Source of the DNA: Porphyromonadaceae bacterium FC4
Lineage (GTDB): Bacteria; Bacteroidota; Bacteroidia; Bacteroidales; Porphyromonadaceae
Assembly (NCBI GenBank): GCA_900120395.1
Contig: LT635553.1
Coordinates: 1,036,254-1,100,253, forward strand
Direction of reading: 5' to 3'
DNA: 64,000 nucleotides
Part shown: piece after piece, positions 1 through 64,000 of the stretch
How the letters are laid out: each line of letters begins with the position of its first letter
Numbering within the stretch: position 1 is the stretch's first letter
Position numbers and translations under genes: made by a program
Notes under the pieces: model-generated
Database searches by the model: none
Told to the model about the DNA's origin: nothing
The model's input: only the letters and a program-made list of their open reading frames with translations

Positions 1-779
1 AAACAGTATACTATAGAGACGAGGATAAAAGTGATCATTGGCCAGTGGACTTTGGGCATTCCCTCGTGTATGATATGGGTCTGTGGCAAGTGATAGACTT
101 TCAACTGTACGATCGGGTTCCCATTATCTATGCGTCGTGCATGGTCAAACTCTTGTAATAAAAGGTCTGGAAGAAAGGCGGCGTCTTTTACCGTCATCGG
201 TTCGTCGGACATCCAGCCTAAGCATAGGTCCGCCCCTACAGTATACCACTGTGCTGAGTAGCTTTTATTCCGTATTGCTTGTCGAAAGGTAGGCATCTTT
301 TTTGAGTCAATCTCATAGACTAGTCCATTTACCGCCTCTTCGATAAGGTCGCGTGGCCTAGTGGCGCAATTATCAAAATAAAAGTTGTATGTATAGTCGC
401 GGTGTTCTGGTAAAGCATTCCAGTCAAGTTTGTTTTTCAAGGCTGTTGCCTCATCTTCCGAGAGGTTGAGTACCTGCTCTGTGACACTACGACCTTGTGA
501 ACCATAATCGTCAAGGAATTCCTGAAATGTGGTCACACCTAACGAGTACATTGGTTTGCCCAACATGAAGTTCAAGATAAAATTATCTTGTTGCATTGAG
601 AAGTAGCCGTAGTTATATACCACGTCCTCGCTGTCAGTCTTTACCCTGATAGCTGTGTGTCCGTATAAGAAAAATACGTACTCATCCGTCGGTCCTGCAG
701 TCAGCAGGCTGACCTGTGTTGCTGCATAGCTACTTAGCCCAATGAATGAAAGCAGTATGAAATAGATGAGTCTCTTCAT
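1..779 (-). CDS. Lnb N-terminal/DUF4105 family envelope protein (3' part missing)
   Basis: The frame is open from an ATG at 779 to the left window edge, so the C-terminus is missing. It starts with a signal peptide (MKRLIYFILLSFIGLSSYA, residues 1-19). Two hallmarks of the DUF4105/Lnb_N periplasmic family follow: GHTAIRV with YNYGYFS near residues 40-65, and FDNCATRPRDLIEE near residue 135, whose Cys is the presumed catalytic residue of this papain-like fold. A hydrophobic stretch (WPMITFILVSIVY) at the edge is probably a membrane segment, as in relatives with C-terminal helices. The ATG overlaps the stop of the upstream methyltransferase gene (ATGA), so the two are probably translationally coupled. 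The substrate is unknown. The family is certain from the motifs; the role is inference. Confidence 0.85.
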   Translation of the reverse strand, partial: MKRLIYFILLSFIGLSSYAATQVSLLTAGPTDEYVFFLYGHTAIRVKTDSEDVVYNYGYFSMQQDNFILNFMLGKPMYSLGVTTFQEFLDDYGSQGRSVTEQVLNLSEDEATALKNKLDWNALPEHRDYTYNFYFDNCATRPRDLIEEAVNGLVYEIDSKKMPTFRQAIRNKSYSAQWYTVGADLCLGWMSDEPMTVKDAAFLPDLLLQEFDHARRIDNGNPIVQLKVYHLPQTHIIHEGMPKVHWPMITFILVSIVYC

Positions 780-2143
780 GTATTTCTAAATAGTTTGAAT
801 GTATCCGGGATATCTGAAGCCGTGATGTTTTGATTAAATATTGCCCACTCTTTTGGAAATAGTGTATTCACCCGTGAACCAATATTTTTAACAATACAGA
901 TAGGAAAGCCTTTGTATTCGAGTAGGTGGTATCCTTTTTTGGACCAAGGGGTCATGGGTGCCCTTTTTAGGGATCCCAATACCTCTTCCTTGTCTACTTG
1001 TCGCCTTGGATACGGTAGCTTATTGGCAAGCCTGCCACTACACACCCAGCCTTGATGGGGTAGAAAGTCGTTTCTCTTTTCTGTACCTAGTGGTACACCT
1101 GCAAGAAGTATGTGTATCCGGCTTAGTTTCCTAAGTAGTTCCTGTCCATGAGCACTCAGTTGATACCAAGTGTCCATGTGCTCATAAATACTAGCACCCT
1201 TACCCAATGTCTCTTTTATGAATGGGGGCACACTGCTGTCAGGAGTTTTCTTAGGAGAAATCTGCATTCTGGAGCTTCCTGCCGATGCTTTCCTAACTCC
1301 AAAGATGGTAAAGCCTTCACTTCTTGTGTGACCAGGAGCAAAACGGTATACGCCTTTTTCTTTTCCTTCTGGCACATTAGTGTCAAGTAGTACCACCTCC
1401 GCATCAAGGTATTGCTCTTTTAGCCAACGGAGCTGCCCCTCGTTTTCTTCTAAGTTTAGGGTACAAGTACTGTAGATAAGTAGCCCACCGTCTTCAAGCA
1501 TGTCCCATGCTGACTCCAAGATACTTCGTTGCCTCGATACGCACATCTGGACGTTATCGAGGGACCACTCCTGTATGGCGTTTGGCTCTTTCCGAAACAT
1601 TCCTTCTCCTGAGCAAGGGGCGTCCACAAGTATTAGATCTGCCTTGAGTCCTGTGTTTTTCAGCTGATCCGGTAGTGAACAAGTGACAATGCACTCATCT
1701 GCTCCCCACCTTAGGACATTTTCTCTTAGGATTCGGGCACGTTTGGCATCAGGTTCGTTACACACCAATAGCGTGTCTGAGTCAAAAGCATCTCTCAGTA
1801 GAGTAGACTTTCCTCCGGGGGCGGCACAGAGGTCAACCACTACCTTAGGGTGTTCGGTTGTTAAGTATTGGCTCAAAAACATCGAGCCTGCCTCTTGTAC
1901 ATAGTACACTCCACTGTGCCATAAAGGATCTGCTGAGAATATGGGTCGCTCATCTATGTAGATACCTTGATGGCACCAAGGCACCGCTCCATCTATGTTT
2001 CCTTTGAATGCTGCCTTAGAGTTGTTTACTCGAATAGATATTGGCTGGGGTTCTGAAAAGCCCTTCTTGAGCTCCTCTAGCTCGTATGAGCCAAAGGCCT
2101 CAGCGTATCTGTTCAAGAAATCAACCGGTAGCTCCTCAATCAT
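776..2143 (-). CDS. RsmF/NOP2-Sun family rRNA cytosine-C5 methyltransferase
   Basis: A 455-residue SAM-dependent RNA m5C methyltransferase. The SAM-binding motif DLCAAPGGKST is at about residues 104-114, the VDAPCSGEGMFRK motif IV at 173-185, and the second conserved cysteine in YSTCTLN at 224-230. Both cysteines expected for the NOP2/Sun mechanism are present. The C-terminal 150 residues match in length the RNA-binding tail of RsmF (YebU)-type enzymes, which modify 16S rRNA; the exact target base here is inferred only. It lies 26 bp downstream of the DUF3078 gene and overlaps the next gene by 4 bp, forming a three-gene minus-strand unit. Confidence 0.9.
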   Translation of the reverse strand: MIEELPVDFLNRYAEAFGSYELEELKKGFSEPQPISIRVNNSKAAFKGNIDGAVPWCHQGIYIDERPIFSADPLWHSGVYYVQEAGSMFLSQYLTTEHPKVVVDLCAAPGGKSTLLRDAFDSDTLLVCNEPDAKRARILRENVLRWGADECIVTCSLPDQLKNTGLKADLILVDAPCSGEGMFRKEPNAIQEWSLDNVQMCVSRQRSILESAWDMLEDGGLLIYSTCTLNLEENEGQLRWLKEQYLDAEVVLLDTNVPEGKEKGVYRFAPGHTRSEGFTIFGVRKASAGSSRMQISPKKTPDSSVPPFIKETLGKGASIYEHMDTWYQLSAHGQELLRKLSRIHILLAGVPLGTEKRNDFLPHQGWVCSGRLANKLPYPRRQVDKEEVLGSLKRAPMTPWSKKGYHLLEYKGFPICIVKNIGSRVNTLFPKEWAIFNQNITASDIPDTFKLFRNT

Positions 2144-2169
2144 CAGACTTCTGATCTAGATGCTTGTAA

Positions 2170-3624
2170 TCAGATTCTGTAGGTCAAGCCGAAGCTAAAG
2201 AGCTCATTGTACTGCAATAAATTGCGAAATGTTTTGGGCTCGTTGAGAATCACGCTGTCGTCATACCTCAGGTTTAGATTGATTTTGGCAGAGAGGTATT
2301 TGTTGAAAGAATAGCTCAGAGTGTTTTCAAACTCAGTCTCAACATGCTTATATGATGTGATGTAGAGAACCCTGGACGTCCAAGTGAGGTAGCTTGTGAA
2401 GTCCCACGAGAGATCCATGCGGGCTGACGATCCGAGCCTGAAGCGTAGCTTCTCATCCTCTTTGAGCCCGATCCTATTTTTGTCAATCTCATCACTCCAA
2501 GTGTAGACAAGTTGGACGGACGCAGGTGCAACGTTGGCTGAGAAGCGAAATCTACTGAATGGATTACCCATAAATTTCTTCTTGTCGATATCGTATTTGA
2601 TACCAATACCGGCATCCAGCATCAGTGGAGCAAAAGCTCGAGTCGTAAGTACTGAGTCCGGAGTATAGTTGTTCATAAGTTGCGAACGAAGACTAACGTC
2701 TATAGTGTAATACCAATTCCTCCAAGCCTCAAGTCCTAAGTTGGATCCGGCTCTGAATACGTCCTCGCCGATCTGGAACTTCATTCTCTCTTGTTCTGTT
2801 TGGGTAAAGATACCTAGCTTATACTCCATAGTGTTGACCCACTTTACCTTTTCCTTGTTGTAGGTTAAGCTGTAAAAGGCACGACCATTCAGGTTTAGGC
2901 TGCTGTGTCCCCCTCTGTGCCAGTTCGAAGATACCTGGTTTTGTGCAAAGTGCATATCCGCCTGAAAGTCGTTGAACCAGTACTTCGGAGCCACCTTTTT
3001 TTGAGCGATATCTACATTGCTAAGTATCCGGTTGTCATCCGTTGCTACTTCCAGTTGTCCGTGGTATTCTCGTCCTCTGATTGTTGACTCTTGCTCGCGT
3101 TTTGGAAGGCTGGCAGTAGTTCCCCTGACAAGGTCCGGCTGGGTTCTGAATATGTGTTCTCGAAGCGCCATACCAGCTTTATACATTTCTTGATTTTTCC
3201 AAAAAGATGTCCGCTTATGCCAGTCACTGCTCAGCTCTTCTAGAGTATTGGATCGTGTCGTTGCCTCCTCAAATAGGGATCTATTTTTCATTTGTACGAT
3301 GTTGCGTATTGTGTCCTCTGGCGTGGTTAGGCTAAGGAGCTTGTCTACATCAAATACGAGTGGGGCAAATGTTGTGACATTAAAAGGGCTGTACCCGGGA
3401 CGTTGCCCATAGGCTAGAGGCATATAGGGCGCCGTATAGATTGATCGAAACTGAGGGCTGATACCATTCAGTATGGTGTCATTCTTCAGTACTTGCCATA
3501 CAAAATCAGCCTCAAGAGGGATGCCGGGTGTGACGTTTCGTTGTGCCGTAGCTGTTGTAGCCAATGAGGTAGTACCCGTTACAGCGAAAAAAACTGCAAG
3601 CTTTGCGAAAATATTTGTCTTCAT
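2170..3624 (-). CDS. DUF3078 domain secreted/outer-membrane protein
   Basis: The frame opens at 3636, but the ATG at 3624 is preferred because it puts a clean signal peptide at the N-terminus (MKTNIFAKLAVFFAVTGTTS, then A-Q cleavage). The motif NWHRGGHSSLNLNG near residue 238 (counted from 3636) and the following alternating aromatic strands are typical of DUF3078, a Bacteroidetes family predicted to form an outer-membrane beta-barrel. The protein ends in YSFNKYL...FGLTYRI, an amphipathic terminal strand with an aromatic near the end. The function is unknown. It is the first gene of a minus-strand unit with the rRNA methyltransferase and the Lnb_N protein; a promoter -7 box sits at 3682-3689. 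Confidence 0.85.
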   Translation of the reverse strand: MKTNIFAKLAVFFAVTGTTSLATTATAQRNVTPGIPLEADFVWQVLKNDTILNGISPQFRSIYTAPYMPLAYGQRPGYSPFNVTTFAPLVFDVDKLLSLTTPEDTIRNIVQMKNRSLFEEATTRSNTLEELSSDWHKRTSFWKNQEMYKAGMALREHIFRTQPDLVRGTTASLPKREQESTIRGREYHGQLEVATDDNRILSNVDIAQKKVAPKYWFNDFQADMHFAQNQVSSNWHRGGHSSLNLNGRAFYSLTYNKEKVKWVNTMEYKLGIFTQTEQERMKFQIGEDVFRAGSNLGLEAWRNWYYTIDVSLRSQLMNNYTPDSVLTTRAFAPLMLDAGIGIKYDIDKKKFMGNPFSRFRFSANVAPASVQLVYTWSDEIDKNRIGLKEDEKLRFRLGSSARMDLSWDFTSYLTWTSRVLYITSYKHVETEFENTLSYSFNKYLSAKINLNLRYDDSVILNEPKTFRNLLQYNELFSFGLTYRI

Positions 3625-3681
3625 TCCTACTGTCAATCTATTCTTGTACTCTGTTTTTGGAGGTAAACTTTTTCTCAGTTA

Positions 3682-3689
3682 CAAAGGTA
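3682..3689 (-). promoter_or_regulatory. Promoter -7 box for the DUF3078 operon
   Basis: Reads TACCTTTG on the minus strand, an exact match to the Bacteroidetes -7 consensus TAnnTTTG. It would start RNA near 3677, about 50 nt before the preferred start codon. Confidence 0.6.
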
Positions 3690-3721
3690 CTGAATTCTGT
3701 TTAATCACTCTGATGTGTGCT

Positions 3722-3812
3722 AAAAAGTTTCCCGTAGGAAACAGATCTCTACTATCCGTCAAATCGTTTTCTTTCCTACTGGAAACATTTCCCTTCTATC
3801 CGTCAAATTTTC
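3722..3812 (+). repeat. Dispersed hairpin repeat, copy 1
   Basis: Two tandem 44-bp units. The first hairpin reads GTTTCCCGTAGGAAAC and the second TTTCCTACTGGAAAC; each is followed after about 8 variable bases by CTATCCGTCAAAT. A flank CCACCCCTCCCTGAGCG follows, and at 3840-3860 there is a further partial copy of the left flank (GTGACGTGTACTGG plus an A run), so a second, truncated element may lie downstream. It lies between divergent genes. Confidence 0.9.
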
Positions 3813-3860
3813 CACCCCTCCCTGAGCGACAAAAATAGGGGTGACGTGTACTGGAAAAAG

Positions 3861-4263
3861 ATTACCCTTGGGAGTGGTTAAATCTTAGTCACGAGTTAAT
3901 CCTTGACTGTCCTTTTACCTGCCTGAAATCTTCGGCTTTAAGGAGGGGATAAAGCCAATATAAGAGTTTCTTTTTATGTCTGTAATCGGAAATACTCTTT
4001 GTTTGTGCAAGCCATGAGCAAATGAGATGGTATAACTCCTGCTGTTTATAGAAAGTTTTGCCGGCCGAGAAGGTAAAGCCATTTATTTATTGTGTGTGTT
4101 TTGTGGAGTATTGCGTTGTGAATTCAGAAAGAATTTGTATTTTTGTAACTGGTCGGATGGGGCTTTATCGGTGTACAATAATGCATTGAACAACAAGCCC
4201 TTGGCTAGTGTAGCTCAGTCTGCACATGAACTAATTTAACTGATAATTAGGATACTATGTGGG
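3861..4263. other. Intergenic stretch before the AraC gene
   Basis: No gene is visible. The first 270 bases hold nothing I can name. The AraC promoter is at 4116-4145 and the transcribed leader follows it. Confidence 0.5.
4116..4145 (+). promoter_or_regulatory. Promoter for the AraC-family gene
   Basis: TTG at 4116-4118 and TATTTTTG at 4138-4145 are spaced 19 bp apart, close to the Bacteroidetes -33/-7 arrangement. Transcription would start near 4151 and leave a leader of about 180 nt. Confidence 0.6.
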
Positions 4264-4337
4264 GAAGCAAGTGCCATCCTTGTGAAGAGAGGACTTGCTT
4301 CTGAGCAAGTATGTATAAAGAAACAAAGAAATTATGA
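4264..4337 (+). promoter_or_regulatory. Leader with competing hairpins and an 8-codon upstream ORF
   Basis: GAAGCAAGT (4264-4272) pairs perfectly with ACTTGCTTC (4293-4301). The ACTTGC part of that second arm can instead pair with GCAAGT at 4305-4310, so the two hairpins exclude each other. Directly after, at 4311, an ATG opens an 8-codon frame (MYKETKKL) whose TGA at 4335-4337 overlaps the AraC start codon. This arrangement could couple translation of the regulator to folding of the leader; that is inference. Confidence 0.4.
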
Positions 4338-5242
4338 AGCCTGTAAATATTGAACGTCACTTGGATTGTGAAATGTACGCCGGTGACAAATGCCCATTCT
4401 TTAGCGACGAAATGTCCCGAGGTGAGATCTATAAGATCAATAGTGGGGATAATTATATGCTTATTTTCATGAGTGGCCCGTCCACATATACTTTTGGGGA
4501 AAGTGCCCCCGTGAAGATGACCGAGCCCTATTTCCTATTTTTAGGAACCGATGACAAGATCAGCATTGCCATTGATGCAGACAAAGTTCGTCTGAGCTCC
4601 TTTTACTTTGATAAGCCGGTAAAACTTTGCTCCGCATATGCTATCAGTAACCTCAAGTCATTTGCGCCTAGTGAGCACGTATTCGTGTCATTACCAATCT
4701 ATGAGCCACTAGAGCGTACGCTCAACTCGATTATTTTGCTCTATGAGGATCGTCTATGGTGTCAAAATATTTTGGGGATGAAGCTTAAAGAGATCTTCTT
4801 TATCATATCCGCATACTATGAGCCTCAAGACATTGGTCAGCTTTTTGCCCCTCTACTACGTCGAGAGATAGACTTCAAGGAGTTTATCTATCAGAATTTC
4901 CTTAGCTGTGACACCGTACAGGACCTTGCTGATCTCAGGGGACAGAACATCCGTAAATTCAAAAAAGAATTTGGAGAGGTATTTGGTATGCCTCCTTATA
5001 CTTGGATGCTCAAAGAAAAGGCAAAATTCATAGACGAACGCTTGGCTGATCCTACAGTGCCCTTTTCAGATATCATTGAGGATTTCCGTTTTTCCTCTTC
5101 AAGCCACTTTACGGTCTTCTGTCGTCGTCAGTTTGATATGACTCCAACTCAGAGACGCCGAATGTTGATCAAGGATGAGGCAGAAAAGCGTGCCGCAGAA
5201 CGTAGAGCCAAGTACGCTCATCTAAGGAGTAAGCAAGATTAG
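4334..5242 (+). CDS. AraC-family transcriptional regulator
   Basis: A 302-residue protein with an N-terminal sensing half (about residues 1-185, no recognised ligand motif) and a C-terminal AraC/XylS double helix-turn-helix (about 190-290). The second helix-turn-helix carries a pattern like the family signature: FSDIIEDFRFSSSSHFTVFC, then FDMTPTQRRR. The tail is basic and charged (EKRAAERRAKY). It is a lone gene between divergent and convergent neighbours, so no target operon can be named from context. The long leader with alternative hairpins suggests additional post-transcriptional control. Confidence 0.88.
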   Translation: MKPVNIERHLDCEMYAGDKCPFFSDEMSRGEIYKINSGDNYMLIFMSGPSTYTFGESAPVKMTEPYFLFLGTDDKISIAIDADKVRLSSFYFDKPVKLCSAYAISNLKSFAPSEHVFVSLPIYEPLERTLNSIILLYEDRLWCQNILGMKLKEIFFIISAYYEPQDIGQLFAPLLRREIDFKEFIYQNFLSCDTVQDLADLRGQNIRKFKKEFGEVFGMPPYTWMLKEKAKFIDERLADPTVPFSDIIEDFRFSSSSHFTVFCRRQFDMTPTQRRRMLIKDEAEKRAAERRAKYAHLRSKQD

Positions 5243-5247
5243 GGATT

Positions 5248-5289
5248 AATAAGTAGGCTCTTGACTTCGAAGTCAAGAGCCTACTTATT
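5248..5289. terminator. Bidirectional terminator hairpin between convergent genes
   Basis: A perfect 42-bp palindrome with 21-bp arms (centre CTTC/GAAG at 5268/5269), followed by TGTTTT on the plus strand. It separates the convergent AraC and MBL genes. Confidence 0.8.
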
Positions 5290-5327
5290 TGTTTTGGACT
5301 GAAAACATAGAGAATATGCACATTCTC

Positions 5328-6188
5328 TTAGAAGTTTCTAAGTTTAAAAAGGGGTGAGGGTTCCCTCCTTTTTAGTAGAGCCAATTTTAGATCTTCGTAA
5401 CACGAAATTTCGGATCGAAGGAGTCTATCACTCACTGTTTTCAGCGCCAGAGCCGGTATGTTATTCTCCCCCGAGAGGTGACATAGTGCGATAAACTTTA
5501 GCCCGGAGTGGTAGTTTTCTGCTATTGTCTCCGCAGATACCTGATTGCTGATGTGCCCTTTCTCACCAGTGATCCGTTTTTTTAGATGTAGGGGGTAGGC
5601 TCCTGTTTGCAGCATTTGTTCGTCGTAGTTGCTTTCAAATATCAGGAAATTGCTGTCCCGTATTGCCTCCGTGATTCTTGAGGTTACGCTTCCTATATCG
5701 GTGATGAGCGAAAACACCCCCGCTGGTGAGGTGATGGTAAAGCCAACATTGCGAATGGCATCATGCGGCACGTCAAATGCTTTTACTCTCATTTCTCCAA
5801 TGTTGAAGGTCATCTCTACCTCGATAGGACGTAGATAGGCTGTGATGTCACCACTGATTCGTCGGTTGTAGCGAAGAGTTTGGCAAACCTCAGGAGTTGT
5901 GTAGATGGGGATGCAATACTTCTGAGCTATTGGTGCAGCTGCTCGAATGTGATCAGCATGGTTGTGAGTGATGAGTAGGCCTTTGAAGTGCTGATCTTGT
6001 ATTCCTAGTCTTTTTACTTCTCTTTGAAACAAGCGGATCCCAAGTCCTGCATCCAAGATCAGGTAGTCGTCCTTATAGCCGAGTATGCTGCAGTTGCCAC
6101 AGCTACCACTGGTCAGGCTTCTAAAGTGGTAATGGGGAGTGTCGTCATCCACTGCAAACAGAGGACCAAAGTCGGTGTCGTTAGCCAT
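5328..6188 (-). CDS. MBL-fold metallo-hydrolase (YycJ/WalJ-like)
   Basis: A 286-residue cytoplasmic metallo-beta-lactamase-fold hydrolase. The metal-binding motif THNHADH is at residues 74-80, preceded by SGSCGNCSIL and LILDAGLG, the pattern of the YycJ/WalJ branch. Further ligands are plausible in VPHDA and the C-terminal LCHLS. WalJ-type proteins act in DNA repair or cell-wall coordination in Firmicutes; the role in Bacteroidetes is not fixed. It starts 3 bp after the asparaginase stop and is the last gene of the ispG-tdk-ansA unit. Confidence 0.85.
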   Translation of the reverse strand: MANDTDFGPLFAVDDDTPHYHFRSLTSGSCGNCSILGYKDDYLILDAGLGIRLFQREVKRLGIQDQHFKGLLITHNHADHIRAAAPIAQKYCIPIYTTPEVCQTLRYNRRISGDITAYLRPIEVEMTFNIGEMRVKAFDVPHDAIRNVGFTITSPAGVFSLITDIGSVTSRITEAIRDSNFLIFESNYDEQMLQTGAYPLHLKKRITGEKGHISNQVSAETIAENYHSGLKFIALCHLSGENNIPALALKTVSDRLLRSEISCYEDLKLALLKRREPSPLFKLRNF

Positions 6189-6191
6189 ATC

Positions 6192-7289
6192 TTATGTGGT
6201 CAACTCCCCTCTTATATCCATTTCCAGATATTTGCAGATCTCTTGATTGGATAGTTTCGTGCCAAGTAAGTACATCAACTTTGTAATTGCGGCTTCGAGC
6301 GTTAGGTCATGCCCGCTGATCACACCGGCATCTTCCAGTTTGATTCCTGTAGAGTAACGTTTCATTACGACCGTTCCTACTTGGCATTGCGTGACATTGA
6401 GCACAATGATTCCCTTTTGTACAGCCGATCGAATAGTTGATAAGAATGTCTCACTGAGTGGGGCGTTGCCACTCCCAAAAGTCTGCATGACGACAGCGCG
6501 AAGCCCTGGGGTGTCAAATGCGGAAGTCAAGACCGAATCAGGCACTCCTGGGAATATAGTTATTACTTCGATGTTGGTGTCAAGATCTTTGTGCACCTTA
6601 AGCTTATCCGGGCTTTTGCAACACCGCAAGGCTGTTTTATCGAAATGAATTTGGATGCCTACGTGTGCGAGTTTAGGATAGTTCGGAGATGTGAAGGCAT
6701 CAAAGTGGTCAACACTGGACTTTGTGCATCTGTTGCCTCTGAGCAGGAGGTTGTTGAAGTAGATACACACTTCTTGGACTGCCGGAGTACCATCATTCCT
6801 ACGTGTCGCAGCTATTTCGATGGAGGTGAGAAGGTTTTCTTTACCATCGGTGCGGATCATACCTATAGGCAATTGCGACCCGGTGAGAAGTACAGGCTTA
6901 GTCAGGTTTTCAAGCATGAAGCTCAGAGCAGATGCTGTGTATGCCATGGTGTCTGTACCATGCAAGACCACAAAACCATCATAGCTGTCGTAGTTCTTTT
7001 GAATGACGTCTACGATCCTGATCCAGTGTTTAGGTCCCATGTCACTTGAGTCAATGACCGGGTCAAAAGAGTAGGACTCTATGCTGTAGTCAAAGCGCTT
7101 GATCTCCGGTAAGTGCTCTTCAATATAGGTGAAGTCAATGGCTTCTAAGGCTCCGGTTTCGGGGTTCGCAATCATACCTATAGTTCCTCCGGTATAGATC
7201 AGAAGGATCCTAGGGTGAAGGGGGGTAGTGTTGGGTATAAAGGTCATATACTGTACGTCGTGTATCGTGTATACTGTGTGGGGTAGCAA
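6192..7289 (-). CDS. ansA: Type I L-asparaginase
   Basis: Hydrolyses asparagine to aspartate and ammonia in the cytoplasm. The first catalytic Thr lies in IYTGGTIGM (about residues 31-39) and the second in LHGTDTMAYTA (119-129); GSQLPIGMIRTDGKENL matches the type I family. There is no signal peptide, which fits the cytoplasmic type. An alternative start is the ATG at 7247, just before the conserved fold begins; the first 14 residues may not be real. It is 33 bp after tdk and 3 bp before the MBL gene. Confidence 0.92.
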   Translation of the reverse strand: MLPHTVYTIHDVQYMTFIPNTTPLHPRILLIYTGGTIGMIANPETGALEAIDFTYIEEHLPEIKRFDYSIESYSFDPVIDSSDMGPKHWIRIVDVIQKNYDSYDGFVVLHGTDTMAYTASALSFMLENLTKPVLLTGSQLPIGMIRTDGKENLLTSIEIAATRRNDGTPAVQEVCIYFNNLLLRGNRCTKSSVDHFDAFTSPNYPKLAHVGIQIHFDKTALRCCKSPDKLKVHKDLDTNIEVITIFPGVPDSVLTSAFDTPGLRAVVMQTFGSGNAPLSETFLSTIRSAVQKGIIVLNVTQCQVGTVVMKRYSTGIKLEDAGVISGHDLTLEAAITKLMYLLGTKLSNQEICKYLEMDIRGELTT

Positions 7290-7322
7290 CTGATTTAGTT
7301 CTCAAAGTTAACTATAATTATC

Positions 7323-7934
7323 CTAGGCCCCCTTTTGCGAAAGAGCTAAGAAGCAGTGCCTACACAAGGGCTCATACTCTTTCTTTTCTCCTAAAACAAC
7401 CTGCTTCTTATCCGATAGCAAACGATGTGAATACATTGCAGGAGCACCACATGACACACAAACCGCATGTACCTTAGTCACAGTGTCAGCTATAGCCATA
7501 AGTGCCGGCATAGGACCAAAAGGTGTCCTCTGAAAGTCCATGTCCAATCCTGAAATAATAACCCTGCTCCCACTATCTGCCAATTCCTGTACAACATCAA
7601 TAATCCTTTCGTCAAAAAACTGAGCTTCATCTATTGCCACAACCTGAGCGTCCGAAGATAGAAGGAGGATATTCATCGGGCTTTCTACCGGTGTGGCTGC
7701 TAAATTATTTTGGTCGTGGCTTACTATATCCTCAATAGAGTATCTGGTGTCAATATTTGGTTTGAAGACTTCTACTCTGAGTTTTGCGAAAATAGCTCTT
7801 CTTACCCGACGCAGCAGTTCTTCTGTTTTTCCCGAAAACATTGATCCCACAATGACCTCGATACTTCCTCGACTTGGAAATCCGTTGTCAAGTCTGCTGT
7901 GCTCTATATTATAGGTGTATTCTTGGTCAGTCAT
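7323..7934 (-). CDS. tdk: Thymidine kinase
   Basis: Phosphorylates thymidine with ATP for dTMP salvage. The P-loop [14 protein letters not shown] is at about residues 30-43, the Walker B/DEAQFF motif near 102, and the lasso region with MYSHR near 160. The zinc site is built from CVSC and CRHC. I take the ATG at 7934, which overlaps the ispG stop by 8 bp (ATGACTGA); an in-frame TTG at 7952 is possible but less likely. Length is normal for type II thymidine kinases. Confidence 0.95.
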
Positions 7935-9618
7935 TACTTTGCTGTGGCTCAATCCAGTCGTTGTTTTCTTTGATCAAATCTATCAGACGCGTTACAGCCT
8001 CCTCCTGAGGGATGTTTTTAGCCACTCGTTTTTTAGACTTATACAAGTCTATTTTCCCCGGTGCCGACCCCACATAGCCATAGTCTGCATCTGCCATTTC
8101 ACCCGGTCCGTTGACGATACAGCCCATGATGCCAATCTTGAGGTTTTTGAGGTGACTTGTTGCAGCCTTTACTTTTGTTACAGTGTCCTGTAGGTCAAAG
8201 AGGGTCCGACCGCAACCAGGACAGGAGATGAACTCTGTCTTTGAAATCCGTCTCCTAGAAGCCTGCAGAAGACCAAACGAAAGGCGCGCCAGGTAATCAG
8301 GCGAGAGCACAGTACTCCGCAACCAGATGCCATTTGCTTGTCCACGTAGCAGCGCAGAACCTAGCGAAAACCCCATACGGGTCGGTGCTTCCTCTGTGGT
8401 GCTGTCGCATGTCAGCTGCAGCAGATAGGGTGTTGTCATATACTCATCCAGTGCTCTGAGCATTAGAGGTATTGCAGGGTGCGTGAGTCGGATTGCGGTA
8501 TATCTATCCTCCGGAAACTTGGTTGTTGCGAGCGCGTCAACATCATCAATGATAAAAAGCTTCTCTTCATCAAGTATAGGTAGCCCGGATGACTTGCCCT
8601 CACTTTTGATGACAAAATCAGGGCGTTCTGTATTGCCCAGGGTCGTCAGTGATGGATCGTCATCCATTAGGACCAGAGGAATGGCGTTGGATCTCAGAGG
8701 CTCAAAAGATGCGCCACTAAGCTGAACTTCAGGAAGTGATGAAAGGTCATCGGCTAGTTGCACTAGGAGCTTGGCTACAGGGATTTCGGCTTCGGGAGGT
8801 TCACTGAGGGATACGCGTATGGTGTCTCCGATGCCCTCACTGAGTAGCGCACCTATACCCACTGCACTTTTTAGTCTTCCGTCCTCTCCATCACCGGCTT
8901 CTGTAACTCCCAGATGCAGGGGGTATTTCATCCCTCTTTTGTCCATCTCATTGATAAGAAGTCGGACAGTCTCGGTCATGACTACAGCATTTGACGACTT
9001 GATGGAAAGAACAACGTTGGTAAAGCTTTTTCGTTGACAAACCTCCAGGTACTCCATGCAGCTGGCAACCATTCCTGCAGGAGTGTCACCATAGCGACTC
9101 ATGATGCGATCAGAGAGCGAACCGTGGTTGACGCCAATCCTGATCGCAGTATTGTGAATGGAGCAGTGATCTAAGAACTGCTCAAAGTTTTCCTGGAGTG
9201 CTCTTACTTCTTTGGCGTATTCCTCGTCTGTGTAGTCAATGTGTTGGAAAGTGTGCCTGGGGTCGTAGAAGTTTCCCGGGTTGATGCGAACTTTCTCTAC
9301 GTTTTTGGCAGCTTCATAGGCGGCACGAGCGTTGAAGTGAACGTCAGCCACCAGTGGAAAGGTGTACCCTTTTTCGTTCAGGTTACTGCGTACTCTACCA
9401 AGAGCTTTTGCTTCTCGTACACCTTGGGTTGTGAAGCGGACCAGCTCTGCTCCGGCAGAGGCAATTGAGATGGCCTGGTCAGTACTGCTCTCGATATCGT
9501 TCGTGTCTACATTAGCCATAGACTGCACGACAATCGGATGGGTGCCACCAATAGTGACGGAGCCTATATGTGCCGGAGCAGACTGACGCCGATGGTAAGA
9601 GAAAACTTTATTGCTCAT
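7927..9618 (-). CDS. ispG: 4-hydroxy-3-methylbut-2-enyl-diphosphate synthase
   Basis: Converts MEcPP to HMBPP in the MEP isoprenoid pathway. At 563 residues this is the long three-domain form found in Bacteroidetes, chlamydiae and plants: TIM barrel ([12 protein letters not shown] near residue 30, [24 protein letters not shown]), an inserted middle domain (about 290-440), and a C-terminal domain with the 4Fe-4S cysteines in [13 protein letters not shown] and [17 protein letters not shown]. All three expected cysteines are present. It heads a minus-strand unit with tdk, ansA and the MBL gene. ispF, another gene of the same pathway, lies at 52906 in this window. Confidence 0.95.
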
Positions 9619-9655
9619 GATTTTTGAATGACCGGATGATACATGGGTTTAGAGC

Positions 9656-10723
9656 TCATTTTTTGTTCAGAAGCGGTAGGTATTCTGCATATCCCTCCTC
9701 TTTCATTTTCTCTTTAGGGATGAACCGGAGAGAGGCACTGTTTATGCAGTAGCGCAGACCTCCTTTGTCCTTTGGACCATCAGCAAAGACATGACCAAGA
9801 TGAGCATCGCCTAGTTTACTCCTTACTTCGGTGCGGTGCATGCCGTGACTTGCGTCACTGACTTCAGTGAGCAGAGAATCACTTATTGGTCTGGTAAAAG
9901 CGGGCCAACCGCAACCACTGTCGTATTTGTCTGTAGAGGCGAAAAGGGGTTCTCCGGTGGTAATATCAACGTATATACCCGGACGAAACTCCTTGTCGTA
10001 TCGGTTGGTAAACGGCCGCTCTGTAGCCGATTGTTGCGTTACACGGTATTCCTCTTCCGACAGACGGCTGCGAAGCTCTTCGTCGGTTGCTTTTTTGAAA
10101 ACAAGAGGATTGGCCTTCATTGCTTCCTGCATTAGCTTAGGTGAAATATGACAGTAGCCTTGAGGGTTATTGTTGAGATAGTCTTGGTGGTACTTTTCCG
10201 CCGGGTAGAAATTAGTGAGCTTTTGATGCTCCACCACGATCGGTCTTGAGTAGGCTCTTTGAAGCTTTTGGATTGCTTGATCTACGATCGGCTTATCCTT
10301 ATCGTCTGTATAGTAGACTCCGGTACGGTACTGAGAACCCCGATCATTACCCTGTTGGTTTAGCAGTGTGGGGTCTATCGCTCGAAAGAAAATCTCTAAA
10401 AGCTTGGACAGCGAAAGGTGCCTTGAGTCATACTGTACACGTACGGTTTCGGCATATCCGGTGTCGTCTTGGCAGACCATCTCATAGGTGGGGCTTGGTG
10501 TATGACCATTGGCATAACCAACTTCTGTATCGATCACACCTCGGACAAGTCCCATATAGTGCTCAATGCCCCAAAAACACCCTCCGGCAAGATAAATTTC
10601 TCTGACTTGCATATCCTTGTTAGTCACGTTTTTACTGCTTTGATGTCCTGATGCGGGCTTACATGCGATGAATATACCGCATATAATCACACATAAAAAC
10701 AATATGCTTCCCACGTCTTTCAT
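9656..10723 (-). CDS. msrAB: Lipoprotein fusion of peptide methionine sulfoxide reductases A and B
   Basis: Repairs both epimers of oxidised methionine. I start at the ATG at 10723, giving a lipoprotein signal ([21 protein letters not shown]) with the lipobox Cys near residue 22; the frame continues upstream into a repeat, which is not convincing. The MsrA domain has [12 protein letters not shown] with catalytic Cys at about residue 49, and the MsrB domain has [17 protein letters not shown] and [13 protein letters not shown]. MsrB lacks the two zinc CxxC pairs and instead has DSGCGWPAF, the non-zinc type. The lipid anchor suggests repair of envelope proteins. Confidence 0.93.
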
Positions 10724-10779
10724 GATGTAAAGGTACGTATTTTCTTGCCATCCTTGCCGAATGTCGGATCGGGCCAAAA

Positions 10780-10867
10780 AAAATGACGGATAGTAGCCAA
10801 ATATTTCCAGTAGGAAAGAAAACGATTTGACGGATAGAAACGAACGGTTTCCAGTAGGAAACTTTTT
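10780..10867 (-). repeat. Dispersed hairpin repeat, copy 2
   Basis: Minus orientation. Two 44-bp units, both with TACT in the hairpin loop. The right flank (GGATC, GGGCC, A run at 10766-10783) matches the flank of the copies at 43.6 and 60.4 kb; the other flank (TTTTTGCGATCAAG) matches the copy at 18.6 kb. It lies between divergent genes. Confidence 0.9.
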
Positions 10868-11014
10868 GCGATCAAGTAGCTGTCTTTATTATGGTATACA
10901 TGGCTGATTTTCAATGGCATGGTTGATTTACTGTTTTGATCTTATAGGATTCCCTATGTCGTCTTCGCACTTAGGGAAGAAATGTGCTCGGAATGTGCGA
11001 AGTTTTACAAGTCG

Positions 11015-11042
11015 TTGATTTTGAAAATATTTAGTACCTTTG
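11015..11042 (+). promoter_or_regulatory. Promoter for the thioredoxin-like protein gene
   Basis: TTG at 11015-11017 and TACCTTTG at 11035-11042, 17 bp apart. It matches the Bacteroidetes -33/-7 pattern and leaves a leader of about 180 nt. Confidence 0.7.
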
Positions 11043-11047
11043 CAACC

Positions 11048-11229
11048 ATATTCTCAGACTGAGTTCTGATTGACTGTTGTTTTTCAAAAAGGCTCTTCTT
11101 AGGTCTGAGGAAGTCATCCACAGAGGTGGGTGAAGACAAAAGGTTCCGAGACTCGGACGCCCTGGGTTTTCTTTTTTCTTAGGAAAATAAGGTACAAACA
11201 CGGGGATATTGTCAACTAAATACATATTT
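11048..11229 (+). promoter_or_regulatory. Long leader with several short hairpins
   Basis: Small inverted repeats occur in series: CTCAGACTGAG, CCACAGAGGTGG and CCGAGACTCGG (the last followed by a pyrimidine-rich run at about 11166-11180). The last hairpin plus its T-rich tail could act as a terminator or attenuator, or this could be a small RNA. It does not match SRP RNA, RNase P RNA or a riboswitch I know. Confidence 0.3.
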
Positions 11230-11784
11230 ATGAGATCTAAGACTTTCGTTCTTGGGACAGTTATGGCTGGAGTTATGCTAACGCTGATGTCTGGTCGCAA
11301 AGTATCCGCAGATGCGGATCAAGGCTATGGCAAAGGTGAATTGCTCCCAAGTATTGAAGTAGGAGGTGTCAGGTGGCTCAGTGACCTAAAGTACGATGAC
11401 CGAAGTATCGTTGTCTTTTGGTCCAGTGATGATCCGGAATCAAGAGCAGTAAATGCTTGGATCAGTCACAATGCCCCGGAAGGTCAAGAGGTGTACTCCA
11501 TCTGTACAGACTTGAATAAGAATGATGCCGGCCTTTTTGCAGAACTGGATAACGTAAACCCTAGAGTCGAACTCATAGGCGCGGTGAACCATGATTCTGA
11601 AAGGCAAGACCTACGGTCGCTAATGGTTAATGCCGCTCACACAGTGTTTTTTGTACAGGAAGGTGTGATTCAAGATCGAGTGGCGGTCAAGAAGATGTGG
11701 CAGAAAATTAACAATAGCGATAATCAAAAAAAGAAAGGATCGGTCTATTTTGACACGAAGACCATCTATGCTTTTGCTAATTAA
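11230..11784 (+). CDS. Secreted thioredoxin-like-fold protein without CxxC
   Basis: A protein of 184 residues from the ATG at 11230 (an in-frame TTG at 11209 is rejected). It has a signal-like N-terminus MRSKTFVLGTVMAGVMLTLMSG. The segment SIVVFWSSDDPESRAVNAW reads like the beta-strand and first helix of a thioredoxin fold (normally VVFWASWCPPCR), but the two active cysteines are replaced by S-D-D-P. VYSICTDLNKND and HTVFFVQEG fit later strands. It is therefore probably a redox-inactive thioredoxin-like protein exported to the periplasm. A terminator follows directly. Its function is unknown; the fold is inferred by eye. Confidence 0.6.
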   Translation: MRSKTFVLGTVMAGVMLTLMSGRKVSADADQGYGKGELLPSIEVGGVRWLSDLKYDDRSIVVFWSSDDPESRAVNAWISHNAPEGQEVYSICTDLNKNDAGLFAELDNVNPRVELIGAVNHDSERQDLRSLMVNAAHTVFFVQEGVIQDRVAVKKMWQKINNSDNQKKKGSVYFDTKTIYAFAN

Positions 11785-11815
11785 TACGTAAGCAAAGCAG
11801 TGAATTCAGACTAAT

Positions 11816-11862
11816 GAGGTCGGGGTATTTACTCGGTGAGTAAGTATCCCGACCTCTTTTTT
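11816..11862 (+). terminator. Rho-independent terminator
   Basis: GAGGTCGGG pairs with CCCGACCTC, with an inner stem ACTC/GAGT, and TTTTTT follows. It closes the single-gene unit before leuS. Confidence 0.9.
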
Positions 11863-11994
11863 GTGAAACCCTAGTGGTGGGCAAACCTTTTTACTACATC
11901 TGAAACAGTGTGAGGATTTGTGGAAATGACGCAAAATCGGTAGCAGGGAAGACAAATACTTTTTGAGTGCGTTGCTATGGGGTTGTCAAGTCTA

Positions 11995-12021
11995 TTGGTA
12001 GCCCTTTTTTTAGTACTTTTG
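11995..12021 (+). promoter_or_regulatory. leuS promoter
   Basis: TTGG at 11995 and TACTTTTG at 12014-12021. The RNA would start near 12027, about 70 nt before leuS. Confidence 0.65.
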
Positions 12022-12096
12022 TATGTGGGAAATGGGACAAGTTTTTCAGTGGATTGCACATCCACCACACTTTGAAAGTTTTAAGCTCTTAGCAGT

Positions 12097-14889
12097 ATGG
12101 AATATAATTTTACCGAGATTGAGAAAAAGTGGCAAAAAAAGTGGGAGGACGAAGGAACATACCAGGTAAAGGAAGATCCTTCGCGTCCTAAATACTATAT
12201 ACTTGATATGTTCCCGTACCCCTCAGGTGCCGGGCTACATGTCGGTCACCCCTTAGGGTATATTGCTTCTGATATTCTGAGTCGGTACATGCGGCATAAG
12301 GGCTATAACGTCCTCCACCCTATGGGCTATGATGCCTTTGGGCTGCCTGCCGAGCAGTATGCTATCCAAACTGGTCAGCATCCCGGAATAACCACTGATG
12401 AAAACACCAAGAGGTATACAGAGCAGCTAAAGAACATTGGCTTTGCTTATGATTGGAGTCGGACTTTTAGAACATCAGACCCTGATTACTTCAAATGGAC
12501 TCAGTGGGCATTCACCAAAATGTTTCATTCCTTTTATGACAATAAGAGTAACAAGGCTCTACCAATAGATCAGTTGATTGCTCATTTTGAAGAAAAAGGA
12601 ACAGAAGGTCTTGATGTTGCGCAAACTGAAGAGCTGTCTTTTTCGGCAGAGGAGTGGAATAACTACACAGAGGTGCAGAGGCAGGATACTCTGATGAACT
12701 ACCGAATAGCTTACCTCGGGGAAACCATGGTCAACTGGTGTCCGGCGCTAGGTACCGTTTTGGCTAATGACGAGGTGAGTGAGGGGCTCTCTGTGCGTGG
12801 GGGATATCCGGTGGTGCAACGCATGATGAAACAGTGGTGTTTGCGCGTGTCAGCCTATGCAGAGCGTTTGCTTGATGGGCTGAAGAAGCTGGACTGGACC
12901 AACGCTTTGAAAGAAACACAGCGCAACTGGATAGGCAAGTCTAGTGGTGCTGAGGTGAAGTTTGCTATCAAGGATAGTGATGAGAGTATCACGGTGTTTA
13001 CGACACGAGCTGATACTCTGTTTGGAGTTACCTTTATGGTGCTTGCACCAGAGAGTGAGTATGTCGATGTGCTGACTTCACCCGATCAACGGGAGGCTGT
13101 GAGGGCTTATGTCGAGCAGACATCTCGTCGTACAGAGCGCGAACGTATGATCGATCACTCTGTCAGTGGAGTTTTCTCGGGCGGGTATGTCATTCATCCA
13201 CTTACAGGAGAGGAAATACCGGTGTGGATCAGCGACTATGTATTGATAGGGTATGGTACGGGAGCCGTGATGGCCGTCCCAGCTCATGATGGGCGTGACT
13301 TTGCATTTGCACGTCACTTTGACCTCCCTATACGCCAGGTAGTCCAGCCAAGCCAAGAGACTGTAGATACTGATCCTCATAAGTGGGAGCAGGCTGTAGA
13401 CTCTTCTGAAGGTGTGATGGTTAACTCTGAGTTCCTGAACGGACTGTCTGTAGTGGATGCCATCTATAAAATGAGGAACTACTTGGAGGAGAAAGGCTTA
13501 GGGAAGAAAAAGACAAATTACCGACTGCGTGATGCTATCTTTAGCCGCCAGAGATACTGGGGAGAGCCTTTTCCAGTCTATTACAAGGATGGTGTCCCAT
13601 ACTGCTTGAGTGAGAATGAGTTGCCACTAGAGCTCCCGGAGGTTGACAAGTACCTGCCTACCGAGCAGGGGGAGCCTCCACTAGGGCGTGCAGAGAACTG
13701 GAAGACAGCAGAGGGATATCCTCTGGAGCTAAGTACGATGCCTGGATTTGCAGGTAGCTCTGCGTACTACTTGCGCTTCATGGACCCACATAATGACAAC
13801 GCGCTGGTGAGCCCTTCTGCGAATGAGTACTGGCGGAATGTCGACCTATATATTGGAGGAACGGAGCATGCAACCGGTCACTTGATCTATAGTAGGTTTT
13901 GGACAATGTTCCTCTTTGACTTGGGATATATATGTGAGGATGAACCTTACCGGAAGCTGATTAACCAAGGAATGATACAGGGGCGATCCAGCTTCGTCTA
14001 CCGAATCAAAGGTACGGATCAATACGTGACAGCTACTAAGAAAGATGAGTACGATGTACAGCCTATCCATGTCAGCATCGGTATTGTTCATAATGACAAG
14101 CTGGACCTGGAGGCGTTTAAGGCCTCACAGCCGGATCGTGCGAACGCTACATTTGTCCTCAACGACGATGGAACCTATACCTGTGGTTGGGCCATAGAGA
14201 AGATGAGTAAGTCGTACTTCAATGTTGTCAACCCGGATGATATCATTCGGGACTACGGTGCCGACACTCTGAGAATCTACGAGATGTTTTTAGGACCGTT
14301 GGAGCAGTCAAAGCCATGGGATACTAATGGAATTGATGGGGTCTATAGGTTTTTGGTAAAGACGTTTGGACTGTTCTATAACGATGAAGATGAGCTAAGT
14401 CTCTCCGAAGAAGATCCTAGCCATGAGGAGCTGAAGGTACTTCATACAATGCTGAAGAAGGTGACCAAGAGTATCGAGACTGCTTCTTTCAATACTTGTG
14501 TGAGTGCTTATATGGTTTGTGCTAACGAACTGAAAAGCCTAAAGTGTAATAAAAGAAAGGTGCTAGAGCCTTTCTTGATTGCACTTGCTCCTTTTGCCCC
14601 ACATATTACCGAAGAGTTGTGGCACAGAATAGGGCACCAGAGTAGTATTGTCATGGAGCCATTTCCTGAGTTTAACGATGCCTACCTCAAGGAGAGCGTG
14701 ATCAATTATCCGATCTCTTTTAATGGCAAAGTACGCCTCCAGCTGAAACTGGATGCCGATCTGACCAAAGATGAAATTGAGAAATTGGTACTGGACAACG
14801 CTGACGTACGAGAGCAGATCGGTGGTAAGAAAATCATGAAAGTGATAATTGTACCGGGACGTATCGTTAATATCGTTACCGCTAAATAG
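12097..14889 (+). CDS. leuS: Leucyl-tRNA synthetase
   Basis: Charges tRNA-Leu in the cytoplasm. A class I synthetase of 930 residues, slightly longer than E. coli LeuRS (860). The HIGH signature is in [15 protein letters not shown] (HVGH at 48-51), the editing domain has [15 protein letters not shown], and KMSKS is at about 702-706. Extra length sits in the segment after the Rossmann start (residues 145-200) and in the part before KMSKS, as is usual in Bacteroidetes. The ATG follows its own promoter; the YitT gene follows 43 bp downstream. Confidence 0.97.
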
Positions 14890-14932
14890 TCAATGTCGCA
14901 AAGCTACACTTTATAAATTAGAAAAAACCACT

Positions 14933-15961
14933 ATGCTAAGCTTGAAGATTGATAAAAAACTGGTCCGTAATGAAGTCAAAGATTATGTAATGATCTTCTT
15001 AGGCATTTTGCTGTACGCTTTTTGCTTTCGAGGATTTATCTACCCACATAACATTACAACCGGAGGTCTGGCAGGTATCGCTTCTGTGATTGGATGGGCT
15101 CTCAACATTGATATGTCGATCCCATACAATATCATCAACGTCTCCCTGCTGATTATTGCTATTATTATCCTTGGTTGGCGGTTCACTATCCGTACCACAT
15201 TTGGAGTGGTTATCGTAGGTACCTTGATCCAAGTGGTTGGGAAGTTTTTTCCGGAGCCTTTGCTTCCCAATGACCCTGCTCTAGCAGTTGTCATTGGAGC
15301 GATAGGAGTAGGCTGCTCTCTGGGTATCGTGTTTTCTGCCAATGGATCCACAGGTGGTACCGATATATTAGCAATGATCATGAATAAGTACCGTCCTATA
15401 CCCATTGGGCGGGCACTGATGTTGATGGATGCCGTTATTCTAGCTTCCTCCTACTTTTTGTTCAAAGACCCGGATAAGCTCCTTTACTCTATTCTCCAGG
15501 TCGCTGTGGCGAATATGACGGTCGATTTTTTCTTGAATGGGTACCGCCAGAGTATGCAGTTTTTCATTATCTCTTCCAAGTACGATGAGATCAGTGATCG
15601 CATACTTACAGAGGTGAACCGAGGATGCACACTCCTAAATGGAGAGGGTGCGTATTCCAAAAAAGAGGTTAAGATCATGATGGTTATCGCAAGAAGGACA
15701 GAGGCCAATCATATTTTCCGGATCGTGAAAGATACTGATCCGTCTGCGTTCATTACCCAATCGTTGGTGCGTGGGGTATATGGTCAGGGCTTTGATGTCA
15801 TCAAGGTAAATAATAAGCCAAAGCTTAAGTTTAAGTCTCCTGATGGTGTCCCGCCAAAAGAAAAAGCCCCGGTCATTGACCTTCCGAAGCATATCGAAGA
15901 TATCCTCCCCGATGCAGATACGGATATCGAAGACATTATTTCCGGACCGAAAAATGAGTAG
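14933..15961 (+). CDS. YitT family membrane protein (DUF161 + DUF2179)
   Basis: About 342 residues from the ATG at 14933; the frame extends upstream over the leuS end, but that part is not conserved. It has five or six hydrophobic segments (residues 15-190) and the family pattern NITTGGLAGIASVI, FSANGSTGGTDILAMI. A soluble C-terminal DUF2179 domain follows (MQFFIISSKYDEI, RGCTLLNGEGAYS, IMMVIARRTE). The tail ends in charged low-complexity residues. YitT proteins have no settled substrate. The stop overlaps the rdgB start, so the two are coupled. Confidence 0.88.
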   Translation: MLSLKIDKKLVRNEVKDYVMIFLGILLYAFCFRGFIYPHNITTGGLAGIASVIGWALNIDMSIPYNIINVSLLIIAIIILGWRFTIRTTFGVVIVGTLIQVVGKFFPEPLLPNDPALAVVIGAIGVGCSLGIVFSANGSTGGTDILAMIMNKYRPIPIGRALMLMDAVILASSYFLFKDPDKLLYSILQVAVANMTVDFFLNGYRQSMQFFIISSKYDEISDRILTEVNRGCTLLNGEGAYSKKEVKIMMVIARRTEANHIFRIVKDTDPSAFITQSLVRGVYGQGFDVIKVNNKPKLKFKSPDGVPPKEKAPVIDLPKHIEDILPDADTDIEDIISGPKNE

Positions 15962-16550
15962 TAATATGATGATTATCGCTACGCACAACGAGCATAAGGC
16001 ACATGAAATAGCTGCGATTTTTGATGAAAATGACCTTGGCATTCGTGTCCAATCTCTATGCGATATAGGAGATGGTGAACCTATTCCGGAAGAAGGAACA
16101 ACCCTTGAGGAAAATGCACTCTCCAAAGCACGTGCAGGCTATGAGCGTCATGGAGGGGATGTGTTGGCAGACGATACCGGGCTTGAAGTACTGGCTCTTG
16201 ATGGACGACCGGGAGTGTACACAGCCAGGTATGCCGGAGAGCACTGTACTCCCGAAGAGAATGTCTCCAAACTTCTTCGAGAGCTTGCGGACGAACCCGA
16301 TCGTCGTGCCACTTTCAAGACGGTCATTGCACTTATACTAGATGGACAGGAGTATATCTTTTCAGGTGAGGTCCATGGTGTGATTACTCGAGAAAGACGC
16401 GGAAGTGGAGGGTTTGGCTATGATCCGGTATTCCAGCCAATGGACCTTGATAAAACGTTTGCTGAGCTTTCAGAGCATGACAAAAATACGATTAGTCACC
16501 GTGGTCGGGCGATTAGTCAGCTCATCGCATTCCTAAAAGAAAGAAGGTGA
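15954..16550 (+). CDS. rdgB: dITP/XTP pyrophosphatase (HAM1/RdgB)
   Basis: Hydrolyses non-canonical purine triphosphates (XTP, dITP) to prevent their incorporation. The family signatures are MIIATHNEHKAHEI at the start, LADDTGLEVLALDGRPGVYTAR in the middle and GSGGFGYDPVF, SHRGRAI near the end. I use the ATG at 15954, which overlaps the upstream stop by 8 bp; the ATG at 15966 is an alternative that starts exactly at the conserved core. xseA begins 6 bp later. Confidence 0.94.
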   Translation: MSSNMMIIATHNEHKAHEIAAIFDENDLGIRVQSLCDIGDGEPIPEEGTTLEENALSKARAGYERHGGDVLADDTGLEVLALDGRPGVYTARYAGEHCTPEENVSKLLRELADEPDRRATFKTVIALILDGQEYIFSGEVHGVITRERRGSGGFGYDPVFQPMDLDKTFAELSEHDKNTISHRGRAISQLIAFLKERR

Positions 16551-16556
16551 CGACGC

Positions 16557-18053
16557 ATGAGTGATTTTGCTCATAAGATCGATACAGACCAAGTACAGGC
16601 ACTTCGTCTGAGCGACCTATTGACCTACGTGCGCAATACTATCAAAGGGGCTTTCGGCGGTTACTATTGGATCATCGCTGAGGTCACAAGCCTTAGCGTA
16701 AGACGGCACTACTACTTTGATCTGGCTGAAATGCAAAACGGTCAGGTGGTAGCAAAGGTGCGAGGTAATCTCTGGGAGAGTGTTGCGAGTCGTGTCATTC
16801 CCGAGTTCAAAGCCTCTACCGGTCAGCCTCCACAGGAGGGTATGGAGCTAATGCTCCTCGTGCAAGTGGATATGCACCTTCAGTATGGGATTAGCCTGAC
16901 CATCTATGATATAAACCCAGACTACACGCTGGGTAACCTAGAGAGAAAAAGAAAAGAGACCATTCGGCAGCTTCAGGCTGATGGAGTGATGGATCTCAAT
17001 AAACACAATCCTCTGCCACAACTCCTCCAAAGGGTGGCCGTCATTACTTCAGAAACAGCCGCAGGGTGGGGCGACTTTCAAAATCAGATACAGCAGAGCG
17101 GACTAGGATCTTTGTTTCGGATAGACCTCTACCCGGCTCTCATGCAGGGAAATAAAACAACTGCTACGGTGTATCAAGCCATGATTCAGATTTTGGGTCG
17201 CGTGGAGGACTATGATGCCCTCTTGATTCTTCGTGGTGGTGGTAGTAGGATGGACTTGGCAGCGTTTGACGACTACGAGCTTTGTTCGTATATATCCAAC
17301 TTCCCACTTCCGGTACTGACTGCGATCGGACACGAGCAGGATGTTTCCATAGCAGATATGGTGGCGCACACTCGTCTTAAGACGCCGACGGCATTAGCTG
17401 AGTTTTTGGTCCAGAGGATGCTTCTTCAGTTGAATCGGATTGTCAATGCAGAGCAAGGGGTAGAGCGTCTGCTCCTTGACCGCATGGGAGACCTTGAGAA
17501 AAAACAATCGTACGTTGTCTCGGTGCTCCAACATCAACTTCGGCGTTTTGAGCAGAAAGAAATGGCTCGCCTCAATGATTTTTCTCAAAACCTCATAAGC
17601 CTGGTGCATACCTCGTATGCCGACGGTCTGCAGCGCATCGAATACACCTCCTTGCGCTCCAGGAGTCTACTCAGTGAGTACATCATTCGGATGCAACAAC
17701 AGTTTAGGACCCGCCTGAGAGATCATGAGTCGTTGCTGCGTCGGACAAAAATAGACTTGGAGCGTCAGGGATTACAGGTGCGACATATTGAGTCGGATAT
17801 CTCAAAGCTTCTTATGAATCTGATTCCGACTCAAGAAGAGCGCCTTCAGTACCTAAGTAGGGTGGCGAATCTGTATGATCCATCGAACACGATGAAGAGA
17901 GGGTTTGTCCCTATCCTCAAAAACGATACCCCGGTCACCCATACGAAGCAACTACAAGGTGGTGATACCGTTCGGATATTACTCCTGGACGGAGAAGCAG
18001 AAGCAATGATTACAACTATTAAAGAACATCAAACATCAAATGGAGACGAATAG
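16557..18053 (+). CDS. xseA: Exodeoxyribonuclease VII large subunit
   Basis: The catalytic subunit of ExoVII, which degrades single-stranded DNA to oligonucleotides. The N-terminal OB-fold carries WIIAEVTSLSVRRHYYFDL. The catalytic domain has VAVITSETAAGWGDF, LILRGGGSRMDLAAFDD and TAIGHEQDVSIADMVAHTR with PTALAEFLV, all family hallmarks. A coiled-coil region (about residues 290-430) contacts XseB. Its end overlaps xseB by 14 bp, as expected for subunits made together. Confidence 0.95.
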   Translation: MSDFAHKIDTDQVQALRLSDLLTYVRNTIKGAFGGYYWIIAEVTSLSVRRHYYFDLAEMQNGQVVAKVRGNLWESVASRVIPEFKASTGQPPQEGMELMLLVQVDMHLQYGISLTIYDINPDYTLGNLERKRKETIRQLQADGVMDLNKHNPLPQLLQRVAVITSETAAGWGDFQNQIQQSGLGSLFRIDLYPALMQGNKTTATVYQAMIQILGRVEDYDALLILRGGGSRMDLAAFDDYELCSYISNFPLPVLTAIGHEQDVSIADMVAHTRLKTPTALAEFLVQRMLLQLNRIVNAEQGVERLLLDRMGDLEKKQSYVVSVLQHQLRRFEQKEMARLNDFSQNLISLVHTSYADGLQRIEYTSLRSRSLLSEYIIRMQQQFRTRLRDHESLLRRTKIDLERQGLQVRHIESDISKLLMNLIPTQEERLQYLSRVANLYDPSNTMKRGFVPILKNDTPVTHTKQLQGGDTVRILLLDGEAEAMITTIKEHQTSNGDE

Positions 18054-18282
18054 CCCAAAAGAAGTACAAGACCTTAGCTATGATACCGCAATGGCAGAAG
18101 CAGAAGCACTTTTGCGCCAACTCGAAAGTGAGAAAATGCCAATAGACGAAGTCCTGAAAAAGAGCAGACAAGTCACGGCTCTTATCAAACATTGCAGGGA
18201 AAAGATTAAAGAAGTGGGGATGGAGGTTGATGAAATCCTAGAAGAGCTGAAAAATGTAGCCGCTAATGAGGATGGAATCTAA
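18040..18282 (+). CDS. xseB: Exodeoxyribonuclease VII small subunit
   Basis: An 80-residue helical subunit. The family pattern is visible: YDTAMAEAEALLRQLESEKMPIDEVLK followed by a second helix. It overlaps xseA by 14 bp. Confidence 0.92.
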   Translation: METNSPKEVQDLSYDTAMAEAEALLRQLESEKMPIDEVLKKSRQVTALIKHCREKIKEVGMEVDEILEELKNVAANEDGI

Positions 18283-18290
18283 TATTTTAG

Positions 18291-18298
18291 TACCTTTG
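18291..18298 (+). promoter_or_regulatory. tRNA-Pro promoter -7 box
   Basis: TACCTTTG, exact match to TAnnTTTG, located at the xseB stop and about 80 bp before the tRNA. Confidence 0.65.
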
Positions 18299-18378
18299 CA
18301 GAGCGAACCTGAAAGCTAGATGTGAGTACGACTGCACTGGTGGTACTTGGTCTTGATCAAGCTTGATGTTCTTGCAAT

Positions 18379-18454
18379 CGGGATATAGCACAGTTGGTAG
18401 CGCGCCACGTTCGGGACGTGGAGGCCGGCAGTTCGAGTCTGCCTATCCCGACCA
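18379..18454 (+). tRNA. tRNA-Pro (anticodon CGG)
   Basis: A 76-nt cloverleaf with encoded CCA. The acceptor arms are CGGGATA (18379-18385) and TATCCCG (18444-18450), the anticodon stem is CCACG/CGTGG with loop TTCGGGA giving CGG, and the T-arm loop contains GTTCGAG. An A discriminator precedes CCA at 18452-18454. Confidence 0.96.
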
Positions 18455-18510
18455 GCATTAAAGAAGGAGTGACGACAAGGAAAGTGTCGTTACGATGACG
18501 GCAAAAACAA

Positions 18511-18544
18511 GAGGGTGTGTCAAAAATAATTTTGACACACCCTC
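18511..18544. terminator. Bidirectional terminator between tRNA-Pro and the PBP gene
   Basis: GAGGGTGTGTCAAAA pairs with TTTTGACACACCCTC around a short centre, and TTTCT follows. It belongs to a set of three similar hairpins in this window (see 21806 and 36987). Confidence 0.8.
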
Positions 18545-18591
18545 TTTCTATAGTGCTAAAGCCTCAACTTTTTGGCGTAATGAAATAAATC

Positions 18592-18681
18592 AAAGTTTCA
18601 CGGATAGTAGCGATCTGTTTCCAGTAGGAAAGAAAACGATTTGACGGATAGTAGCGATCTCTTTCCAGTAGGAAACTTTTT
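18592..18681 (-). repeat. Dispersed hairpin repeat, copy 3
   Basis: Minus orientation, two 44-bp units, both TACT loops. The distal box ends CTATCCGTGAAAC instead of CTATCCGTCAAAT, a variant shared with the copy at 24.6 kb. It lies between the convergent tRNA and PBP genes. The remainder of this gap up to 18826 shows no other feature. Confidence 0.9.
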
Positions 18682-18826
18682 GCGATCAAGTACCTGTTTC
18701 TTGTGGCGCTCGTATCCTTCTGGTTTTCAGTGTCACATGTGACCAACTGTTGTTGATCCTATTGGGGGCTTATGCTGTTTAATCTATACGCCTCACAGGG
18801 GAGCATCCAGAACGTGACCTGTCACA

Positions 18827-21205
18827 TTAGTCAAAAAGGTCGTCAATGCCTTGCTGCATTGGTACAGGGTTGCTTTGCGTTACGTTAGAAGATTGTTCGC
18901 ACGGATTTTGATACTCCGGTGGTATGTTAAACTTGAGATCTTTATCGATTCCCAATGAGCTTGCTCGCTTCTGAAGCTCTTGGTCTGCATAAATCTTCTG
19001 GAAGAATTTAGCCACAATCGGCAAGGCGGTATTGGCTCCTTGTCCCATTGCCATTCCATCAAAGTGGATGGAGCGATCTTCTCCTCCTACCCAGCATCCG
19101 GTTGATAGTCTCGGAGTGAAGCACATGAACCACCCGTCCGATTGATTTTGAGTGGTACCTGTCTTACCCCCCATATCGGCTTGAACATTGTACCTGAAAC
19201 GCATGCGGCTACCTGTTCCTCCATTCATTACGCTTCTGAGCATATGTAGGGTTTTATAGCTGGCTTCAGCAGGTAAGACTTCTATGTGCTTGCTATTAAA
19301 CTCAGCCAGTATGTTCCCGTACTGATCTTCTATATGTGTGATGTAGATAGGTTCTGCACGAATACCTGATGCTGAAAAAGTAGAGAAGCCTGAGACCATT
19401 TCTTTTACCGAAATGTCGTGAGTACCTAAGCTGATGGACATGACAGGATCCATTTCACCGGTGATACCAAAGCTGTGAAGGAGCTCTACAAATGCGTACG
19501 GCGACATTTGGCTCATCAGCCATGCGGTTACCCAGTTGCTAGAGTTTTGGAGTCCCCACTGTATTGTCACCATTTCACCCACTTTTTTGGCACCGGTGTT
19601 GCGAGGAGTCCAGATTGTGCCGGCTTCTGTACGGATATGTGGCTGTACATGCATTACTTGGTCGCAGGGAGTAAAGCCTTCATTCATCGCCATGGAGTAG
19701 AGATATGGCTTCATTACCGACCCTACTTGACGGCGTCCTTGGGTAACCATGTCGTATTGGAATGTTTTATAGTCTACTCCGCCAACATAAGCTCTGACTT
19801 CACCCGTCGCTACGTCCATTGCCATAAAGCCTGACCGAAGGAATGACTTATGGTACAGGATTGAGTCCCTAGGTGTCATGACTGTGTCTTTTTGAAGCTT
19901 TTCCCCATTATTACCATAGGCGAAGACAGTCATCTCTGTGGGAGTGTTGAAGCTATCCATAATCTCAGCTTCGGAAGCACCTGCCTCGTTCATACTCCGG
20001 TATCGATCGCTTAAGCGTATGGAGCGTTCGATGAGCTGGTCTCTTTCCTCCGGGGTAATCTTGCTTGAAAAAGGAGCATAGCTGCGTCCCTTCTTTTCCT
20101 TGTCAAAGGCGGGCTGTAGGTATTCACCTAAGTGTTCGGCCATAGCCTCTTCGGCATGAGCTTGCATGCGAGAGTTGATCGTGGAGTAGATCTTGAGCCC
20201 ATCAGTATAGATGTCATAATAGTCACCATTTGGTTTCTTGTTTTTATGACACCAGCCGTAGAGTGGATTGTTTTCCCATTCGTCAAGGTCGCGCTTGTAG
20301 TCTTCCATTTGCCAACCCCTGTAGTTTGCAAGTACAGGCTTCTCTGCCATCATAATTGTACGGATGTACTCGCGGAAGTATGGGGCTAGGCCATCACGGT
20401 GGCTTTGCCTGTTAAACTTTAGGCTCACAGGCAGTTGTTTCAGGCTGTCGGCTTCCATCTTTGTTAGATAATGTTGATTGGTCATCAGATCCAGAACAAC
20501 ATTTCGGCGCGCTTTAGAACGATCGGGAAAACGCTTGGGGTTGTACAAAGAAGGGTTTTTTGCCATACCTACAAGTAGGGCCGCTTCTTCTGTTTTGAGC
20601 TCCTTGGGCGTACTACTGAAGTAGGTATGGGCAGCAGACTCAATACCGACAGCTTGGTAGAGAAAGTCAAACTGATTTAAGTACAGCGTTATGATTTCCT
20701 CCTTTGTGTAAAATCTCTCAAGTTTGACTGCGATAACCCATTCAATGGGCTTCTGGAGGGCACGCTCCCATATATTGTTCGCTCTGGGAGAGTAGAGTTG
20801 CTTTGCTAACTGCTGGGAGATAGTACTACCGCCGCCGGATGTCTTGTCTCCCATCACAACGGTCTTGAATAGTGCTCTAAAGACACCACGAATGTCGATG
20901 CCCGAGTGGTCAGCGAAGCGCTTGTCCTCTGTTGCTATGAGTGCCTGAACTAGATTTGGCGACAGTTGGTCATAGGTCACATAGAGTCGGTTATTATTGG
21001 CTCTGGCATATGTCCCAAGGGTAACATTGTCCTCGGAGATTAGTTGCGATGCATACTTATCAATAGGATTTTGTAGATCTTCAATAGGTGGCATATAGCC
21101 AATGACTCCTGCAGAAATCAATAAAAAGATACCGAGTACTGCTAACACTCCTAGGCCAAAGATGGTCCAGAGCACGAGAAGCACTTTTTTCAAGCCTTTA
21201 CTCAT
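18827..21205 (-). CDS. Class A penicillin-binding protein (PBP1A type)
   Basis: A bifunctional peptidoglycan transglycosylase/transpeptidase of 792 residues. One N-terminal membrane helix (residues 7-33) is followed by the glycosyltransferase domain with the catalytic pattern ATEDKRFADHSGID (about 91-104) and GGGSTISQQLAKQLY. The transpeptidase domain has the active Ser in GSVMKPYLYSMA, the SSN motif in LQNSSNWVT, and KTGTTQNQSDGWF. The protein acts outside the inner membrane. It is a single gene with its own promoter at 21266-21273. Confidence 0.95.
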   Translation of the reverse strand: MSKGLKKVLLVLWTIFGLGVLAVLGIFLLISAGVIGYMPPIEDLQNPIDKYASQLISEDNVTLGTYARANNNRLYVTYDQLSPNLVQALIATEDKRFADHSGIDIRGVFRALFKTVVMGDKTSGGGSTISQQLAKQLYSPRANNIWERALQKPIEWVIAVKLERFYTKEEIITLYLNQFDFLYQAVGIESAAHTYFSSTPKELKTEEAALLVGMAKNPSLYNPKRFPDRSKARRNVVLDLMTNQHYLTKMEADSLKQLPVSLKFNRQSHRDGLAPYFREYIRTIMMAEKPVLANYRGWQMEDYKRDLDEWENNPLYGWCHKNKKPNGDYYDIYTDGLKIYSTINSRMQAHAEEAMAEHLGEYLQPAFDKEKKGRSYAPFSSKITPEERDQLIERSIRLSDRYRSMNEAGASEAEIMDSFNTPTEMTVFAYGNNGEKLQKDTVMTPRDSILYHKSFLRSGFMAMDVATGEVRAYVGGVDYKTFQYDMVTQGRRQVGSVMKPYLYSMAMNEGFTPCDQVMHVQPHIRTEAGTIWTPRNTGAKKVGEMVTIQWGLQNSSNWVTAWLMSQMSPYAFVELLHSFGITGEMDPVMSISLGTHDISVKEMVSGFSTFSASGIRAEPIYITHIEDQYGNILAEFNSKHIEVLPAEASYKTLHMLRSVMNGGTGSRMRFRYNVQADMGGKTGTTQNQSDGWFMCFTPRLSTGCWVGGEDRSIHFDGMAMGQGANTALPIVAKFFQKIYADQELQKRASSLGIDKDLKFNIPPEYQNPCEQSSNVTQSNPVPMQQGIDDLFD

Positions 21206-21265
21206 GAATATATATGGGTTGTATGTTTTTATTCTATTTACAGTTGAGTCTCAAGAAACTCTAGA

Positions 21266-21273
21266 CAAAGGTA
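21266..21273 (-). promoter_or_regulatory. PBP promoter -7 box
   Basis: Minus strand reads TACCTTTG. It lies about 60 bp upstream of the PBP start codon; no clear -33 TTG is seen. Confidence 0.55.
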
Positions 21274-21304
21274 CCTATTTCCCTGCACTCATGTGTTGAG
21301 GTCG

Positions 21305-21681
21305 GAGCACATAGCTGCACCCACGCATTTGAAGTTTAGAGGTAGTCGGTGGGGTCTTTGGTGCCATTGATCTTTTGCAGAGTCGCGAGGGCTGACGTGT
21401 ACTGAAAAAAGTTTCCAGTAGGAAACAGACCTCTACTATCCGTCAAATCGTTTTCTTTCCTACTGGAAACTTTTCGCTACTATCCGTCAAATTTTCCACG
21501 CCTCCCTGAACGGCAAAAATAGGGAACTTGATGCCTTGTCGTCTACCTTAGTTCGTCCCACATACGGTACTTGATCTCATAATTGATGATAAAGTCCGGC
21601 TCCTCCTCCGTAAAGTCATAATGCTCAGCCCCCACCGACTACTTCTAAACTTCAAATGCGTGAGCCCTTGAGCACATAGCT
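21305..21681. mobile_element. MITE-like unit carrying repeat copy 4
   Basis: The unit is bracketed by a perfect 12-bp direct repeat GAGCACATAGCT (21305-21316 and 21670-21681), which looks like a target-site duplication. Just inside are inverted repeats of 33 bp (21322-21354 and 21630-21662) that match at 32 of 33 positions. The interior holds the two-unit hairpin repeat and about 130 bp of tail, and no open frame for a transposase. It is therefore non-autonomous if mobile. The 5 and 7 bases between the inverted repeats and the direct repeats do not match each other. Confidence 0.65.
21405..21495 (+). repeat. Dispersed hairpin repeat, copy 4
   Basis: Plus orientation with left flank GACGTGTACTG plus A run. 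The first hairpin has AGTA and the second TACT, so the two hairpins are inverted relative to each other. The hairpins start at 21411 and 21455, giving the 44-bp period. It lies inside the MITE-like unit. Confidence 0.9.
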
Positions 21682-21805
21682 ACGTAGGTTGAAAAAGAGG
21701 TCTGTCATAAAGGGTGGCCGGATGTGTTGCTACTGGTAGTGGGCTTTAGCCTTTTTGTAGGATATGTGCCTTGTCCTTCTATGAATACTGTCAGAGAGAA
21801 AGAGA

Positions 21806-21841
21806 AGAGGGTGGGTCAAAACTAGTTTTGACCCACCCTCT
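21806..21841. terminator. Terminator downstream of the RNase E/G gene
   Basis: A perfect 36-bp palindrome (AGAGGGTGGGTCAAAACT and its complement). On the minus strand it is followed by a pyrimidine-rich run. It is similar to the terminators at 18511 and 36987. Confidence 0.75.
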
Positions 21842-21901
21842 CTAGGTAGTATAGCTTTCCTCAACAACTGATTGTGTTAGAAGGGAGCTAAGCTAAAAAC
21901 A

Positions 21902-23587
21902 TTATTCCTCAGAGTCATCTGTATCCTCATCTTTTTCTCTTGCATCAGTGGCGTCCTCTAGTATGTGGGACAACTCGTTATTGTCAGAGTCGTAAAACTC
22001 AAAGTCAAGCATACCAAGAGACTGATCTGCTTGAATGCTGATGTTTTTGGTGTACGAGTTCTTCCAAGTGGTGAGAATAGAACGTCCGGAGATACCAAGG
22101 ATACCACCCTTTCGTGCTGTGATGTAGGCAGCAACATATGGATGTACATGCAGCTTGAACTTTCGGATGTTCTGCTCTGTGAGGGTTTTGACGTGTTGCT
22201 CGAGGATATCAACAAAGAATATAGAAGGTTGAACCTTTCCGGTACCCAGGCAAGTAGGGCATGTCTCTTCTGTCTCGATACGCATGGCTTGCCTTACTCG
22301 TTGGCGAGTGATCTGCATAAGACCGAACTTAGTGAGAGGAAGGATCGTGTGTTTTGCCCGATCGTTCTTCATACATTCGTTCATGTACTCAAAGAGCTTT
22401 TGCCTGTTGGCAGCCACGTTCATATCGATGAAGTCAATGACGATGATGCCGCCTAGGTCTCTTAGTCTCAACTGTCTCGCTATTTCTTCAGCGGCAGAGA
22501 GATTGACATCGATAGCGGTGTCCTCTTGCTGCTTGGACCCTCTTGCTCTGTTACCACTGTTTACATCAATGACGTGCATTGCTTCGGTCTGCTCAATGAC
22601 AAGGTATGCACCCTGCTTGTACGTGACAGAGGTTCCAAAAAGGTGCTTGATCTGTCTAGAGATGTTGAAGTGGTCGAATATCGGCTGTTGTCTTTTATCG
22701 TATAGCTTGACGATATTTCCTTTTCCAGGATCTATGAGCTCAATATACTCTGTCACTTCTGCTACCAACTCTTTATCGTTGATCCAAATATCCTTGAATC
22801 CGGAGTTGTAGGTATCTCGAAGGATGCTTAGGGTACGACTTGATTCCTCGTGTATCAACCGCTTCTGGTCTATCTGCTTTTTATTATTGCCGCCATTGCG
22901 ATTTCCACCACTGTTTGGTGTAGGGATGTTATTGAGGTTGTCGACAGCTTTGAGCCAACGTCTGACTAGAGTCCGTAGCTCGTGATCAAGCTCTGCCACT
23001 TTTACACCTTCGGCAGAAGTCCTGACGATAATGGTTACATTCTTTGGCTTTATGCTTAGGATAAGCTGCTTGAGTCTGTTTCGCTCTGCATTATTCCTTA
23101 TCTTTTGGGATACCGAGACTTTGTCCGAGTAGGGTATAAGTACTAGGTATCGGCCGGCAAAAGACAACTCAGATGAGAGCCGTGGGCCCTTTGTGGATAT
23201 GGCTTCTTTGGTTATTTGGACAATGACCTCATCGCCTTGCTTGAGCTTGTCCGCAATCGCACCATCACGGTCGATCGTTTTTTCTAGCTTAACTCGCTCC
23301 GGAGAAAAGTTTTTTCCATATTTCCTTTGTGACGCCAAGAAAGACTGTGCCGTCAGGAATCCACTTCCGAGATCTCGATAATGAAGAAATGCATCCTTCT
23401 TATGACCGATATCTACAAAAGCAGCATTTAGCCCTGGCATGACTTTCTTTACGGTTCCTAGGTAGATATCTCCCACGGAAAAAGCAATGTTTCGCTTCTC
23501 TCGTTGGAGCTCTACTAGGCGCCGATCCTCAAGGACAGCTATGGAGACCTCCTTGGGGCGAACGTCAATGATCAGTTCACTTTTCAC
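21902..23587 (-). CDS. rng: Ribonuclease E/G family endoribonuclease
   Basis: Cleaves single-stranded AU-rich RNA in rRNA maturation and mRNA turnover. I choose the GTG at 23587 (reads V/M-KSELIIDVRPKEVSIAVLED), where homology to RNase G begins; the upstream open frame crosses a structured leader. The S1-like domain has GDIYLGTVKKVMPGLNAAFVDIGHKKDAFLHY (residues 40-72). The catalytic RNase domain contains LRLRDLGGIIVIDFIDM and DVNSG, and the zinc-link CPTCLGTGK is present. The C-terminus is acidic. There is no long degradosome scaffold, so it is closer to RNase G in size. Confidence 0.92.
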   Translation of the reverse strand: MKSELIIDVRPKEVSIAVLEDRRLVELQREKRNIAFSVGDIYLGTVKKVMPGLNAAFVDIGHKKDAFLHYRDLGSGFLTAQSFLASQRKYGKNFSPERVKLEKTIDRDGAIADKLKQGDEVIVQITKEAISTKGPRLSSELSFAGRYLVLIPYSDKVSVSQKIRNNAERNRLKQLILSIKPKNVTIIVRTSAEGVKVAELDHELRTLVRRWLKAVDNLNNIPTPNSGGNRNGGNNKKQIDQKRLIHEESSRTLSILRDTYNSGFKDIWINDKELVAEVTEYIELIDPGKGNIVKLYDKRQQPIFDHFNISRQIKHLFGTSVTYKQGAYLVIEQTEAMHVIDVNSGNRARGSKQQEDTAIDVNLSAAEEIARQLRLRDLGGIIVIDFIDMNVAANRQKLFEYMNECMKNDRAKHTILPLTKFGLMQITRQRVRQAMRIETEETCPTCLGTGKVQPSIFFVDILEQHVKTLTEQNIRKFKLHVHPYVAAYITARKGGILGISGRSILTTWKNSYTKNISIQADQSLGMLDFEFYDSDNNELSHILEDATDAREKDEDTDDSEE

Positions 23588-23624
23588 GCGAGTAGTTCGT
23601 AATAAAAGGGTTGTTAAATAAAGT

Positions 23625-23717
23625 GGTAGCCTCGGTCGTATTATGAGCTCCAAATCGGAGCTATAAACCAACCAAGGCTAGCGCTTATCAATTCAAATAA
23701 ACGGGCAACAAGGCTAC
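23625..23717 (-). promoter_or_regulatory. Structured leader of the RNase E/G gene
   Basis: In the minus-strand RNA, AGGCTACC near the 3' side (complement of 23625-23632) can pair with GGTAGCCT (complement of 23710-23717) or, alternatively, with TAGCCT (complement of 23675-23680). A hairpin AGCTCC-N5-GGAGCT (complement of about 23646-23662) sits in between. The two long pairings compete for the same strand. E. coli rne is autoregulated through hairpins in its leader, so a similar role is plausible but unproved. Confidence 0.4.
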
Positions 23718-23807
23718 CAGACTTTGTATCTAGTATAATGCCTTTACTACGTATGCATATGGCATCGCCCATTTACTTATGTCGTCGTTGTGAGATTTGA
23801 GCGGTGG

Positions 23808-23897
23808 TTACTTCTTTTTGTGACGATTCTTACGAAGTCTTTTCTTCCGCTTGTGAGTAGACATCTTATGTCTTTTCTTTTTCTTTCCGCTTGGCAT
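23808..23897 (-). CDS. 29-residue AURKAIP1/COX24-domain (mS38-like) ribosomal peptide
   Basis: A very short gene encoding 29 residues: begins MPSGKKKKRHK, then MSTHKRKKRLRKNRHKKK to a TAA stop. The composition is almost entirely Lys, Arg and His. This is the conserved Bacteroidetes peptide annotated as an AURKAIP1/COX24-domain protein, related to the C-terminal end of mitochondrial small-subunit protein mS38; it is presumed to bind the small ribosomal subunit. It lies between HU and the RNase E/G gene on the same strand. Confidence 0.88.
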   Translation of the reverse strand: MPSGKKKKRHKMSTHKRKKRLRKNRHKKK

Positions 23898-23983
23898 TTG
23901 TTTGTGACTTATGTGTTAGTATATAATAATGTTTGTATCTGTTGGCAGACTTCAAAGAGATGAACAGCAGAAATGGACCTTTT

Positions 23984-24259
23984 TTATTTGTCTACAGCTT
24001 CTGCAAACACCTTTGAAGGTTTGAAGGTCGGTACCTTCCTGGCAGGTATTTGAATGGTTACATTTTCCGTGATGTTCCGTGCAGTCTTTGGAGCTCGTTG
24101 CTTTACCACAAAGCTTCCAAAGCCACGAAGGTACACATTCTCATGCGATGCCATAGTGTCTTTTATGACATCCATGAAAGACTCAACGGTCTGGAGTACA
24201 AGTGTTTTTTCGATCCCGGTGCGTTTGTAAATCTCGTTTACCAGTTCTGCTTTAGTCAT
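23984..24259 (-). CDS. HU-family DNA-binding protein
   Basis: A 91-residue histone-like dimer-forming protein that bends DNA. It has the normal HU length and layout: N-terminal helices (MTKAELVNEIYKRTGIEK), GFGSFVVKQR before the beta arms, RNITENVTIQIPARKVPTFKPSK at the arm tip with the conserved IPA(R/K)xxPxFKPSK pattern. It is the first gene of a minus-strand run with the 29-residue peptide and the RNase. The promoter -7 box is at 24368-24375. Confidence 0.94.
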   Translation of the reverse strand: MTKAELVNEIYKRTGIEKTLVLQTVESFMDVIKDTMASHENVYLRGFGSFVVKQRAPKTARNITENVTIQIPARKVPTFKPSKVFAEAVDK

Positions 24260-24367
24260 TCTTGCTTAAAAAAACTTATATGGGTTTCAAAAAAGGAGCT
24301 ACCCAGCTCAGCAGGTTTTCTGCTTAACTGACGTAGGGTCCTCGTTAGTTCGTTTCTGTTGTGACCG

Positions 24368-24375
24368 CAAAGGTA
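24368..24375 (-). promoter_or_regulatory. HU gene promoter -7 box
   Basis: Minus strand TACCTTTG, giving a leader of about 100 nt before the HU start. Confidence 0.6.
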
Positions 24376-24565
24376 CTGAATTTTCTTTTCTTCCCCTAAT
24401 GTGTAGGTGTCTTTTCTCTCAGTCTCACACTATTGCCGATCTCTATCCCAATGATGCTATTTAGCTAAAAAAGAGCTGAACCATCTTATCTCTTGCATAC
24501 GCCGAGTATTCATCATGGTAGTCGTGTTGAAAATCCCTATGCTTTTTCGCCCCGTATCGCAGCAA

Positions 24566-24656
24566 AAAAGTTTCACGGATAGTAGCAAACTGTTTCCAGT
24601 AGGAAAGAGAACGATTTGACGGATAGTAGCAAAACGTTTGCAGTAGGAAACTTTTT
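24566..24656 (-). repeat. Dispersed hairpin repeat, copy 5
   Basis: Minus orientation, two 44-bp units, TACT loops; one stem carries a mismatch (GTTTCC...GCAAAC). The distal box is the CTATCCGTGAAAC variant seen in copy 3. It lies between divergent genes. Bases 24657-24970 beyond it hold no gene that I can see. Confidence 0.9.
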
Positions 24657-24975
24657 GAGACAGTTTGGTTGCGTCAGCGTTTGACGTATCCGTACTCTGT
24701 TTTCTATTAGACGAAGACGTTTTTGGGCATTTAGTGCCTAATCCAGAATCCAGATCCCGCTTCACGACTCAAGTATATAGTTAGTTTTACTTCTGATGAG
24801 CAGAATCTCTTTTTGATGAAGTAATATGAAGTAAGACTTTTTGTGACCTAATGCGATAGACCTAGAATGTTCATCATCTGATCTCTCTCAATACTGAAAG
24901 ATTTGGTACCTTTACGGGCAGGAATATTCAGACAATACTGATGCAAGAGATTCGAACATTTGCCAACTCAACTGC

Positions 24976-25003
24976 TTGTGTTAAGAGAAAAGCGATATAT
25001 TTG
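24976..25003 (+). promoter_or_regulatory. Promoter for the outer-membrane protein gene
   Basis: TTG at 24976-24978 and TATATTTG at 24996-25003, spaced 17 bp. A second possible -7 (TACCTTTA) is at 24907. Confidence 0.55.
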
Positions 25004-25093
25004 CATGTGAGTTCGAGAGTAGATGTGGGTATTGTTTCGCATTCCTGAGAACTTATTGAGTAAAGAAGACAACGTAATCCCAGCATATATTTC

Positions 25094-26413
25094 ATGCACA
25101 CCCATCTGAAGAAAACGCCAAACCTCTTGGCTACCATTTTTTCTGTTTCCTTTTTTGTTTTAGCGTTGGCAACTCCGGGTCTCAAGGCCCAGGATATGCA
25201 GTCCAATCCACTGTCTCGGATGGGGTACGGCACTCTGGAGCAACCTATATCTACTGCGTGGCGCAGTATGGGAGGCGTAGGTGTAGGGATGAATGATGCC
25301 AAGGTGATCAACCTAAAGAATCCCGCCGCATATGCCGGCACGGACTCTTTGTCATTTCTCATGGAGGTGGGGGTGTCAGTGAATATGGGGCACTTCAAAG
25401 AATCTGAAGGGAATCGGACTACTTTCTTGGGCGGACTGGATTATATAGCGATGCAGTTTCCATTGTATCGCGACCAGATTGGTCTGAGCCTGGGTGTCAA
25501 GCCTCTATCATCCTCGGGGTATGGTCTCGTGACTACTACCCCTGTAGGCGAGGGTAGTAGGACCGTTATGCTTCAGTCTTTCACGGGAAAGGGAGTGTTG
25601 CAGAAAGCTTATCTTGGGCTGGCAGGACGTCTTTTTGAACGTTTCTATATAGGTGCGAATGTGAACTATCTTTTTGGTCACCTGACGCATACGGTTGCCA
25701 CGACCCCAAACGCCACCTTTATGTCTCAGATGATCTTTACGCACTCTATTCGTCTCGATGATGTGAGTGCTGATATCGGTCTGCAATACAGACAGCCCTT
25801 GCACAATGAAAGCCAAGATTTCATGGTGTTTGGTGCGACTTATGCTCCTTCTATGCCGATAAAACCCACCTTTACATTGGCTAGTAACGAAAATGCCGGT
25901 GATCCACTTCGTCCCAATGCGGAAACAAAAACTGAGAAGGTGAATACTAGGACACCACACAAAGCTGCTTTGGGCTTCTCTTGGACGAGACCAAATAAAT
26001 ATGTGTTTGGGGCGGATGTCGCCTATTCAGCATGGGGAAAAGTCCCAAATATCTTTGACGCAGATGGCGTGTCGCTTGTGGACACCTTCAACGCAGCTGT
26101 AGGGTTCGAGTACCTTCCAAATGCATACTCCCGTAAGTATGGGGAGGTCATCAAGTATCGTTTTGGACTGTCGTACGCAGGGTCATACTTGTCTTTTCCA
26201 CCTGTTGGTCAAACCCAGACTCTGGGTGCTTCATTTGGCATGGGGCTTCCTGTCAACTTTTTTGGAGCAGACCGTCCGTCCATGCTTAACCTTTCTCTCA
26301 ATTATGACCGGACCTTCGGTGAAAAGGGATCAGGTGTTAGCATGGATGTGCTTAGGCTTTCGCTCGGCATTGCCTTTAATGAGACTTGGTTTAGGGAGCT
26401 AAAAATATACTAA
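25094..26413 (+). CDS. Putative outer-membrane beta-barrel protein
   Basis: A 439-residue protein with a signal peptide (hydrophobic residues 12-30, ending GLKAQ). The mature part is rich in alternating strands and contains WRSMGGVGVGMNDAKVINLKNPAAYAG, the pattern seen near the N-terminus of FadL/PorV-like barrels, where the NPA segment forms the lumen plug. The last residues are poor in aromatics compared with typical barrels. I cannot name a substrate. Orthologues of this gene in Bacteroidales usually precede the TPR and lptC genes, suggesting an envelope-assembly or transport role. Confidence 0.7.
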   Translation: MHTHLKKTPNLLATIFSVSFFVLALATPGLKAQDMQSNPLSRMGYGTLEQPISTAWRSMGGVGVGMNDAKVINLKNPAAYAGTDSLSFLMEVGVSVNMGHFKESEGNRTTFLGGLDYIAMQFPLYRDQIGLSLGVKPLSSSGYGLVTTTPVGEGSRTVMLQSFTGKGVLQKAYLGLAGRLFERFYIGANVNYLFGHLTHTVATTPNATFMSQMIFTHSIRLDDVSADIGLQYRQPLHNESQDFMVFGATYAPSMPIKPTFTLASNENAGDPLRPNAETKTEKVNTRTPHKAALGFSWTRPNKYVFGADVAYSAWGKVPNIFDADGVSLVDTFNAAVGFEYLPNAYSRKYGEVIKYRFGLSYAGSYLSFPPVGQTQTLGASFGMGLPVNFFGADRPSMLNLSLNYDRTFGEKGSGVSMDVLRLSLGIAFNETWFRELKIY

Positions 26414-26528
26414 CCTGTTTGTGTCGGATAAACTTCAAGCATAACTAGGCGTCAGAAGACCAGATAAACCCAGTTTTTGCCCCATAGAGCATAGAAACAG
26501 AATAATAATCTAAAAACATAAGATAAAG

Positions 26529-27896
26529 ATGATGAAGAAGTTTTTACTATCAATGGTTACCCTCACTGTGGGTGTGGCAGCATACGCACAGACCGGCGTG
26601 GAGAGTAACACCCCCTATGGTATAGGAAATGACAGTATTGACTGTGTGAAAAACATTACTTTCTATAAGACCTATGCCAAGAGCGGGAGCTATGCAGATG
26701 CCTATACTTTTTGGAAGAGAGTATATGACAATTGTCCTGCAGCATCAAAAGACACCTACATCATAGGTGCAGACATCCTGAGATGGAACATAGAAAACGC
26801 TAAGACTCCCGAGGAAAAGAAGAAGTTTACAGAGGAGCTGATGGGTATGTATGATACCAGACTCAAATACTTTGGGGATGATCCAAACTATGGAATTGAC
26901 TATATCCTAGGTAGCAAAATAGCAGACTATGTCAACTATTACGGTGATGATGTAGATTACATCAAGATATATGACGAGCTAAAGCCGGTCGTGATGGAGA
27001 AACAATCCAAAACAGACCCTCTCGCACTATACTACTACTCCTACTCCTCACTAGTGAAGCTATCAAAAGATCCCTCTCATAAGGAGCAGTATGTCAAGGA
27101 CCACTTCATGGTAGATGGTTTTTATGCAGAAGTGATAGCTGCAGCCAAGGCTTCAGGTGATGCATCGAAGGTTGAGTCCTACGAAGGATTCAAGCAGTCT
27201 GGTGAGGCAGCTTTTGCGGCTAGTGGAGCGGCAGACTGTGAAACAATGGAGCGTATCTATGCACCTCAGATTGAGGAGAAGAAGAATGACAAGGACTTTT
27301 TGTCCACTGTCGTAGCACTGCTTCAGAGCGTGCGTTGTACAGAAAGCCCAATATACTTCTCTGCTTCCGAACACCTCTACAATATCGAGCCTAGCGCAAA
27401 AGCAGCTCTTGGTATCGCTTCAAAGGCCTATAAGGATGGACAATATGACCGTGCTGAAAAGTTCTACAAGGAAGCGATCTCGATGAGCGATGATAGCAGT
27501 GAAAAGGGTGAGATATACTACATGCTAGGAGTGTTGAGCTTTGAGCGTGGTCAGTTTTCGCAAGCTCGTACCTATGCCAACTCTGCTATGAGCAATAAAA
27601 AAGGGTTTGGTGCACCTATGCTATTGATCGCATCGATGTATGCGTCTAGTGCACGAAACATCTATCCGGATGACCCGATACGCCAACGAATCGTGTATTG
27701 CCTTGTGGTTGATAAGGCCTCTCAGGCGAAGTCTATCGACCCAAGCGTTGCAACAGAGGCTAATCGCTTGATTGGTCAATACAGCCAGCACTACCCATCT
27801 AAGGAGGATGTTTTCATGCACCCGGACCTTAATGCAGGTGACTCATTCACTGTAGGTGGATGGATTGGTGAGACAACAACCATCCGTACGAAGTAA
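26529..27896 (+). CDS. Periplasmic tetratricopeptide-repeat protein
   Basis: A 455-residue exported protein. The signal peptide is MKKFLLSMVTLTVGVAAYAQ; two ATG codons in tandem allow a start at 26529 or 26532. TPR-like helix pairs are visible in the C-terminal half (AALGIASKAYKDGQYDRAEKFY, then EIYYMLGVLSFERGQFSQART). The rest is helical with many Tyr and Asp residues. It lies 115 bp after the outer-membrane protein gene and before lptC. It is probably a scaffold in envelope biogenesis; no specific partner is shown. Confidence 0.8.
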   Translation: MMKKFLLSMVTLTVGVAAYAQTGVESNTPYGIGNDSIDCVKNITFYKTYAKSGSYADAYTFWKRVYDNCPAASKDTYIIGADILRWNIENAKTPEEKKKFTEELMGMYDTRLKYFGDDPNYGIDYILGSKIADYVNYYGDDVDYIKIYDELKPVVMEKQSKTDPLALYYYSYSSLVKLSKDPSHKEQYVKDHFMVDGFYAEVIAAAKASGDASKVESYEGFKQSGEAAFAASGAADCETMERIYAPQIEEKKNDKDFLSTVVALLQSVRCTESPIYFSASEHLYNIEPSAKAALGIASKAYKDGQYDRAEKFYKEAISMSDDSSEKGEIYYMLGVLSFERGQFSQARTYANSAMSNKKGFGAPMLLIASMYASSARNIYPDDPIRQRIVYCLVVDKASQAKSIDPSVATEANRLIGQYSQHYPSKEDVFMHPDLNAGDSFTVGGWIGETTTIRTK

Positions 27897-27942
27897 TAAT
27901 TGGACTTTGGAAGAAGACCAATCAACCATACAGCCGGATGGC

Positions 27943-28626
27943 ATGACTAAGAAGCTGGCACGCTACCACTATTGGTGGTGTGCTTGCTTCTTTATTTTGT
28001 TTTTTATCAGCATTACTTCTTGTGGACGTAAACGGAGTGACTTACTGGATGGCAATATTGATACTCTGATGTTTACTTCCATGACCGAAAATGTCCATAC
28101 GCTGATATCTGATAGTGGTATCACGAAGTACAAACTTCAGACAAAAGTGTGGTATACCTTTGACAATCCCGAAAGCAAGTGGTACTTTCCCGAGGGTATA
28201 TACATTGAGCAGTTTGATACGCTATTTAATATTGAAGCATCTGTTCAAGCTGACACGGCCTATTATTACCAAGACAAAAATCTTTGGGAGCTAAAAGGAA
28301 ATGTTAGGGTTCTCAATAGAGAGGGACAACGTTTTTTTGCCAAGACTATCTATTGGGATGAAAAGGAAGAAGAAGTGTACTCACATGACCCTGTACGTAT
28401 TGAGCGATCTGAGGGTGAGCTCTTAATGAGTCAATACGGTTTTAAAAGCAATCAAGATATGACTAGATATGAGCTTTATTCGTCTAGCGGACATCTTGAT
28501 GTGGAGGATAAACCAATGATGCAGAGCGATACTCTCCAGTACCAGACTCCTACAGCTGAAAACCCTGTCCTGGAAAAAGACTCTGCATTATTGCCAAACG
28601 ACACCACGGTCGTAATAAAGAGATAG
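27943..28626 (+). CDS. lptC: LPS export protein LptC
   Basis: The inner-membrane-anchored periplasmic part of the Lpt machinery that carries LPS from LptB2FG to LptA. I start at the ATG at 27943 (MTKKLARYH); an in-frame ATG at 27856 would overlap the TPR gene and is less likely. Residues 10-30 are hydrophobic and end in ITSCGRKRSD, a lipobox, as is usual for Bacteroidetes LptC. The beta-jellyroll repeats are visible (WYFPEGIYIEQFD, ASVQADTAYYYQDKNLWELKGNVRVLN). The C-terminal tail is polar. Confidence 0.88.
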   Translation: MTKKLARYHYWWCACFFILFFISITSCGRKRSDLLDGNIDTLMFTSMTENVHTLISDSGITKYKLQTKVWYTFDNPESKWYFPEGIYIEQFDTLFNIEASVQADTAYYYQDKNLWELKGNVRVLNREGQRFFAKTIYWDEKEEEVYSHDPVRIERSEGELLMSQYGFKSNQDMTRYELYSSSGHLDVEDKPMMQSDTLQYQTPTAENPVLEKDSALLPNDTTVVIKR

Positions 28627-28659
28627 AATGCGTACACTCCCAAAACGTGAAAAGAAGGA

Positions 28660-29916
28660 ATGACCTACTTTTTTATCATCATCACGCTGCTTCTGTCCGC
28701 TTTTTTTAGTTCGAGCGAGATCGCCTTTCTCTCCGCAGATCGATTGCAGGTCGAACTAGATAAAGCAAAGGGTAAGTTTATCCCAAAAATCCAGGATTTC
28801 TTCTACAACCGATCCGGTAAGTACATCACTACTATTTTAGTAGGGAACAATATAGTAAACGTAATTTACGGAGTACTCGTTGCTAAAGTATTGGAGAGTC
28901 CACTAAGCAGTATCATTAGCAATGACCTTCTAGTTGTCCTTATTCAGACGATTATCTCAACCGCAATAATCATTGTCCTAGGCGAGTACTGTCCGAAGAC
29001 TCTTGCCAAAATGAGACCAAATGCCCAACTGCGGTATGCTGCCATCCCTCTCTTCATTATTTATTGGTTGCTTATCCCCATCACACTTATTGCGAATGGG
29101 ATCACAGCTATTCTTCTCAAACTCTTTGGCGTAAAAAACACGGACAATAGTGTCGTCCCTTTGAGTAAGATAGATCTGGACTATTATATCGAAGCCAATG
29201 CAACTCCGGAGGAAACAATGGCGTCTGAAGCTCGACTGCTACAAAATGCCCTTGAGTTTTCGGATATAAAAGTAAGGGATTGCTTAATCCCTCGAAATGA
29301 GATTGCAGCTATTGATGAAGATGAAGACATTGCTGAGTTAATCAAGCTTTTTGACCATACCGGTTTCTCTAAAATACTGGTCTATCGTGATACTATTGAC
29401 GATATTGTAGGGTATATTCACGGCATTGAGATGTTCAAATGCTATCAGGATGGTACGAATTGGCAATCCCATATAAAGCAAACCATCTATATCCCAGAAT
29501 CACTACCCATAGATAACGCAATGAAAAAACTCATGCAGAAGAAAAGAAACATTGCTATCGTCGTGGATGAGCTGGGGGGCACGGCGGGTATTGTGACCCT
29601 CGAAGATGTCGTGGAGGAGATCTTTGGAGAAATAGAGGACGAGCATGACAACAATAGGCTGGTGATGCGAAAGATAGACGAAAATGAGTACATCATATCT
29701 GGAAGGGCAGAAATCGATACCTTGAACGAAACTTTTGATCTGGGTATTCCGGAAAATGATGAGTACAAAACACTCGCAGGATATATACTCGCCACGTATC
29801 AGGGCATACCTGAACGCGGAGCTCTAATAGCACTTCCTGAGGGGTTCAAGGCGAAAATACTCAGAGCTACAGAAAATAAGATAACGCTGGTGCGCTTATT
29901 TAAAACGCCAGTGTGA
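28660..29916 (+). CDS. CNNM/CorC-type membrane protein with CBS domains (GldE-like)
   Basis: A 418-residue protein: DUF21 membrane domain with four hydrophobic helices (about residues 1-160), two CBS domains (about 200-330, with VRDCLIPRNEIAAIDEDEDI and VDELGGTAGIVTLEDVVEEIFGEIEDEHD), and a C-terminal CorC/HlyC transporter-associated domain (YIISGRAEIDTLNE). The family includes magnesium/cobalt efflux proteins and gliding protein GldE. It lies 33 bp after lptC on the same strand. The ion or partner is not known here. Confidence 0.88.
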   Translation: MTYFFIIITLLLSAFFSSSEIAFLSADRLQVELDKAKGKFIPKIQDFFYNRSGKYITTILVGNNIVNVIYGVLVAKVLESPLSSIISNDLLVVLIQTIISTAIIIVLGEYCPKTLAKMRPNAQLRYAAIPLFIIYWLLIPITLIANGITAILLKLFGVKNTDNSVVPLSKIDLDYYIEANATPEETMASEARLLQNALEFSDIKVRDCLIPRNEIAAIDEDEDIAELIKLFDHTGFSKILVYRDTIDDIVGYIHGIEMFKCYQDGTNWQSHIKQTIYIPESLPIDNAMKKLMQKKRNIAIVVDELGGTAGIVTLEDVVEEIFGEIEDEHDNNRLVMRKIDENEYIISGRAEIDTLNETFDLGIPENDEYKTLAGYILATYQGIPERGALIALPEGFKAKILRATENKITLVRLFKTPV

Positions 29917-29939
29917 AGTAAATAACTTTATTTAGTGAT

Positions 29940-31703
29940 ATGTACAGAACAAATACGTGCGGTGAGCTGCGCATTGAGAACGTTGGACAAGAAGTCACTC
30001 TTGCCGGCTGGGTGCAAAAAAATAGAAAGCTTGGAGGGATGGTCTTTATTGACCTAAGAGACCGATATGGTGTGACGCAGTTGACGTTCAACATTGAGTC
30101 CGATGCAGATCTTGTCGAGGTCGCCAGTCATATTGGTAGGGAGTTCGTAATACAGGTAACAGGGAAAGTGTCTGAGCGCACTTCAAAAAACCCTGCTATG
30201 GCAACGGGTGATATCGAGGTCGAGGTCTCAAGTTTGAGTGTACTCAATAAGTCCCTTACTCCACCGTTTACTATTGAAACAAATACGGATGGTGGCGATG
30301 AGCTCAGAATGAAGTATCGGTACTTAGACCTACGAAGGGAGGTCGTAAGGAAAAACCTCGAACTACGCCATCGGATGGCTATCCAGATTAGAAGCTTCTT
30401 GGATGATCTCAACTTCATGGAAGTAGAGACCCCAGTCCTAATCAAATCTACTCCTGAGGGAGCACGTGACTTTGTCGTTCCCTCAAGAATGAACCCGGGA
30501 GAGTTTTATGCGTTGCCACAGTCTCCTCAGACTTTCAAACAGCTACTGATGGTAGCCGGCTTTGACCGTTATTTCCAGATAGTGAAGTGTTTCAGAGATG
30601 AAGACCTACGCGCTGATAGACAGCCTGAGTTTACCCAGATTGACTGCGAAATGAGTTTCGTTGAACAAGAGGATATCTTGGGAGTATTTGAGAAGCTCAG
30701 TAAACATCTCTTTAAGACAATTCTAAATATTGATCAAAGTGAAGCCTATCCACGTATTAGTTGGCATGATGCTATGAAGTACTACGGATCTGATAAGCCT
30801 GACACGCGATTTGATATGAAGATCGTTGAGGTAGACGATGTGATGAAGGGAGTTGGCTTCAAGGTATTTGATGAAGCAGAGTATATTGGCGGAATATGCG
30901 TGACCGGGGGTGATGATTACTCAAGGAAACAGATTGATGCACTCACTGACTACGTTAAGTCTCCTCAGATTGGAGCCAAAGGCTTAGTCTATGTCCGCGT
31001 CAAGAATGATGGAACATTCAAGAGCTCAATCGACAAGTTTTATTCGCCAGAGAAACTCCAAGAGCTCTCTGATAAAATGTCTGCAAAACCGGGAGACCTC
31101 ATTCTTATCATCAGCGGAGACAATTGCCTGAAATGCAGACAGCAACTTGGATCGTTACGCCTTGAAGTGGCAAAACAGCAAGGTCTGATGAAGCCTGATG
31201 ACTTCTCTTGTCTCTGGGTAGTTGATTTTCCTCTTCTTGAGTGGAATGAAGAAGATGGGCGTTACTATGCGATGCATCATCCCTTTACTGCACCTAAGCC
31301 TGAGGATATACCTCTGTTGGATTCTGATCCTGGAAAAGTTCGTGCAAATGCCTATGATATGGTGATTAATGGCGTGGAAGTCGGCGGCGGATCCATCCGT
31401 ATCCATGACAGCAAACTACAGGAGAAGATGTTTGAAGTACTAGGGTTTACTCCCCAGAAAGCCCAAGAGCAATTTGGTTTTCTCATGAACGCTTTCCAGT
31501 ACGGGGCACCTCCCCACGGCGGTATCGCGTATGGATTTGACCGCTGGGTGTCTCTCTTTGCCGGAATCTCCAGTATTAGGGATACTATAGCATTTCCGAA
31601 GAATAACTCTGGTCGTGACGTCATGATCAATGCTCCATCGCATATAGATGAATCGCAATTAAACGAGCTCTCTCTTGACCTAAAACCTGTGCCGCATAAG
31701 TAA
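29940..31703 (+). CDS. aspS: Aspartyl-tRNA synthetase
   Basis: Charges tRNA-Asp. A 587-residue class II synthetase of bacterial type: N-terminal OB-fold ([26 protein letters not shown]), motif 2 in [24 protein letters not shown], and motif 3 in [15 protein letters not shown]. The GAD insertion between motifs 2 and 3 is present (about 280-410). It follows the CBS protein by 23 bp. The end of the gene is followed by 93 bp before the mannosidase. Confidence 0.97.
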
Positions 31704-31796
31704 GAGTACTTTAGTTTTTGAACACAGGTAGGTTACTCATATCGCACTCATGGCGTATGTTATATATACTAAACTCAAATAAGGAGTAGAGTGGTT

Positions 31797-34358
31797 ATGA
31801 CCTATCGTCCCTTTTTTGCCCTAACTTGGGTCATATTTTTGCTTCAGCTGTCTACTTTTGCCTATTCCCAGGTGAGGGTTCTTAGCAGTTTTCGTGTGCA
31901 AATGGAGGGGGATACTACGTCCTATGAGGTAGAGCTGCCAGGGGTCTTACAATATGACCTGATCAAGAATAGAGTCATCCCAGATCCCTTTGTGGAGATG
32001 AATGAAGACAGTGTCCAGTGGGTCAGTGATAAAAACTGGCTCTACTGGACTGTGTTTTCTATTGATAGTGCTGAGCTAAAAAGCGCAAAAGATTATCGTT
32101 TGCATCTTACCGGTGTAGATACATTTTCTGAAGTTTATCTGAATGGTTCGCTTATAGGACAGACAGATGATCTTTTTCGTAGTTACGTATTCTCGGTGAG
32201 TGACTATCTACTTCCCGGTGAGAATAGGCTGGTATTGAGGATGCTCTCACCGACAATGAAGGCGCATGCTCAATATATGAGTAGTGGGTTCAATTACCCT
32301 GCTGATAATGATCGGTTTTCAATCCACTACAGCCCATACATTCGGAAGAGCCCATATCATTTTGGTTGGGATTGGGGACCTAGGATTCTGTCCTATGGCG
32401 TGGAGGAGCCTATTAGGTTAGAGCGGATTACAGGTCCCACTCTAGAGGAGTGTTATGTCAGAAGTACCCTAGAAAATGGGGCTGCAACTGTTGCCGTGGT
32501 GAGCGAAACAAAGCACCTTGCTGAAGAAAAAGCGACTCTAACACTGGCTATAACGAACCCGGAAGGTTTACTGGTTGAGAAAAAACAAGTGCCAGCCTCT
32601 GGTAGAGATACCTTGACATTTACCATCGACCACCCCCTCCTATGGTGGCCAAATGGTTCTGGTGAACAGTATCTTTATCAACTTACCCGGACTGTCGCTC
32701 AAGAAGGGGGCTATCAAGTTTGTGACACACTGAGGTTTGGAATACGAGAGATTCAGCTCCTGCAAGAAAGTGATAAGATAGGTGAAAGCTTTACTTTTGT
32801 AGTCAATGGTAAACCTCTCTACATAAAAGGGGCAAACTATCTCCCACATGACCGGCGGTTTGGTGGAGGGGATAGGACTCTAGAACAACTGTTTTCTGAG
32901 GACATAGTACCTGCCCACTTTAATATGCTTCGGGTATGGGGTGGTGGAACCTTTGAAACGGAGGAGTTTTACCAACTAGCCGATCAATATGGAATACTTA
33001 TTTGGCAAGATTTTCCTTTCGCATGTAGCACTTACCCTAATGACCCCGCGTTTAGAGAGCAAGTTTCTTTGGAAGCACGTGACCAACTTTCACGCATACG
33101 CAATCATCCATCTATTGCTCTTTTCTGCGGTAATAATGAGGTTCTAGAGGGACTGAAGTACTGGGGGTGGAAAAATAAGTACGGATATACAGATAGTCAA
33201 TGGAAGAAAATGCATGAGGACTATGATAGCTTCTTCAGGGAACATCTGAAATCGCTTGTAAATACTTATGCTCCTCATATAGACTATATTCATGGTTCTC
33301 CGGTGTCTTCAAACTGGGGGCGACCTAAGAGTCTTCTTAGTGGTGATAGCCACTATTGGGGGGTGTGGTTTGGTTCTGAGGATTTTACAACCTTCGACAC
33401 CCATTATGGGCGATTTGCAAGTGAATTCGGATTTCAAGCTTTTCCCGAGATGAAAACGATTCATTCGTTTGCCCCCAATACTCATATTGACAGCTTGAAT
33501 ATTGAGCACCCAATACTTGAGCATCGGCAGCGATCCTTTATTGGCAACGAGAGGATCACTACCTATATGTCGCGACAGTACCCTGTTCCAAAAGACTTTC
33601 ATGACTATGTATACGTTGGGCAGATCTTGCAGGGAAATGGAATGGGGTATGCTTTACGAGCCATCCGAAGGGGTTATCCGGAGAACATGGGATCCCTTTA
33701 TTGGCAATTGAATGATGTTTGGCCTACTGTTAGCTGGTCAAGCATTGACTACTGGGGTAATTACAAAGCAATGCACTACAAGGTTCGTGAAGCCTATTCG
33801 CCTACTATTGTTGATATTATTAGGAAAGATAATGAGTATCAATTATGGCTCGTGTCTGATAGCACGTCGCTTGATGGCTGCTTAAACATTCAGCTTTCAG
33901 CGCACGACTATTATGGAAATAAGCTATGGGACGATACCATCCGGTACTCTGTGAGCTCCTCTCCATTTTCTAAACGAGTGAAAACATTGGATCCGATGCT
34001 CTTTGAAACAGAGCAGATATACGTGCAAATTCTCGTGAGAGATGGTCAAAACACAGTAGTTGCTTCCCAAGTCTTTTATCCGATTGACCCTAAAGAAATG
34101 AGGTTGCCTACGGCACAAATTGAATATGATATTTACGTAAGAGATGGTGAACTCACCTTGGAGCTTTCGTCTCCTGTGTTGGTTAAGGATCTTTTTATAG
34201 AAACACCAGAGTGGCAAGGTGCGCGGTATTCCAATAACTTTCTGGATATTCTACCTGGACAAACGTATGAAATCACCATAAGCCACTCGGCAATAACTGA
34301 GGGTACCACTCAGGATAAACTACGGTTTACATGCCTAAATGATATACTACCTCTATGA
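31797..34358 (+). CDS. Exported GH2 beta-mannosidase
   Basis: About 853 residues from the ATG at 31797; an in-frame GTG six bases earlier is possible. The signal peptide is MTYRPFFALTWVIFLLQLSTFAYSQ. Domains: GH2 sugar-binding jellyroll (TGVDTFSEVYLNGSLIGQTDD), immunoglobulin-like domain, TIM barrel. The acid/base is in IALFCGNNEVLEG and the nucleophile in ASEFGFQAFPEM, the beta-mannosidase pattern with WDWGPRI upstream. It releases mannose from beta-mannosides such as N-glycan cores. There is no T9SS C-terminal domain, so it is probably periplasmic. It overlaps cutC by 4 bp. Confidence 0.92.
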   Translation: MTYRPFFALTWVIFLLQLSTFAYSQVRVLSSFRVQMEGDTTSYEVELPGVLQYDLIKNRVIPDPFVEMNEDSVQWVSDKNWLYWTVFSIDSAELKSAKDYRLHLTGVDTFSEVYLNGSLIGQTDDLFRSYVFSVSDYLLPGENRLVLRMLSPTMKAHAQYMSSGFNYPADNDRFSIHYSPYIRKSPYHFGWDWGPRILSYGVEEPIRLERITGPTLEECYVRSTLENGAATVAVVSETKHLAEEKATLTLAITNPEGLLVEKKQVPASGRDTLTFTIDHPLLWWPNGSGEQYLYQLTRTVAQEGGYQVCDTLRFGIREIQLLQESDKIGESFTFVVNGKPLYIKGANYLPHDRRFGGGDRTLEQLFSEDIVPAHFNMLRVWGGGTFETEEFYQLADQYGILIWQDFPFACSTYPNDPAFREQVSLEARDQLSRIRNHPSIALFCGNNEVLEGLKYWGWKNKYGYTDSQWKKMHEDYDSFFREHLKSLVNTYAPHIDYIHGSPVSSNWGRPKSLLSGDSHYWGVWFGSEDFTTFDTHYGRFASEFGFQAFPEMKTIHSFAPNTHIDSLNIEHPILEHRQRSFIGNERITTYMSRQYPVPKDFHDYVYVGQILQGNGMGYALRAIRRGYPENMGSLYWQLNDVWPTVSWSSIDYWGNYKAMHYKVREAYSPTIVDIIRKDNEYQLWLVSDSTSLDGCLNIQLSAHDYYGNKLWDDTIRYSVSSSPFSKRVKTLDPMLFETEQIYVQILVRDGQNTVVASQVFYPIDPKEMRLPTAQIEYDIYVRDGELTLELSSPVLVKDLFIETPEWQGARYSNNFLDILPGQTYEITISHSAITEGTTQDKLRFTCLNDILPL

Positions 34359-35092
34359 TATTACTCGAAAATTGTGCCAATTCTGTTCAGTCTTGTATAG
34401 AGGCTGAGCGTGGGGGTGCCCATAGAATAGAGTTCTGCGCCGGGCTGCCTGAAGGTGGAACAACACCCTCATTCGGGGCTCTAAAAGTAGCACTACAGGA
34501 AGTCCGTATTCCCATATTTCCAATAATTAGACCTAGATCCGGAGACTTTATTTATACGGACTTAGAGGTACGCCAGATGCTCAGCGACATCTATGCATTT
34601 CGTGAGTTAGGTGTAGCTGGTTTTGTATTTGGAGCTCTGACTCCAGATGGGACTCTTGACTATGAGGTGAATCGTAAACTTCTTCGGGCTGCAGAGGGAG
34701 TCCCTGTTACTTTGCATCGTGCTTTTGATATGACTAGAGACATGGGAAGTGCTCTCGAGCAAGCTATTGATCTGGGCTTTTCCCGGATACTTACCTCCGG
34801 AGGACAAAATACGGCAATAGAAGGCTCCGATGTAATACGTAAGCTGGTACAAAAAGCGAATAATAGAATTATTATAATGGCTGGTAGCGGTATCACTCCC
34901 GACAATGCACTCGATCTTGTTTCTCAGACCGGTGTGACCGAAGTACATGGAACCCTCCAAAGTATAATCAAGAGCCCAAGTGTTTTTCATAATCCAAATG
35001 CCTCGATGCAAAGTCGCTCAGACGTGCATTCGTATGATTATCCTGAGACAGATTCAATCAAAGTAAGAACCCTTCTTGATCATTTTCAATGA
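34355..35092 (+). CDS. cutC: CutC family protein
   Basis: A 245-residue TIM-barrel protein. Family signatures: LLENCANSVQSCIEAERGGAHRIEFCAGL at the start, RPRSGDFIYTDLE, GVPVTLHRAFDMTRD and ILTSGGQ. CutC was linked to copper homeostasis in E. coli and humans, but its biochemical reaction is unsettled. The start overlaps the mannosidase stop (ATGA) and its own stop overlaps the comB start (ATGA), so the three genes are probably translated as a chain. Confidence 0.92.
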   Translation: MILLENCANSVQSCIEAERGGAHRIEFCAGLPEGGTTPSFGALKVALQEVRIPIFPIIRPRSGDFIYTDLEVRQMLSDIYAFRELGVAGFVFGALTPDGTLDYEVNRKLLRAAEGVPVTLHRAFDMTRDMGSALEQAIDLGFSRILTSGGQNTAIEGSDVIRKLVQKANNRIIIMAGSGITPDNALDLVSQTGVTEVHGTLQSIIKSPSVFHNPNASMQSRSDVHSYDYPETDSIKVRTLLDHFQ

Positions 35093-35808
35093 AATCTATA
35101 GACATCGTTCTTTCTCCTGACTTACTTTCTGCCTATCCTCCAGATGATAACACAGTATACGTAATGGCGGATATTCTCCGGGCTTCGTCTACCATTGTTG
35201 CTGCTTTTGCAAATGGGGCAAAAAGGATTTTTCCGCTTGAAACGGTGGATGAGGCTCGTGATATGGCTCTGAAGGGGTATATTGTTGGTGCGGAGCGCAA
35301 TGTGGTAAGGTGCGATTTTGCCACCCTCGGTAATGATCCTCTTGAGTATACAAGCGAAGTGGTTTCTGGAAACGAGATCTACTTTACTACGACCAACGGT
35401 ACATGTACCATAAAGTCTTGTTTTAGGATGATGCCGGACACAACGGTGCTTATTGGTGCGTTTACCAATCTCAGTGCGGTCGCTAAATACTGTGCGGATA
35501 AAAACGTCTTAGTTGTAGCAGCAGGATGGAAAGGTCGGGTGTCCCTAGAAGACGCACTGTATGGTGCTGCGTTAGCCTCCGAGCTCACCAAGTCCCATTA
35601 TCCCGGATCCGATGCTATTCGAATAATAAATACAATCTACGATCCTAGCAAACTCGTCGACGATGTCAAAAAAAGCGACCATTATGGCAGGCTTGTTTCG
35701 GCCCATCATGAGCAGGCAATAAACTACTGTCTACAGATGAATACCTGCAATGTTGTACCTATCACCAAACTGTCTCCATCAGGAGAGCCTGTTATCACCC
35801 TTTTATGA
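35089..35808 (+). CDS. 2-phosphosulfolactate phosphatase family protein (ComB)
   Basis: A 239-residue protein with the ComB pattern: VYVMADILRASSTIVAAFANGA near the N-terminus, VGAERNVVRCDFATLGNDPLEYTSE and FTTTNGTCTIKSC. In methanogens ComB makes sulfolactate in coenzyme M synthesis. No other CoM gene is visible nearby, so the true substrate here may be another phosphosulfonate or phosphate ester; that is inference. It overlaps both neighbours by 4 bp. Confidence 0.85.
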   Translation: MKSIDIVLSPDLLSAYPPDDNTVYVMADILRASSTIVAAFANGAKRIFPLETVDEARDMALKGYIVGAERNVVRCDFATLGNDPLEYTSEVVSGNEIYFTTTNGTCTIKSCFRMMPDTTVLIGAFTNLSAVAKYCADKNVLVVAAGWKGRVSLEDALYGAALASELTKSHYPGSDAIRIINTIYDPSKLVDDVKKSDHYGRLVSAHHEQAINYCLQMNTCNVVPITKLSPSGEPVITLL

Positions 35809-36821
35809 GACAGTACTACCAAATCACTTTAGTTATTTCGGCTCTTATTATAGGGTTCCTAAGTAGTTGTGGAGGCTCACGAAGGGGAGTTCCTCCAGCT
35901 AATTCTCAAAAGCCTCTTTACTCAACTTCAAAAAATGCTTACGAGAGCTATATTAGGACCTATGCGCCTCAGGCGTTAGCGAGTCAACACCAGTTTGGTA
36001 TCCCTGCAAGCATTACGCTTGCACAGGGCTTGCTCGAGAGTGCTGCAGGACAGAGTGATCTTGCACGAAATGCAAATAACCACTTTGGCATCAAGTGCCA
36101 CAAGTCTTGGACTGGAGGAAAAGCCTATCACACGGATGACCGTCCGAACGAGTGTTTTAGAGCATACAATACTGTTCTCGAGTCATATAGTGACCACGCC
36201 CACTTTCTTAGTAGTCAAGCTAGATATAAAGATCTTTTTCGAATGGATCTTTCCGATTACAAGGGATGGGCTAAAGGTCTTCAGAGTGCCGGGTATGCTA
36301 CAGACCGAGGATATGCCAATAAACTAATAAAGATCATAGAAGATTACCAGCTGTACCTTGTTACCGATAATAACCCCTCGCGAAAGTATAGCTATAATGA
36401 ACCCAAGCAGCCTCCACGTAACGTCAAAAACCAACCACTTCAGTATGAGAGACCCGCAACTCAGGATGCAGGAGTAGCAGATGTACGTGAGGTATATATC
36501 AGTTATGGACTGTATTATACCCTAGCTAAGCCAAATGATGATCTTGCAAGCATTGCCCGTGATCTTGGAGCTACTGAGCGGGCGCTTGAGCGGTACAATG
36601 ACTTCCCAAAAGGCTATCCCTTACAGGGAGGAGATATCGTATACCTTGAGCGTAAACTATTGAAGGCAGAGCCTCCGTACTATGAGCATGTTGTAAGAGT
36701 AGGGGAATCTATCCATGCGATTGCTCAGCGCTACGGTATTCAGCTCAAGTCTCTATATCGTATGAATGGTCTTACTCAAGACTACTACCCGGAGGAAGGA
36801 GACGTTCTCCGTCTGAGATAA
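35805..36821 (+). CDS. Lipoprotein glucosaminidase with LysM domains
   Basis: A 338-residue peptidoglycan hydrolase. It has a lipoprotein signal (ISALIIGFLSSCGGSR). The glucosaminidase domain covers about residues 50-190, with the catalytic Glu in AQGLLESAAGQSDLA and the conserved NNHFGIKC and YATDRGYANKLI. Two LysM-like segments follow (about 225-285 and 290-338; the last one is PPYYEHVVRVGESIHAIA). It probably cleaves septal glycan and binds it through LysM. The ATG overlaps the comB stop. Confidence 0.9.
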   Translation: MRQYYQITLVISALIIGFLSSCGGSRRGVPPANSQKPLYSTSKNAYESYIRTYAPQALASQHQFGIPASITLAQGLLESAAGQSDLARNANNHFGIKCHKSWTGGKAYHTDDRPNECFRAYNTVLESYSDHAHFLSSQARYKDLFRMDLSDYKGWAKGLQSAGYATDRGYANKLIKIIEDYQLYLVTDNNPSRKYSYNEPKQPPRNVKNQPLQYERPATQDAGVADVREVYISYGLYYTLAKPNDDLASIARDLGATERALERYNDFPKGYPLQGGDIVYLERKLLKAEPPYYEHVVRVGESIHAIAQRYGIQLKSLYRMNGLTQDYYPEEGDVLRLR

Positions 36822-36852
36822 TCTCACTAGTTGTTTTGTAAGTGACGTGTAC

Positions 36853-36945
36853 TGAAAAAAGTTTCCAGTAGGAAACAGATCTCTACTATCCGTCAAATTG
36901 TTTTCTTTCCTACTGGAAACATTTCCCTTCTATCCGTCAAATTTT
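36853..36945 (+). repeat. Dispersed hairpin repeat, copy 6
   Basis: Plus orientation. Left flank GTGACGTGTACTG plus A run (36842-36858); first hairpin AGTA, second TACT. Right flank CCACCCCTCCCCGAGCGGC. It lies between convergent genes. Confidence 0.9.
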
Positions 36946-36986
36946 CCACCCCTCCCCGAGCGGCAAATCACTCTTGGTTAGATACG

Positions 36987-37024
36987 ATAGAGGAGTGTGT
37001 CGAAATTTCGACACACTCCTCTAT
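36987..37024. terminator. Bidirectional terminator between convergent genes
   Basis: A perfect 38-bp palindrome (ATAGAGGAGTGTGTCGAAA and complement) followed by TTTC. It shares the core GTGTGTCRAAA with the hairpin at 18511, and more loosely (GTGGGTCAAAA) with that at 21806. Confidence 0.8.
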
Positions 37025-37045
37025 TTCAATAGGACAGCTTTGGAT

Positions 37046-38296
37046 TTAGTCTTCTAGCTTATGTACGATGAGTCCAGAGCGTAGCTTGGGTTCGAACCAA
37101 GTTGTTTTTGGAGGCATTATAGCTCCTGAGTCAGCAATGTCTATGATTTGTTGCATAGACACAGGATATAGCGCCAGTGCTGCTTTCATTTCTCCAGAAT
37201 CTACACGCTTTTTGAGCTCACCTAATCCACGAATACCTCCTACAAAATCAATTCTTTTGCTGGTTCTCAAGTCATCAATCCCGAGGATGTCATGAAGGAT
37301 GAGGTTACTGCTGATTGTTACGTCAAGAACACCTATGGGGTCATTATCATCATAAGTACCTTCTTTAGCAGTAAGTGAGTACCACTTTCCTCCTAGATAT
37401 AGACTGAAGTTGTGAAGCTTATTCGGCTTGTATTCTTGGCTGCCTTTTTCCTCAACTACAAAGTGCCCTTCGAGCTTTTTTAGGAACTCTTCGTCTGAAA
37501 GCCCGTTAAGATCCTTGACAACACGATTATAGTCAATAATCGTCAGGTGGCTTGCAGGAAAAGCTACAGCCATAAAGTAGTTGTACTCTTCCTCTCCGGA
37601 GTGGTTGGGGTTGTTTCTGGCTTTCTCTGCTCCTACTAGTGCAGCAGCAGCAGAACGATGGTGCCCATCTGCTATATAGAGTGATGGGATTTTTGCAAAG
37701 GCATCAGTAATTGTTTGGATATCTTGATCATCGGATATGATCCAGACTGTATGCCCAAATCCGTCATGCTCTGCTACAAAATCGTACTCAGGTTCTGTTC
37801 CCTTGTATTTATCAATAATTCCCTGTAGCACTTCATTATCGGGGAAGGCAAAGAATACCGGCTCCAGATTAGCATCCAAGACACGAACATGCTTCATCCG
37901 ATCTTCTTCTTTGTCTTTGCGAGTCAGTTCGTGCTTCTTGATTCGTCCTGCCAGATAATCTTCTACATTAGCACCAATCACGATCCCATACTGAGTTTTC
38001 CCGTTCATGGTCTGAGCATAGATGTAGTAGCAGGGCTTGTCATCTTGGGCTAACCATCCTTTCTTTTGAAATTTCTCGAACTGCTCTTTAGCCATATCGT
38101 ATACATCCGGATCATGCTCATCCTTTCCTTGTGGAAAGTTGATCTCAGGACGGATGATATGGTACAGGGATTTTTCGTTTCCCTTAGCTTCTGCACGTGC
38201 CTCATCACTATTGAGTACATCGTACGGTCGAGAGGCCACTTCAGTTACTATGTTTTTGGGCGGTCTTAGCCCTCTGAAAGGTCTTACTTTTGCCAT
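37046..38296 (-). CDS. DUF1015 family protein linked to serine synthesis
   Basis: A 416-residue cytoplasmic protein. It shows the DUF1015 hallmarks: RPFRGLRPPKN with VASRPYDVLNSDEAR at the start, and IADGHHRSAAA near residue 210. It follows serA by 34 bp on the same strand, and in Bacteroidetes this family is regularly found with serC and serA. A role as a kinase-like or phosphatase-like step in serine synthesis has been suggested by context; nothing in the sequence proves a reaction. Confidence 0.85.
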   Translation of the reverse strand: MAKVRPFRGLRPPKNIVTEVASRPYDVLNSDEARAEAKGNEKSLYHIIRPEINFPQGKDEHDPDVYDMAKEQFEKFQKKGWLAQDDKPCYYIYAQTMNGKTQYGIVIGANVEDYLAGRIKKHELTRKDKEEDRMKHVRVLDANLEPVFFAFPDNEVLQGIIDKYKGTEPEYDFVAEHDGFGHTVWIISDDQDIQTITDAFAKIPSLYIADGHHRSAAAALVGAEKARNNPNHSGEEEYNYFMAVAFPASHLTIIDYNRVVKDLNGLSDEEFLKKLEGHFVVEEKGSQEYKPNKLHNFSLYLGGKWYSLTAKEGTYDDNDPIGVLDVTISSNLILHDILGIDDLRTSKRIDFVGGIRGLGELKKRVDSGEMKAALALYPVSMQQIIDIADSGAIMPPKTTWFEPKLRSGLIVHKLED

Positions 38297-38330
38297 GTCG
38301 TTGAGTGTTGTAAAATTCTATGTGTTGTGA

Positions 38331-39239
38331 TTAGTTTACCCGGAATGTCTCATCTCCAGATTCGAAATATCTGCAAATCTGTTCTGCAGCAGCCACTCCG
38401 GCATTGATATTTGCTTCAGCAGTCTGTGCTCCCATTTTTTTAGGAGTTGTAAAATAACGCCCTTCAAGCTTGCTGAATTCTTCATCCTTATCCGGTTTGA
38501 GGTCAGTAACAAACTTAATGTCTGGACGTTCATTCATTATTTTAAGAAGGTCATCTTCGTTGATCACCTCCTTGCGAGCACTGTTTACTAGAATAGCCCC
38601 CTCTGGTAGGAGTTTTAGTAGTTCATAGTTAATAGACTTCGCCGTTTTGTCATTTGATGGGATGTGTAGAGAAATAACATCACAGGTTTTATACAGCTCT
38701 TCTGTTGAATTCAAGCGAGTTACTCCTGGTTCGTCCTCTTTGGATCTGCGGTAGGAGTAGACTTGCATGCCAAATCCATTTCCTATTCTTGCTACGTTTT
38801 GCCCCACATGCCCCATGCCATGGATTCCAAGTTTTCGATCCTTCAGCTCTCCTCCAGACTTTCCGTTGTAGAAGTTCCGCACAGCCATTACTGCTAGCCC
38901 AAATACTAACTCAGCCACAGCATTAGAGTTTTGTCCTGGCGTGTTCTCACATACTACGTTTTTCTTAGCTGCGTATGTTGTGTCTAGGTTATCGTACCCA
39001 GCGCCTGCGCGTACGACAATCTTGAGGTTCTTAGCTGCATCCAAAACTTCTTGGTCTACCTTGTCAGAGCGTACAATCAGTGCGTCTACGTCCTTGACGG
39101 CATCCAAAAGCTGAGCCTTGTCTGTATACTTTTCAAGTAGGATAAGCTCATGCCCATTCTTTTCAACAACGTCTTTGATTTTCTTTACGGCAACAGGGGA
39201 AAAAGGCTTCTCAGTAGCTACAAGTATTTTTTTTGACAT
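38331..39239 (-). CDS. serA: D-3-phosphoglycerate dehydrogenase, short type
   Basis: The first step of serine synthesis. At 302 residues it lacks the C-terminal ACT and intervening domains, so serine feedback inhibition through ACT is not expected. The NAD fold has GIHGMGHVGQNVARIG, and the substrate Arg lies in LVNSARKEVINEDDLL. The usual catalytic PHxGA is replaced by PKKMGAQTAEAN; this change is normal in Bacteroidetes short SerA proteins. It lies downstream of serC after a strong hairpin that may act as an attenuator. Confidence 0.92.
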   Translation of the reverse strand: MSKKILVATEKPFSPVAVKKIKDVVEKNGHELILLEKYTDKAQLLDAVKDVDALIVRSDKVDQEVLDAAKNLKIVVRAGAGYDNLDTTYAAKKNVVCENTPGQNSNAVAELVFGLAVMAVRNFYNGKSGGELKDRKLGIHGMGHVGQNVARIGNGFGMQVYSYRRSKEDEPGVTRLNSTEELYKTCDVISLHIPSNDKTAKSINYELLKLLPEGAILVNSARKEVINEDDLLKIMNERPDIKFVTDLKPDKDEEFSKLEGRYFTTPKKMGAQTAEANINAGVAAAEQICRYFESGDETFRVN

Positions 39240-39283
39240 GGTGATAATAGTATTAGTAAATGTGATGGTATATGTACAGCTTC

Positions 39284-39352
39284 AAAAAAGCCCCCGACCA
39301 TGCAGTTTGAGATACCAAAAGGACTTTTGATATGCTGTTGCATGCTCGGGGG
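39284..39352 (-). terminator. Terminator or attenuator between serC and serA
   Basis: On the minus strand: stem CCCCCGAGCATGCA / TGCATGGTCGGGGG (one mismatch), an inner hairpin CAAAAG-TC-CTTTTG, then GCTTTTTT. It is a complete intrinsic terminator, yet it sits inside the serC-serA-DUF1015 run, 45 bp before serA. Confidence 0.75.
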
Positions 39353-39370
39353 ATAAAACTTCTTTAGTTA

Positions 39371-40435
39371 TTAGATCTTCTTTTCAAAGTCCTTCATTAC
39401 TTTGACTAGGTCGCGCACACCTTCAATGTCCATGGCATTGTAAATAGATGCACGGAACCCACCTACTGAGCGGTGTCCCTTGATTGCGGACATACCACGA
39501 GAGGTCGCAAACTCTAAGAACTCAGCTTCTTTCTCCTTGTATTCGTCTTTCATGACGAAGCAAACATTCATGATGGAGCGACTGTCTTTCTCTGCAGTGC
39601 CTCGGAAGATCTTTGATTCGTCAATAGCTGCGTACAGTTCTTTTGCTTTTTGTTCGTTGAGTTTCTCTATTTCCTTCACACCACCAAGCTCCTTATACCA
39701 CTTGAGTGTTTGAAGTGCTACATAGATTGGGAAGACGGGAGGAGTGTTGAACATGCTCCCCTTATCTACATGTGTCTGGTAGTTGAGCATTGTCGGAAGT
39801 GGACGATCCACCTTTCCAAGTGCATCTTTCTTTACGATAACGAATGTAACTCCGGCGGCAGCTAGGTTCTTCTGAGCACCACCATATACGCAAATATATT
39901 TGCTGAAGTCAATCTCACGAGTAAAGATATCAGAAGACATATCTGAGATCAAGGGGACTTTGCAGTCTGGATCGTAGCGGATCTCTGTACCGTAGATAGT
40001 ATTATTGGACGTATAGTGGAAGTAATCCACATCTTCGGGAACGGTAAACTCAGGGATGTGCGAGTAGTTGTCTGCCTTTGAGCTTGCTACAACTTCTACC
40101 TCACCCACTAGTTTGGCCTCTTTGATTGCTTTGCTTGACCATGATCCGGTATCAAGGTACGCTGCTTTTGTCTTAAGAAAGTTCAGAGCAGATTGATAAA
40201 ACTGAAGACTTGCTCCTCCCCCCAAGAAGAGGACCTCATGTGTGTCAGGGATATTGAGTAGCTCCTTGAAGAGTGCTTGAGTCTCGTCCATGACTGCTAC
40301 AAAAGGTTTACCTCTGTGGGAAACCTCAATGAGAGACAGCCCTGTGTCTGCAAAGTTTAGGACAGCTTCTGCTGATTTCTTGATGACTCCCTCGTTAAGA
40401 ATTGAAGGACCTGCTGAAAAGTTGCGTATTTTCAT
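39371..40435 (-). CDS. serC: Phosphoserine aminotransferase
   Basis: The second step of serine synthesis (3-phosphohydroxypyruvate to phosphoserine) and possibly of pyridoxal phosphate synthesis. A 354-residue fold type I aminotransferase with [14 protein letters not shown] at the N-terminus, [10 protein letters not shown] at the phosphate site, and the PLP Lys in [15 protein letters not shown] (about residue 192). [15 protein letters not shown] near the end is a family hallmark. A possible -7 box TATCTTTA lies at 40498-40505. Confidence 0.95.
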
Positions 40436-40531
40436 GTTAAGTGTTATTGATTAAGTTTAAATAGTGGTTTAATGGTTACTTCTTTCAACTGGTGTCCTAA
40501 AGATACCCAATTTTCCCATATGCTATAGTAT

Positions 40532-41824
40532 TTATTGTCGTTTTTGTGTCGTTTCGTAAAGTCGCTGCTTTAGTCTGTCCTCTGCCGGATTATCTTGACT
40601 CTCCCAAAACGTCGTGCCCATTATTTCCTTTGGCAGGTATTCTTGATCGGTGTAGTGCATCTTGTAGTCATGTGGATACTTGTATTCTTTTCCGTACCCA
40701 AGTTCTTCCATAAGTTTAGTGGGAGCATTTCTTAGGTGCAAAGGAACAGGGTAGGGGGGCGTCTTTTGTACAAAAGAAATGGCGGTATTTATCGCGTTGT
40801 ATGCACTGTTGCTTTTAGGAGATACGGCAAGGTAGATTGTCGCTTCTGCAAGGGGGATGCGTCCCTCGGGCCATCCGATTTTGTGAACTGCGTCAAATGC
40901 AGCGTTGGCAATCAAAAGCGCATTGGGGTTTGCAAGCCCTATATCTTCCGAAGCAGAAATAACCAGTCTGCGTGCTATGAACTCCGGGTCTTCTCCTCCT
41001 TCGATCATTCTGGCCAGCCAGTAAATAGCCGCATCCGGATCACTACCTCGTATGCTTTTGATGAAAGCGGAGATGATATCGTAGTGTAGCTCACCACCCT
41101 TGTCATATGCAGCGAGATTCTGCTGCAGCTCTTCTGTGACGGTATGGTTATTGATCAAGACGTGCTTGCTCTCGATAGCATCGGACGTGGAGGCAAGTAT
41201 CTCAATGATGTTGAGCAGTCTGCGAGCATCTCCTCCGGATGCGGCGAATAAGGCATCGGTCTCCTCTATTTCAAAGGATAGTTCTCTAAGAATGACATCA
41301 TTCGTAATAGCACGATGCAAAAGCTTGCTAAGACCATTTGCATCCAATGAGTTTAGTACAAACACTCTGCAACGAGAGAGCAGTGGTCGGATGACTTCGA
41401 AGGATGGGTTCTCGGTAGTTGCACCTATCAGAGTCACGACACCCCTTTCTACAGCATGTAGGAGTGAGTCTTGTTGAGCTTTGCTGAAGCGATGAATCTC
41501 ATCAATAAAGAGGATCGGAGTCCCCTGAGTGAAAAGTCCGGTACGTTCTTTCTCAGCCTGGTCAATGACTTCCCGTACATCCTTCACTCCGGAGTTGACA
41601 GCGCTGAGCTGGTAAAAAGGGACTTTTATTTGCTGTGAGATTATGTGTGCCAGGGTGGTTTTGCCCACACCGGGTGGTCCCCAGAGAATAAATGACCTGA
41701 GTACTCCGGAGGATAGCATCTCATAGAGCGGAGCACCCGGACGTACCAAGTGATCCTGACCGTAATAGTCTTCTAGGCTCTTAGGTCTCAGTCGTTCCGC
41801 TAATGGAGGGAGGAGCTGTGTCAT
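40532..41824 (-). CDS. rarA: Replication-associated recombination protein A
   Basis: An AAA+ ATPase of 430 residues (MgsA/WRNIP1 family) that acts at stalled forks. Walker A is in LWGPPGVGKTTLAHII, Walker B in ILFIDEIHRFSKAQQDSLL, sensor 1 in TLIGATTENPSFEV, and the C-terminal tetramer domain has HYDIISAFIKSIRGSDPDAA and YWLARMIEGGEDP. Its ATG overlaps the upstream gene by 4 bp. Confidence 0.95.
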   Translation of the reverse strand: MTQLLPPLAERLRPKSLEDYYGQDHLVRPGAPLYEMLSSGVLRSFILWGPPGVGKTTLAHIISQQIKVPFYQLSAVNSGVKDVREVIDQAEKERTGLFTQGTPILFIDEIHRFSKAQQDSLLHAVERGVVTLIGATTENPSFEVIRPLLSRCRVFVLNSLDANGLSKLLHRAITNDVILRELSFEIEETDALFAASGGDARRLLNIIEILASTSDAIESKHVLINNHTVTEELQQNLAAYDKGGELHYDIISAFIKSIRGSDPDAAIYWLARMIEGGEDPEFIARRLVISASEDIGLANPNALLIANAAFDAVHKIGWPEGRIPLAEATIYLAVSPKSNSAYNAINTAISFVQKTPPYPVPLHLRNAPTKLMEELGYGKEYKYPHDYKMHYTDQEYLPKEIMGTTFWESQDNPAEDRLKQRLYETTQKRQ

Positions 41825-43278
41825 AGTTTGCTAATATCCGGTGTGTCATCACTCTTTCCCTTGGATATTGCAGCTTCTGCCTCTCCTTTCCTTGCTTCCA
41901 AAATAGAGTGTTGAGTCTTGAGTAGATGGGGGTGTTCCGGCTCTACTTCAAGTCCTTGTGTCGTCGCATCTAACGCCTTGTCGAGCTCTCCAAGTCGCAA
42001 GTAGCTCTGAGCAGCTTTGTTTAGATAGAAGACATATTGGGCGAGTTCACCGGTCCTGCCACATTCCGTGATGATTTGCTCCACAATATCTATATGGCTC
42101 AAATAAGCTCCGAGTGCAAAGTAAAAGTTCTCTAGAGTAAATAGGGTGCTTTGGTTCTGGGGAAGGTTGTTTTCGTACTCCTTCATGAAGTTCAGCGCCT
42201 CTGCTTGTACTTTTTTGCGCTCCCCCGGACTTTCAGAGCCGGCGTATAGCGTGATGTATGCTTGAGCAATATCCTTGATGCAGCTTGCTTTTCGATAGCC
42301 ACTATCTAGTGCTGTCTGAAATGCTTGTATTGCACCCCGTTGGTCTTTTCCTGCGAGCATACGCTTGCCCTCCTTGTAGTAGGCATACATGTCGGACACT
42401 TCATCACGAGTACTACCTACTTCTCCGGTGTAGGAGCCTTCGCTACCGGTTGCTTGAAAGGAAGCCAACAGAGTTTGTGCGGTGATGTTTTCCGGAAAGA
42501 CTTGTAGAATCATTTCTACCACCGACTTGGCGTTTTGGAGATCTTCTGCTACTACTAGAGACTTGATCAAAGTTGTTAGCTGTGCAATTGTTGCCGGACG
42601 GTGGATGCACTTTGCCGCAACACCCTTTTTATTGGTTGATCGTAAATAGATAACCTCTACGTCTTTGCCCTGTAGATTCTTTAGCTCCGGGTCAATAAGG
42701 TCAAACTTGTTGAAGAAGTAGCGTTGACCGTCATGTAGGTCATCAATGAATCCAAAGTGAAAGCCGGGCTGTAGCTCAACTACTTTGCCCATCGGTTTTA
42801 TGAGTACCTCATCTTCGTCTCTCCGTGCATTTATTGTTTCTGAGAGTACGTTGAGCAAGCGCTCTTGTACGGCCTGGGCACGAGCTTTGTTTTCATCTCG
42901 TATCCTCCAGTTTTGGGCCAGGGTAGGGTCTCTGTGGGCGAGCTCGTCTAAGGGGATTTTGTCACCTGGTTTGAAGCGTCTAAAACCATCTTCTTGTGGC
43001 TCATTTGTTGAGAAGTTGGGTTTTGAGAAGAGTGGTTCGCTTGCTTCTTCCGGTCTGTTTTTTATTTTCCCCTTGTTCTTATTGCTGTATTTGTCACGTT
43101 GCTTTGCAGAAAAAGAAACAATAGCACCTGACTTCATACCTTCTATCTCGCCGGATAAGCTCCTGAGAACAACAAGACTGTCATCCACATGTACGAGGTA
43201 TCCGCTAATTCTACTTCCCGATCCCGCGATACTGAGGTAGTCTCCCTCTTTGAAGTTGTTTTTTATGTAATCAATCAT
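41821..43278 (-). CDS. Cold-shock-like domain plus TPR protein (uncharacterised)
   Basis: A 485-residue protein that I do not recognise by name. N-terminal residues 8-57 read like a small beta-barrel (EGDYLSIAGSGSRISGYLVHVDD). Residues 164-227 resemble a cold-shock OB-fold: GKVVELQPGFHFGFIDD, then YFFNKFDLI and a basic strand. The C-terminal 230 residues look like tetratricopeptide helices (RGAIQAFQTALDSGYRKAS, YLRLGELDKALDATTQGL). A nucleic-acid-binding adaptor is plausible. It overlaps rarA by 4 bp (ATGA), so it may serve fork repair. The promoter -7 box is at 43355-43362. Confidence 0.65.
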   Translation of the reverse strand: MIDYIKNNFKEGDYLSIAGSGSRISGYLVHVDDSLVVLRSLSGEIEGMKSGAIVSFSAKQRDKYSNKNKGKIKNRPEEASEPLFSKPNFSTNEPQEDGFRRFKPGDKIPLDELAHRDPTLAQNWRIRDENKARAQAVQERLLNVLSETINARRDEDEVLIKPMGKVVELQPGFHFGFIDDLHDGQRYFFNKFDLIDPELKNLQGKDVEVIYLRSTNKKGVAAKCIHRPATIAQLTTLIKSLVVAEDLQNAKSVVEMILQVFPENITAQTLLASFQATGSEGSYTGEVGSTRDEVSDMYAYYKEGKRMLAGKDQRGAIQAFQTALDSGYRKASCIKDIAQAYITLYAGSESPGERKKVQAEALNFMKEYENNLPQNQSTLFTLENFYFALGAYLSHIDIVEQIITECGRTGELAQYVFYLNKAAQSYLRLGELDKALDATTQGLEVEPEHPHLLKTQHSILEARKGEAEAAISKGKSDDTPDISKL

Positions 43279-43354
43279 GGTGTATTTTACTTCGTTAGTC
43301 TGTCACTATCAAGTTGCCTGTAGTGTTAGATCCACTTTACAGATGTGACCTATA

Positions 43355-43362
43355 CAAATATA
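43355..43362 (-). promoter_or_regulatory. Promoter -7 box for the CSD/TPR-rarA unit
   Basis: Minus strand TATATTTG; RNA would start near 43349, about 70 nt before the start codon. Confidence 0.6.
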
Positions 43363-43524
43363 GTGTTTCTTCGGTTTTTTTCCTAATTTCAGGGCTGTCG
43401 TCCCAGACCCTCCGCCTGTTAGAAAAAGATGAATCGGACTATCGAGCCGAAAGATGGTGTCGGAATTCGGAGTGGGGCGAATAACTCACCCCCTGTACAT
43501 CGTGATGACCACCTAGGTAGGAGT

Positions 43525-43668
43525 GTCAACTTTTTTCAGTACACGTCACTGCTGTAGAGGAAGTTACCTAGAGGTAAAAAGTTTCCTACTGGGAACCCTT
43601 CTCTTCTATCCGTCAAATCATCTTCTTTCCTACTGGAAACAGGTCGCTTCTATCCGTCAAATTTTTTG
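43525..43668 (+). repeat. Dispersed hairpin repeat, copy 7, with inverted flank
   Basis: Core at 43575-43668, plus orientation, TACT loops; the first stem has a G-T pair (GTTTCC...GGGAAC). Upstream at 43527-43552 lies the reverse complement of the left flank seen at 21.4 and 36.8 kb (CTTTTTTCAGTACACGTCAC). The right flank TTTTTTGCACAGATCCGGAG matches copies 2 and 9. The locus therefore looks like a head-to-head rearranged pair. It lies between divergent genes. Confidence 0.85.
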
Positions 43669-43753
43669 CACAGATCCGGAGAAGGTGAATCGCTGGAATT
43701 CTGTACAGCCGTTAATAATGACATGCTCGTACAAGCTACTGCTGTTTTTTTAT

Positions 43754-43761
43754 TAGATTTG
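43754..43761 (+). promoter_or_regulatory. hpt promoter -7 box
   Basis: TAGATTTG, 40 bp before the hpt ATG. It fits TAnnTTTG. Confidence 0.6.
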
Positions 43762-43800
43762 CAAAGAAGTTTCGTATAAACATCGACAAGTTTAGAATAA

Positions 43801-44343
43801 ATGGAAACAGTGCATATTGACGAGCTGACATTTAAGCTCTACTTATCGGAGGATCAGATCGTTCCTGAGATAAAGAGAGTAGCTCAAGAGATCGAGCGGG
43901 ATCTGTCGGAGGACGACCCTCTGTTTATTTGTATATTAAATGGAGCGTATATGTTTTCGTCTGATCTCTCGAAGCAGTTTCAAAAACCCTATGAGCTGTC
44001 TTTTGCAAAATACTCCAGCTATAGCGGACTAAGCTCTACCGGAGTACTGCAAGAAGTAATGAGGCCTCAAGCTGATGTCAAAGATCGAGTGGTAGTGATA
44101 CTAGAGGATCTGATTGACTCCGGCTTCACGCTGACCGAGGTGGTAAAGCTATACAAGCAGAGAGGGGCAAAAGATGTAAAGATAGCTGTAATGCTCTCTA
44201 AGCCTGACGCCCATAAAGATTGTGCCGTAAAGCCGGACTATGTGGGGCTGGAGATCCCCAATGACTTTATCGTAGGACGGGGACTAGACTACTGTGGTAG
44301 AGGACGCATGTATAGGGATATCTACATAAAGGTGGATGAGTAA
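43801..44343 (+). CDS. hpt: Hypoxanthine phosphoribosyltransferase
   Basis: Salvages hypoxanthine or guanine with PRPP. A 180-residue protein with the PRPP motif VVILEDLIDSGFTL (about residues 97-110) and C-terminal PDYVGLEIPNDFIVGRGLDY. The FICILNGAYMFSSDL segment matches the base-binding loop. It starts a plus-strand run with adk and obgE, an order common in Bacteroidetes. adk starts 23 bp later. Confidence 0.94.
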   Translation: METVHIDELTFKLYLSEDQIVPEIKRVAQEIERDLSEDDPLFICILNGAYMFSSDLSKQFQKPYELSFAKYSSYSGLSSTGVLQEVMRPQADVKDRVVVILEDLIDSGFTLTEVVKLYKQRGAKDVKIAVMLSKPDAHKDCAVKPDYVGLEIPNDFIVGRGLDYCGRGRMYRDIYIKVDE

Positions 44344-44366
44344 CAAGCCAAAAGAAAATATATAAA

Positions 44367-44939
44367 ATGCTGAACGTTATTATTTTTGGAGCGCCTGGGT
44401 CTGGAAAAGGTACCCAGAGTGCAGTCGTGAAGGAACACTATAACCTAGAGCATATCTCCACAGGAGACATGCTTAGGAGCGAGATAAAAAAAGGAAGTCC
44501 AATAGGTAAAAAAGCAGACTCACTGATAGCCAATGGACAACTGGTCCCAGATGAAGTCATTGTTGAGATGATGGAAAATCGCATGGACGAGCTGTCAGGA
44601 AAGTCAGGAGTGATCTTTGACGGATTTCCGCGCACCGTAGAACAAGCAAAGGCTCTTGAAGAGATGCTTGAGAAAAGAGGACAGTCTGTGACCCTCCTGA
44701 TTGAGCTAAGCGTGGAAGAAAAGGAGCTGGTACAGAGGATTCTCGAGCGGGGTAAGGTATCCCATCGTGCCGATGATAATGAAGACTCTGTACGCAATCG
44801 GCTACAGGTGTACCACAGTGAGACCGAGCCGGTCATCAACTATTTTGCACAACAGGATAAGTACATCTCTGTGGATGGTATGGGGGAAATATCAGAGATA
44901 ACGGAAAGAATCATTCACGCTATTGATGCCAATAAATAA
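44367..44939 (+). CDS. adk: Adenylate kinase, short-lid form
   Basis: Interconverts ATP+AMP and 2 ADP. The P-loop IFGAPGSGKGTQS is at residues 6-18, the AMP motif is HISTGDMLR, and GFPRTVEQA lies in the core. The lid is only RILERGKVSHRADDNED, with no zinc cysteines, which is why the protein is 190 rather than about 215 residues. obgE begins 6 bp after its stop. Confidence 0.96.
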   Translation: MLNVIIFGAPGSGKGTQSAVVKEHYNLEHISTGDMLRSEIKKGSPIGKKADSLIANGQLVPDEVIVEMMENRMDELSGKSGVIFDGFPRTVEQAKALEEMLEKRGQSVTLLIELSVEEKELVQRILERGKVSHRADDNEDSVRNRLQVYHSETEPVINYFAQQDKYISVDGMGEISEITERIIHAIDANK

Positions 44940-44945
44940 GGTCCA

Positions 44946-46073
44946 ATGAGTGAGAGTAACTTCGTAGATTATGTGAAAATCTACTGCCGATCCGGTAGTG
45001 GAGGTGCCGGCTCACGACACTTCAGGCGTGAGAAGTTTGTACCAAAGGGCGGACCTGATGGTGGCAATGGAGGTCGCGGCGGTAATGTGTATCTACGTGG
45101 AAACCGACACTACTGGACCCTATTGCCCCTGCGCTATGACCGCCATATAATGGCGACTAATGGAGAGTCCGGAGGTACCAAAAAGTCGAGTGGAAAGGAT
45201 GGAGAGGATGTCTACATAGATGTCCCTCTTGGCACTGTGTGCTATAACGCCAATACAGGAGACTATATCTGCGAAGTAAAAGAAGATCAAGAAACCATCT
45301 TGTTGCTCAAAGGTGGAAGGGGAGGGCTTGGCAACTATAACTTTGCCACCTCAACCAATCAAGCTCCCCGCTACGCTCAGCCGGGGGAGCCTTACCAAGA
45401 GATGCATGTAGTCCTGCAACTCAAGATGCTGGCAGATGTTGGATTGGTGGGATTTCCCAATGCTGGGAAGTCTACCCTTATATCTGCAATCTCTGCGGCA
45501 AAGCCTAAGATCGCAGACTACCCGTTTACAACATTGGAGCCACAGCTGGGCATCGTTAATTATCGGGATGGACGTTCCTTTGTAATGGCAGACATTCCCG
45601 GAATTATCGAGGGTGCTTCTGAAGGAAAGGGGCTAGGGCTGAGGTTCCTAAGGCATATTGAGCGTAATTCAGTACTTCTTTTTCTCGTCCCTGCAGACTC
45701 GGATGATATTGCGAAAAGCTATCAGATCCTGCGTCATGAGTTGGAGCAATACAATCCCGACCTCTTGGATAAAAACCATATCCTGGGGATATCAAAAGCA
45801 GATCTCATAGATGACGAGCTGAAGGAACTGCTTATACCAACGTTGCCTAAAGATATCCCATACTGCTTCTTTTCGGCGGTCACTACAAAGGGACTCGTGG
45901 AGTTGAAGGATTTGATATGGAAGAGTATTACGGTAAACAACTTTCATGATGTATCACCTCTTGTACAGCAGAATATGCATGCTACACTTGTCGGAAGAAT
46001 GCTTGATGATACGGATGAGATGGAGACGGTTTACTACGAAGAGACGGAGTGCCTACCAGAAGATGAGGAGTGA
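44946..46073 (+). CDS. obgE: Obg-family GTPase
   Basis: An essential GTPase linked to 50S subunit assembly. The Gly-rich Obg fold occupies residues 1-160 (CRSGSGGAGSRHFRREKFVPKGG and GGNGGRGG). The G domain has G1 in GFPNAGKSTLI, the switch in DYPFTTLEPQLG, G3 in DIPGIIEGASEGKGLG, and G4 in SKADL. The length (375) is close to E. coli ObgE. No C-terminal OCT domain is seen; the tail is acidic instead. Confidence 0.96.
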   Translation: MSESNFVDYVKIYCRSGSGGAGSRHFRREKFVPKGGPDGGNGGRGGNVYLRGNRHYWTLLPLRYDRHIMATNGESGGTKKSSGKDGEDVYIDVPLGTVCYNANTGDYICEVKEDQETILLLKGGRGGLGNYNFATSTNQAPRYAQPGEPYQEMHVVLQLKMLADVGLVGFPNAGKSTLISAISAAKPKIADYPFTTLEPQLGIVNYRDGRSFVMADIPGIIEGASEGKGLGLRFLRHIERNSVLLFLVPADSDDIAKSYQILRHELEQYNPDLLDKNHILGISKADLIDDELKELLIPTLPKDIPYCFFSAVTTKGLVELKDLIWKSITVNNFHDVSPLVQQNMHATLVGRMLDDTDEMETVYYEETECLPEDEE

Positions 46074-46106
46074 AAACCGTAGTCAAAGTACCCCACCGTT
46101 CTTGAT

Positions 46107-46134
46107 TGTGCGTCAATAGTAATTAGTACTTTTG
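46107..46134 (+). promoter_or_regulatory. panD promoter
   Basis: TTG at 46107-46109 and TACTTTTG at 46127-46134, 17 bp apart. The start codon is 45 bp further on. Confidence 0.65.
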
Positions 46135-46178
46135 TGTATTATTAGTGAACCCATATTTTTATCTACATAATAACACAC

Positions 46179-46529
46179 ATGTTATTGCATATTCTTAAGT
46201 CAAAAATCCATCGGGTCCGTGTCACGGAAGCAAATCTGAACTACGTAGGTAGTATTACCCTTGATGAAAATTTGATGGATGCTGCCAATATTTTGACAAA
46301 TGAAAAGGTCCAAGTCCTCAACCTAAACAATGGGGAACGTATCGAGACCTACGCTATACCCGGAGAACGAGGAAGTGGAGTCGTATGCCTCAATGGAGCT
46401 GCCGCAAGACTCTTTCAGGTAGACGATATCGTCCTCATCATCTCCTACGCTATTGTGACTGAAGATGAAGCTCGCAGTTACGTGCCCAAAGTAATATTTC
46501 CTGACCTAGAGACCAACCAACCAAAGTAA
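46179..46529 (+). CDS. panD: Aspartate 1-decarboxylase proenzyme
   Basis: Makes beta-alanine for pantothenate and CoA. A 116-residue protein that self-cleaves at Gly24-Ser25 in NYVGSITLD to create the pyruvoyl group. Lys at residue 9 (SKIHR) and NGAAARL near 73-79 are the family residues. It is separated from argS by 2 bp and probably co-transcribed with it. Confidence 0.96.
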
Positions 46530-46531
46530 GA

Positions 46532-48349
46532 ATGTCGCTATCCAATCACTCCATAGAATACAATATCCAAGCGTGTGTTTCTAAAGTACTTGAGAGCCTA
46601 TATGGCCTAAAAGAAGCACCGGAGAGTATCTCCATACAGCCAACTCGCAAAGACTTTGAAGGTCACTATACTTTGGTGGTCTTCCCGTATCTGAAAGTAA
46701 GTCGAACAAAGCCGGCGCTGACAGCCGAAGCTATCGGAGAAGAGCTGAAAAAGCAGTACGCTGATCTAGTAAAAGACTACAATGTGGTTAATGGCTTCCT
46801 GAATATCACGCTCAGCGATGTTTTTTTTGCTAAACAACTACTTGAGGATCTGGAGGTACAAGACTTTGGTACTCAAAAAGCACAAAAAGACGCTCCACTC
46901 TACATGGTGGAGTACTCATCGCCAAATACCAATAAGCCTCTGCACCTTGGTCATGTCCGGAATAACTTGCTGGGGTATAGTGTTGCGCAAATACTGAAGG
47001 CTGCCGGAAATAATGTGATCAAGACAAATATAGTCAACGATCGTGGAGTACATATTTGTAAATCCATGCTGGCGTGGAAAAAGTGGGGAAATGGGGTGAC
47101 TCCGGAGTCTTCGGGGCAAAAGGGAGACCACTTGGTAGGAGACTTTTATGTGCTTTTTGGGGAGAAGCTCAATGAGGAGGTCGCTCAGATCCAAGAGCAG
47201 CAGGGAATCTCCGCAGAAGAAGCCGAACAAAAGAGTCCACTCATGCTCGAGGTGCGTGAGATGCTGAAACTATGGGAGGCAGGTGACCCTGAAGTACGCC
47301 AGCTATGGAAGACAATGAATGGATGGGTGTATGAGGGCTTTGATGAGACCTACAAAGCGATGGGGGTCAGCTTTGATAAGATATACTATGAAAGTGACAC
47401 CTATACTATAGGGCGGAACGAGGTATACCGTGGCCTGAAGGAAGGAATCTTTACACAGGATCCGGATGGATCCGTATGGGCTGACCTAACGAATGATGGA
47501 TACGATCGTAAACTATTGCTTCGAGCAGATGGGACGTCAGTGTACATCACGCAAGATATCGGTACTGCAAAGATGAGGTACCAGGACTACCCAATCGATA
47601 AAATGGTGTACGTTGTTGGTAATGAACAGGATTACCACTTCCAGGTCCTCTCTGTAATTTTGGACAAGCTTGGCTTTGACTTTGGTAAAGATCTCAAGCA
47701 CTTCTCTTATGGGATGGTTTCGCTTCCGGATGGTAGTAAGATCAAGAGCCGGGAAGGAACACGTGTCGATGCGGATGACCTGATCCAAAAAATGACTGAC
47801 CAGGCTTATGAGGTATCCTCCTCTCTAGAGAAGATGACCGACATGCCTGACAGTGAACGTAAAGAGGTGGCAAGGATGGTTGGGCTGGGTGCTCTGAAGT
47901 ACTTTTTGCTCAAAGTAGATCCTAAGAAAAATATACTGTTTGATCCGTTTGAGACGATCAACTTTAATGGCAATACAGGCCCGTTTATTCAATACACCTA
48001 TGCGAGAATAAATAGTGTACTGCGTAACGCAAAAAAGCAGGGCGTGTCAGGTCTGAGATGTGTGCCTCAGTCCATAGAATTGGCTGAAAAAGAACGTGCA
48101 CTTATCATCACGTTGGATGCGTTCCCGGCATTAGTCCAGTCGGCTGCTGCTGACATGAACCCGGCGATGGTCGCAAACTATGTATATGACCTCGTAAAAG
48201 AGTTCAACCAGTTTTACCACGATTACTCGGTACTGAATGAACAGGATGAGACACTGAAGTCTCTAAGAGTTTCACTGTGTCAACTCACCGCTAGGGTCAT
48301 CGTGTGTGCTTTTGAGCTTCTGGGCATAGAGGTTCCCGAGCGCATGTAG
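46532..48349 (+). CDS. argS: Arginyl-tRNA synthetase
   Basis: Charges tRNA-Arg. A 605-residue class I enzyme: N-terminal Add1 domain, HIGH signature in SSPNTNKPLHLGHVRNNLLG (HLGH), DIGTAKMRYQDYP, the KMSKS-like loop SKIKSREGTRVD, and a C-terminal DALR domain ending YEL-like in FELLGIEVPERM. It follows panD by 2 bp. Confidence 0.97.
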   Translation: MSLSNHSIEYNIQACVSKVLESLYGLKEAPESISIQPTRKDFEGHYTLVVFPYLKVSRTKPALTAEAIGEELKKQYADLVKDYNVVNGFLNITLSDVFFAKQLLEDLEVQDFGTQKAQKDAPLYMVEYSSPNTNKPLHLGHVRNNLLGYSVAQILKAAGNNVIKTNIVNDRGVHICKSMLAWKKWGNGVTPESSGQKGDHLVGDFYVLFGEKLNEEVAQIQEQQGISAEEAEQKSPLMLEVREMLKLWEAGDPEVRQLWKTMNGWVYEGFDETYKAMGVSFDKIYYESDTYTIGRNEVYRGLKEGIFTQDPDGSVWADLTNDGYDRKLLLRADGTSVYITQDIGTAKMRYQDYPIDKMVYVVGNEQDYHFQVLSVILDKLGFDFGKDLKHFSYGMVSLPDGSKIKSREGTRVDADDLIQKMTDQAYEVSSSLEKMTDMPDSERKEVARMVGLGALKYFLLKVDPKKNILFDPFETINFNGNTGPFIQYTYARINSVLRNAKKQGVSGLRCVPQSIELAEKERALIITLDAFPALVQSAAADMNPAMVANYVYDLVKEFNQFYHDYSVLNEQDETLKSLRVSLCQLTARVIVCAFELLGIEVPERM

Positions 48350-48408
48350 AAAAAGCAGGAGCAGAGATCTAGGAGTATTCTGTTGTAGAGATCAATAATT
48401 TGGTTCAT

Positions 48409-48846
48409 ATGGAGGATAAGCAAACGACTATAGACAAAAGATACTTGCGTATGGCTCGCATTTGGGCTGAAAACTCCTACTGCAAGCGTCTGCAGGTAGG
48501 CGCCCTCGTGGTCAAAGACAAACGGATCATATCTGATGGATATAATGGAACTCCCTCAGGGTTTGAGAATATCTGCGAGGATGAAGAAGGGGTAACTAAG
48601 CCCTATGTCCTCCATGCTGAAGCCAATGCGATATCTAAAGTCGCAGCCTCTAATAATAACAGCAATGGCTCGACTGTATATGTGACACACGCTCCCTGTA
48701 TGGAGTGCTCTAAGCTCATCATACAGGCCGGAGTCAAGCGGGTAGTGTATGCACAAAAATACCGGCTTACGGCGGGTATAGAACTGCTCCAGCAAGCAGG
48801 CATACAGGTAGACTACTTACCTTTTGAAGATGATAAAAAAGAATGA
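48409..48846 (+). CDS. dCMP deaminase family protein
   Basis: Deaminates dCMP to dUMP, feeding thymidylate synthesis. About 145 residues; I prefer the ATG at 48409 (MEDKQTTID) to that at 48400. The zinc motif is VLHAEANAISK with THAPCMECSKLI, and the CKRLQVGALVV and GYNGTPSGFENICED segments match ComEB-type deaminases. It overlaps the protease gene by 4 bp. Confidence 0.92.
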   Translation: MEDKQTTIDKRYLRMARIWAENSYCKRLQVGALVVKDKRIISDGYNGTPSGFENICEDEEGVTKPYVLHAEANAISKVAASNNNSNGSTVYVTHAPCMECSKLIIQAGVKRVVYAQKYRLTAGIELLQQAGIQVDYLPFEDDKKE

Positions 48847-50537
48847 AAAAGGGCTTCAAGTACGTTAGTGTTGTCGTTGCTCTACTCCTAGTGGGAGTCC
48901 TTTCTTTCTACGCAGGTCAGAGGAGTAGGTTTGCTTATCTTATTAAGAATGAGCGTATCTCTGCTATGGAAAAGCTGGAGGCTACCCTCTATTTGATTCA
49001 AAAGTACTACGTGGATAGTGTTAATCCTGACAAACTGGTAGAAGATCTCATACCCGTACTGATGAATCAGCTTGACCCTCACTCTTCTTTTTTGACCGCA
49101 GAGCAACGGCAGCAAGAGTTGGAGAATATTGATGGCTATTTTTACGGTATAGGGGTCACCTTTAACTATCTGAAAGATACGGTTGTCGTTCTAGATGTCG
49201 TCCCTAATGGTCCATCTGACATTGCAGGGATCCAGCCGGGAGAACGTATTACTCATGTGGATGGGCAATCGATAGAGCATCTAGATGTATCAGCAGACTC
49301 TATTCGGTCTAAACTCAAGGGCCCCAACCATAGCGTAGTGCGTTTACAGGTGCGCAATCCCGAGAGTGGCGAGATACGTGATGTAGCTGTGACACGCGGT
49401 GTAGTTAATATGAATGCAGTGGATGCGTCATATATGATCAATGACTCTCTCGGCGTGATCAAGATTGCCTCTTTTGTCTCCAATACCTACAACGATTTCA
49501 TGGCTGCTTTTGCGAAGCTCGAGCAACAGGGTATGAAGGGACTTGTCATTGATCTACGGGATAATCCGGGAGGGGTGATGCAGGCGGCATTGCTGCTAAG
49601 TAACGAAGTCCTCCCTGCGGGGCGCCTTATTATGTATATGCAAGGAAACAGTGTACCTCGAGAGGATTTCCGATCAGATGGCACCGGTAGCCTTCAAAAT
49701 ATCCCTATCTACGTCCTGATTAATGAAATATCTGCATCTGCATCAGAAATCCTGAGTGGGGCTATTCAAGATAATGATGCCGGGATCCTAATCGGACGCC
49801 GTACTTTTGGGAAGGGATTAGTGCAAAAACCTTTTGAGTACTATGATGGTTCTTCAATTCATCTGACTATTGCACGGTACTACACACCGTCCGGACGCTG
49901 TATTCAGCGGCAATATAAGCTAGGGCAAGAGGAGGAGTATTCCATGGATTGGCTGGAGAGGTTGCAAAGTGGTGAGTTGTTTCACCAGGATTCTATACAT
50001 GTGAATGAGGAGCTTCTCTTCCATACGATGTCCGGCCGACCCGTTTACGGAGCTGGGGGCATTACTCCGGATATTTTTATTCCTCGCGATACGATCGGAT
50101 ACAACTCGTACACTTCTCAGATCTTCACAAAGGGGGTGATCCCGGCATTCGCATTTAAGTATGCTGATCAATACCGAGGAGCACTGAAGAGTCTTGGAGA
50201 TGCCCAGACTTGCTATACTTTCCTTACTCGGCAAGGTCTAGTCTGGCAGATGGCAAACTTTGCTAATCAAGAGTATGGCATTCGAGTCCGTAATTTTCTA
50301 ATCTATCAAGCAGAAGAGAAGCTGGAAGATCTTTTGATCTCTGTGATACTGAATTATACCTACGGTCGTGACGCTTCTGAAAAAGCAGGTAATATCCATG
50401 ACCCTATGATGCAATGTGCAGTAAAGCTGTTTGATAGCGGTGTATATACCCCTATGCAAGTCCCCCAAGAAGATCTTATGCTTCCAGACACTTTGGCTCA
50501 GTCTGTATTCGAAAAAACTCCTGATGTTGTTGACTAA
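48843..50537 (+). CDS. S41 C-terminal processing peptidase
   Basis: A periplasmic serine protease of 564 residues. An N-terminal signal or anchor (residues 5-24, YVSVVVALLLVGVLSFYAG) is followed by a PDZ domain (about 90-175, GIGVTFNYLKDTVVVLDVVPNGPSDIAGIQPG in part). The catalytic Ser is in INEISASASEILSGA and the Lys in GRRTFGKGLVQKPF. The C-terminal 200 residues are extra and helical. It trims or degrades envelope proteins. It overlaps the dCMP deaminase and the cyclo-ligase genes. Confidence 0.92.
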   Translation: MKKGFKYVSVVVALLLVGVLSFYAGQRSRFAYLIKNERISAMEKLEATLYLIQKYYVDSVNPDKLVEDLIPVLMNQLDPHSSFLTAEQRQQELENIDGYFYGIGVTFNYLKDTVVVLDVVPNGPSDIAGIQPGERITHVDGQSIEHLDVSADSIRSKLKGPNHSVVRLQVRNPESGEIRDVAVTRGVVNMNAVDASYMINDSLGVIKIASFVSNTYNDFMAAFAKLEQQGMKGLVIDLRDNPGGVMQAALLLSNEVLPAGRLIMYMQGNSVPREDFRSDGTGSLQNIPIYVLINEISASASEILSGAIQDNDAGILIGRRTFGKGLVQKPFEYYDGSSIHLTIARYYTPSGRCIQRQYKLGQEEEYSMDWLERLQSGELFHQDSIHVNEELLFHTMSGRPVYGAGGITPDIFIPRDTIGYNSYTSQIFTKGVIPAFAFKYADQYRGALKSLGDAQTCYTFLTRQGLVWQMANFANQEYGIRVRNFLIYQAEEKLEDLLISVILNYTYGRDASEKAGNIHDPMMQCAVKLFDSGVYTPMQVPQEDLMLPDTLAQSVFEKTPDVVD

Positions 50538-51108
50538 GAAAGAGGTTCGCCTTGAAGCTAAAAGGCGAGTTAGTTTGATCAAAGATAGGGCGGTTCGGTC
50601 TGAAAAAATGGCTGTAAATGTTCTTCAGCTACTATCTGATCTAAAAAAAGAACAGAAAATAGAGCAACCACTAAGGGTAGGGCTCTTTTTGAGTATGCCT
50701 ACCGAGATCAATACCGCTCCTCTTATACAGGCACTCCAAAACTCAGATGAGTATTTGGTATTGGTGCCGAGAGCTGAAGAAGACTGTACTATGCATTTTT
50801 TTGTGTATTCAAAGTCAGCACCACATAAGATTTCGAAATATGGCATATGTGAACCCACTGATCCAGTAGCTAGATCAATGGTGCCCAATGTCATGCTAGT
50901 CCCTGGGCTTGCATTTGATCTCTACGGGGGTAGAGTAGGGCATGGGAAGGGGTATTATGATTATTATTTCGACAAGTACCGGGATCAGATCGCTTATAAG
51001 ATTGCCCTTGCATATGACTCCCAGATATTTGACAGAGTTCCGATGGATACTTATGACAAATATATGGATGGAATTGCTACGGACGAAAGAAAGTTGATAT
51101 TTGTTTAG
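50524..51108 (+). CDS. 5-formyltetrahydrofolate cyclo-ligase
   Basis: Returns 5-formyl-THF to the active folate pool as 5,10-methenyl-THF. About 194 residues from the ATG at 50524, which overlaps the protease stop by 14 bp. The start MLLTKKEVRLEAKRRVS is typical. The ATP/substrate motif is VPGLAFDLYGGRVGHGKGYYDYYFDKY. The stop is directly abutted by the convergent DUF721 gene with no terminator between them. Confidence 0.92.
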   Translation: MLLTKKEVRLEAKRRVSLIKDRAVRSEKMAVNVLQLLSDLKKEQKIEQPLRVGLFLSMPTEINTAPLIQALQNSDEYLVLVPRAEEDCTMHFFVYSKSAPHKISKYGICEPTDPVARSMVPNVMLVPGLAFDLYGGRVGHGKGYYDYYFDKYRDQIAYKIALAYDSQIFDRVPMDTYDKYMDGIATDERKLIFV

Positions 51109-51109
51109 C

Positions 51110-51418
51110 TCAACGCTTGGATAGGGTGATATTGACCTGCCGGATTGGGAATTCTTGCATTTGCTCGTGTAGAAAGCTCTCAATCATGTCTTGTCTACTT
51201 CGGACGTAGTAGAGCGTGACACTAGAGGGACACTCAATCAGTAGTATACCGTTTGTGTCCAAACTTACGACAAGGTCTAATCCTTTGAGGGTTGGATCGG
51301 GGATCTTTTGCCATACCTTTTTTAGCTGCTTATGCGCTTCAAGGATCTGTAATAATCCTGACGACTCCTTCATCTCACTAAGTATCTCACTAACCTTTTC
51401 CGGCTTGTATATACGCAT
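51110..51418 (-). CDS. DUF721 (DciA-related) protein
   Basis: A 102-residue protein downstream of recF. It has the pattern of DUF721 proteins: basic N-terminal helix (MRIYKPEKVSEILSEMKESSG), KKVWQKIPDPTLKGLD and LLIECPSSVTLYYVRSRQDM. DciA in other bacteria loads the DnaB helicase, and DUF721 proteins often sit beside recF in Bacteroidetes. That role is inferred here. It starts 20 bp after recF. Confidence 0.85.
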   Translation of the reverse strand: MRIYKPEKVSEILSEMKESSGLLQILEAHKQLKKVWQKIPDPTLKGLDLVVSLDTNGILLIECPSSVTLYYVRSRQDMIESFLHEQMQEFPIRQVNITLSKR

Positions 51419-51438
51419 AATGAGGAGGTGCTTTTCTT

Positions 51439-52569
51439 TTAAACAGACTCTAAGGTAGTAAAGTGTCCATTTTCCCCGTAGAAGAGGGTATACTTTGGCT
51501 GATCAAGAGACGAAAGTATTTGATCTAGGTATTTGCGATTGGTATCTGTCATGAATATTTGACCAAATCCACTACCTGATACAAGCTGGACTATTCGATC
51601 GACTCGGTGCTCATCAAGCTTGTCAAATACGTCATCAAGGAGTAAAATCGGAGTGTTACCACTGTGGATCTGGGAGAGTAGGGCAAACTGTGCAAATTTC
51701 AGTGCTACCATATAGCTCTTGTTTTGTCCTTGGGAGCCCACTTTCCTGATCAGTACATCATTGAGAAGCATCTCCAAATCATCTCGATGTGGCCCAATGC
51801 TCGTGTAACCGAGAGCCTTGTCCTTTTCGAGAGAGTTTCTCCAGGCCTCAAGAAATGACTGAGCATCATATTGGTCAGCAAAGGTCTCCTCTGCCGGGAC
51901 ATACCTTAGCTCAACCTGATCACTTCCTCCTGATATATGATGGTAATAGTGCAAAAATATCGGGCGAATACGATCGAGCCACTCTAGACGATATTTCAGA
52001 ATAACTTCGGCTTCAGTAGCCATCTGACTTGACAGAATATTTAGTACTGCTAGATCTAGCCCATATTCTTGTTTAAGCAGTGCATTGCGCTGTTCCAGTA
52101 AGCGTCTATAGTTCATGAGTGAAGTCAGATAGGGTACCGACTCCTGAGAAATGAGTTGATCCATGAACTTCCGCCTTTCTATACTTCCGCCTTTAATTAG
52201 TTCAATATCAGAAGGTGAGATCATGACCAGAGGAAAAACACCTATATGATTAGCTATTCGGTCATATTCTTTTTTATTTCGTCTAAAGACTTTTGGCTTA
52301 CCGACCCTAATTCCACAAAAAATCCTCTCTTCTTTATTATTCATGCTGTATTGACCCTCAATAATAGCCATATCTGTATTATTTTGGATCACCATATGGT
52401 CGGGTAAATGAAGGTGGGACTTTGTGAAAGATAAGTAATAGATGCTGTCGAGTAAGTTGGTCTTACCCATGCCATTAGCACCTATTACGCAGTTCAGCTT
52501 TTCCGAAAAATCCAAGCTAATCTGATTGATGTTTTTATAGTTCGTCAGTGATAAATGATTTAAAACCAT
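51439..52569 (-). CDS. recF: DNA replication and repair protein RecF
   Basis: An SMC-like ABC ATPase of 376 residues that helps load RecA at gaps. Walker A is in CVIGANGMGKTNLLDSIYYLSF, the signature in SQGQNKSYMVALKFAQF, and Walker B in TPILLLDDVFDKLDEHR. The length is normal. It is followed by the DUF721 gene and preceded by a repeat-containing gap. Confidence 0.95.
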   Translation of the reverse strand: MVLNHLSLTNYKNINQISLDFSEKLNCVIGANGMGKTNLLDSIYYLSFTKSHLHLPDHMVIQNNTDMAIIEGQYSMNNKEERIFCGIRVGKPKVFRRNKKEYDRIANHIGVFPLVMISPSDIELIKGGSIERRKFMDQLISQESVPYLTSLMNYRRLLEQRNALLKQEYGLDLAVLNILSSQMATEAEVILKYRLEWLDRIRPIFLHYYHHISGGSDQVELRYVPAEETFADQYDAQSFLEAWRNSLEKDKALGYTSIGPHRDDLEMLLNDVLIRKVGSQGQNKSYMVALKFAQFALLSQIHSGNTPILLLDDVFDKLDEHRVDRIVQLVSGSGFGQIFMTDTNRKYLDQILSSLDQPKYTLFYGENGHFTTLESV

Positions 52570-52670
52570 GCATCTACTCTTTTAATTCATACGGGTTTAC
52601 TTCTCAGTAACTGGTGTAGCGATATTTACTACCATCAACTTAACATAAGGTGTATTATGGGGTTCTTCTT

Positions 52671-52890
52671 GGGGCGTACATGTGTACTAAAAAAGTTTCC
52701 TACTGGAAACAGATCTCTACTATCCGTCAAATCATTTTCTTTCCTACTGGAAACATTTCCCTTCTATCCGTCATTTTTTTTCACCCCTCCCCGAGCGGAA
52801 AAAATAGTTTGATGCCTTGTAATCCTCCTTAGTTCGTCCCCCATGCGGTACTTGTAAACTTCAAATGAGTGAGCCCTGGGGGCGTACATG
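52671..52890. mobile_element. Repeat-carrying unit flanked by a 12-bp direct repeat
   Basis: A perfect direct repeat GGGGCGTACATG (52671-52682 and 52879-52890) brackets repeat copy 8 plus a tail. The tail (TTGATGCCTTG, CCTTAGTTCGTCCC, CGGTACTTG, then AACTTCAAATG and GTGAGCCCT) is the same as in the 21.3 kb unit, except for an internal deletion of about 60 bp. The left inverted repeat of that unit is absent here. Both units end GTGAGCCCT directly before their direct repeat. Confidence 0.6.
52690..52780 (+). repeat. Dispersed hairpin repeat, copy 8
   Basis: Plus orientation, two 44-bp units, TACT in both loops. Right flank CACCCCTCCCCGAGCGG. It lies between the tandem genes recF and ispF, which are both on the minus strand. 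Confidence 0.9.
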
Positions 52891-52905
52891 AGTGAATGAA
52901 GAAAG

Positions 52906-53403
52906 TCAAGATCTTACCAGTAAAACTGATGCGATAGCCATCATTCCCTCCTCATTACCTACAAATCCCATTCTTTCATTTGTTGTTGCTTTGATAGAGA
53001 TTTGGGAAGGATCAGCATCTAATATCATGGCAATACATGTGATCATTTCTGGTATATGAGGATTGAGTTTTGGACGCTCAGCTACAATAGTAGCATCGAT
53101 ATTACCAAGTTGATATCCCTTTTCTCTAATAAGTTTGTTGGTTTCTTTTAGTAAAACCTTAGAGTCTACATCTTTGTATTTTGGATCGGTATCAGGGAAG
53201 TGATACCCAATGTCACGTAGGGCTAATGCTCCCAGCATTGCATCCATAATAGCGTGCAGAAGGACGTCGGCATCCGAGTGTCCTAGGAGACCTTTTTCGA
53301 ACGGAATATGAATTCCACCCAGCCAGAGCTTACGCCCAGCTTCAAAACGGTGAACGTCATATCCTTGCCCCACCCTTATAAGTAACGCATCTTTGTTTTC
53401 CAT
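52906..53403 (-). CDS. ispF: 2-C-methyl-D-erythritol 2,4-cyclodiphosphate synthase
   Basis: Makes MEcPP in the MEP pathway. A 165-residue protein with the signature [21 protein letters not shown] (split by the metal ligands D and H), [15 protein letters not shown] and [14 protein letters not shown], ending with [15 protein letters not shown]. It is the last gene of rex-FAH like-porV-ispF; the gap to porV is 7 bp. IspG is encoded at 7927 in this window. Confidence 0.96.
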
Positions 53404-53410
53404 AATCAGA

Positions 53411-54583
53411 TCATAGAGAGATGTTTACAGAGAGCCTAAGCGTATTGTTTAGCGGAGACTTTGGCTGATCTGCCAAAAAGTAAGATATGTCCAACCGTAC
53501 GAACTCATAGATAATACCTGCACCGAGAGAAAGTCCGCCATTGGTACCCTTTGAGGCATCCTGGAAAAAGTACCCGGCACGAGCTATGAGATGCTCAGCA
53601 TAGGTGTACTCTGCTCCTAGGGAGAAGGTCATTTCTTTTAGTTCTTCTCCTATTCCTCCTGGAGCATCTGACCAGGACGAAACTAAGGCTTTAGCTGCAC
53701 TTTGTGTGTAGTATTTCTCCCGTTTTTCTTGGGAGTTGGTGTCTGTCCCAATCGGAAGAGTCGGCACCATTAACTTTGATGTTTCTGCATACACTCCTAA
53801 TTGGTGCAAGTCTGCAAGCAGAGTATTGCCGCCCACTCCCAGCCTAAAAACAGCCGGGGAAAAGAGATACGTGTTTCCACCATCATGGGTGAGTTTGCCA
53901 CCAACGTTATTAATGGCCATTGCTGCCTGAATTGTGGCTTTACGCTCTGCAACCTCTATGGGTGCCCTGTAGGTTACTGATAGGTCACCCAAAAACGTCT
54001 CGGCCTTACTGCTTACCTGGTTGATAGAGAAGTTATAGTCTGATATCCCGTATCTTAGAGCCAAGCCTACGCTCCAGTATGGATGTACTCTGATAGCATA
54101 GCCTAGGTCGACTGCAAACTCGTAGGGGTGAACAGCCACCGGGTCAGTACTGCCATTGGGGAAAGTCAGTGCTTTACCAATGTTGAAATAACGAAGCGAA
54201 CCGGATACGGTGTGACGCAATCCTACATTGTCCTCAATACTAAAGTATCCGGATAGGTAGGAAACATTCATGTCTTTGACAAGATCTGGCATCCACGGGG
54301 TATACGACAGAGAAATTCCCCATGAGTTGGTGGCGAATCCCATCTTTGACATGTTGTGGTAAATACCAAAGGCGTCTGCATCGGTTGCCAATCCAATATT
54401 TGCCATCCCCGTACTCCTAGCATCCGGATGGATAGAGAGCATTGGCAAGCCCGTAATCATTGGTGACCAGTATCTACTTTGGCCAATATCCTCTTTAGGA
54501 GAGTTTTGTGCTAGTATGGTTGTTGTGCTGATGCACGACAGACAAAACAGGTAGAGGAAAGTTTTATAATAACAGTACTTCAT
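53411..54583 (-). CDS. porV: Type IX secretion outer-membrane protein PorV (LptO)
   Basis: A 390-residue beta-barrel that shuttles T9SS cargo from the translocon to the PorU sortase. The signal peptide ends TTTILAQ; the mature N-terminus has the PorV pattern [34 protein letters not shown], then [17 protein letters not shown]. The C-terminus LRLSVNISL is a barrel-type end. It follows the FAH-like gene by 6 bp. porU, which in P. gingivalis lies next to porV, is not in this window. Confidence 0.93.
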
Positions 54584-54589
54584 GTATTC

Positions 54590-55201
54590 TTACTTTATTG
54601 AGGCATTGAGGATGACAGTATCGTTTGGGGTGCTGTATAGATGTTGTTCGGGTGCTTCAATTTTCCTGTACTTATCGACCAATGGAAAGGTGATACAATC
54701 CCCCATCTTAATCAGGTAATAGTGGCTTATGGTAGAGATTGTTTCGTGTATGCGATCTGAACTAATAATGGACTGGATTATGATTTTCTCTTCTGTCCTC
54801 TCCTCCCCATTTAGGATGAGATGGCTAATAGTCTTTGGCATTTCTTCTTTCGGGAAAAAATGAGAAGTCATCAGAGCACCATCAAAATCATAAGCCAAGG
54901 AGGAGTCAAGTCCTAGGGCGGATGTCTGTTGATAGTATTGAATATCCGTAAAACTAATTCCTAGAGCGAGCTCTTGATAGTACTTATGTGCAAACCGGCT
55001 CTCGATGGACTTCCCTACTCTTCCAATACGTACAACCAGGACCGGCACATAGTGCATGTCCCTACTCCACTCTGGAGTGTAGAGGGTTTTCCCTGAGTTT
55101 GTCAGAGTATTATCAGACCGCAAGAAGAAGAAGTGCCCAATTGGGTACTCCTTCTGAAAAGTCTCACTTAGAAGTGATTGTTCCGAACAAAATATCTTCA
55201 T
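54590..55201 (-). CDS. Degenerate fumarylacetoacetate-hydrolase-fold protein
   Basis: A 203-residue protein that aligns by eye with small Bacteroidetes FAH-family enzymes: FFFLRSDNTLTNSGKTLYTPEWSRDMHYVPVLVVRIGRVGK, RFAHKYYQELALGISFTD, FDGALM. In active members the strand reads HYETELVVRI; here residues 52 and 54 are Val, so both metal-binding glutamates are gone. The Asp of GIDFT is Ser83, and the Lys two residues before FDG is Tyr104. The protein is thus probably non-catalytic. It lies between rex and porV, 0 and 6 bp away. Confidence 0.75.
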   Translation of the reverse strand: MKIFCSEQSLLSETFQKEYPIGHFFFLRSDNTLTNSGKTLYTPEWSRDMHYVPVLVVRIGRVGKSIESRFAHKYYQELALGISFTDIQYYQQTSALGLDSSLAYDFDGALMTSHFFPKEEMPKTISHLILNGEERTEEKIIIQSIISSDRIHETISTISHYYLIKMGDCITFPLVDKYRKIEAPEQHLYSTPNDTVILNASIK

Positions 55202-55840
55202 TTAGTCAAATAGCTCTCGCATACGGTTGTACATAACCGCTAAGTGTGAGTACATGGAGGTGTTTTGGACGACTACAGTATCCGGAACAATGATACGAAA
55301 CGGTGTAAAGTTCCATATTGCTTCGATTCCTGTACCAACAATGGTGTTGGTAACCGTTTGGGCTACGTCTACAGGCACCGTAAGGATACCAATATTGACT
55401 TCCGGCTGTTTTTTATCGGTTAGGTCATCCAGATGGTACACCGGCACACCGTGGATCGTAGTGTTAGTGAGCTCAGGATTGATGTCAAAACCAGCAACTA
55501 CTTCCAAGCCATATTGAGCAAGTCCCTTGTCTTGTAGAAGGGCAGCACCAAGATTACCTACCCCGAAGATATAAGCCTTGTGATGACCTGTGAATCCTAA
55601 AAACTGCTCCAAAACGTTCACCATTTCTTCAACATCATAGCCTACACGTGTTTTTCCGGAAATGTTGACAAAGGACAAATCCTTTGCTACAAGAGCAGAG
55701 TCAACCCCAATACTTTTGGCAATATTTGTACTAGATACGACCTGTTCACCTTGAGCACTTAGAAGTTTTACATAGGCTAGATACCAAGGTAATCTACGGA
55801 GTGCGGGTTCCGGTACTCGGTGTGTTTTTTTATTTGCCAT
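55202..55840 (-). CDS. rex: Redox-sensing transcriptional repressor Rex
   Basis: A dimeric repressor that senses NADH/NAD+ and usually controls fermentation and respiration genes. 212 residues: winged helix at residues 5-75 (VPEPALRRLPWYLAYVKLL; SIGVDSALVAKDLSFV), Rossmann domain with FGVGNLGAALLQ, and a domain-swapped C-terminal helix ending AVMYNRMRELFD. It heads the minus-strand unit with the FAH-like gene, porV and ispF; the next gene starts right at its stop. The promoter box is at 55886-55893. Confidence 0.95.
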   Translation of the reverse strand: MANKKTHRVPEPALRRLPWYLAYVKLLSAQGEQVVSSTNIAKSIGVDSALVAKDLSFVNISGKTRVGYDVEEMVNVLEQFLGFTGHHKAYIFGVGNLGAALLQDKGLAQYGLEVVAGFDINPELTNTTIHGVPVYHLDDLTDKKQPEVNIGILTVPVDVAQTVTNTIVGTGIEAIWNFTPFRIIVPDTVVVQNTSMYSHLAVMYNRMRELFD

Positions 55841-55885
55841 CGGAGTCGTTTTTTCTATTATTCCTATTTCCTTTAATACGTTCTA

Positions 55886-55893
55886 CAAATATA
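55886..55893 (-). promoter_or_regulatory. rex operon promoter -7 box
   Basis: Minus strand TATATTTG; RNA would start near 55880, 40 nt before rex. Confidence 0.6.
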
Positions 55894-55909
55894 AGTAAAA
55901 GACGATGCT

Positions 55910-57232
55910 TTAGCTATGCTTCAGCCACCTCATCATTTCCTTAAGCGTTGGCTTTTTCCCATACATCAGAAGCCCCACTCTAAATATCTTTGCGGCTGCC
56001 CAAACGAGAAAAACAGTCGTGGCAACCATAATAATAGAAGAAAGTACCAGCTGCCATATCGGAGGATCAAAAGGAAGACGAACCATCATCACAAAAGGTG
56101 CTATGAACGGGATAAAAGAGCCCCAAAAAGCAAGCGGTCCATCCGGGTTATTCATCGAGTATAAAGCAGCATAAAAGCCAAATACCATAAGGAGCATGAT
56201 TGGGCCAACAAACTGCTGCACATCTTCATCGCTGTCAACAGCAGCTCCAAGGGCTGCAAATATAGATGCAAAAGAGACATATGCGCATACAAAGTAGAAT
56301 ACGAAGGCAATAAAGATACCGGTGAAGTTAAATGACATTAGTGGCTTGATGATCGCCTGAACATCACTCGCAGAGAAGTCACCTGTGGAGATGATATTCG
56401 CCTGGAGCTGATTGAGATCAAAAGTCATCGAGCTCAAGAAAATCCCTTGAAGTACAAGGAATGCAATGCTCAAGAATACAATCCATATGATCACCTGTGT
56501 CAGTCCCAGTGCTCCAATCGCTGTAATCTTTGCCGACAAAAGAGTCGTAGGCTTGACTGAAGAGGATATAATCTCAACAATGCGGTTCTTTTTTTCTTCT
56601 GTGATGCTACTCATTACCATACTCCCATATATGGTGACAAAGAAGAATATTGTGAAGTTAAACACCTGCCCAATAATCGTCGCAATTAGTGTTGAGGACT
56701 GCTTTTCCTCTCCATCACTAGACCACTGGACGGTAGATATATTCAGGGTTACTTTAGTGTCTTCAAGGATCTTGTCAAGGTTGGGGATGTCGTATGATGC
56801 AATCTTCTCGTTTCGTAGCTCTGTCTTCAATATTTGAGTCAACTCTTCCTGTAGAAGACTAGGGATAGATGTATGCGAAAAGATCGTAATACCACGTGGG
56901 TTCTTGAGTAAGTCTTCGTGGATCAATACCACTGCGTATACATCTTTGTTCGGATTAGTCCGGTAATGGTCTATCGTACCGGACCCATCAGAAAAGACAA
57001 AACCCTCAGAGTTGTTTTTGCCTTCTTCGATGATCGTCTCAAGATACTTGCCTGTTTGGTCGATCACGACCACATTTTTAGTGGAGGTATCTCGGAGCCC
57101 CATCCCCATGAACATAGGGACCACAATGATAGCGATCATCAGGAGGGGGCTAAGAATAGTGATCAAGATAAAAGACTTCTTCTTGACACGCTCGATGTAT
57201 TCTCGTCTAAAGACAATCCAAAATTTTTCCAT
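55910..57232 (-). CDS. ABC-2 type export permease (NatB-like)
   Basis: A 440-residue membrane protein: one N-terminal helix (about 18-45), a large extracytoplasmic domain (about 46-175), and five or six helices (about 185-425). MVMSSITEEKKNRIVEIISSSVKP, the conserved cytoplasmic motif of ABC-2 permeases, is at about 206-230. It follows its ATPase gene by 22 bp. The substrate is unknown; NatAB-type exporters move sodium or small compounds. Confidence 0.88.
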   Translation of the reverse strand: MEKFWIVFRREYIERVKKKSFILITILSPLLMIAIIVVPMFMGMGLRDTSTKNVVVIDQTGKYLETIIEEGKNNSEGFVFSDGSGTIDHYRTNPNKDVYAVVLIHEDLLKNPRGITIFSHTSIPSLLQEELTQILKTELRNEKIASYDIPNLDKILEDTKVTLNISTVQWSSDGEEKQSSTLIATIIGQVFNFTIFFFVTIYGSMVMSSITEEKKNRIVEIISSSVKPTTLLSAKITAIGALGLTQVIIWIVFLSIAFLVLQGIFLSSMTFDLNQLQANIISTGDFSASDVQAIIKPLMSFNFTGIFIAFVFYFVCAYVSFASIFAALGAAVDSDEDVQQFVGPIMLLMVFGFYAALYSMNNPDGPLAFWGSFIPFIAPFVMMVRLPFDPPIWQLVLSSIIMVATTVFLVWAAAKIFRVGLLMYGKKPTLKEMMRWLKHS

Positions 57233-57254
57233 GAGGAGACTGGGTTGGTGGGTA

Positions 57255-58178
57255 TTACTGTTTCTTTACAATGTCAAGAAATATCTCATTCATGCTCGGG
57301 ATTATCTCCTCGAAGTGTGAGATGTTTCCCCACTGGGTGCATAGATTGATTATTTCATTTGATGATAGTGACTGTCTGTTCTCCAATAAGAGACTGGTGT
57401 AGTCATGGTCGTCAGTGTTGATCTCATTCACAAAGAAATACTTGTCCAAGTCAGAAGGAAAACTAGGTTGAGAGTCATAGATGACTTTATACCTATTTCC
57501 TTTGTAGCTTTTCCTAATGCTCTGGACCTCACCCTGCAAGACTACTTTGGAGCGGTTGATCAGTGTGAGATTGTCGCAAAGGTCCTCCACGCTTTGCATA
57601 TTGTGCGTGGAAAAGATGAGCGTATGTCCATTCTCCCTGAGTCGAAGTATTTCGTCCTTTAGAATCTCCACATTGATGGGGTCAAATCCGCTAAATGGCT
57701 CATCAAAGATAAGCAGTTTGGGCTCATGGATTACTGTGCAGATGAACTGTACCTTTTGTGCCATACCTTTAGAGAGCTCGGACACCTTTTTATTCCACCA
57801 GGGCATGATCCCCATGCGTTCGAACCAAACTTGTAGTCTTTCTTTAGCTTCGTGAGAGCTTAGTCCCTTGAGCCTTGATAGGTAAATAGCCTGATCTCCG
57901 ACTTTCATTTTTTTGTACAGCCCTCTTTCTTCCGGGAGGTAGCCGATTGAGTCAAGGTCTGATCTTCTGAAAGGCTGTCCATCAAAGATCACCTCTCCTG
58001 AGTCTGGAGCTGTGATTTGGTTGAGGATGCGGATCAGAGTTGTTTTCCCTGCTCCATTTGGACCAAGGAGTCCATGGATCTTGCCTTTTTCTATGGAGAT
58101 ATTGACATGATCCAGTGCTCTGTGGTTGGAGTAGTCCTTGACCACATCCTTTACTTCTACTAGATACTCATTATTCAT
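57255..58178 (-). CDS. ABC exporter ATP-binding protein (NatA-like)
   Basis: About 307 residues from the ATG at 58178 (MNNEYLVEVKDVVKDY), overlapping dnaG by 8 bp; an ATG at 58196 gives a longer overlap. Walker A is in GLLGPNGAGKTTLIRIL, the signature in ELSKGMAQKVQF, and Walker B in LLIFDEPFSGFDP. The switch His lies in STHNMQSVEDL. The C-terminal 90 residues form the DUF4162-like tail. It partners with the permease immediately downstream. Confidence 0.92.
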   Translation of the reverse strand: MNNEYLVEVKDVVKDYSNHRALDHVNISIEKGKIHGLLGPNGAGKTTLIRILNQITAPDSGEVIFDGQPFRRSDLDSIGYLPEERGLYKKMKVGDQAIYLSRLKGLSSHEAKERLQVWFERMGIMPWWNKKVSELSKGMAQKVQFICTVIHEPKLLIFDEPFSGFDPINVEILKDEILRLRENGHTLIFSTHNMQSVEDLCDNLTLINRSKVVLQGEVQSIRKSYKGNRYKVIYDSQPSFPSDLDKYFFVNEINTDDHDYTSLLLENRQSLSSNEIINLCTQWGNISHFEEIIPSMNEIFLDIVKKQ

Positions 58179-60228
58179 CTCTAAATACTCTACCATATGG
58201 GTTGATGATGCGCTCTCCGAGCATCTTGGCTAATTTGTTCTTGATCTCGCACAATTGGGCGTACTTCGTGAGAAGCGCTTCTTCTTCCTTATTCGTCTCC
58301 TTACTGTCACTATCTGCGAGGGTATAGATCTCGCCGAGAACCTTAGATATGTTTTGCAGAACCCTGTCGTACTTATAGCTCATGATGACTTGCATCAAAC
58401 GATAGCTAACCTGCTCCGGTTTCTTTTCTTCCTCCTCAAACTTACTGTGCATCGGGCTCAAGGTATAGTCCTCCATCAGTTTTTTATTTGAGTAGTAGGT
58501 GATGATTTCATTCTCGTGCCAGGTGAGGTACCGCTCCGGGTTGAGTCTAGGGTTCTGCGAGAGCTCCTCCATTAGCTCATCTAAAATTTGCTGAAAAGTA
58601 CTGCTCAGATCACCCGTCGCACGCAGATCCAAAGTTTGGTCGTTGATCGCTTCGATCACATTTCCTCCCATAGTGCCGTCGCTTTTCTGAAAATCTTCTA
58701 GGACAAGCATCCCCTCCTTGATGATATACTCCAGCAAGTCCTCTTCGAAGAGGTTGACGGGATTTTTGATTCTCTTTTTTGTGGAGGGTGCCTGGGGCTG
58801 GGGAGCTTGTTGCTCTTGCTCGCCCTTGGCTCCCGTACCCACTTCGACATCCTTTTGCTTTTCTGCCTGGAGGCGTTGGGCTCTTTGTTGTTCCCGCTCG
58901 CGAGTCTTGTACCGATCTTGGATCTTTTGGCGGTACAGTTCTTCTACTTTTCTGCTTAGTGCTTCTGCGGTTACTCCTAGGTGGGGAGCCATATTACCGA
59001 CATAGATTTCACGAGTCAGCTGCTCAGGTATGTACGCCATGGACTCGGCCAGATGCTGTACAATCTCCGCTTGTGCCTGAGGCGTATCTCCCAGCTCTTT
59101 TGCCAGTGTTTCTGCTTTGAAAAACAGCCCGTCGACTTCGTGCTGCTGCACATATTCCTCTATGGCTTCCAGACTATGTGCCTGTGTAAATGAATCAGGG
59201 TCTTCCCCATCCGGCAAAAGCACGACTTGGACATTCATGCTTTTTTCGAGCCCTACATCCAAGCCTTTCAACGCCGCCTTTATCCCGGCTGCATCGCTGT
59301 CAAATATCAGCGTTAGATTAGATGTGTATCGCTTGATCATCTGTACCTGCTCATGAGTCAGGGCGGTGCCGGAGCTCGCAACCACATTCTTCACCCCTTT
59401 TTGATGCATCGAGAGCACGTCCATGTAGCCCTCTACCACCAAGCATTTATCCTTCTTGGAGAGAGCATTTTTGGCATGATACAGCCCGTAGAGTTCCCTA
59501 CTTTTATCGTAAAGAATTGAGGCGGGAGAATTGATGTATTTACCGGTGTTTTCTTTTTTTACCAGTATCCGTCCGCCAAATCCCACCACGTTGCCACTAA
59601 TCGAGTGAATCGGGTAGATGACGCGGTCCCTATACCTATCTATGTAGTCACCTCTTTGGGTTTTGAGTACAAGCCCTACTTCCTCGAGACTATCAAGGCT
59701 CATGCCGGCAGCTTGTGCTTTTTGAACCAAAAAAGTAGCGCTCGCCGGGGAGTATCCGAGCTCAAACTCCTTGATCGTCTCGTCCTTTAGACCACGCTCG
59801 CGGAAATAACTCAGACCAATTCTTCGCCCTTCTGCATCTTGATGTAGAGACATCACAAATGCATCCTTGGCAAATGTGTTGGCTGAGCGAAGTTCTTCGC
59901 GCTTGTTTTTATGCTCTAGTTGCTCCGGGGTAATCTCTTTATCTTCTACCGGGATGCCGTACTTACGTCCTAGGTACTTGATGGCTTCCGGAAACGAGAG
60001 ATGCTCGTGCTTCATGATGAAAGTGAGCGGATTACCACCTTCGCCACAGGCAAAGCATTTACAGATATTGCGTGATGGAGAGACACTGAATGATGGTCTG
60101 GTGTCGTCATGAAACGGACACAGACCTACATAGTCCTTACCCTTGCGGTGTAAGGTCACGAAGTCACTAACGACGTCAACGATCTCAGCACGATCTATGA
60201 CCCTGTCTATGGTGGATCTATCAATCAT
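58171..60228 (-). CDS. dnaG: DNA primase
   Basis: Makes RNA primers at the fork. About 685 residues from the ATG at 60228 (MIDRSTIDRV); the frame extends 9 codons upstream across the promoter. The CHC2 zinc finger has CPFHDDTRPSF and CKCFACGEGG. The TOPRIM core has CLVVEGYMDVLS and LIFDSDAAGIKA. A Gln/Pro-rich linker (about 465-485) precedes the C-terminal DnaB-binding helices. The gene overlaps the ABC ATPase gene by 8 bp. Confidence 0.96.
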   Translation of the reverse strand: MIDRSTIDRVIDRAEIVDVVSDFVTLHRKGKDYVGLCPFHDDTRPSFSVSPSRNICKCFACGEGGNPLTFIMKHEHLSFPEAIKYLGRKYGIPVEDKEITPEQLEHKNKREELRSANTFAKDAFVMSLHQDAEGRRIGLSYFRERGLKDETIKEFELGYSPASATFLVQKAQAAGMSLDSLEEVGLVLKTQRGDYIDRYRDRVIYPIHSISGNVVGFGGRILVKKENTGKYINSPASILYDKSRELYGLYHAKNALSKKDKCLVVEGYMDVLSMHQKGVKNVVASSGTALTHEQVQMIKRYTSNLTLIFDSDAAGIKAALKGLDVGLEKSMNVQVVLLPDGEDPDSFTQAHSLEAIEEYVQQHEVDGLFFKAETLAKELGDTPQAQAEIVQHLAESMAYIPEQLTREIYVGNMAPHLGVTAEALSRKVEELYRQKIQDRYKTREREQQRAQRLQAEKQKDVEVGTGAKGEQEQQAPQPQAPSTKKRIKNPVNLFEEDLLEYIIKEGMLVLEDFQKSDGTMGGNVIEAINDQTLDLRATGDLSSTFQQILDELMEELSQNPRLNPERYLTWHENEIITYYSNKKLMEDYTLSPMHSKFEEEEKKPEQVSYRLMQVIMSYKYDRVLQNISKVLGEIYTLADSDSKETNKEEEALLTKYAQLCEIKNKLAKMLGERIINPYGRVFRDE

Positions 60229-60252
60229 AAGTACGAGTGAACCCTTGGTACA

Positions 60253-60260
60253 CAAAGATA
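60253..60260 (-). promoter_or_regulatory. dnaG promoter -7 box
   Basis: Minus strand TATCTTTG, leaving a leader of about 20 nt. It also supports the start at 60228. Confidence 0.6.
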
Positions 60261-60377
60261 CGGAAAAATAGAAACGTTCTTGTTGGCAGTACTACAATAA
60301 AGAGTGTAATTGCTTTAGACTTTCCAAGAATGTCACTACTTGTATCCTTGCTCTAAAACCGAGGCGCTGAGGGCAAG

Positions 60378-60472
60378 AAAAAAGTTTCCTACTGGAAACG
60401 TTTTGCTACTATCCGTCAAACCTTTTTCTTTCCTACTGGAAACCTTTTGCTTCTATCCGTCAAATTTTTTGC
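60378..60472 (+). repeat. Dispersed hairpin repeat, copy 9
   Basis: Plus orientation, two 44-bp units (hairpins start at 60384 and 60428), TACT loops. The outer ends are themselves inverted: GGGCAAGAAAAAAG on the left and TTTTTTGCCC on the right, so the whole copy can fold back. Right flank TGATCCGAAG matches copies 2 and 7. It lies between tandem minus-strand genes. The rest of this gap is featureless. Confidence 0.9.
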
Positions 60473-60554
60473 CCTGATCCGAAGTGAAAAATGATGTGTG
60501 CCGGACGTGGAGTCGCTAATCTGTCCGAGAGCCTGGTTACGATAGTCCAAGTGG

Positions 60555-61817
60555 CTACATTGTAGGCTTGATACGAAGAACCTCCTGCAGGTTAGTTGTG
60601 TAGTTCTGAGTCTTTTGATCTTTGCGAATAACGGTTTCTAGGATTGACGGGTCACGAGCAGCCATGAAGAAAGCGCTCTTTCCATATTTTTCGGCAAACT
60701 GCTTCCCAAGCTGTTGCATACTTCTTGCTTTTTTCTGCTCTTCGGATGCGAATGGCATACGTCCTCCTACATCCTCCAAGTCAGATACCAGTATCCCTGC
60801 TTTTTTGAATAGATGTCCGGGGCTGTACAGCTTGTCCAGTAGAGACTTCACGACCGGTGCTAGCTCGGAAAGGTCATCAGTAGGCTCTCCTAATTCTACC
60901 TCAGCTGTGGGGAAGTACTGTGGTTGCTTTTTGTTGTGTCGGTTTGTTTTTAGATAAACCATTACTCTATTAGCCAGCAGTCCCTTTTTCTGAAGCGAGG
61001 TGCAGACGATCTCTGCGAACTCCAGGATGATAGAATACAGATCTGATTTATTGGATATAGGCTCCCCAAATGATCTGCTGCGACCAATGCTTTTGGTGGG
61101 TGCGTTCTCGTCAAACTCAATACACTCTACCCCCTTTAGTTCGTAATAAGTGTCAAGCCCCACCACTGTAAAGTTTTCTTGTATCCATCGTGCGGATCGT
61201 CGGGTTAGATCGTCGGCGTTGAAGATGTTGTACTTGATCATCTTCTTTACATTTCTCCTGCCTACGCCCCATACATCGTCTATAGGTGTTTGCTTGAGTA
61301 TTTCCCGTGTTGTCTTTGCGTCATCAAGTATGAAGACCCCATTGTACTGAGGTTGCTTCTTGGCAATGTGATTCGCTATTTTAGCCAGAGTTTTGGTCGG
61401 AGCAAACCCTATGCTGATGGGGATGCCGGTCCCCTTTAGTACTCTTTGGCGCACCTCTTCTCCAATGCGGCTCAGATCTTCAGGTCCATGATTGTTTACC
61501 TGTACAAAGCACTCGTCAATCGAGTAGATCTCTTGTCGTGGTATGGTATCCTTGATGATGCACATTACTCTACGGGACAGATCTCCGTAGAGTGCATGGT
61601 TGCTTGAGCAGACGGTAATGTTCTCCTGCTCGACCAGCTGCCTGATCTGGAAAGCTGGAATCCCCATGGGGACACCTAGCTTTTTTGCCTCGTTGCTTCT
61701 ACTGATCACGCACCCATCATTATTTGACAGGACGATCACAGGACGGTTGATAAGCTCAGGGCGAAATAACCTTTCACAGCTCACATAGAAATTATTACAA
61801 TCAACGAGACCGTACAT
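60555..61817 (-). CDS. Y-family DNA polymerase (UmuC-like)
   Basis: The catalytic subunit of an error-prone polymerase V-type system. 420 residues. The palm starts MYGLVDCNNFYVSCERLFRPEL, with the metal Asp in DCNNF and IYSIDECFVQV (DE pair). GIPISIGFAPTKTLAKIANH and VWGVGRRNVKKM are typical of UmuC; the little-finger domain has SIGRSRSFGEPI. It starts 2 bp after the umuD-like stop, so they form one unit. Confidence 0.93.
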   Translation of the reverse strand: MYGLVDCNNFYVSCERLFRPELINRPVIVLSNNDGCVISRSNEAKKLGVPMGIPAFQIRQLVEQENITVCSSNHALYGDLSRRVMCIIKDTIPRQEIYSIDECFVQVNNHGPEDLSRIGEEVRQRVLKGTGIPISIGFAPTKTLAKIANHIAKKQPQYNGVFILDDAKTTREILKQTPIDDVWGVGRRNVKKMIKYNIFNADDLTRRSARWIQENFTVVGLDTYYELKGVECIEFDENAPTKSIGRSRSFGEPISNKSDLYSIILEFAEIVCTSLQKKGLLANRVMVYLKTNRHNKKQPQYFPTAEVELGEPTDDLSELAPVVKSLLDKLYSPGHLFKKAGILVSDLEDVGGRMPFASEEQKKARSMQQLGKQFAEKYGKSAFFMAARDPSILETVIRKDQKTQNYTTNLQEVLRIKPTM

Positions 61818-61819
61818 TG

Positions 61820-62245
61820 TTACCTCCTATGATACCGGTGGATAACATACGTGATGACCCCCCAAAGCAACAAGTCGTCGGTCTCACTGGCTCTGAATAT
61901 ACCTCTTTCCGGATCGGATGAGGTGAGGTAGATCTCTCCGTCCTTTGTGTAGTGCACAAATTTGATGTCAAATGCACCGTTTAGGTAGCAGATTACCAAG
62001 TCATTTTCTTGGAAGGGAAGAGAGCGGTCTATCACGATCAAGTCACCATCCTGGATGCCGATATCTTTTAACGCATCTCCGTCAATGCGAGCAAAATAGG
62101 TCGTTTCCGGATGGTGGATCAACTCCTTGTTGAGGTCAATAGGAGCAGAGACCTGATCCTCTGCCGGGGAGGCGAAGCCTGTAAAATGCTCACCGGTACT
62201 GTTGTTTTCCCCGCTTTCTGTTTTTCTGTCTGTCTTTTGTCTCAT
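61820..62245 (-). CDS. UmuD-like S24 protein lacking the catalytic serine
   Basis: The accessory subunit of the Y-family polymerase. 141 residues. The fold matches UmuD: FTGFASPAEDQ at 21-31 (the normal cleavage site region, CG in E. coli, is T22-G23), DLNKELIHHPETTYF, DGDLIVIDRS, and Lys95 in FDIKF at the position of the catalytic Lys. The serine of the GDSM motif is Ala58 (GDAL, codon GCG). It should not self-cleave. It precedes umuC by 2 bp. Confidence 0.88.
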   Translation of the reverse strand: MRQKTDRKTESGENNSTGEHFTGFASPAEDQVSAPIDLNKELIHHPETTYFARIDGDALKDIGIQDGDLIVIDRSLPFQENDLVICYLNGAFDIKFVHYTKDGEIYLTSSDPERGIFRASETDDLLLWGVITYVIHRYHRR

Positions 62246-62253
62246 CTTCTTTC

Positions 62254-62290
62254 AAGGGTAAAGATACCGCATATTCCCTTAAATACCCTT
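62254..62290 (-). promoter_or_regulatory. Promoter with candidate operator for the umuD/umuC pair
   Basis: AAGGGTA (62254-62260) and TACCCTT (62284-62290) form a perfect 7-bp inverted repeat, with an additional TTCCCTTA between. On the minus strand a -7 box TATCTTTA (62259-62266) lies inside. A repressor bound here would block the polymerase; the XRE regulator encoded next door is the obvious candidate, but this is inference. The gap to 62443 beyond it shows no gene. Confidence 0.45.
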
Positions 62291-62443
62291 TCCGTTTGGC
62301 AGGCTAAGAAAAAGAGATCTATTTACAGACTAGCCTGTTTTTATGGGGCATTTATCGGGGTCGTGCACGTCAATTATATCGGCGAAGAAACGGGGGATTC
62401 CTCGGGTATAGAAATTATTAGGAGAGAGTGGTATCAGTACGAC

Positions 62444-62863
62444 TTATTTTGTCCGACTTTCCGATGGGACTAACACTTCGTAAGTGTTGTCATCGTAGTA
62501 GATGATAACCTTCTCGATGCGCCGGGTATGTCGGGGTGCCTCTGTGTCATTGGCAGAGGGATAAGGTATGGTCAGCCCAGGATCGGGAGTCAATGGGTCT
62601 TGGAACAGAGGCACAGACCGCCTGCGTGCATCTTCATACCTTACAGCAGGATCTACCATTGGACCATCTCCGTGAACCAGCCAGCCGGTCTCGTATTTGG
62701 GAAAGGCGGCAAGGATTTTCTCTATAACTTCAGCACTGGCATTATTTCTACCGGTTAGGACATGGCTAAGGGTCGAAGTCTTTATTCCTGTTTTGGTTGA
62801 AAATTCGACTTGAGATAATCCTTCCTGTTCTATTATTAATCTGATTCGATCTTTTGTGTCCAT
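62444..62863 (-). CDS. XRE-type helix-turn-helix regulator
   Basis: A 139-residue protein. Helix-turn-helix at residues 4-55: RIRLIIEQEGLSQVEFSTKTGI, STLSHVLTGRNNASAEVIEKIL. Then AFPKYETGWLVHGDGPM, a motif seen in Bacteroidales regulators of this type, followed by a disordered Pro-rich linker and a short C-terminal strand pair (KVIIYYDDNTYEVL). There is no peptidase domain. It lies upstream of the umuD-like gene on the same strand, and its own promoter carries an inverted repeat, so it probably controls itself and perhaps the polymerase pair. Confidence 0.85.
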   Translation of the reverse strand: MDTKDRIRLIIEQEGLSQVEFSTKTGIKTSTLSHVLTGRNNASAEVIEKILAAFPKYETGWLVHGDGPMVDPAVRYEDARRRSVPLFQDPLTPDPGLTIPYPSANDTEAPRHTRRIEKVIIYYDDNTYEVLVPSESRTK

Positions 62864-62881
62864 TACTCTACTCCGATAATA

Positions 62882-62941
62882 TGTGAATTCACACGGTTTG
62901 CGCTTGTGTATTTATGTATATGTGGCAAATATACACATAAA
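62882..62941 (-). promoter_or_regulatory. XRE gene promoter with palindromic operator candidates
   Basis: The -7 box on the minus strand is TATATTTG (62926-62933). It is overlapped by an inverted repeat TTTATGTATA (62911-62920) / TATACACATAAA (62930-62941). A perfect 12-bp palindrome TGTGAATTCACA lies at 62882-62893 in the leader. Either could bind the XRE protein for autoregulation. Confidence 0.45.
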
Positions 62942-63462
62942 GATCACATCGTATTCATAGATGGATCGGCATTGCATCATCAGCGGATTGTGAAGCCCTT
63001 TATCATTCCTAGAAGTTGACCTCGTATTTATTTGTATAAAGCTGGTTTATAGTGATATGTGTTGATTTCCTTCAATTCTCATTGTACGTAAGCAACATGA
63101 CGGAGTGAATAAGCAGCGATTGTGGTAGAAATATTCTCGACCTTCTACATAACTAACTCAAAAATAAACAAGTATGATTTTTATTGACGGGCATTTGAAT
63201 ATTGAATTAATATTAAATGTCGAGGTGGTATATTCTGTTATTGCCCGATCGAAGTGTATTTATGCATGTGAATATTTGTGGTTTTGTTGTGTATTTGGAG
63301 TTCACGTCAAGGCATTCGTTTGTGAATTTTGTTTATTGTGGTAATTGGAAATTTGCACTGTAGTTTACATCAGGAACGAAGTGGCTACTCTCCCTAAAAT
63401 CGTGTATCTTTGGATAAGTTAGAGTAAGACCTTATTAATACAAAACAACTTTCTGAATACGT
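62942..63462. other. AT-rich intergenic region between XRE and M20 genes
   Basis: No gene is visible. It is distinctly richer in A and T than the rest. One long inverted repeat is present: CATTTGAATATT (63192-63203) with AATATTAAATG (63209-63219). Its purpose is unknown. The M20 promoter lies at the right end. Confidence 0.5.
63405..63412 (+). promoter_or_regulatory. M20 peptidase promoter -7 box
   Basis: TATCTTTG, about 50 bp before the ATG at 63463. Confidence 0.6.
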
Positions 63463-64000
63463 ATGAATAACGAGAGTACATCTTCTCTCATCCAAGAGTA
63501 TATCAATAGCCACGAAGAGCAATTCCTAGATGACCTATTTACTCTTATCCGGATACCATCCATTAGTTCGCTAGCTGAGCATAAGGAGGATATGCATAGA
63601 TGTGCGGGCCAATGGGTGGAGCTTTTACACAAAAGTGGTATGGATAAGGCTGAGGTAATGAGCACCTGCGGCAACTCAATCGTCTACGCAGAGAAAATCA
63701 TTTCCCCAAATGCTCCTACTGTATTGGTGTACGGTCACTATGATGTAATGCCCGAAGAACCCATTGATAAATGGCATTCACCTGCATTTGAGCCTGAAGT
63801 AAGAGATGGTCTCATCTATGCACGGGGTGCAGATGATGACAAAGGACAGTCCATGTCTCAGGTAAAGGGATTTGAAATAGCTAATAAACTCGGTTTTTTG
63901 AAGTGTAATGTGAAGGTCATCCTTGAGGGAGAAGAAGAGATCGGATCTCCTAGCCTTGAGTCGTTTTGTGAAGAACACAAAGACCTCCTCCAGAGCGATG
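63463..64000 (+). CDS. M20-family dipeptidase (5' part, cut by the window edge)
   Basis: The frame is open from the ATG at 63463 to the right edge (179 residues). It is a zinc metallopeptidase of the M20 family: FTLIRIPSISS, VLVYGHYDVMPEEP (zinc His and catalytic Asp), IYARGADDDKGQ (bridging Asp), and VILEGEEEIGS (catalytic Glu pair). The usual YGHYDVQP is YGHYDVMP here. It probably cleaves dipeptides in the cytoplasm, as no signal peptide is visible; this suits an amino-acid-fermenting organism. Confidence 0.92.
   Translation, partial: MNNESTSSLIQEYINSHEEQFLDDLFTLIRIPSISSLAEHKEDMHRCAGQWVELLHKSGMDKAEVMSTCGNSIVYAEKIISPNAPTVLVYGHYDVMPEEPIDKWHSPAFEPEVRDGLIYARGADDDKGQSMSQVKGFEIANKLGFLKCNVKVILEGEEEIGSPSLESFCEEHKDLLQSD

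Follow-up and report, generated by a model that had tools for sequence, protein, structure and literature searches.

A composite ISAs1-like miniature element in a Porphyromonadaceae bacterium and its possible preference for sites just upstream of promoters

Background

A short unit in the genome of Porphyromonadaceae bacterium FC4 raises the question of how a hairpin repeat comes to be scattered through a bacterial genome, and what decides where the copies of its carrier come to lie. The stretch of DNA analysed (referred to here as the window, 64,000 nucleotides, G000:C4:1036254-1100253) belongs to a 2.12-Mb genome in 4 contigs. The best three named relatives of its RNase G are those of Porphyromonas sp., P. 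levii and P. somerae (71-74% identity in the best segment). A first-pass annotation had read the unit at 21305-21681 as a non-autonomous transposed element, and had proposed that this would explain how the hairpin repeat within it spreads.

Results

Layout of the unit

The features of the unit and its surroundings are collected in Table 1. The perfect 12-bp direct repeats reported around it are indeed exact on both sides (GAGCACATAGCT). As the duplication typical of the family is 10 bp long, and both tips of the window copy are decayed, the 12-bp repeat of this copy appears to combine a 10-bp duplication with chance matches beside the decayed left tip. The inverted repeats, originally given as 33 bp with one mismatch, form the core of longer ones of 36 nt (21322-21357 and 21627-21662, 94% complementary). 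Between them, where it had been placed, lies the hairpin repeat, its 19-nt arms at 21407-21425 and 21456-21474 being 100% complementary. The unit had also been described as free of coding frames. This holds for intact ones (no ORF of at least 60 aa was found inside 21305-21681), but not for remnants, as the minus strand carries a 31-codon methyltransferase relic.

Table 1. Features of the unit and its left flank in the window
Feature	Position	Strand	Remarks
Left direct repeat	21305..21316	+	apparently 10-bp target duplication plus chance extension; AGCACATAGC 10/10 at both sides
Left terminal inverted repeat	21316..21357	+	outermost tip decayed; family consensus CAGGGCTCACGCATTTGAAGTTTAGA
IS3-family-like end TGACGTGTACTGAAAAAAGTT	21393..21413	+	cut-off point of many copies
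Hairpin repeat core	21407..21495	+	two 44-bp units; 19-bp perfect stem
Relic, last ~31 codons of Eco57I-type (type IIG) DNA methyltransferase gene	21546..21638	-	
Right terminal inverted repeat	21627..21669	-	outer tip AAGGGCT
Right direct repeat (target duplication)	21670..21681	+	
Candidate promoter -7 box TACCTTTG (TAnnTTTG)	21266..21273	-	starts 42 nt outward from the element's left end
Putative penicillin-binding-protein (PBP) gene, 792 aa	18827..21205	-	downstream of box TACCTTTG

A family of copies with target duplications

If the unit is a transposed element, its terminal sequence should recur elsewhere in the genome, and this is the case: a 19-nt terminal repeat has 48 matches in the own genome (at most 3 mismatches), the reversed pattern having 0. 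These matches represent 33 loci, 15 with two matches and 18 with one. Core matches of at least 90 nt to the 377-bp unit number at least 40 in the own genome, a lower bound, as 40 of 274 first-look candidates were scored and a further remnant of the element (L234) lies outside these 40. The copy set analysed here (n=43) is made up of 39 fetched core matches, the window copy and three loci with terminal-repeat matches only. With boundaries assigned against a 408-nt reference (L033), 16 of the 43 copies have both ends and 12 have the right end and are cut off on the left.

By this boundary method, a clear duplication flanks 13/16 two-ended copies and 2/12 of the left-cut copies with a right end; only 0.17% of 1806 mismatched pairs score as high. 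Under fixed geometry, and with L042 added, a target duplication of at least 8/10 bp is found in 14/17 two-ended copies against 0/272 mismatched pairs, and the duplicated sequences differ from site to site. The three copies below this threshold are L029, L036 and L024, the last of which has a longer, displaced duplication (19/21). Mismatches within the duplications of the 14 copies comprise 8 transitions and 1 transversion, a transition-rich pattern as for old insertions, which these may be. One of the two duplicated left-cut copies (L053) lies within the window itself, at 52682-52877, with an 11-bp direct repeat (GGGGCGTACAT).

Given 48 matches against none, and 14/17 duplications against 0/272, the terminal repeat is not a chance pattern. 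Terminal inverted repeats, a target duplication, many copies and the lack of a transposase gene in them are all present, so that the original reading stands: the unit at 21305-21681 is one member of a multi-copy family of non-autonomous transposons (MITEs). In the named relatives L072, L073 and L074, the stretch adjoining rng was inspected by eye and no PBP gene was seen there, the neighbourhoods differing from that in the window.

A composite element

Read from its left end, the element opens with a terminal repeat and a spacer whose length varies. An IS3-type tip (TGACGTGTACTGAAAAAAGTT) and the hairpin repeat follow, then, on the minus strand, the 3' end of the methyltransferase gene, and the second terminal repeat closes the unit. 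The IS3-type tip is found in 11/38 genomes of the family (at most 2 mismatches), and in G008 an inverted pair of it flanks an IS whose gene has an rve domain; both ends of this IS (L188) share, with mismatches, the 21-bp tip at 21393, as in the IS3-family elements (IS150-like) of Porphyromonas. Unlike these elements, the unit holds only one such end, which does not move the two-ended copies.

Host DNA is joined directly to the tip in 12 copies (L025, L026, L027, L030, L032, L035, L037, L040, L045, L049, L051 and L054), and in nine other copies the left part is reduced to 8, 27, 28, 53, 55, 66, 77, 80 or 92 nt, always ending at the tip. In our reading, these left-cut copies arose by IS3-type adjacent deletions, which would account for their being mostly without a duplication. 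A 30-bp match in G009 proved to be an IS3-type tip. At 43528-43548 of the window there is an isolated IS3-type end (TGACGTGTACTGAAAAAAGTTGACACTCC), apparently left over from an IS3 element.

Seven plasmid records match the methyltransferase relic (31 aa), with 68-72% identity and a best E of 1e-4; four of the seven are Synechocystis records of one kind. The relic aligns with the extreme C-terminus of an 1100-aa pSYSX protein of Eco57I type (type IIG). All matches to the relic in the own genome (28/28, E up to 10) lie within MITE copies. A second coding-like piece (KKRALAALQKINATK...) was rejected as a protein, having no plasmid match and no alignment above shuffles in 3 proteins.

The hairpin repeat and its other carriers

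An 18-mer of the hairpin repeat has 308 matches genome-wide (162 + 146, at most 3 mismatches; control 0), from which we infer about 150 two-unit hairpin copies in the genome. Nine of these are in the window, at 3749, 10781, 18595, 21433, 24570, 36883, 43603, 52717 and 60406. The MITE accounts for roughly a quarter of the estimated 150. Among 47 hairpin copies sampled off the MITE matches, 46 have no MITE sequence on either side and one (L234) keeps a remnant of the MITE's left part. The proposal that the element explains the spread of the repeat is therefore correct only in part: the MITE does carry the hairpin repeat, but as one carrier and not as its sole vehicle. By eye, many hairpin copies outside the MITE have another surrounding in common, CTGATAAACAGATAGATA on the left and GGATCCGGAGCGAAAAA on the right, perhaps marking a second intergenic repeat family. 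In the hairpin loop (21412-21474 of the window, and other copies), either AGTA or TACT stands between identical GTTTCC/GGAAAC arms, as though part of the copies had their 4-nt loop inverted.

Kinship of the ends and the search for a transposase

The consensus tips of the family begin with CAGGGCT. Elements of the ISAs1 family are described as having ends that begin with CAGGG, inverted repeats of 14-22 bp and a 10-bp direct repeat (PMC11946415), and ISArsp11 as having CAGGGCTGATGCAAAGTCG with a 10-bp repeat (PMC6305408). Both the CAGGG(CT) ends and the 10-bp target duplication of ISAs1 insertion sequences are found in the family described here, and CAGGGCTCACGCATTTGAAGTTTA has 22 forward and 20 reverse matches in the own genome (at most 3 mismatches; control 0). 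Ends and duplication length thus point to an ISAs1-like MITE. We use this term, rather than calling the element a member of ISAs1, because no transposase was found: unlike ISAs1 insertion sequences, the copies carry none, and the genome had none by one Pfam model.

A partner transposase with matching ends, the search for which had been proposed, did not come to light. No terminal-repeat pair encloses a transposase at the loci inspected, and a profile search with PF01609, which presumably covers ISAs1 transposases, gave 0 matches in the own genome, with 9/14 control genomes positive. No transposase was recognised by eye among the ORFs listed at two lone terminal repeats (C4:574059 and C4:1632844), nor at 7 loci with G005- or G001-type ends. 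Next to the relic at C4:1632844 (L162, 6840-6868), perhaps an old island end, are a helicase-like gene and an ORF cluster that includes Fic-like, RhuM-like and SIR2-like members (by eye). Among 38 genomes of the family, the terminal repeat (at most 3 mismatches) occurs in the own genome only. A search of 393 genomes of the order gave 3 matches beyond the own genome, one of which belongs to the G005 element described below; the other two, lying within leucine-rich-repeat-like coding sequence (by eye), were judged to be chance. Viral contigs had 0 matches to three exact patterns, and phages and plasmids had no DNA match.

Distance to putative promoter boxes

Distances to ORFs hinted that the copies cluster upstream of genes. 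The consensus of the main sigma factor in Bacteroides is TAnnTTTG at -7 (PMC7366714), and such a box, pointing outward and within 150 bp, is found on the left side of 23/42 copies (simulated mean 2.2, maximum 6) and on the right side of 12/42 (simulated mean 2.1, maximum 8). These 42-copy counts include cut-off copies; the promoter scans did not cover L162. The motif was picked after the flanks in the own genome had been viewed, so that replication matters.

When the copies of the own genome are aligned by their ends (51 ends of 34 copies, 3 ends being hand-placed), there are 22 outward boxes no more than 150 bp away, of which 12 start at 40-43 nt: those of L021, L023, L025, L033, L036 (both sides), L039, L040, L041, L044, L070 and the window copy. 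The highest count for a 4-nt window in 20,000 uniform simulations was 8, and six control motifs gave 0 at 40-43 for the same ends. The remaining 39/51 ends have no exact box at this distance. Among two-ended copies, 7/17 (L021, L023, L033, L036, L039, L041 and the window copy) have an exact box at 40-43 and 2/17 (L029, L056) at 34; a degenerate box at 42 can be seen by eye in L024 (one mismatch) and L043 (two mismatches), and the other 6/17 have no box near 42. Allowing one mismatch in the box brings little gain, and a TTTG-like motif at -33 is frequently absent. Base-by-base signals in the flanks are weak (0.25 bits at 47 and 0.27 at 58) because most ends have no box. From 11 to 41 nt out, the flanks of different copies are at most 53% alike, which indicates that they were not copied along with the element.

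The same distance in a second species

The single end found in G005, a genome of the same genus, by the terminal-repeat search of the 393 order genomes has TATATTTG at 42 in its flank (also at 26). With 101 bp of this first locus as query, G005 gave 21 matches, and G000 and G001 a single short one apiece; both G005 searches were made after the promoter-distance hypothesis had been noted. The G005 element, likewise a MITE and about 370 bp long, has related ends, a different interior and a strong hairpin of its own. Perfect 10-bp duplications (AGCACCCCTC, ATAAATACCT) are present at 2/7 loci with end patterns on both strands, loci at which the two ends may belong to different elements. Around its 23 distinct ends, 15 boxes lie no more than 150 bp out, of which 8 are at 42-45 (42, 42, 42, 42, 43, 43, 44 and 45) and 6 at 40-43, leaving 15/23 ends without an exact box at 42-45. 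Flank similarity is again at most 53%.

For the 74 ends of both genomes pooled, 18/37 boxes fall at 42-45, against a mean of 4.15 and a maximum of 9 in 20,000 uniform simulations. In a stricter set of 67 ends, which leaves out G005 tips without a final G as well as the 3 own ends positioned by hand, 17/32 boxes fall at 41-44 (simulation maximum 9). A minor group of 5/37 pooled boxes lies at 33-35. As a control, 28 distinct IS3-type ends have 5 boxes (at 52, 77, 138, 142 and 150), none of them at 40-45, and among 47 hairpin copies no 4-nt window holds more than 4 boxes, a loose control, since distances there need not run from true element ends. A fixed distance between insertion point and promoter box, judged by motif, is found at a minority of ends. 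In L265 (G005) and L036 (own genome), a -7 box lies 40-44 nt off on both sides, the insertion being midway between divergent boxes.

Discussion

We consider it probable, on the evidence of these alignments, that the element is an ISAs1-like MITE mobilised in trans, and that its insertions favour sites immediately upstream of promoters, at a fixed distance from the -7 box. A transposase would act in trans on the MITE ends and duplicate 10 bp of the target, and insertion would take place upstream of promoters such that TAnnTTTG begins 42 (+/- 1-2) nt from the element end. If, as seems likely, TAnnTTTG marks real starts in both species, a box at 42-49 would imply a start near 53, relative to which the duplication (1-10) would span about -43 to -53. 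The region from about -43 to -53 is the upstream edge of the RNA polymerase footprint. The transposase or a target-selector protein could be guided by promoter-bound RNA polymerase, or could read the promoter motif directly, and guidance to promoters would place insertions where genes stay unbroken. More specifically, RNA polymerase bound at main-sigma promoters might guide a DDE transposase, probably ISAs1-like, so that insertion takes place where the polymerase footprint ends upstream, in at least two species of the Porphyromonas group. We put this forward tentatively, as quite possible rather than probable.

Direct sequence targeting, in which the transposase or a partner protein would read TAnnTTTG some 32 bp beyond the duplication without RNA polymerase, overlaps with this explanation and seems to us possible but rather unlikely. 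In both species it is the box that sets the distance, as such a protein would have it, but direct reading needs enough tolerance to allow for the five boxes at 33-35 and for the boxless sites. Polymerase and motif are not separable as guides by sequence.

It is improbable that the element is an ordinary MITE inserting at random, with selection alone retaining copies in intergenic DNA upstream of promoters. Bacterial MITEs are usually intergenic (PMC10969869), and 0/43 copies lie within a longer ORF of at least 150 codons, although this is a weak test, as insertion itself breaks the ORF. Selection predicts broad distances, however, and not 18/37 boxes within 4 nt across two species; such a broad range is shown by hairpin copies outside the MITE, which are also often near such boxes. 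A guided transposase is the better reading, because selection would not be expected to hold the distance within 4 nt in both species. A reading of the unit as a structured repeat, regulatory or acting as RNA, that is retained for its function, with incidental duplications, is very improbable: the strong hairpin would fit, and a fixed promoter distance could suit a regulatory site, but 14/17 two-ended copies have site-specific 10-bp duplications, many copies are cut off on one side, and the only two Rfam matches are far below the gathering score and were taken as chance.

A guided transposase would be in known company. In yeast, Ty1 and Ty3 insert upstream of Pol III genes; Tn7 inserts at glmS through TnsD, which reads glmS; and IS5 reportedly inserts upstream of one operon, fucAO. 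The MITE resembles these in inserting near a transcription or gene landmark, and differs from them in being associated with many different main-sigma-type promoter boxes at one distance, and in that its guide is putative. A narrow search of the open-licence literature on promoter-targeted bacterial transposition, which leaves absence unproven, found neither an element family with a fixed promoter distance nor promoter-distance targeting by ISAs1. BrickBuilt of Porphyromonas gingivalis is likewise an intergenic MITE, with stem-loops predicted in its internal tandem repeats, and is described as having IS5-like ends (GAGACC) and short duplications (CT, GAAA, AAAAA) (PMC4596501). It differs from the present unit in both ends and duplication, GAGACC not being found at the ends of the latter.

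The composite MITE shows how a hairpin repeat and a fragment of a methyltransferase gene can ride along with a mobile element. If its insertion is indeed set by promoters, it would be a bacterial counterpart of Ty1/Ty3 targeting, and a promoter address at fixed distance would be a direct answer to the question of how transposons avoid killing dense bacterial genomes. Elements of this kind would then serve as natural promoter markers, and could offer a lead for insertion tools that spare promoters and genes.
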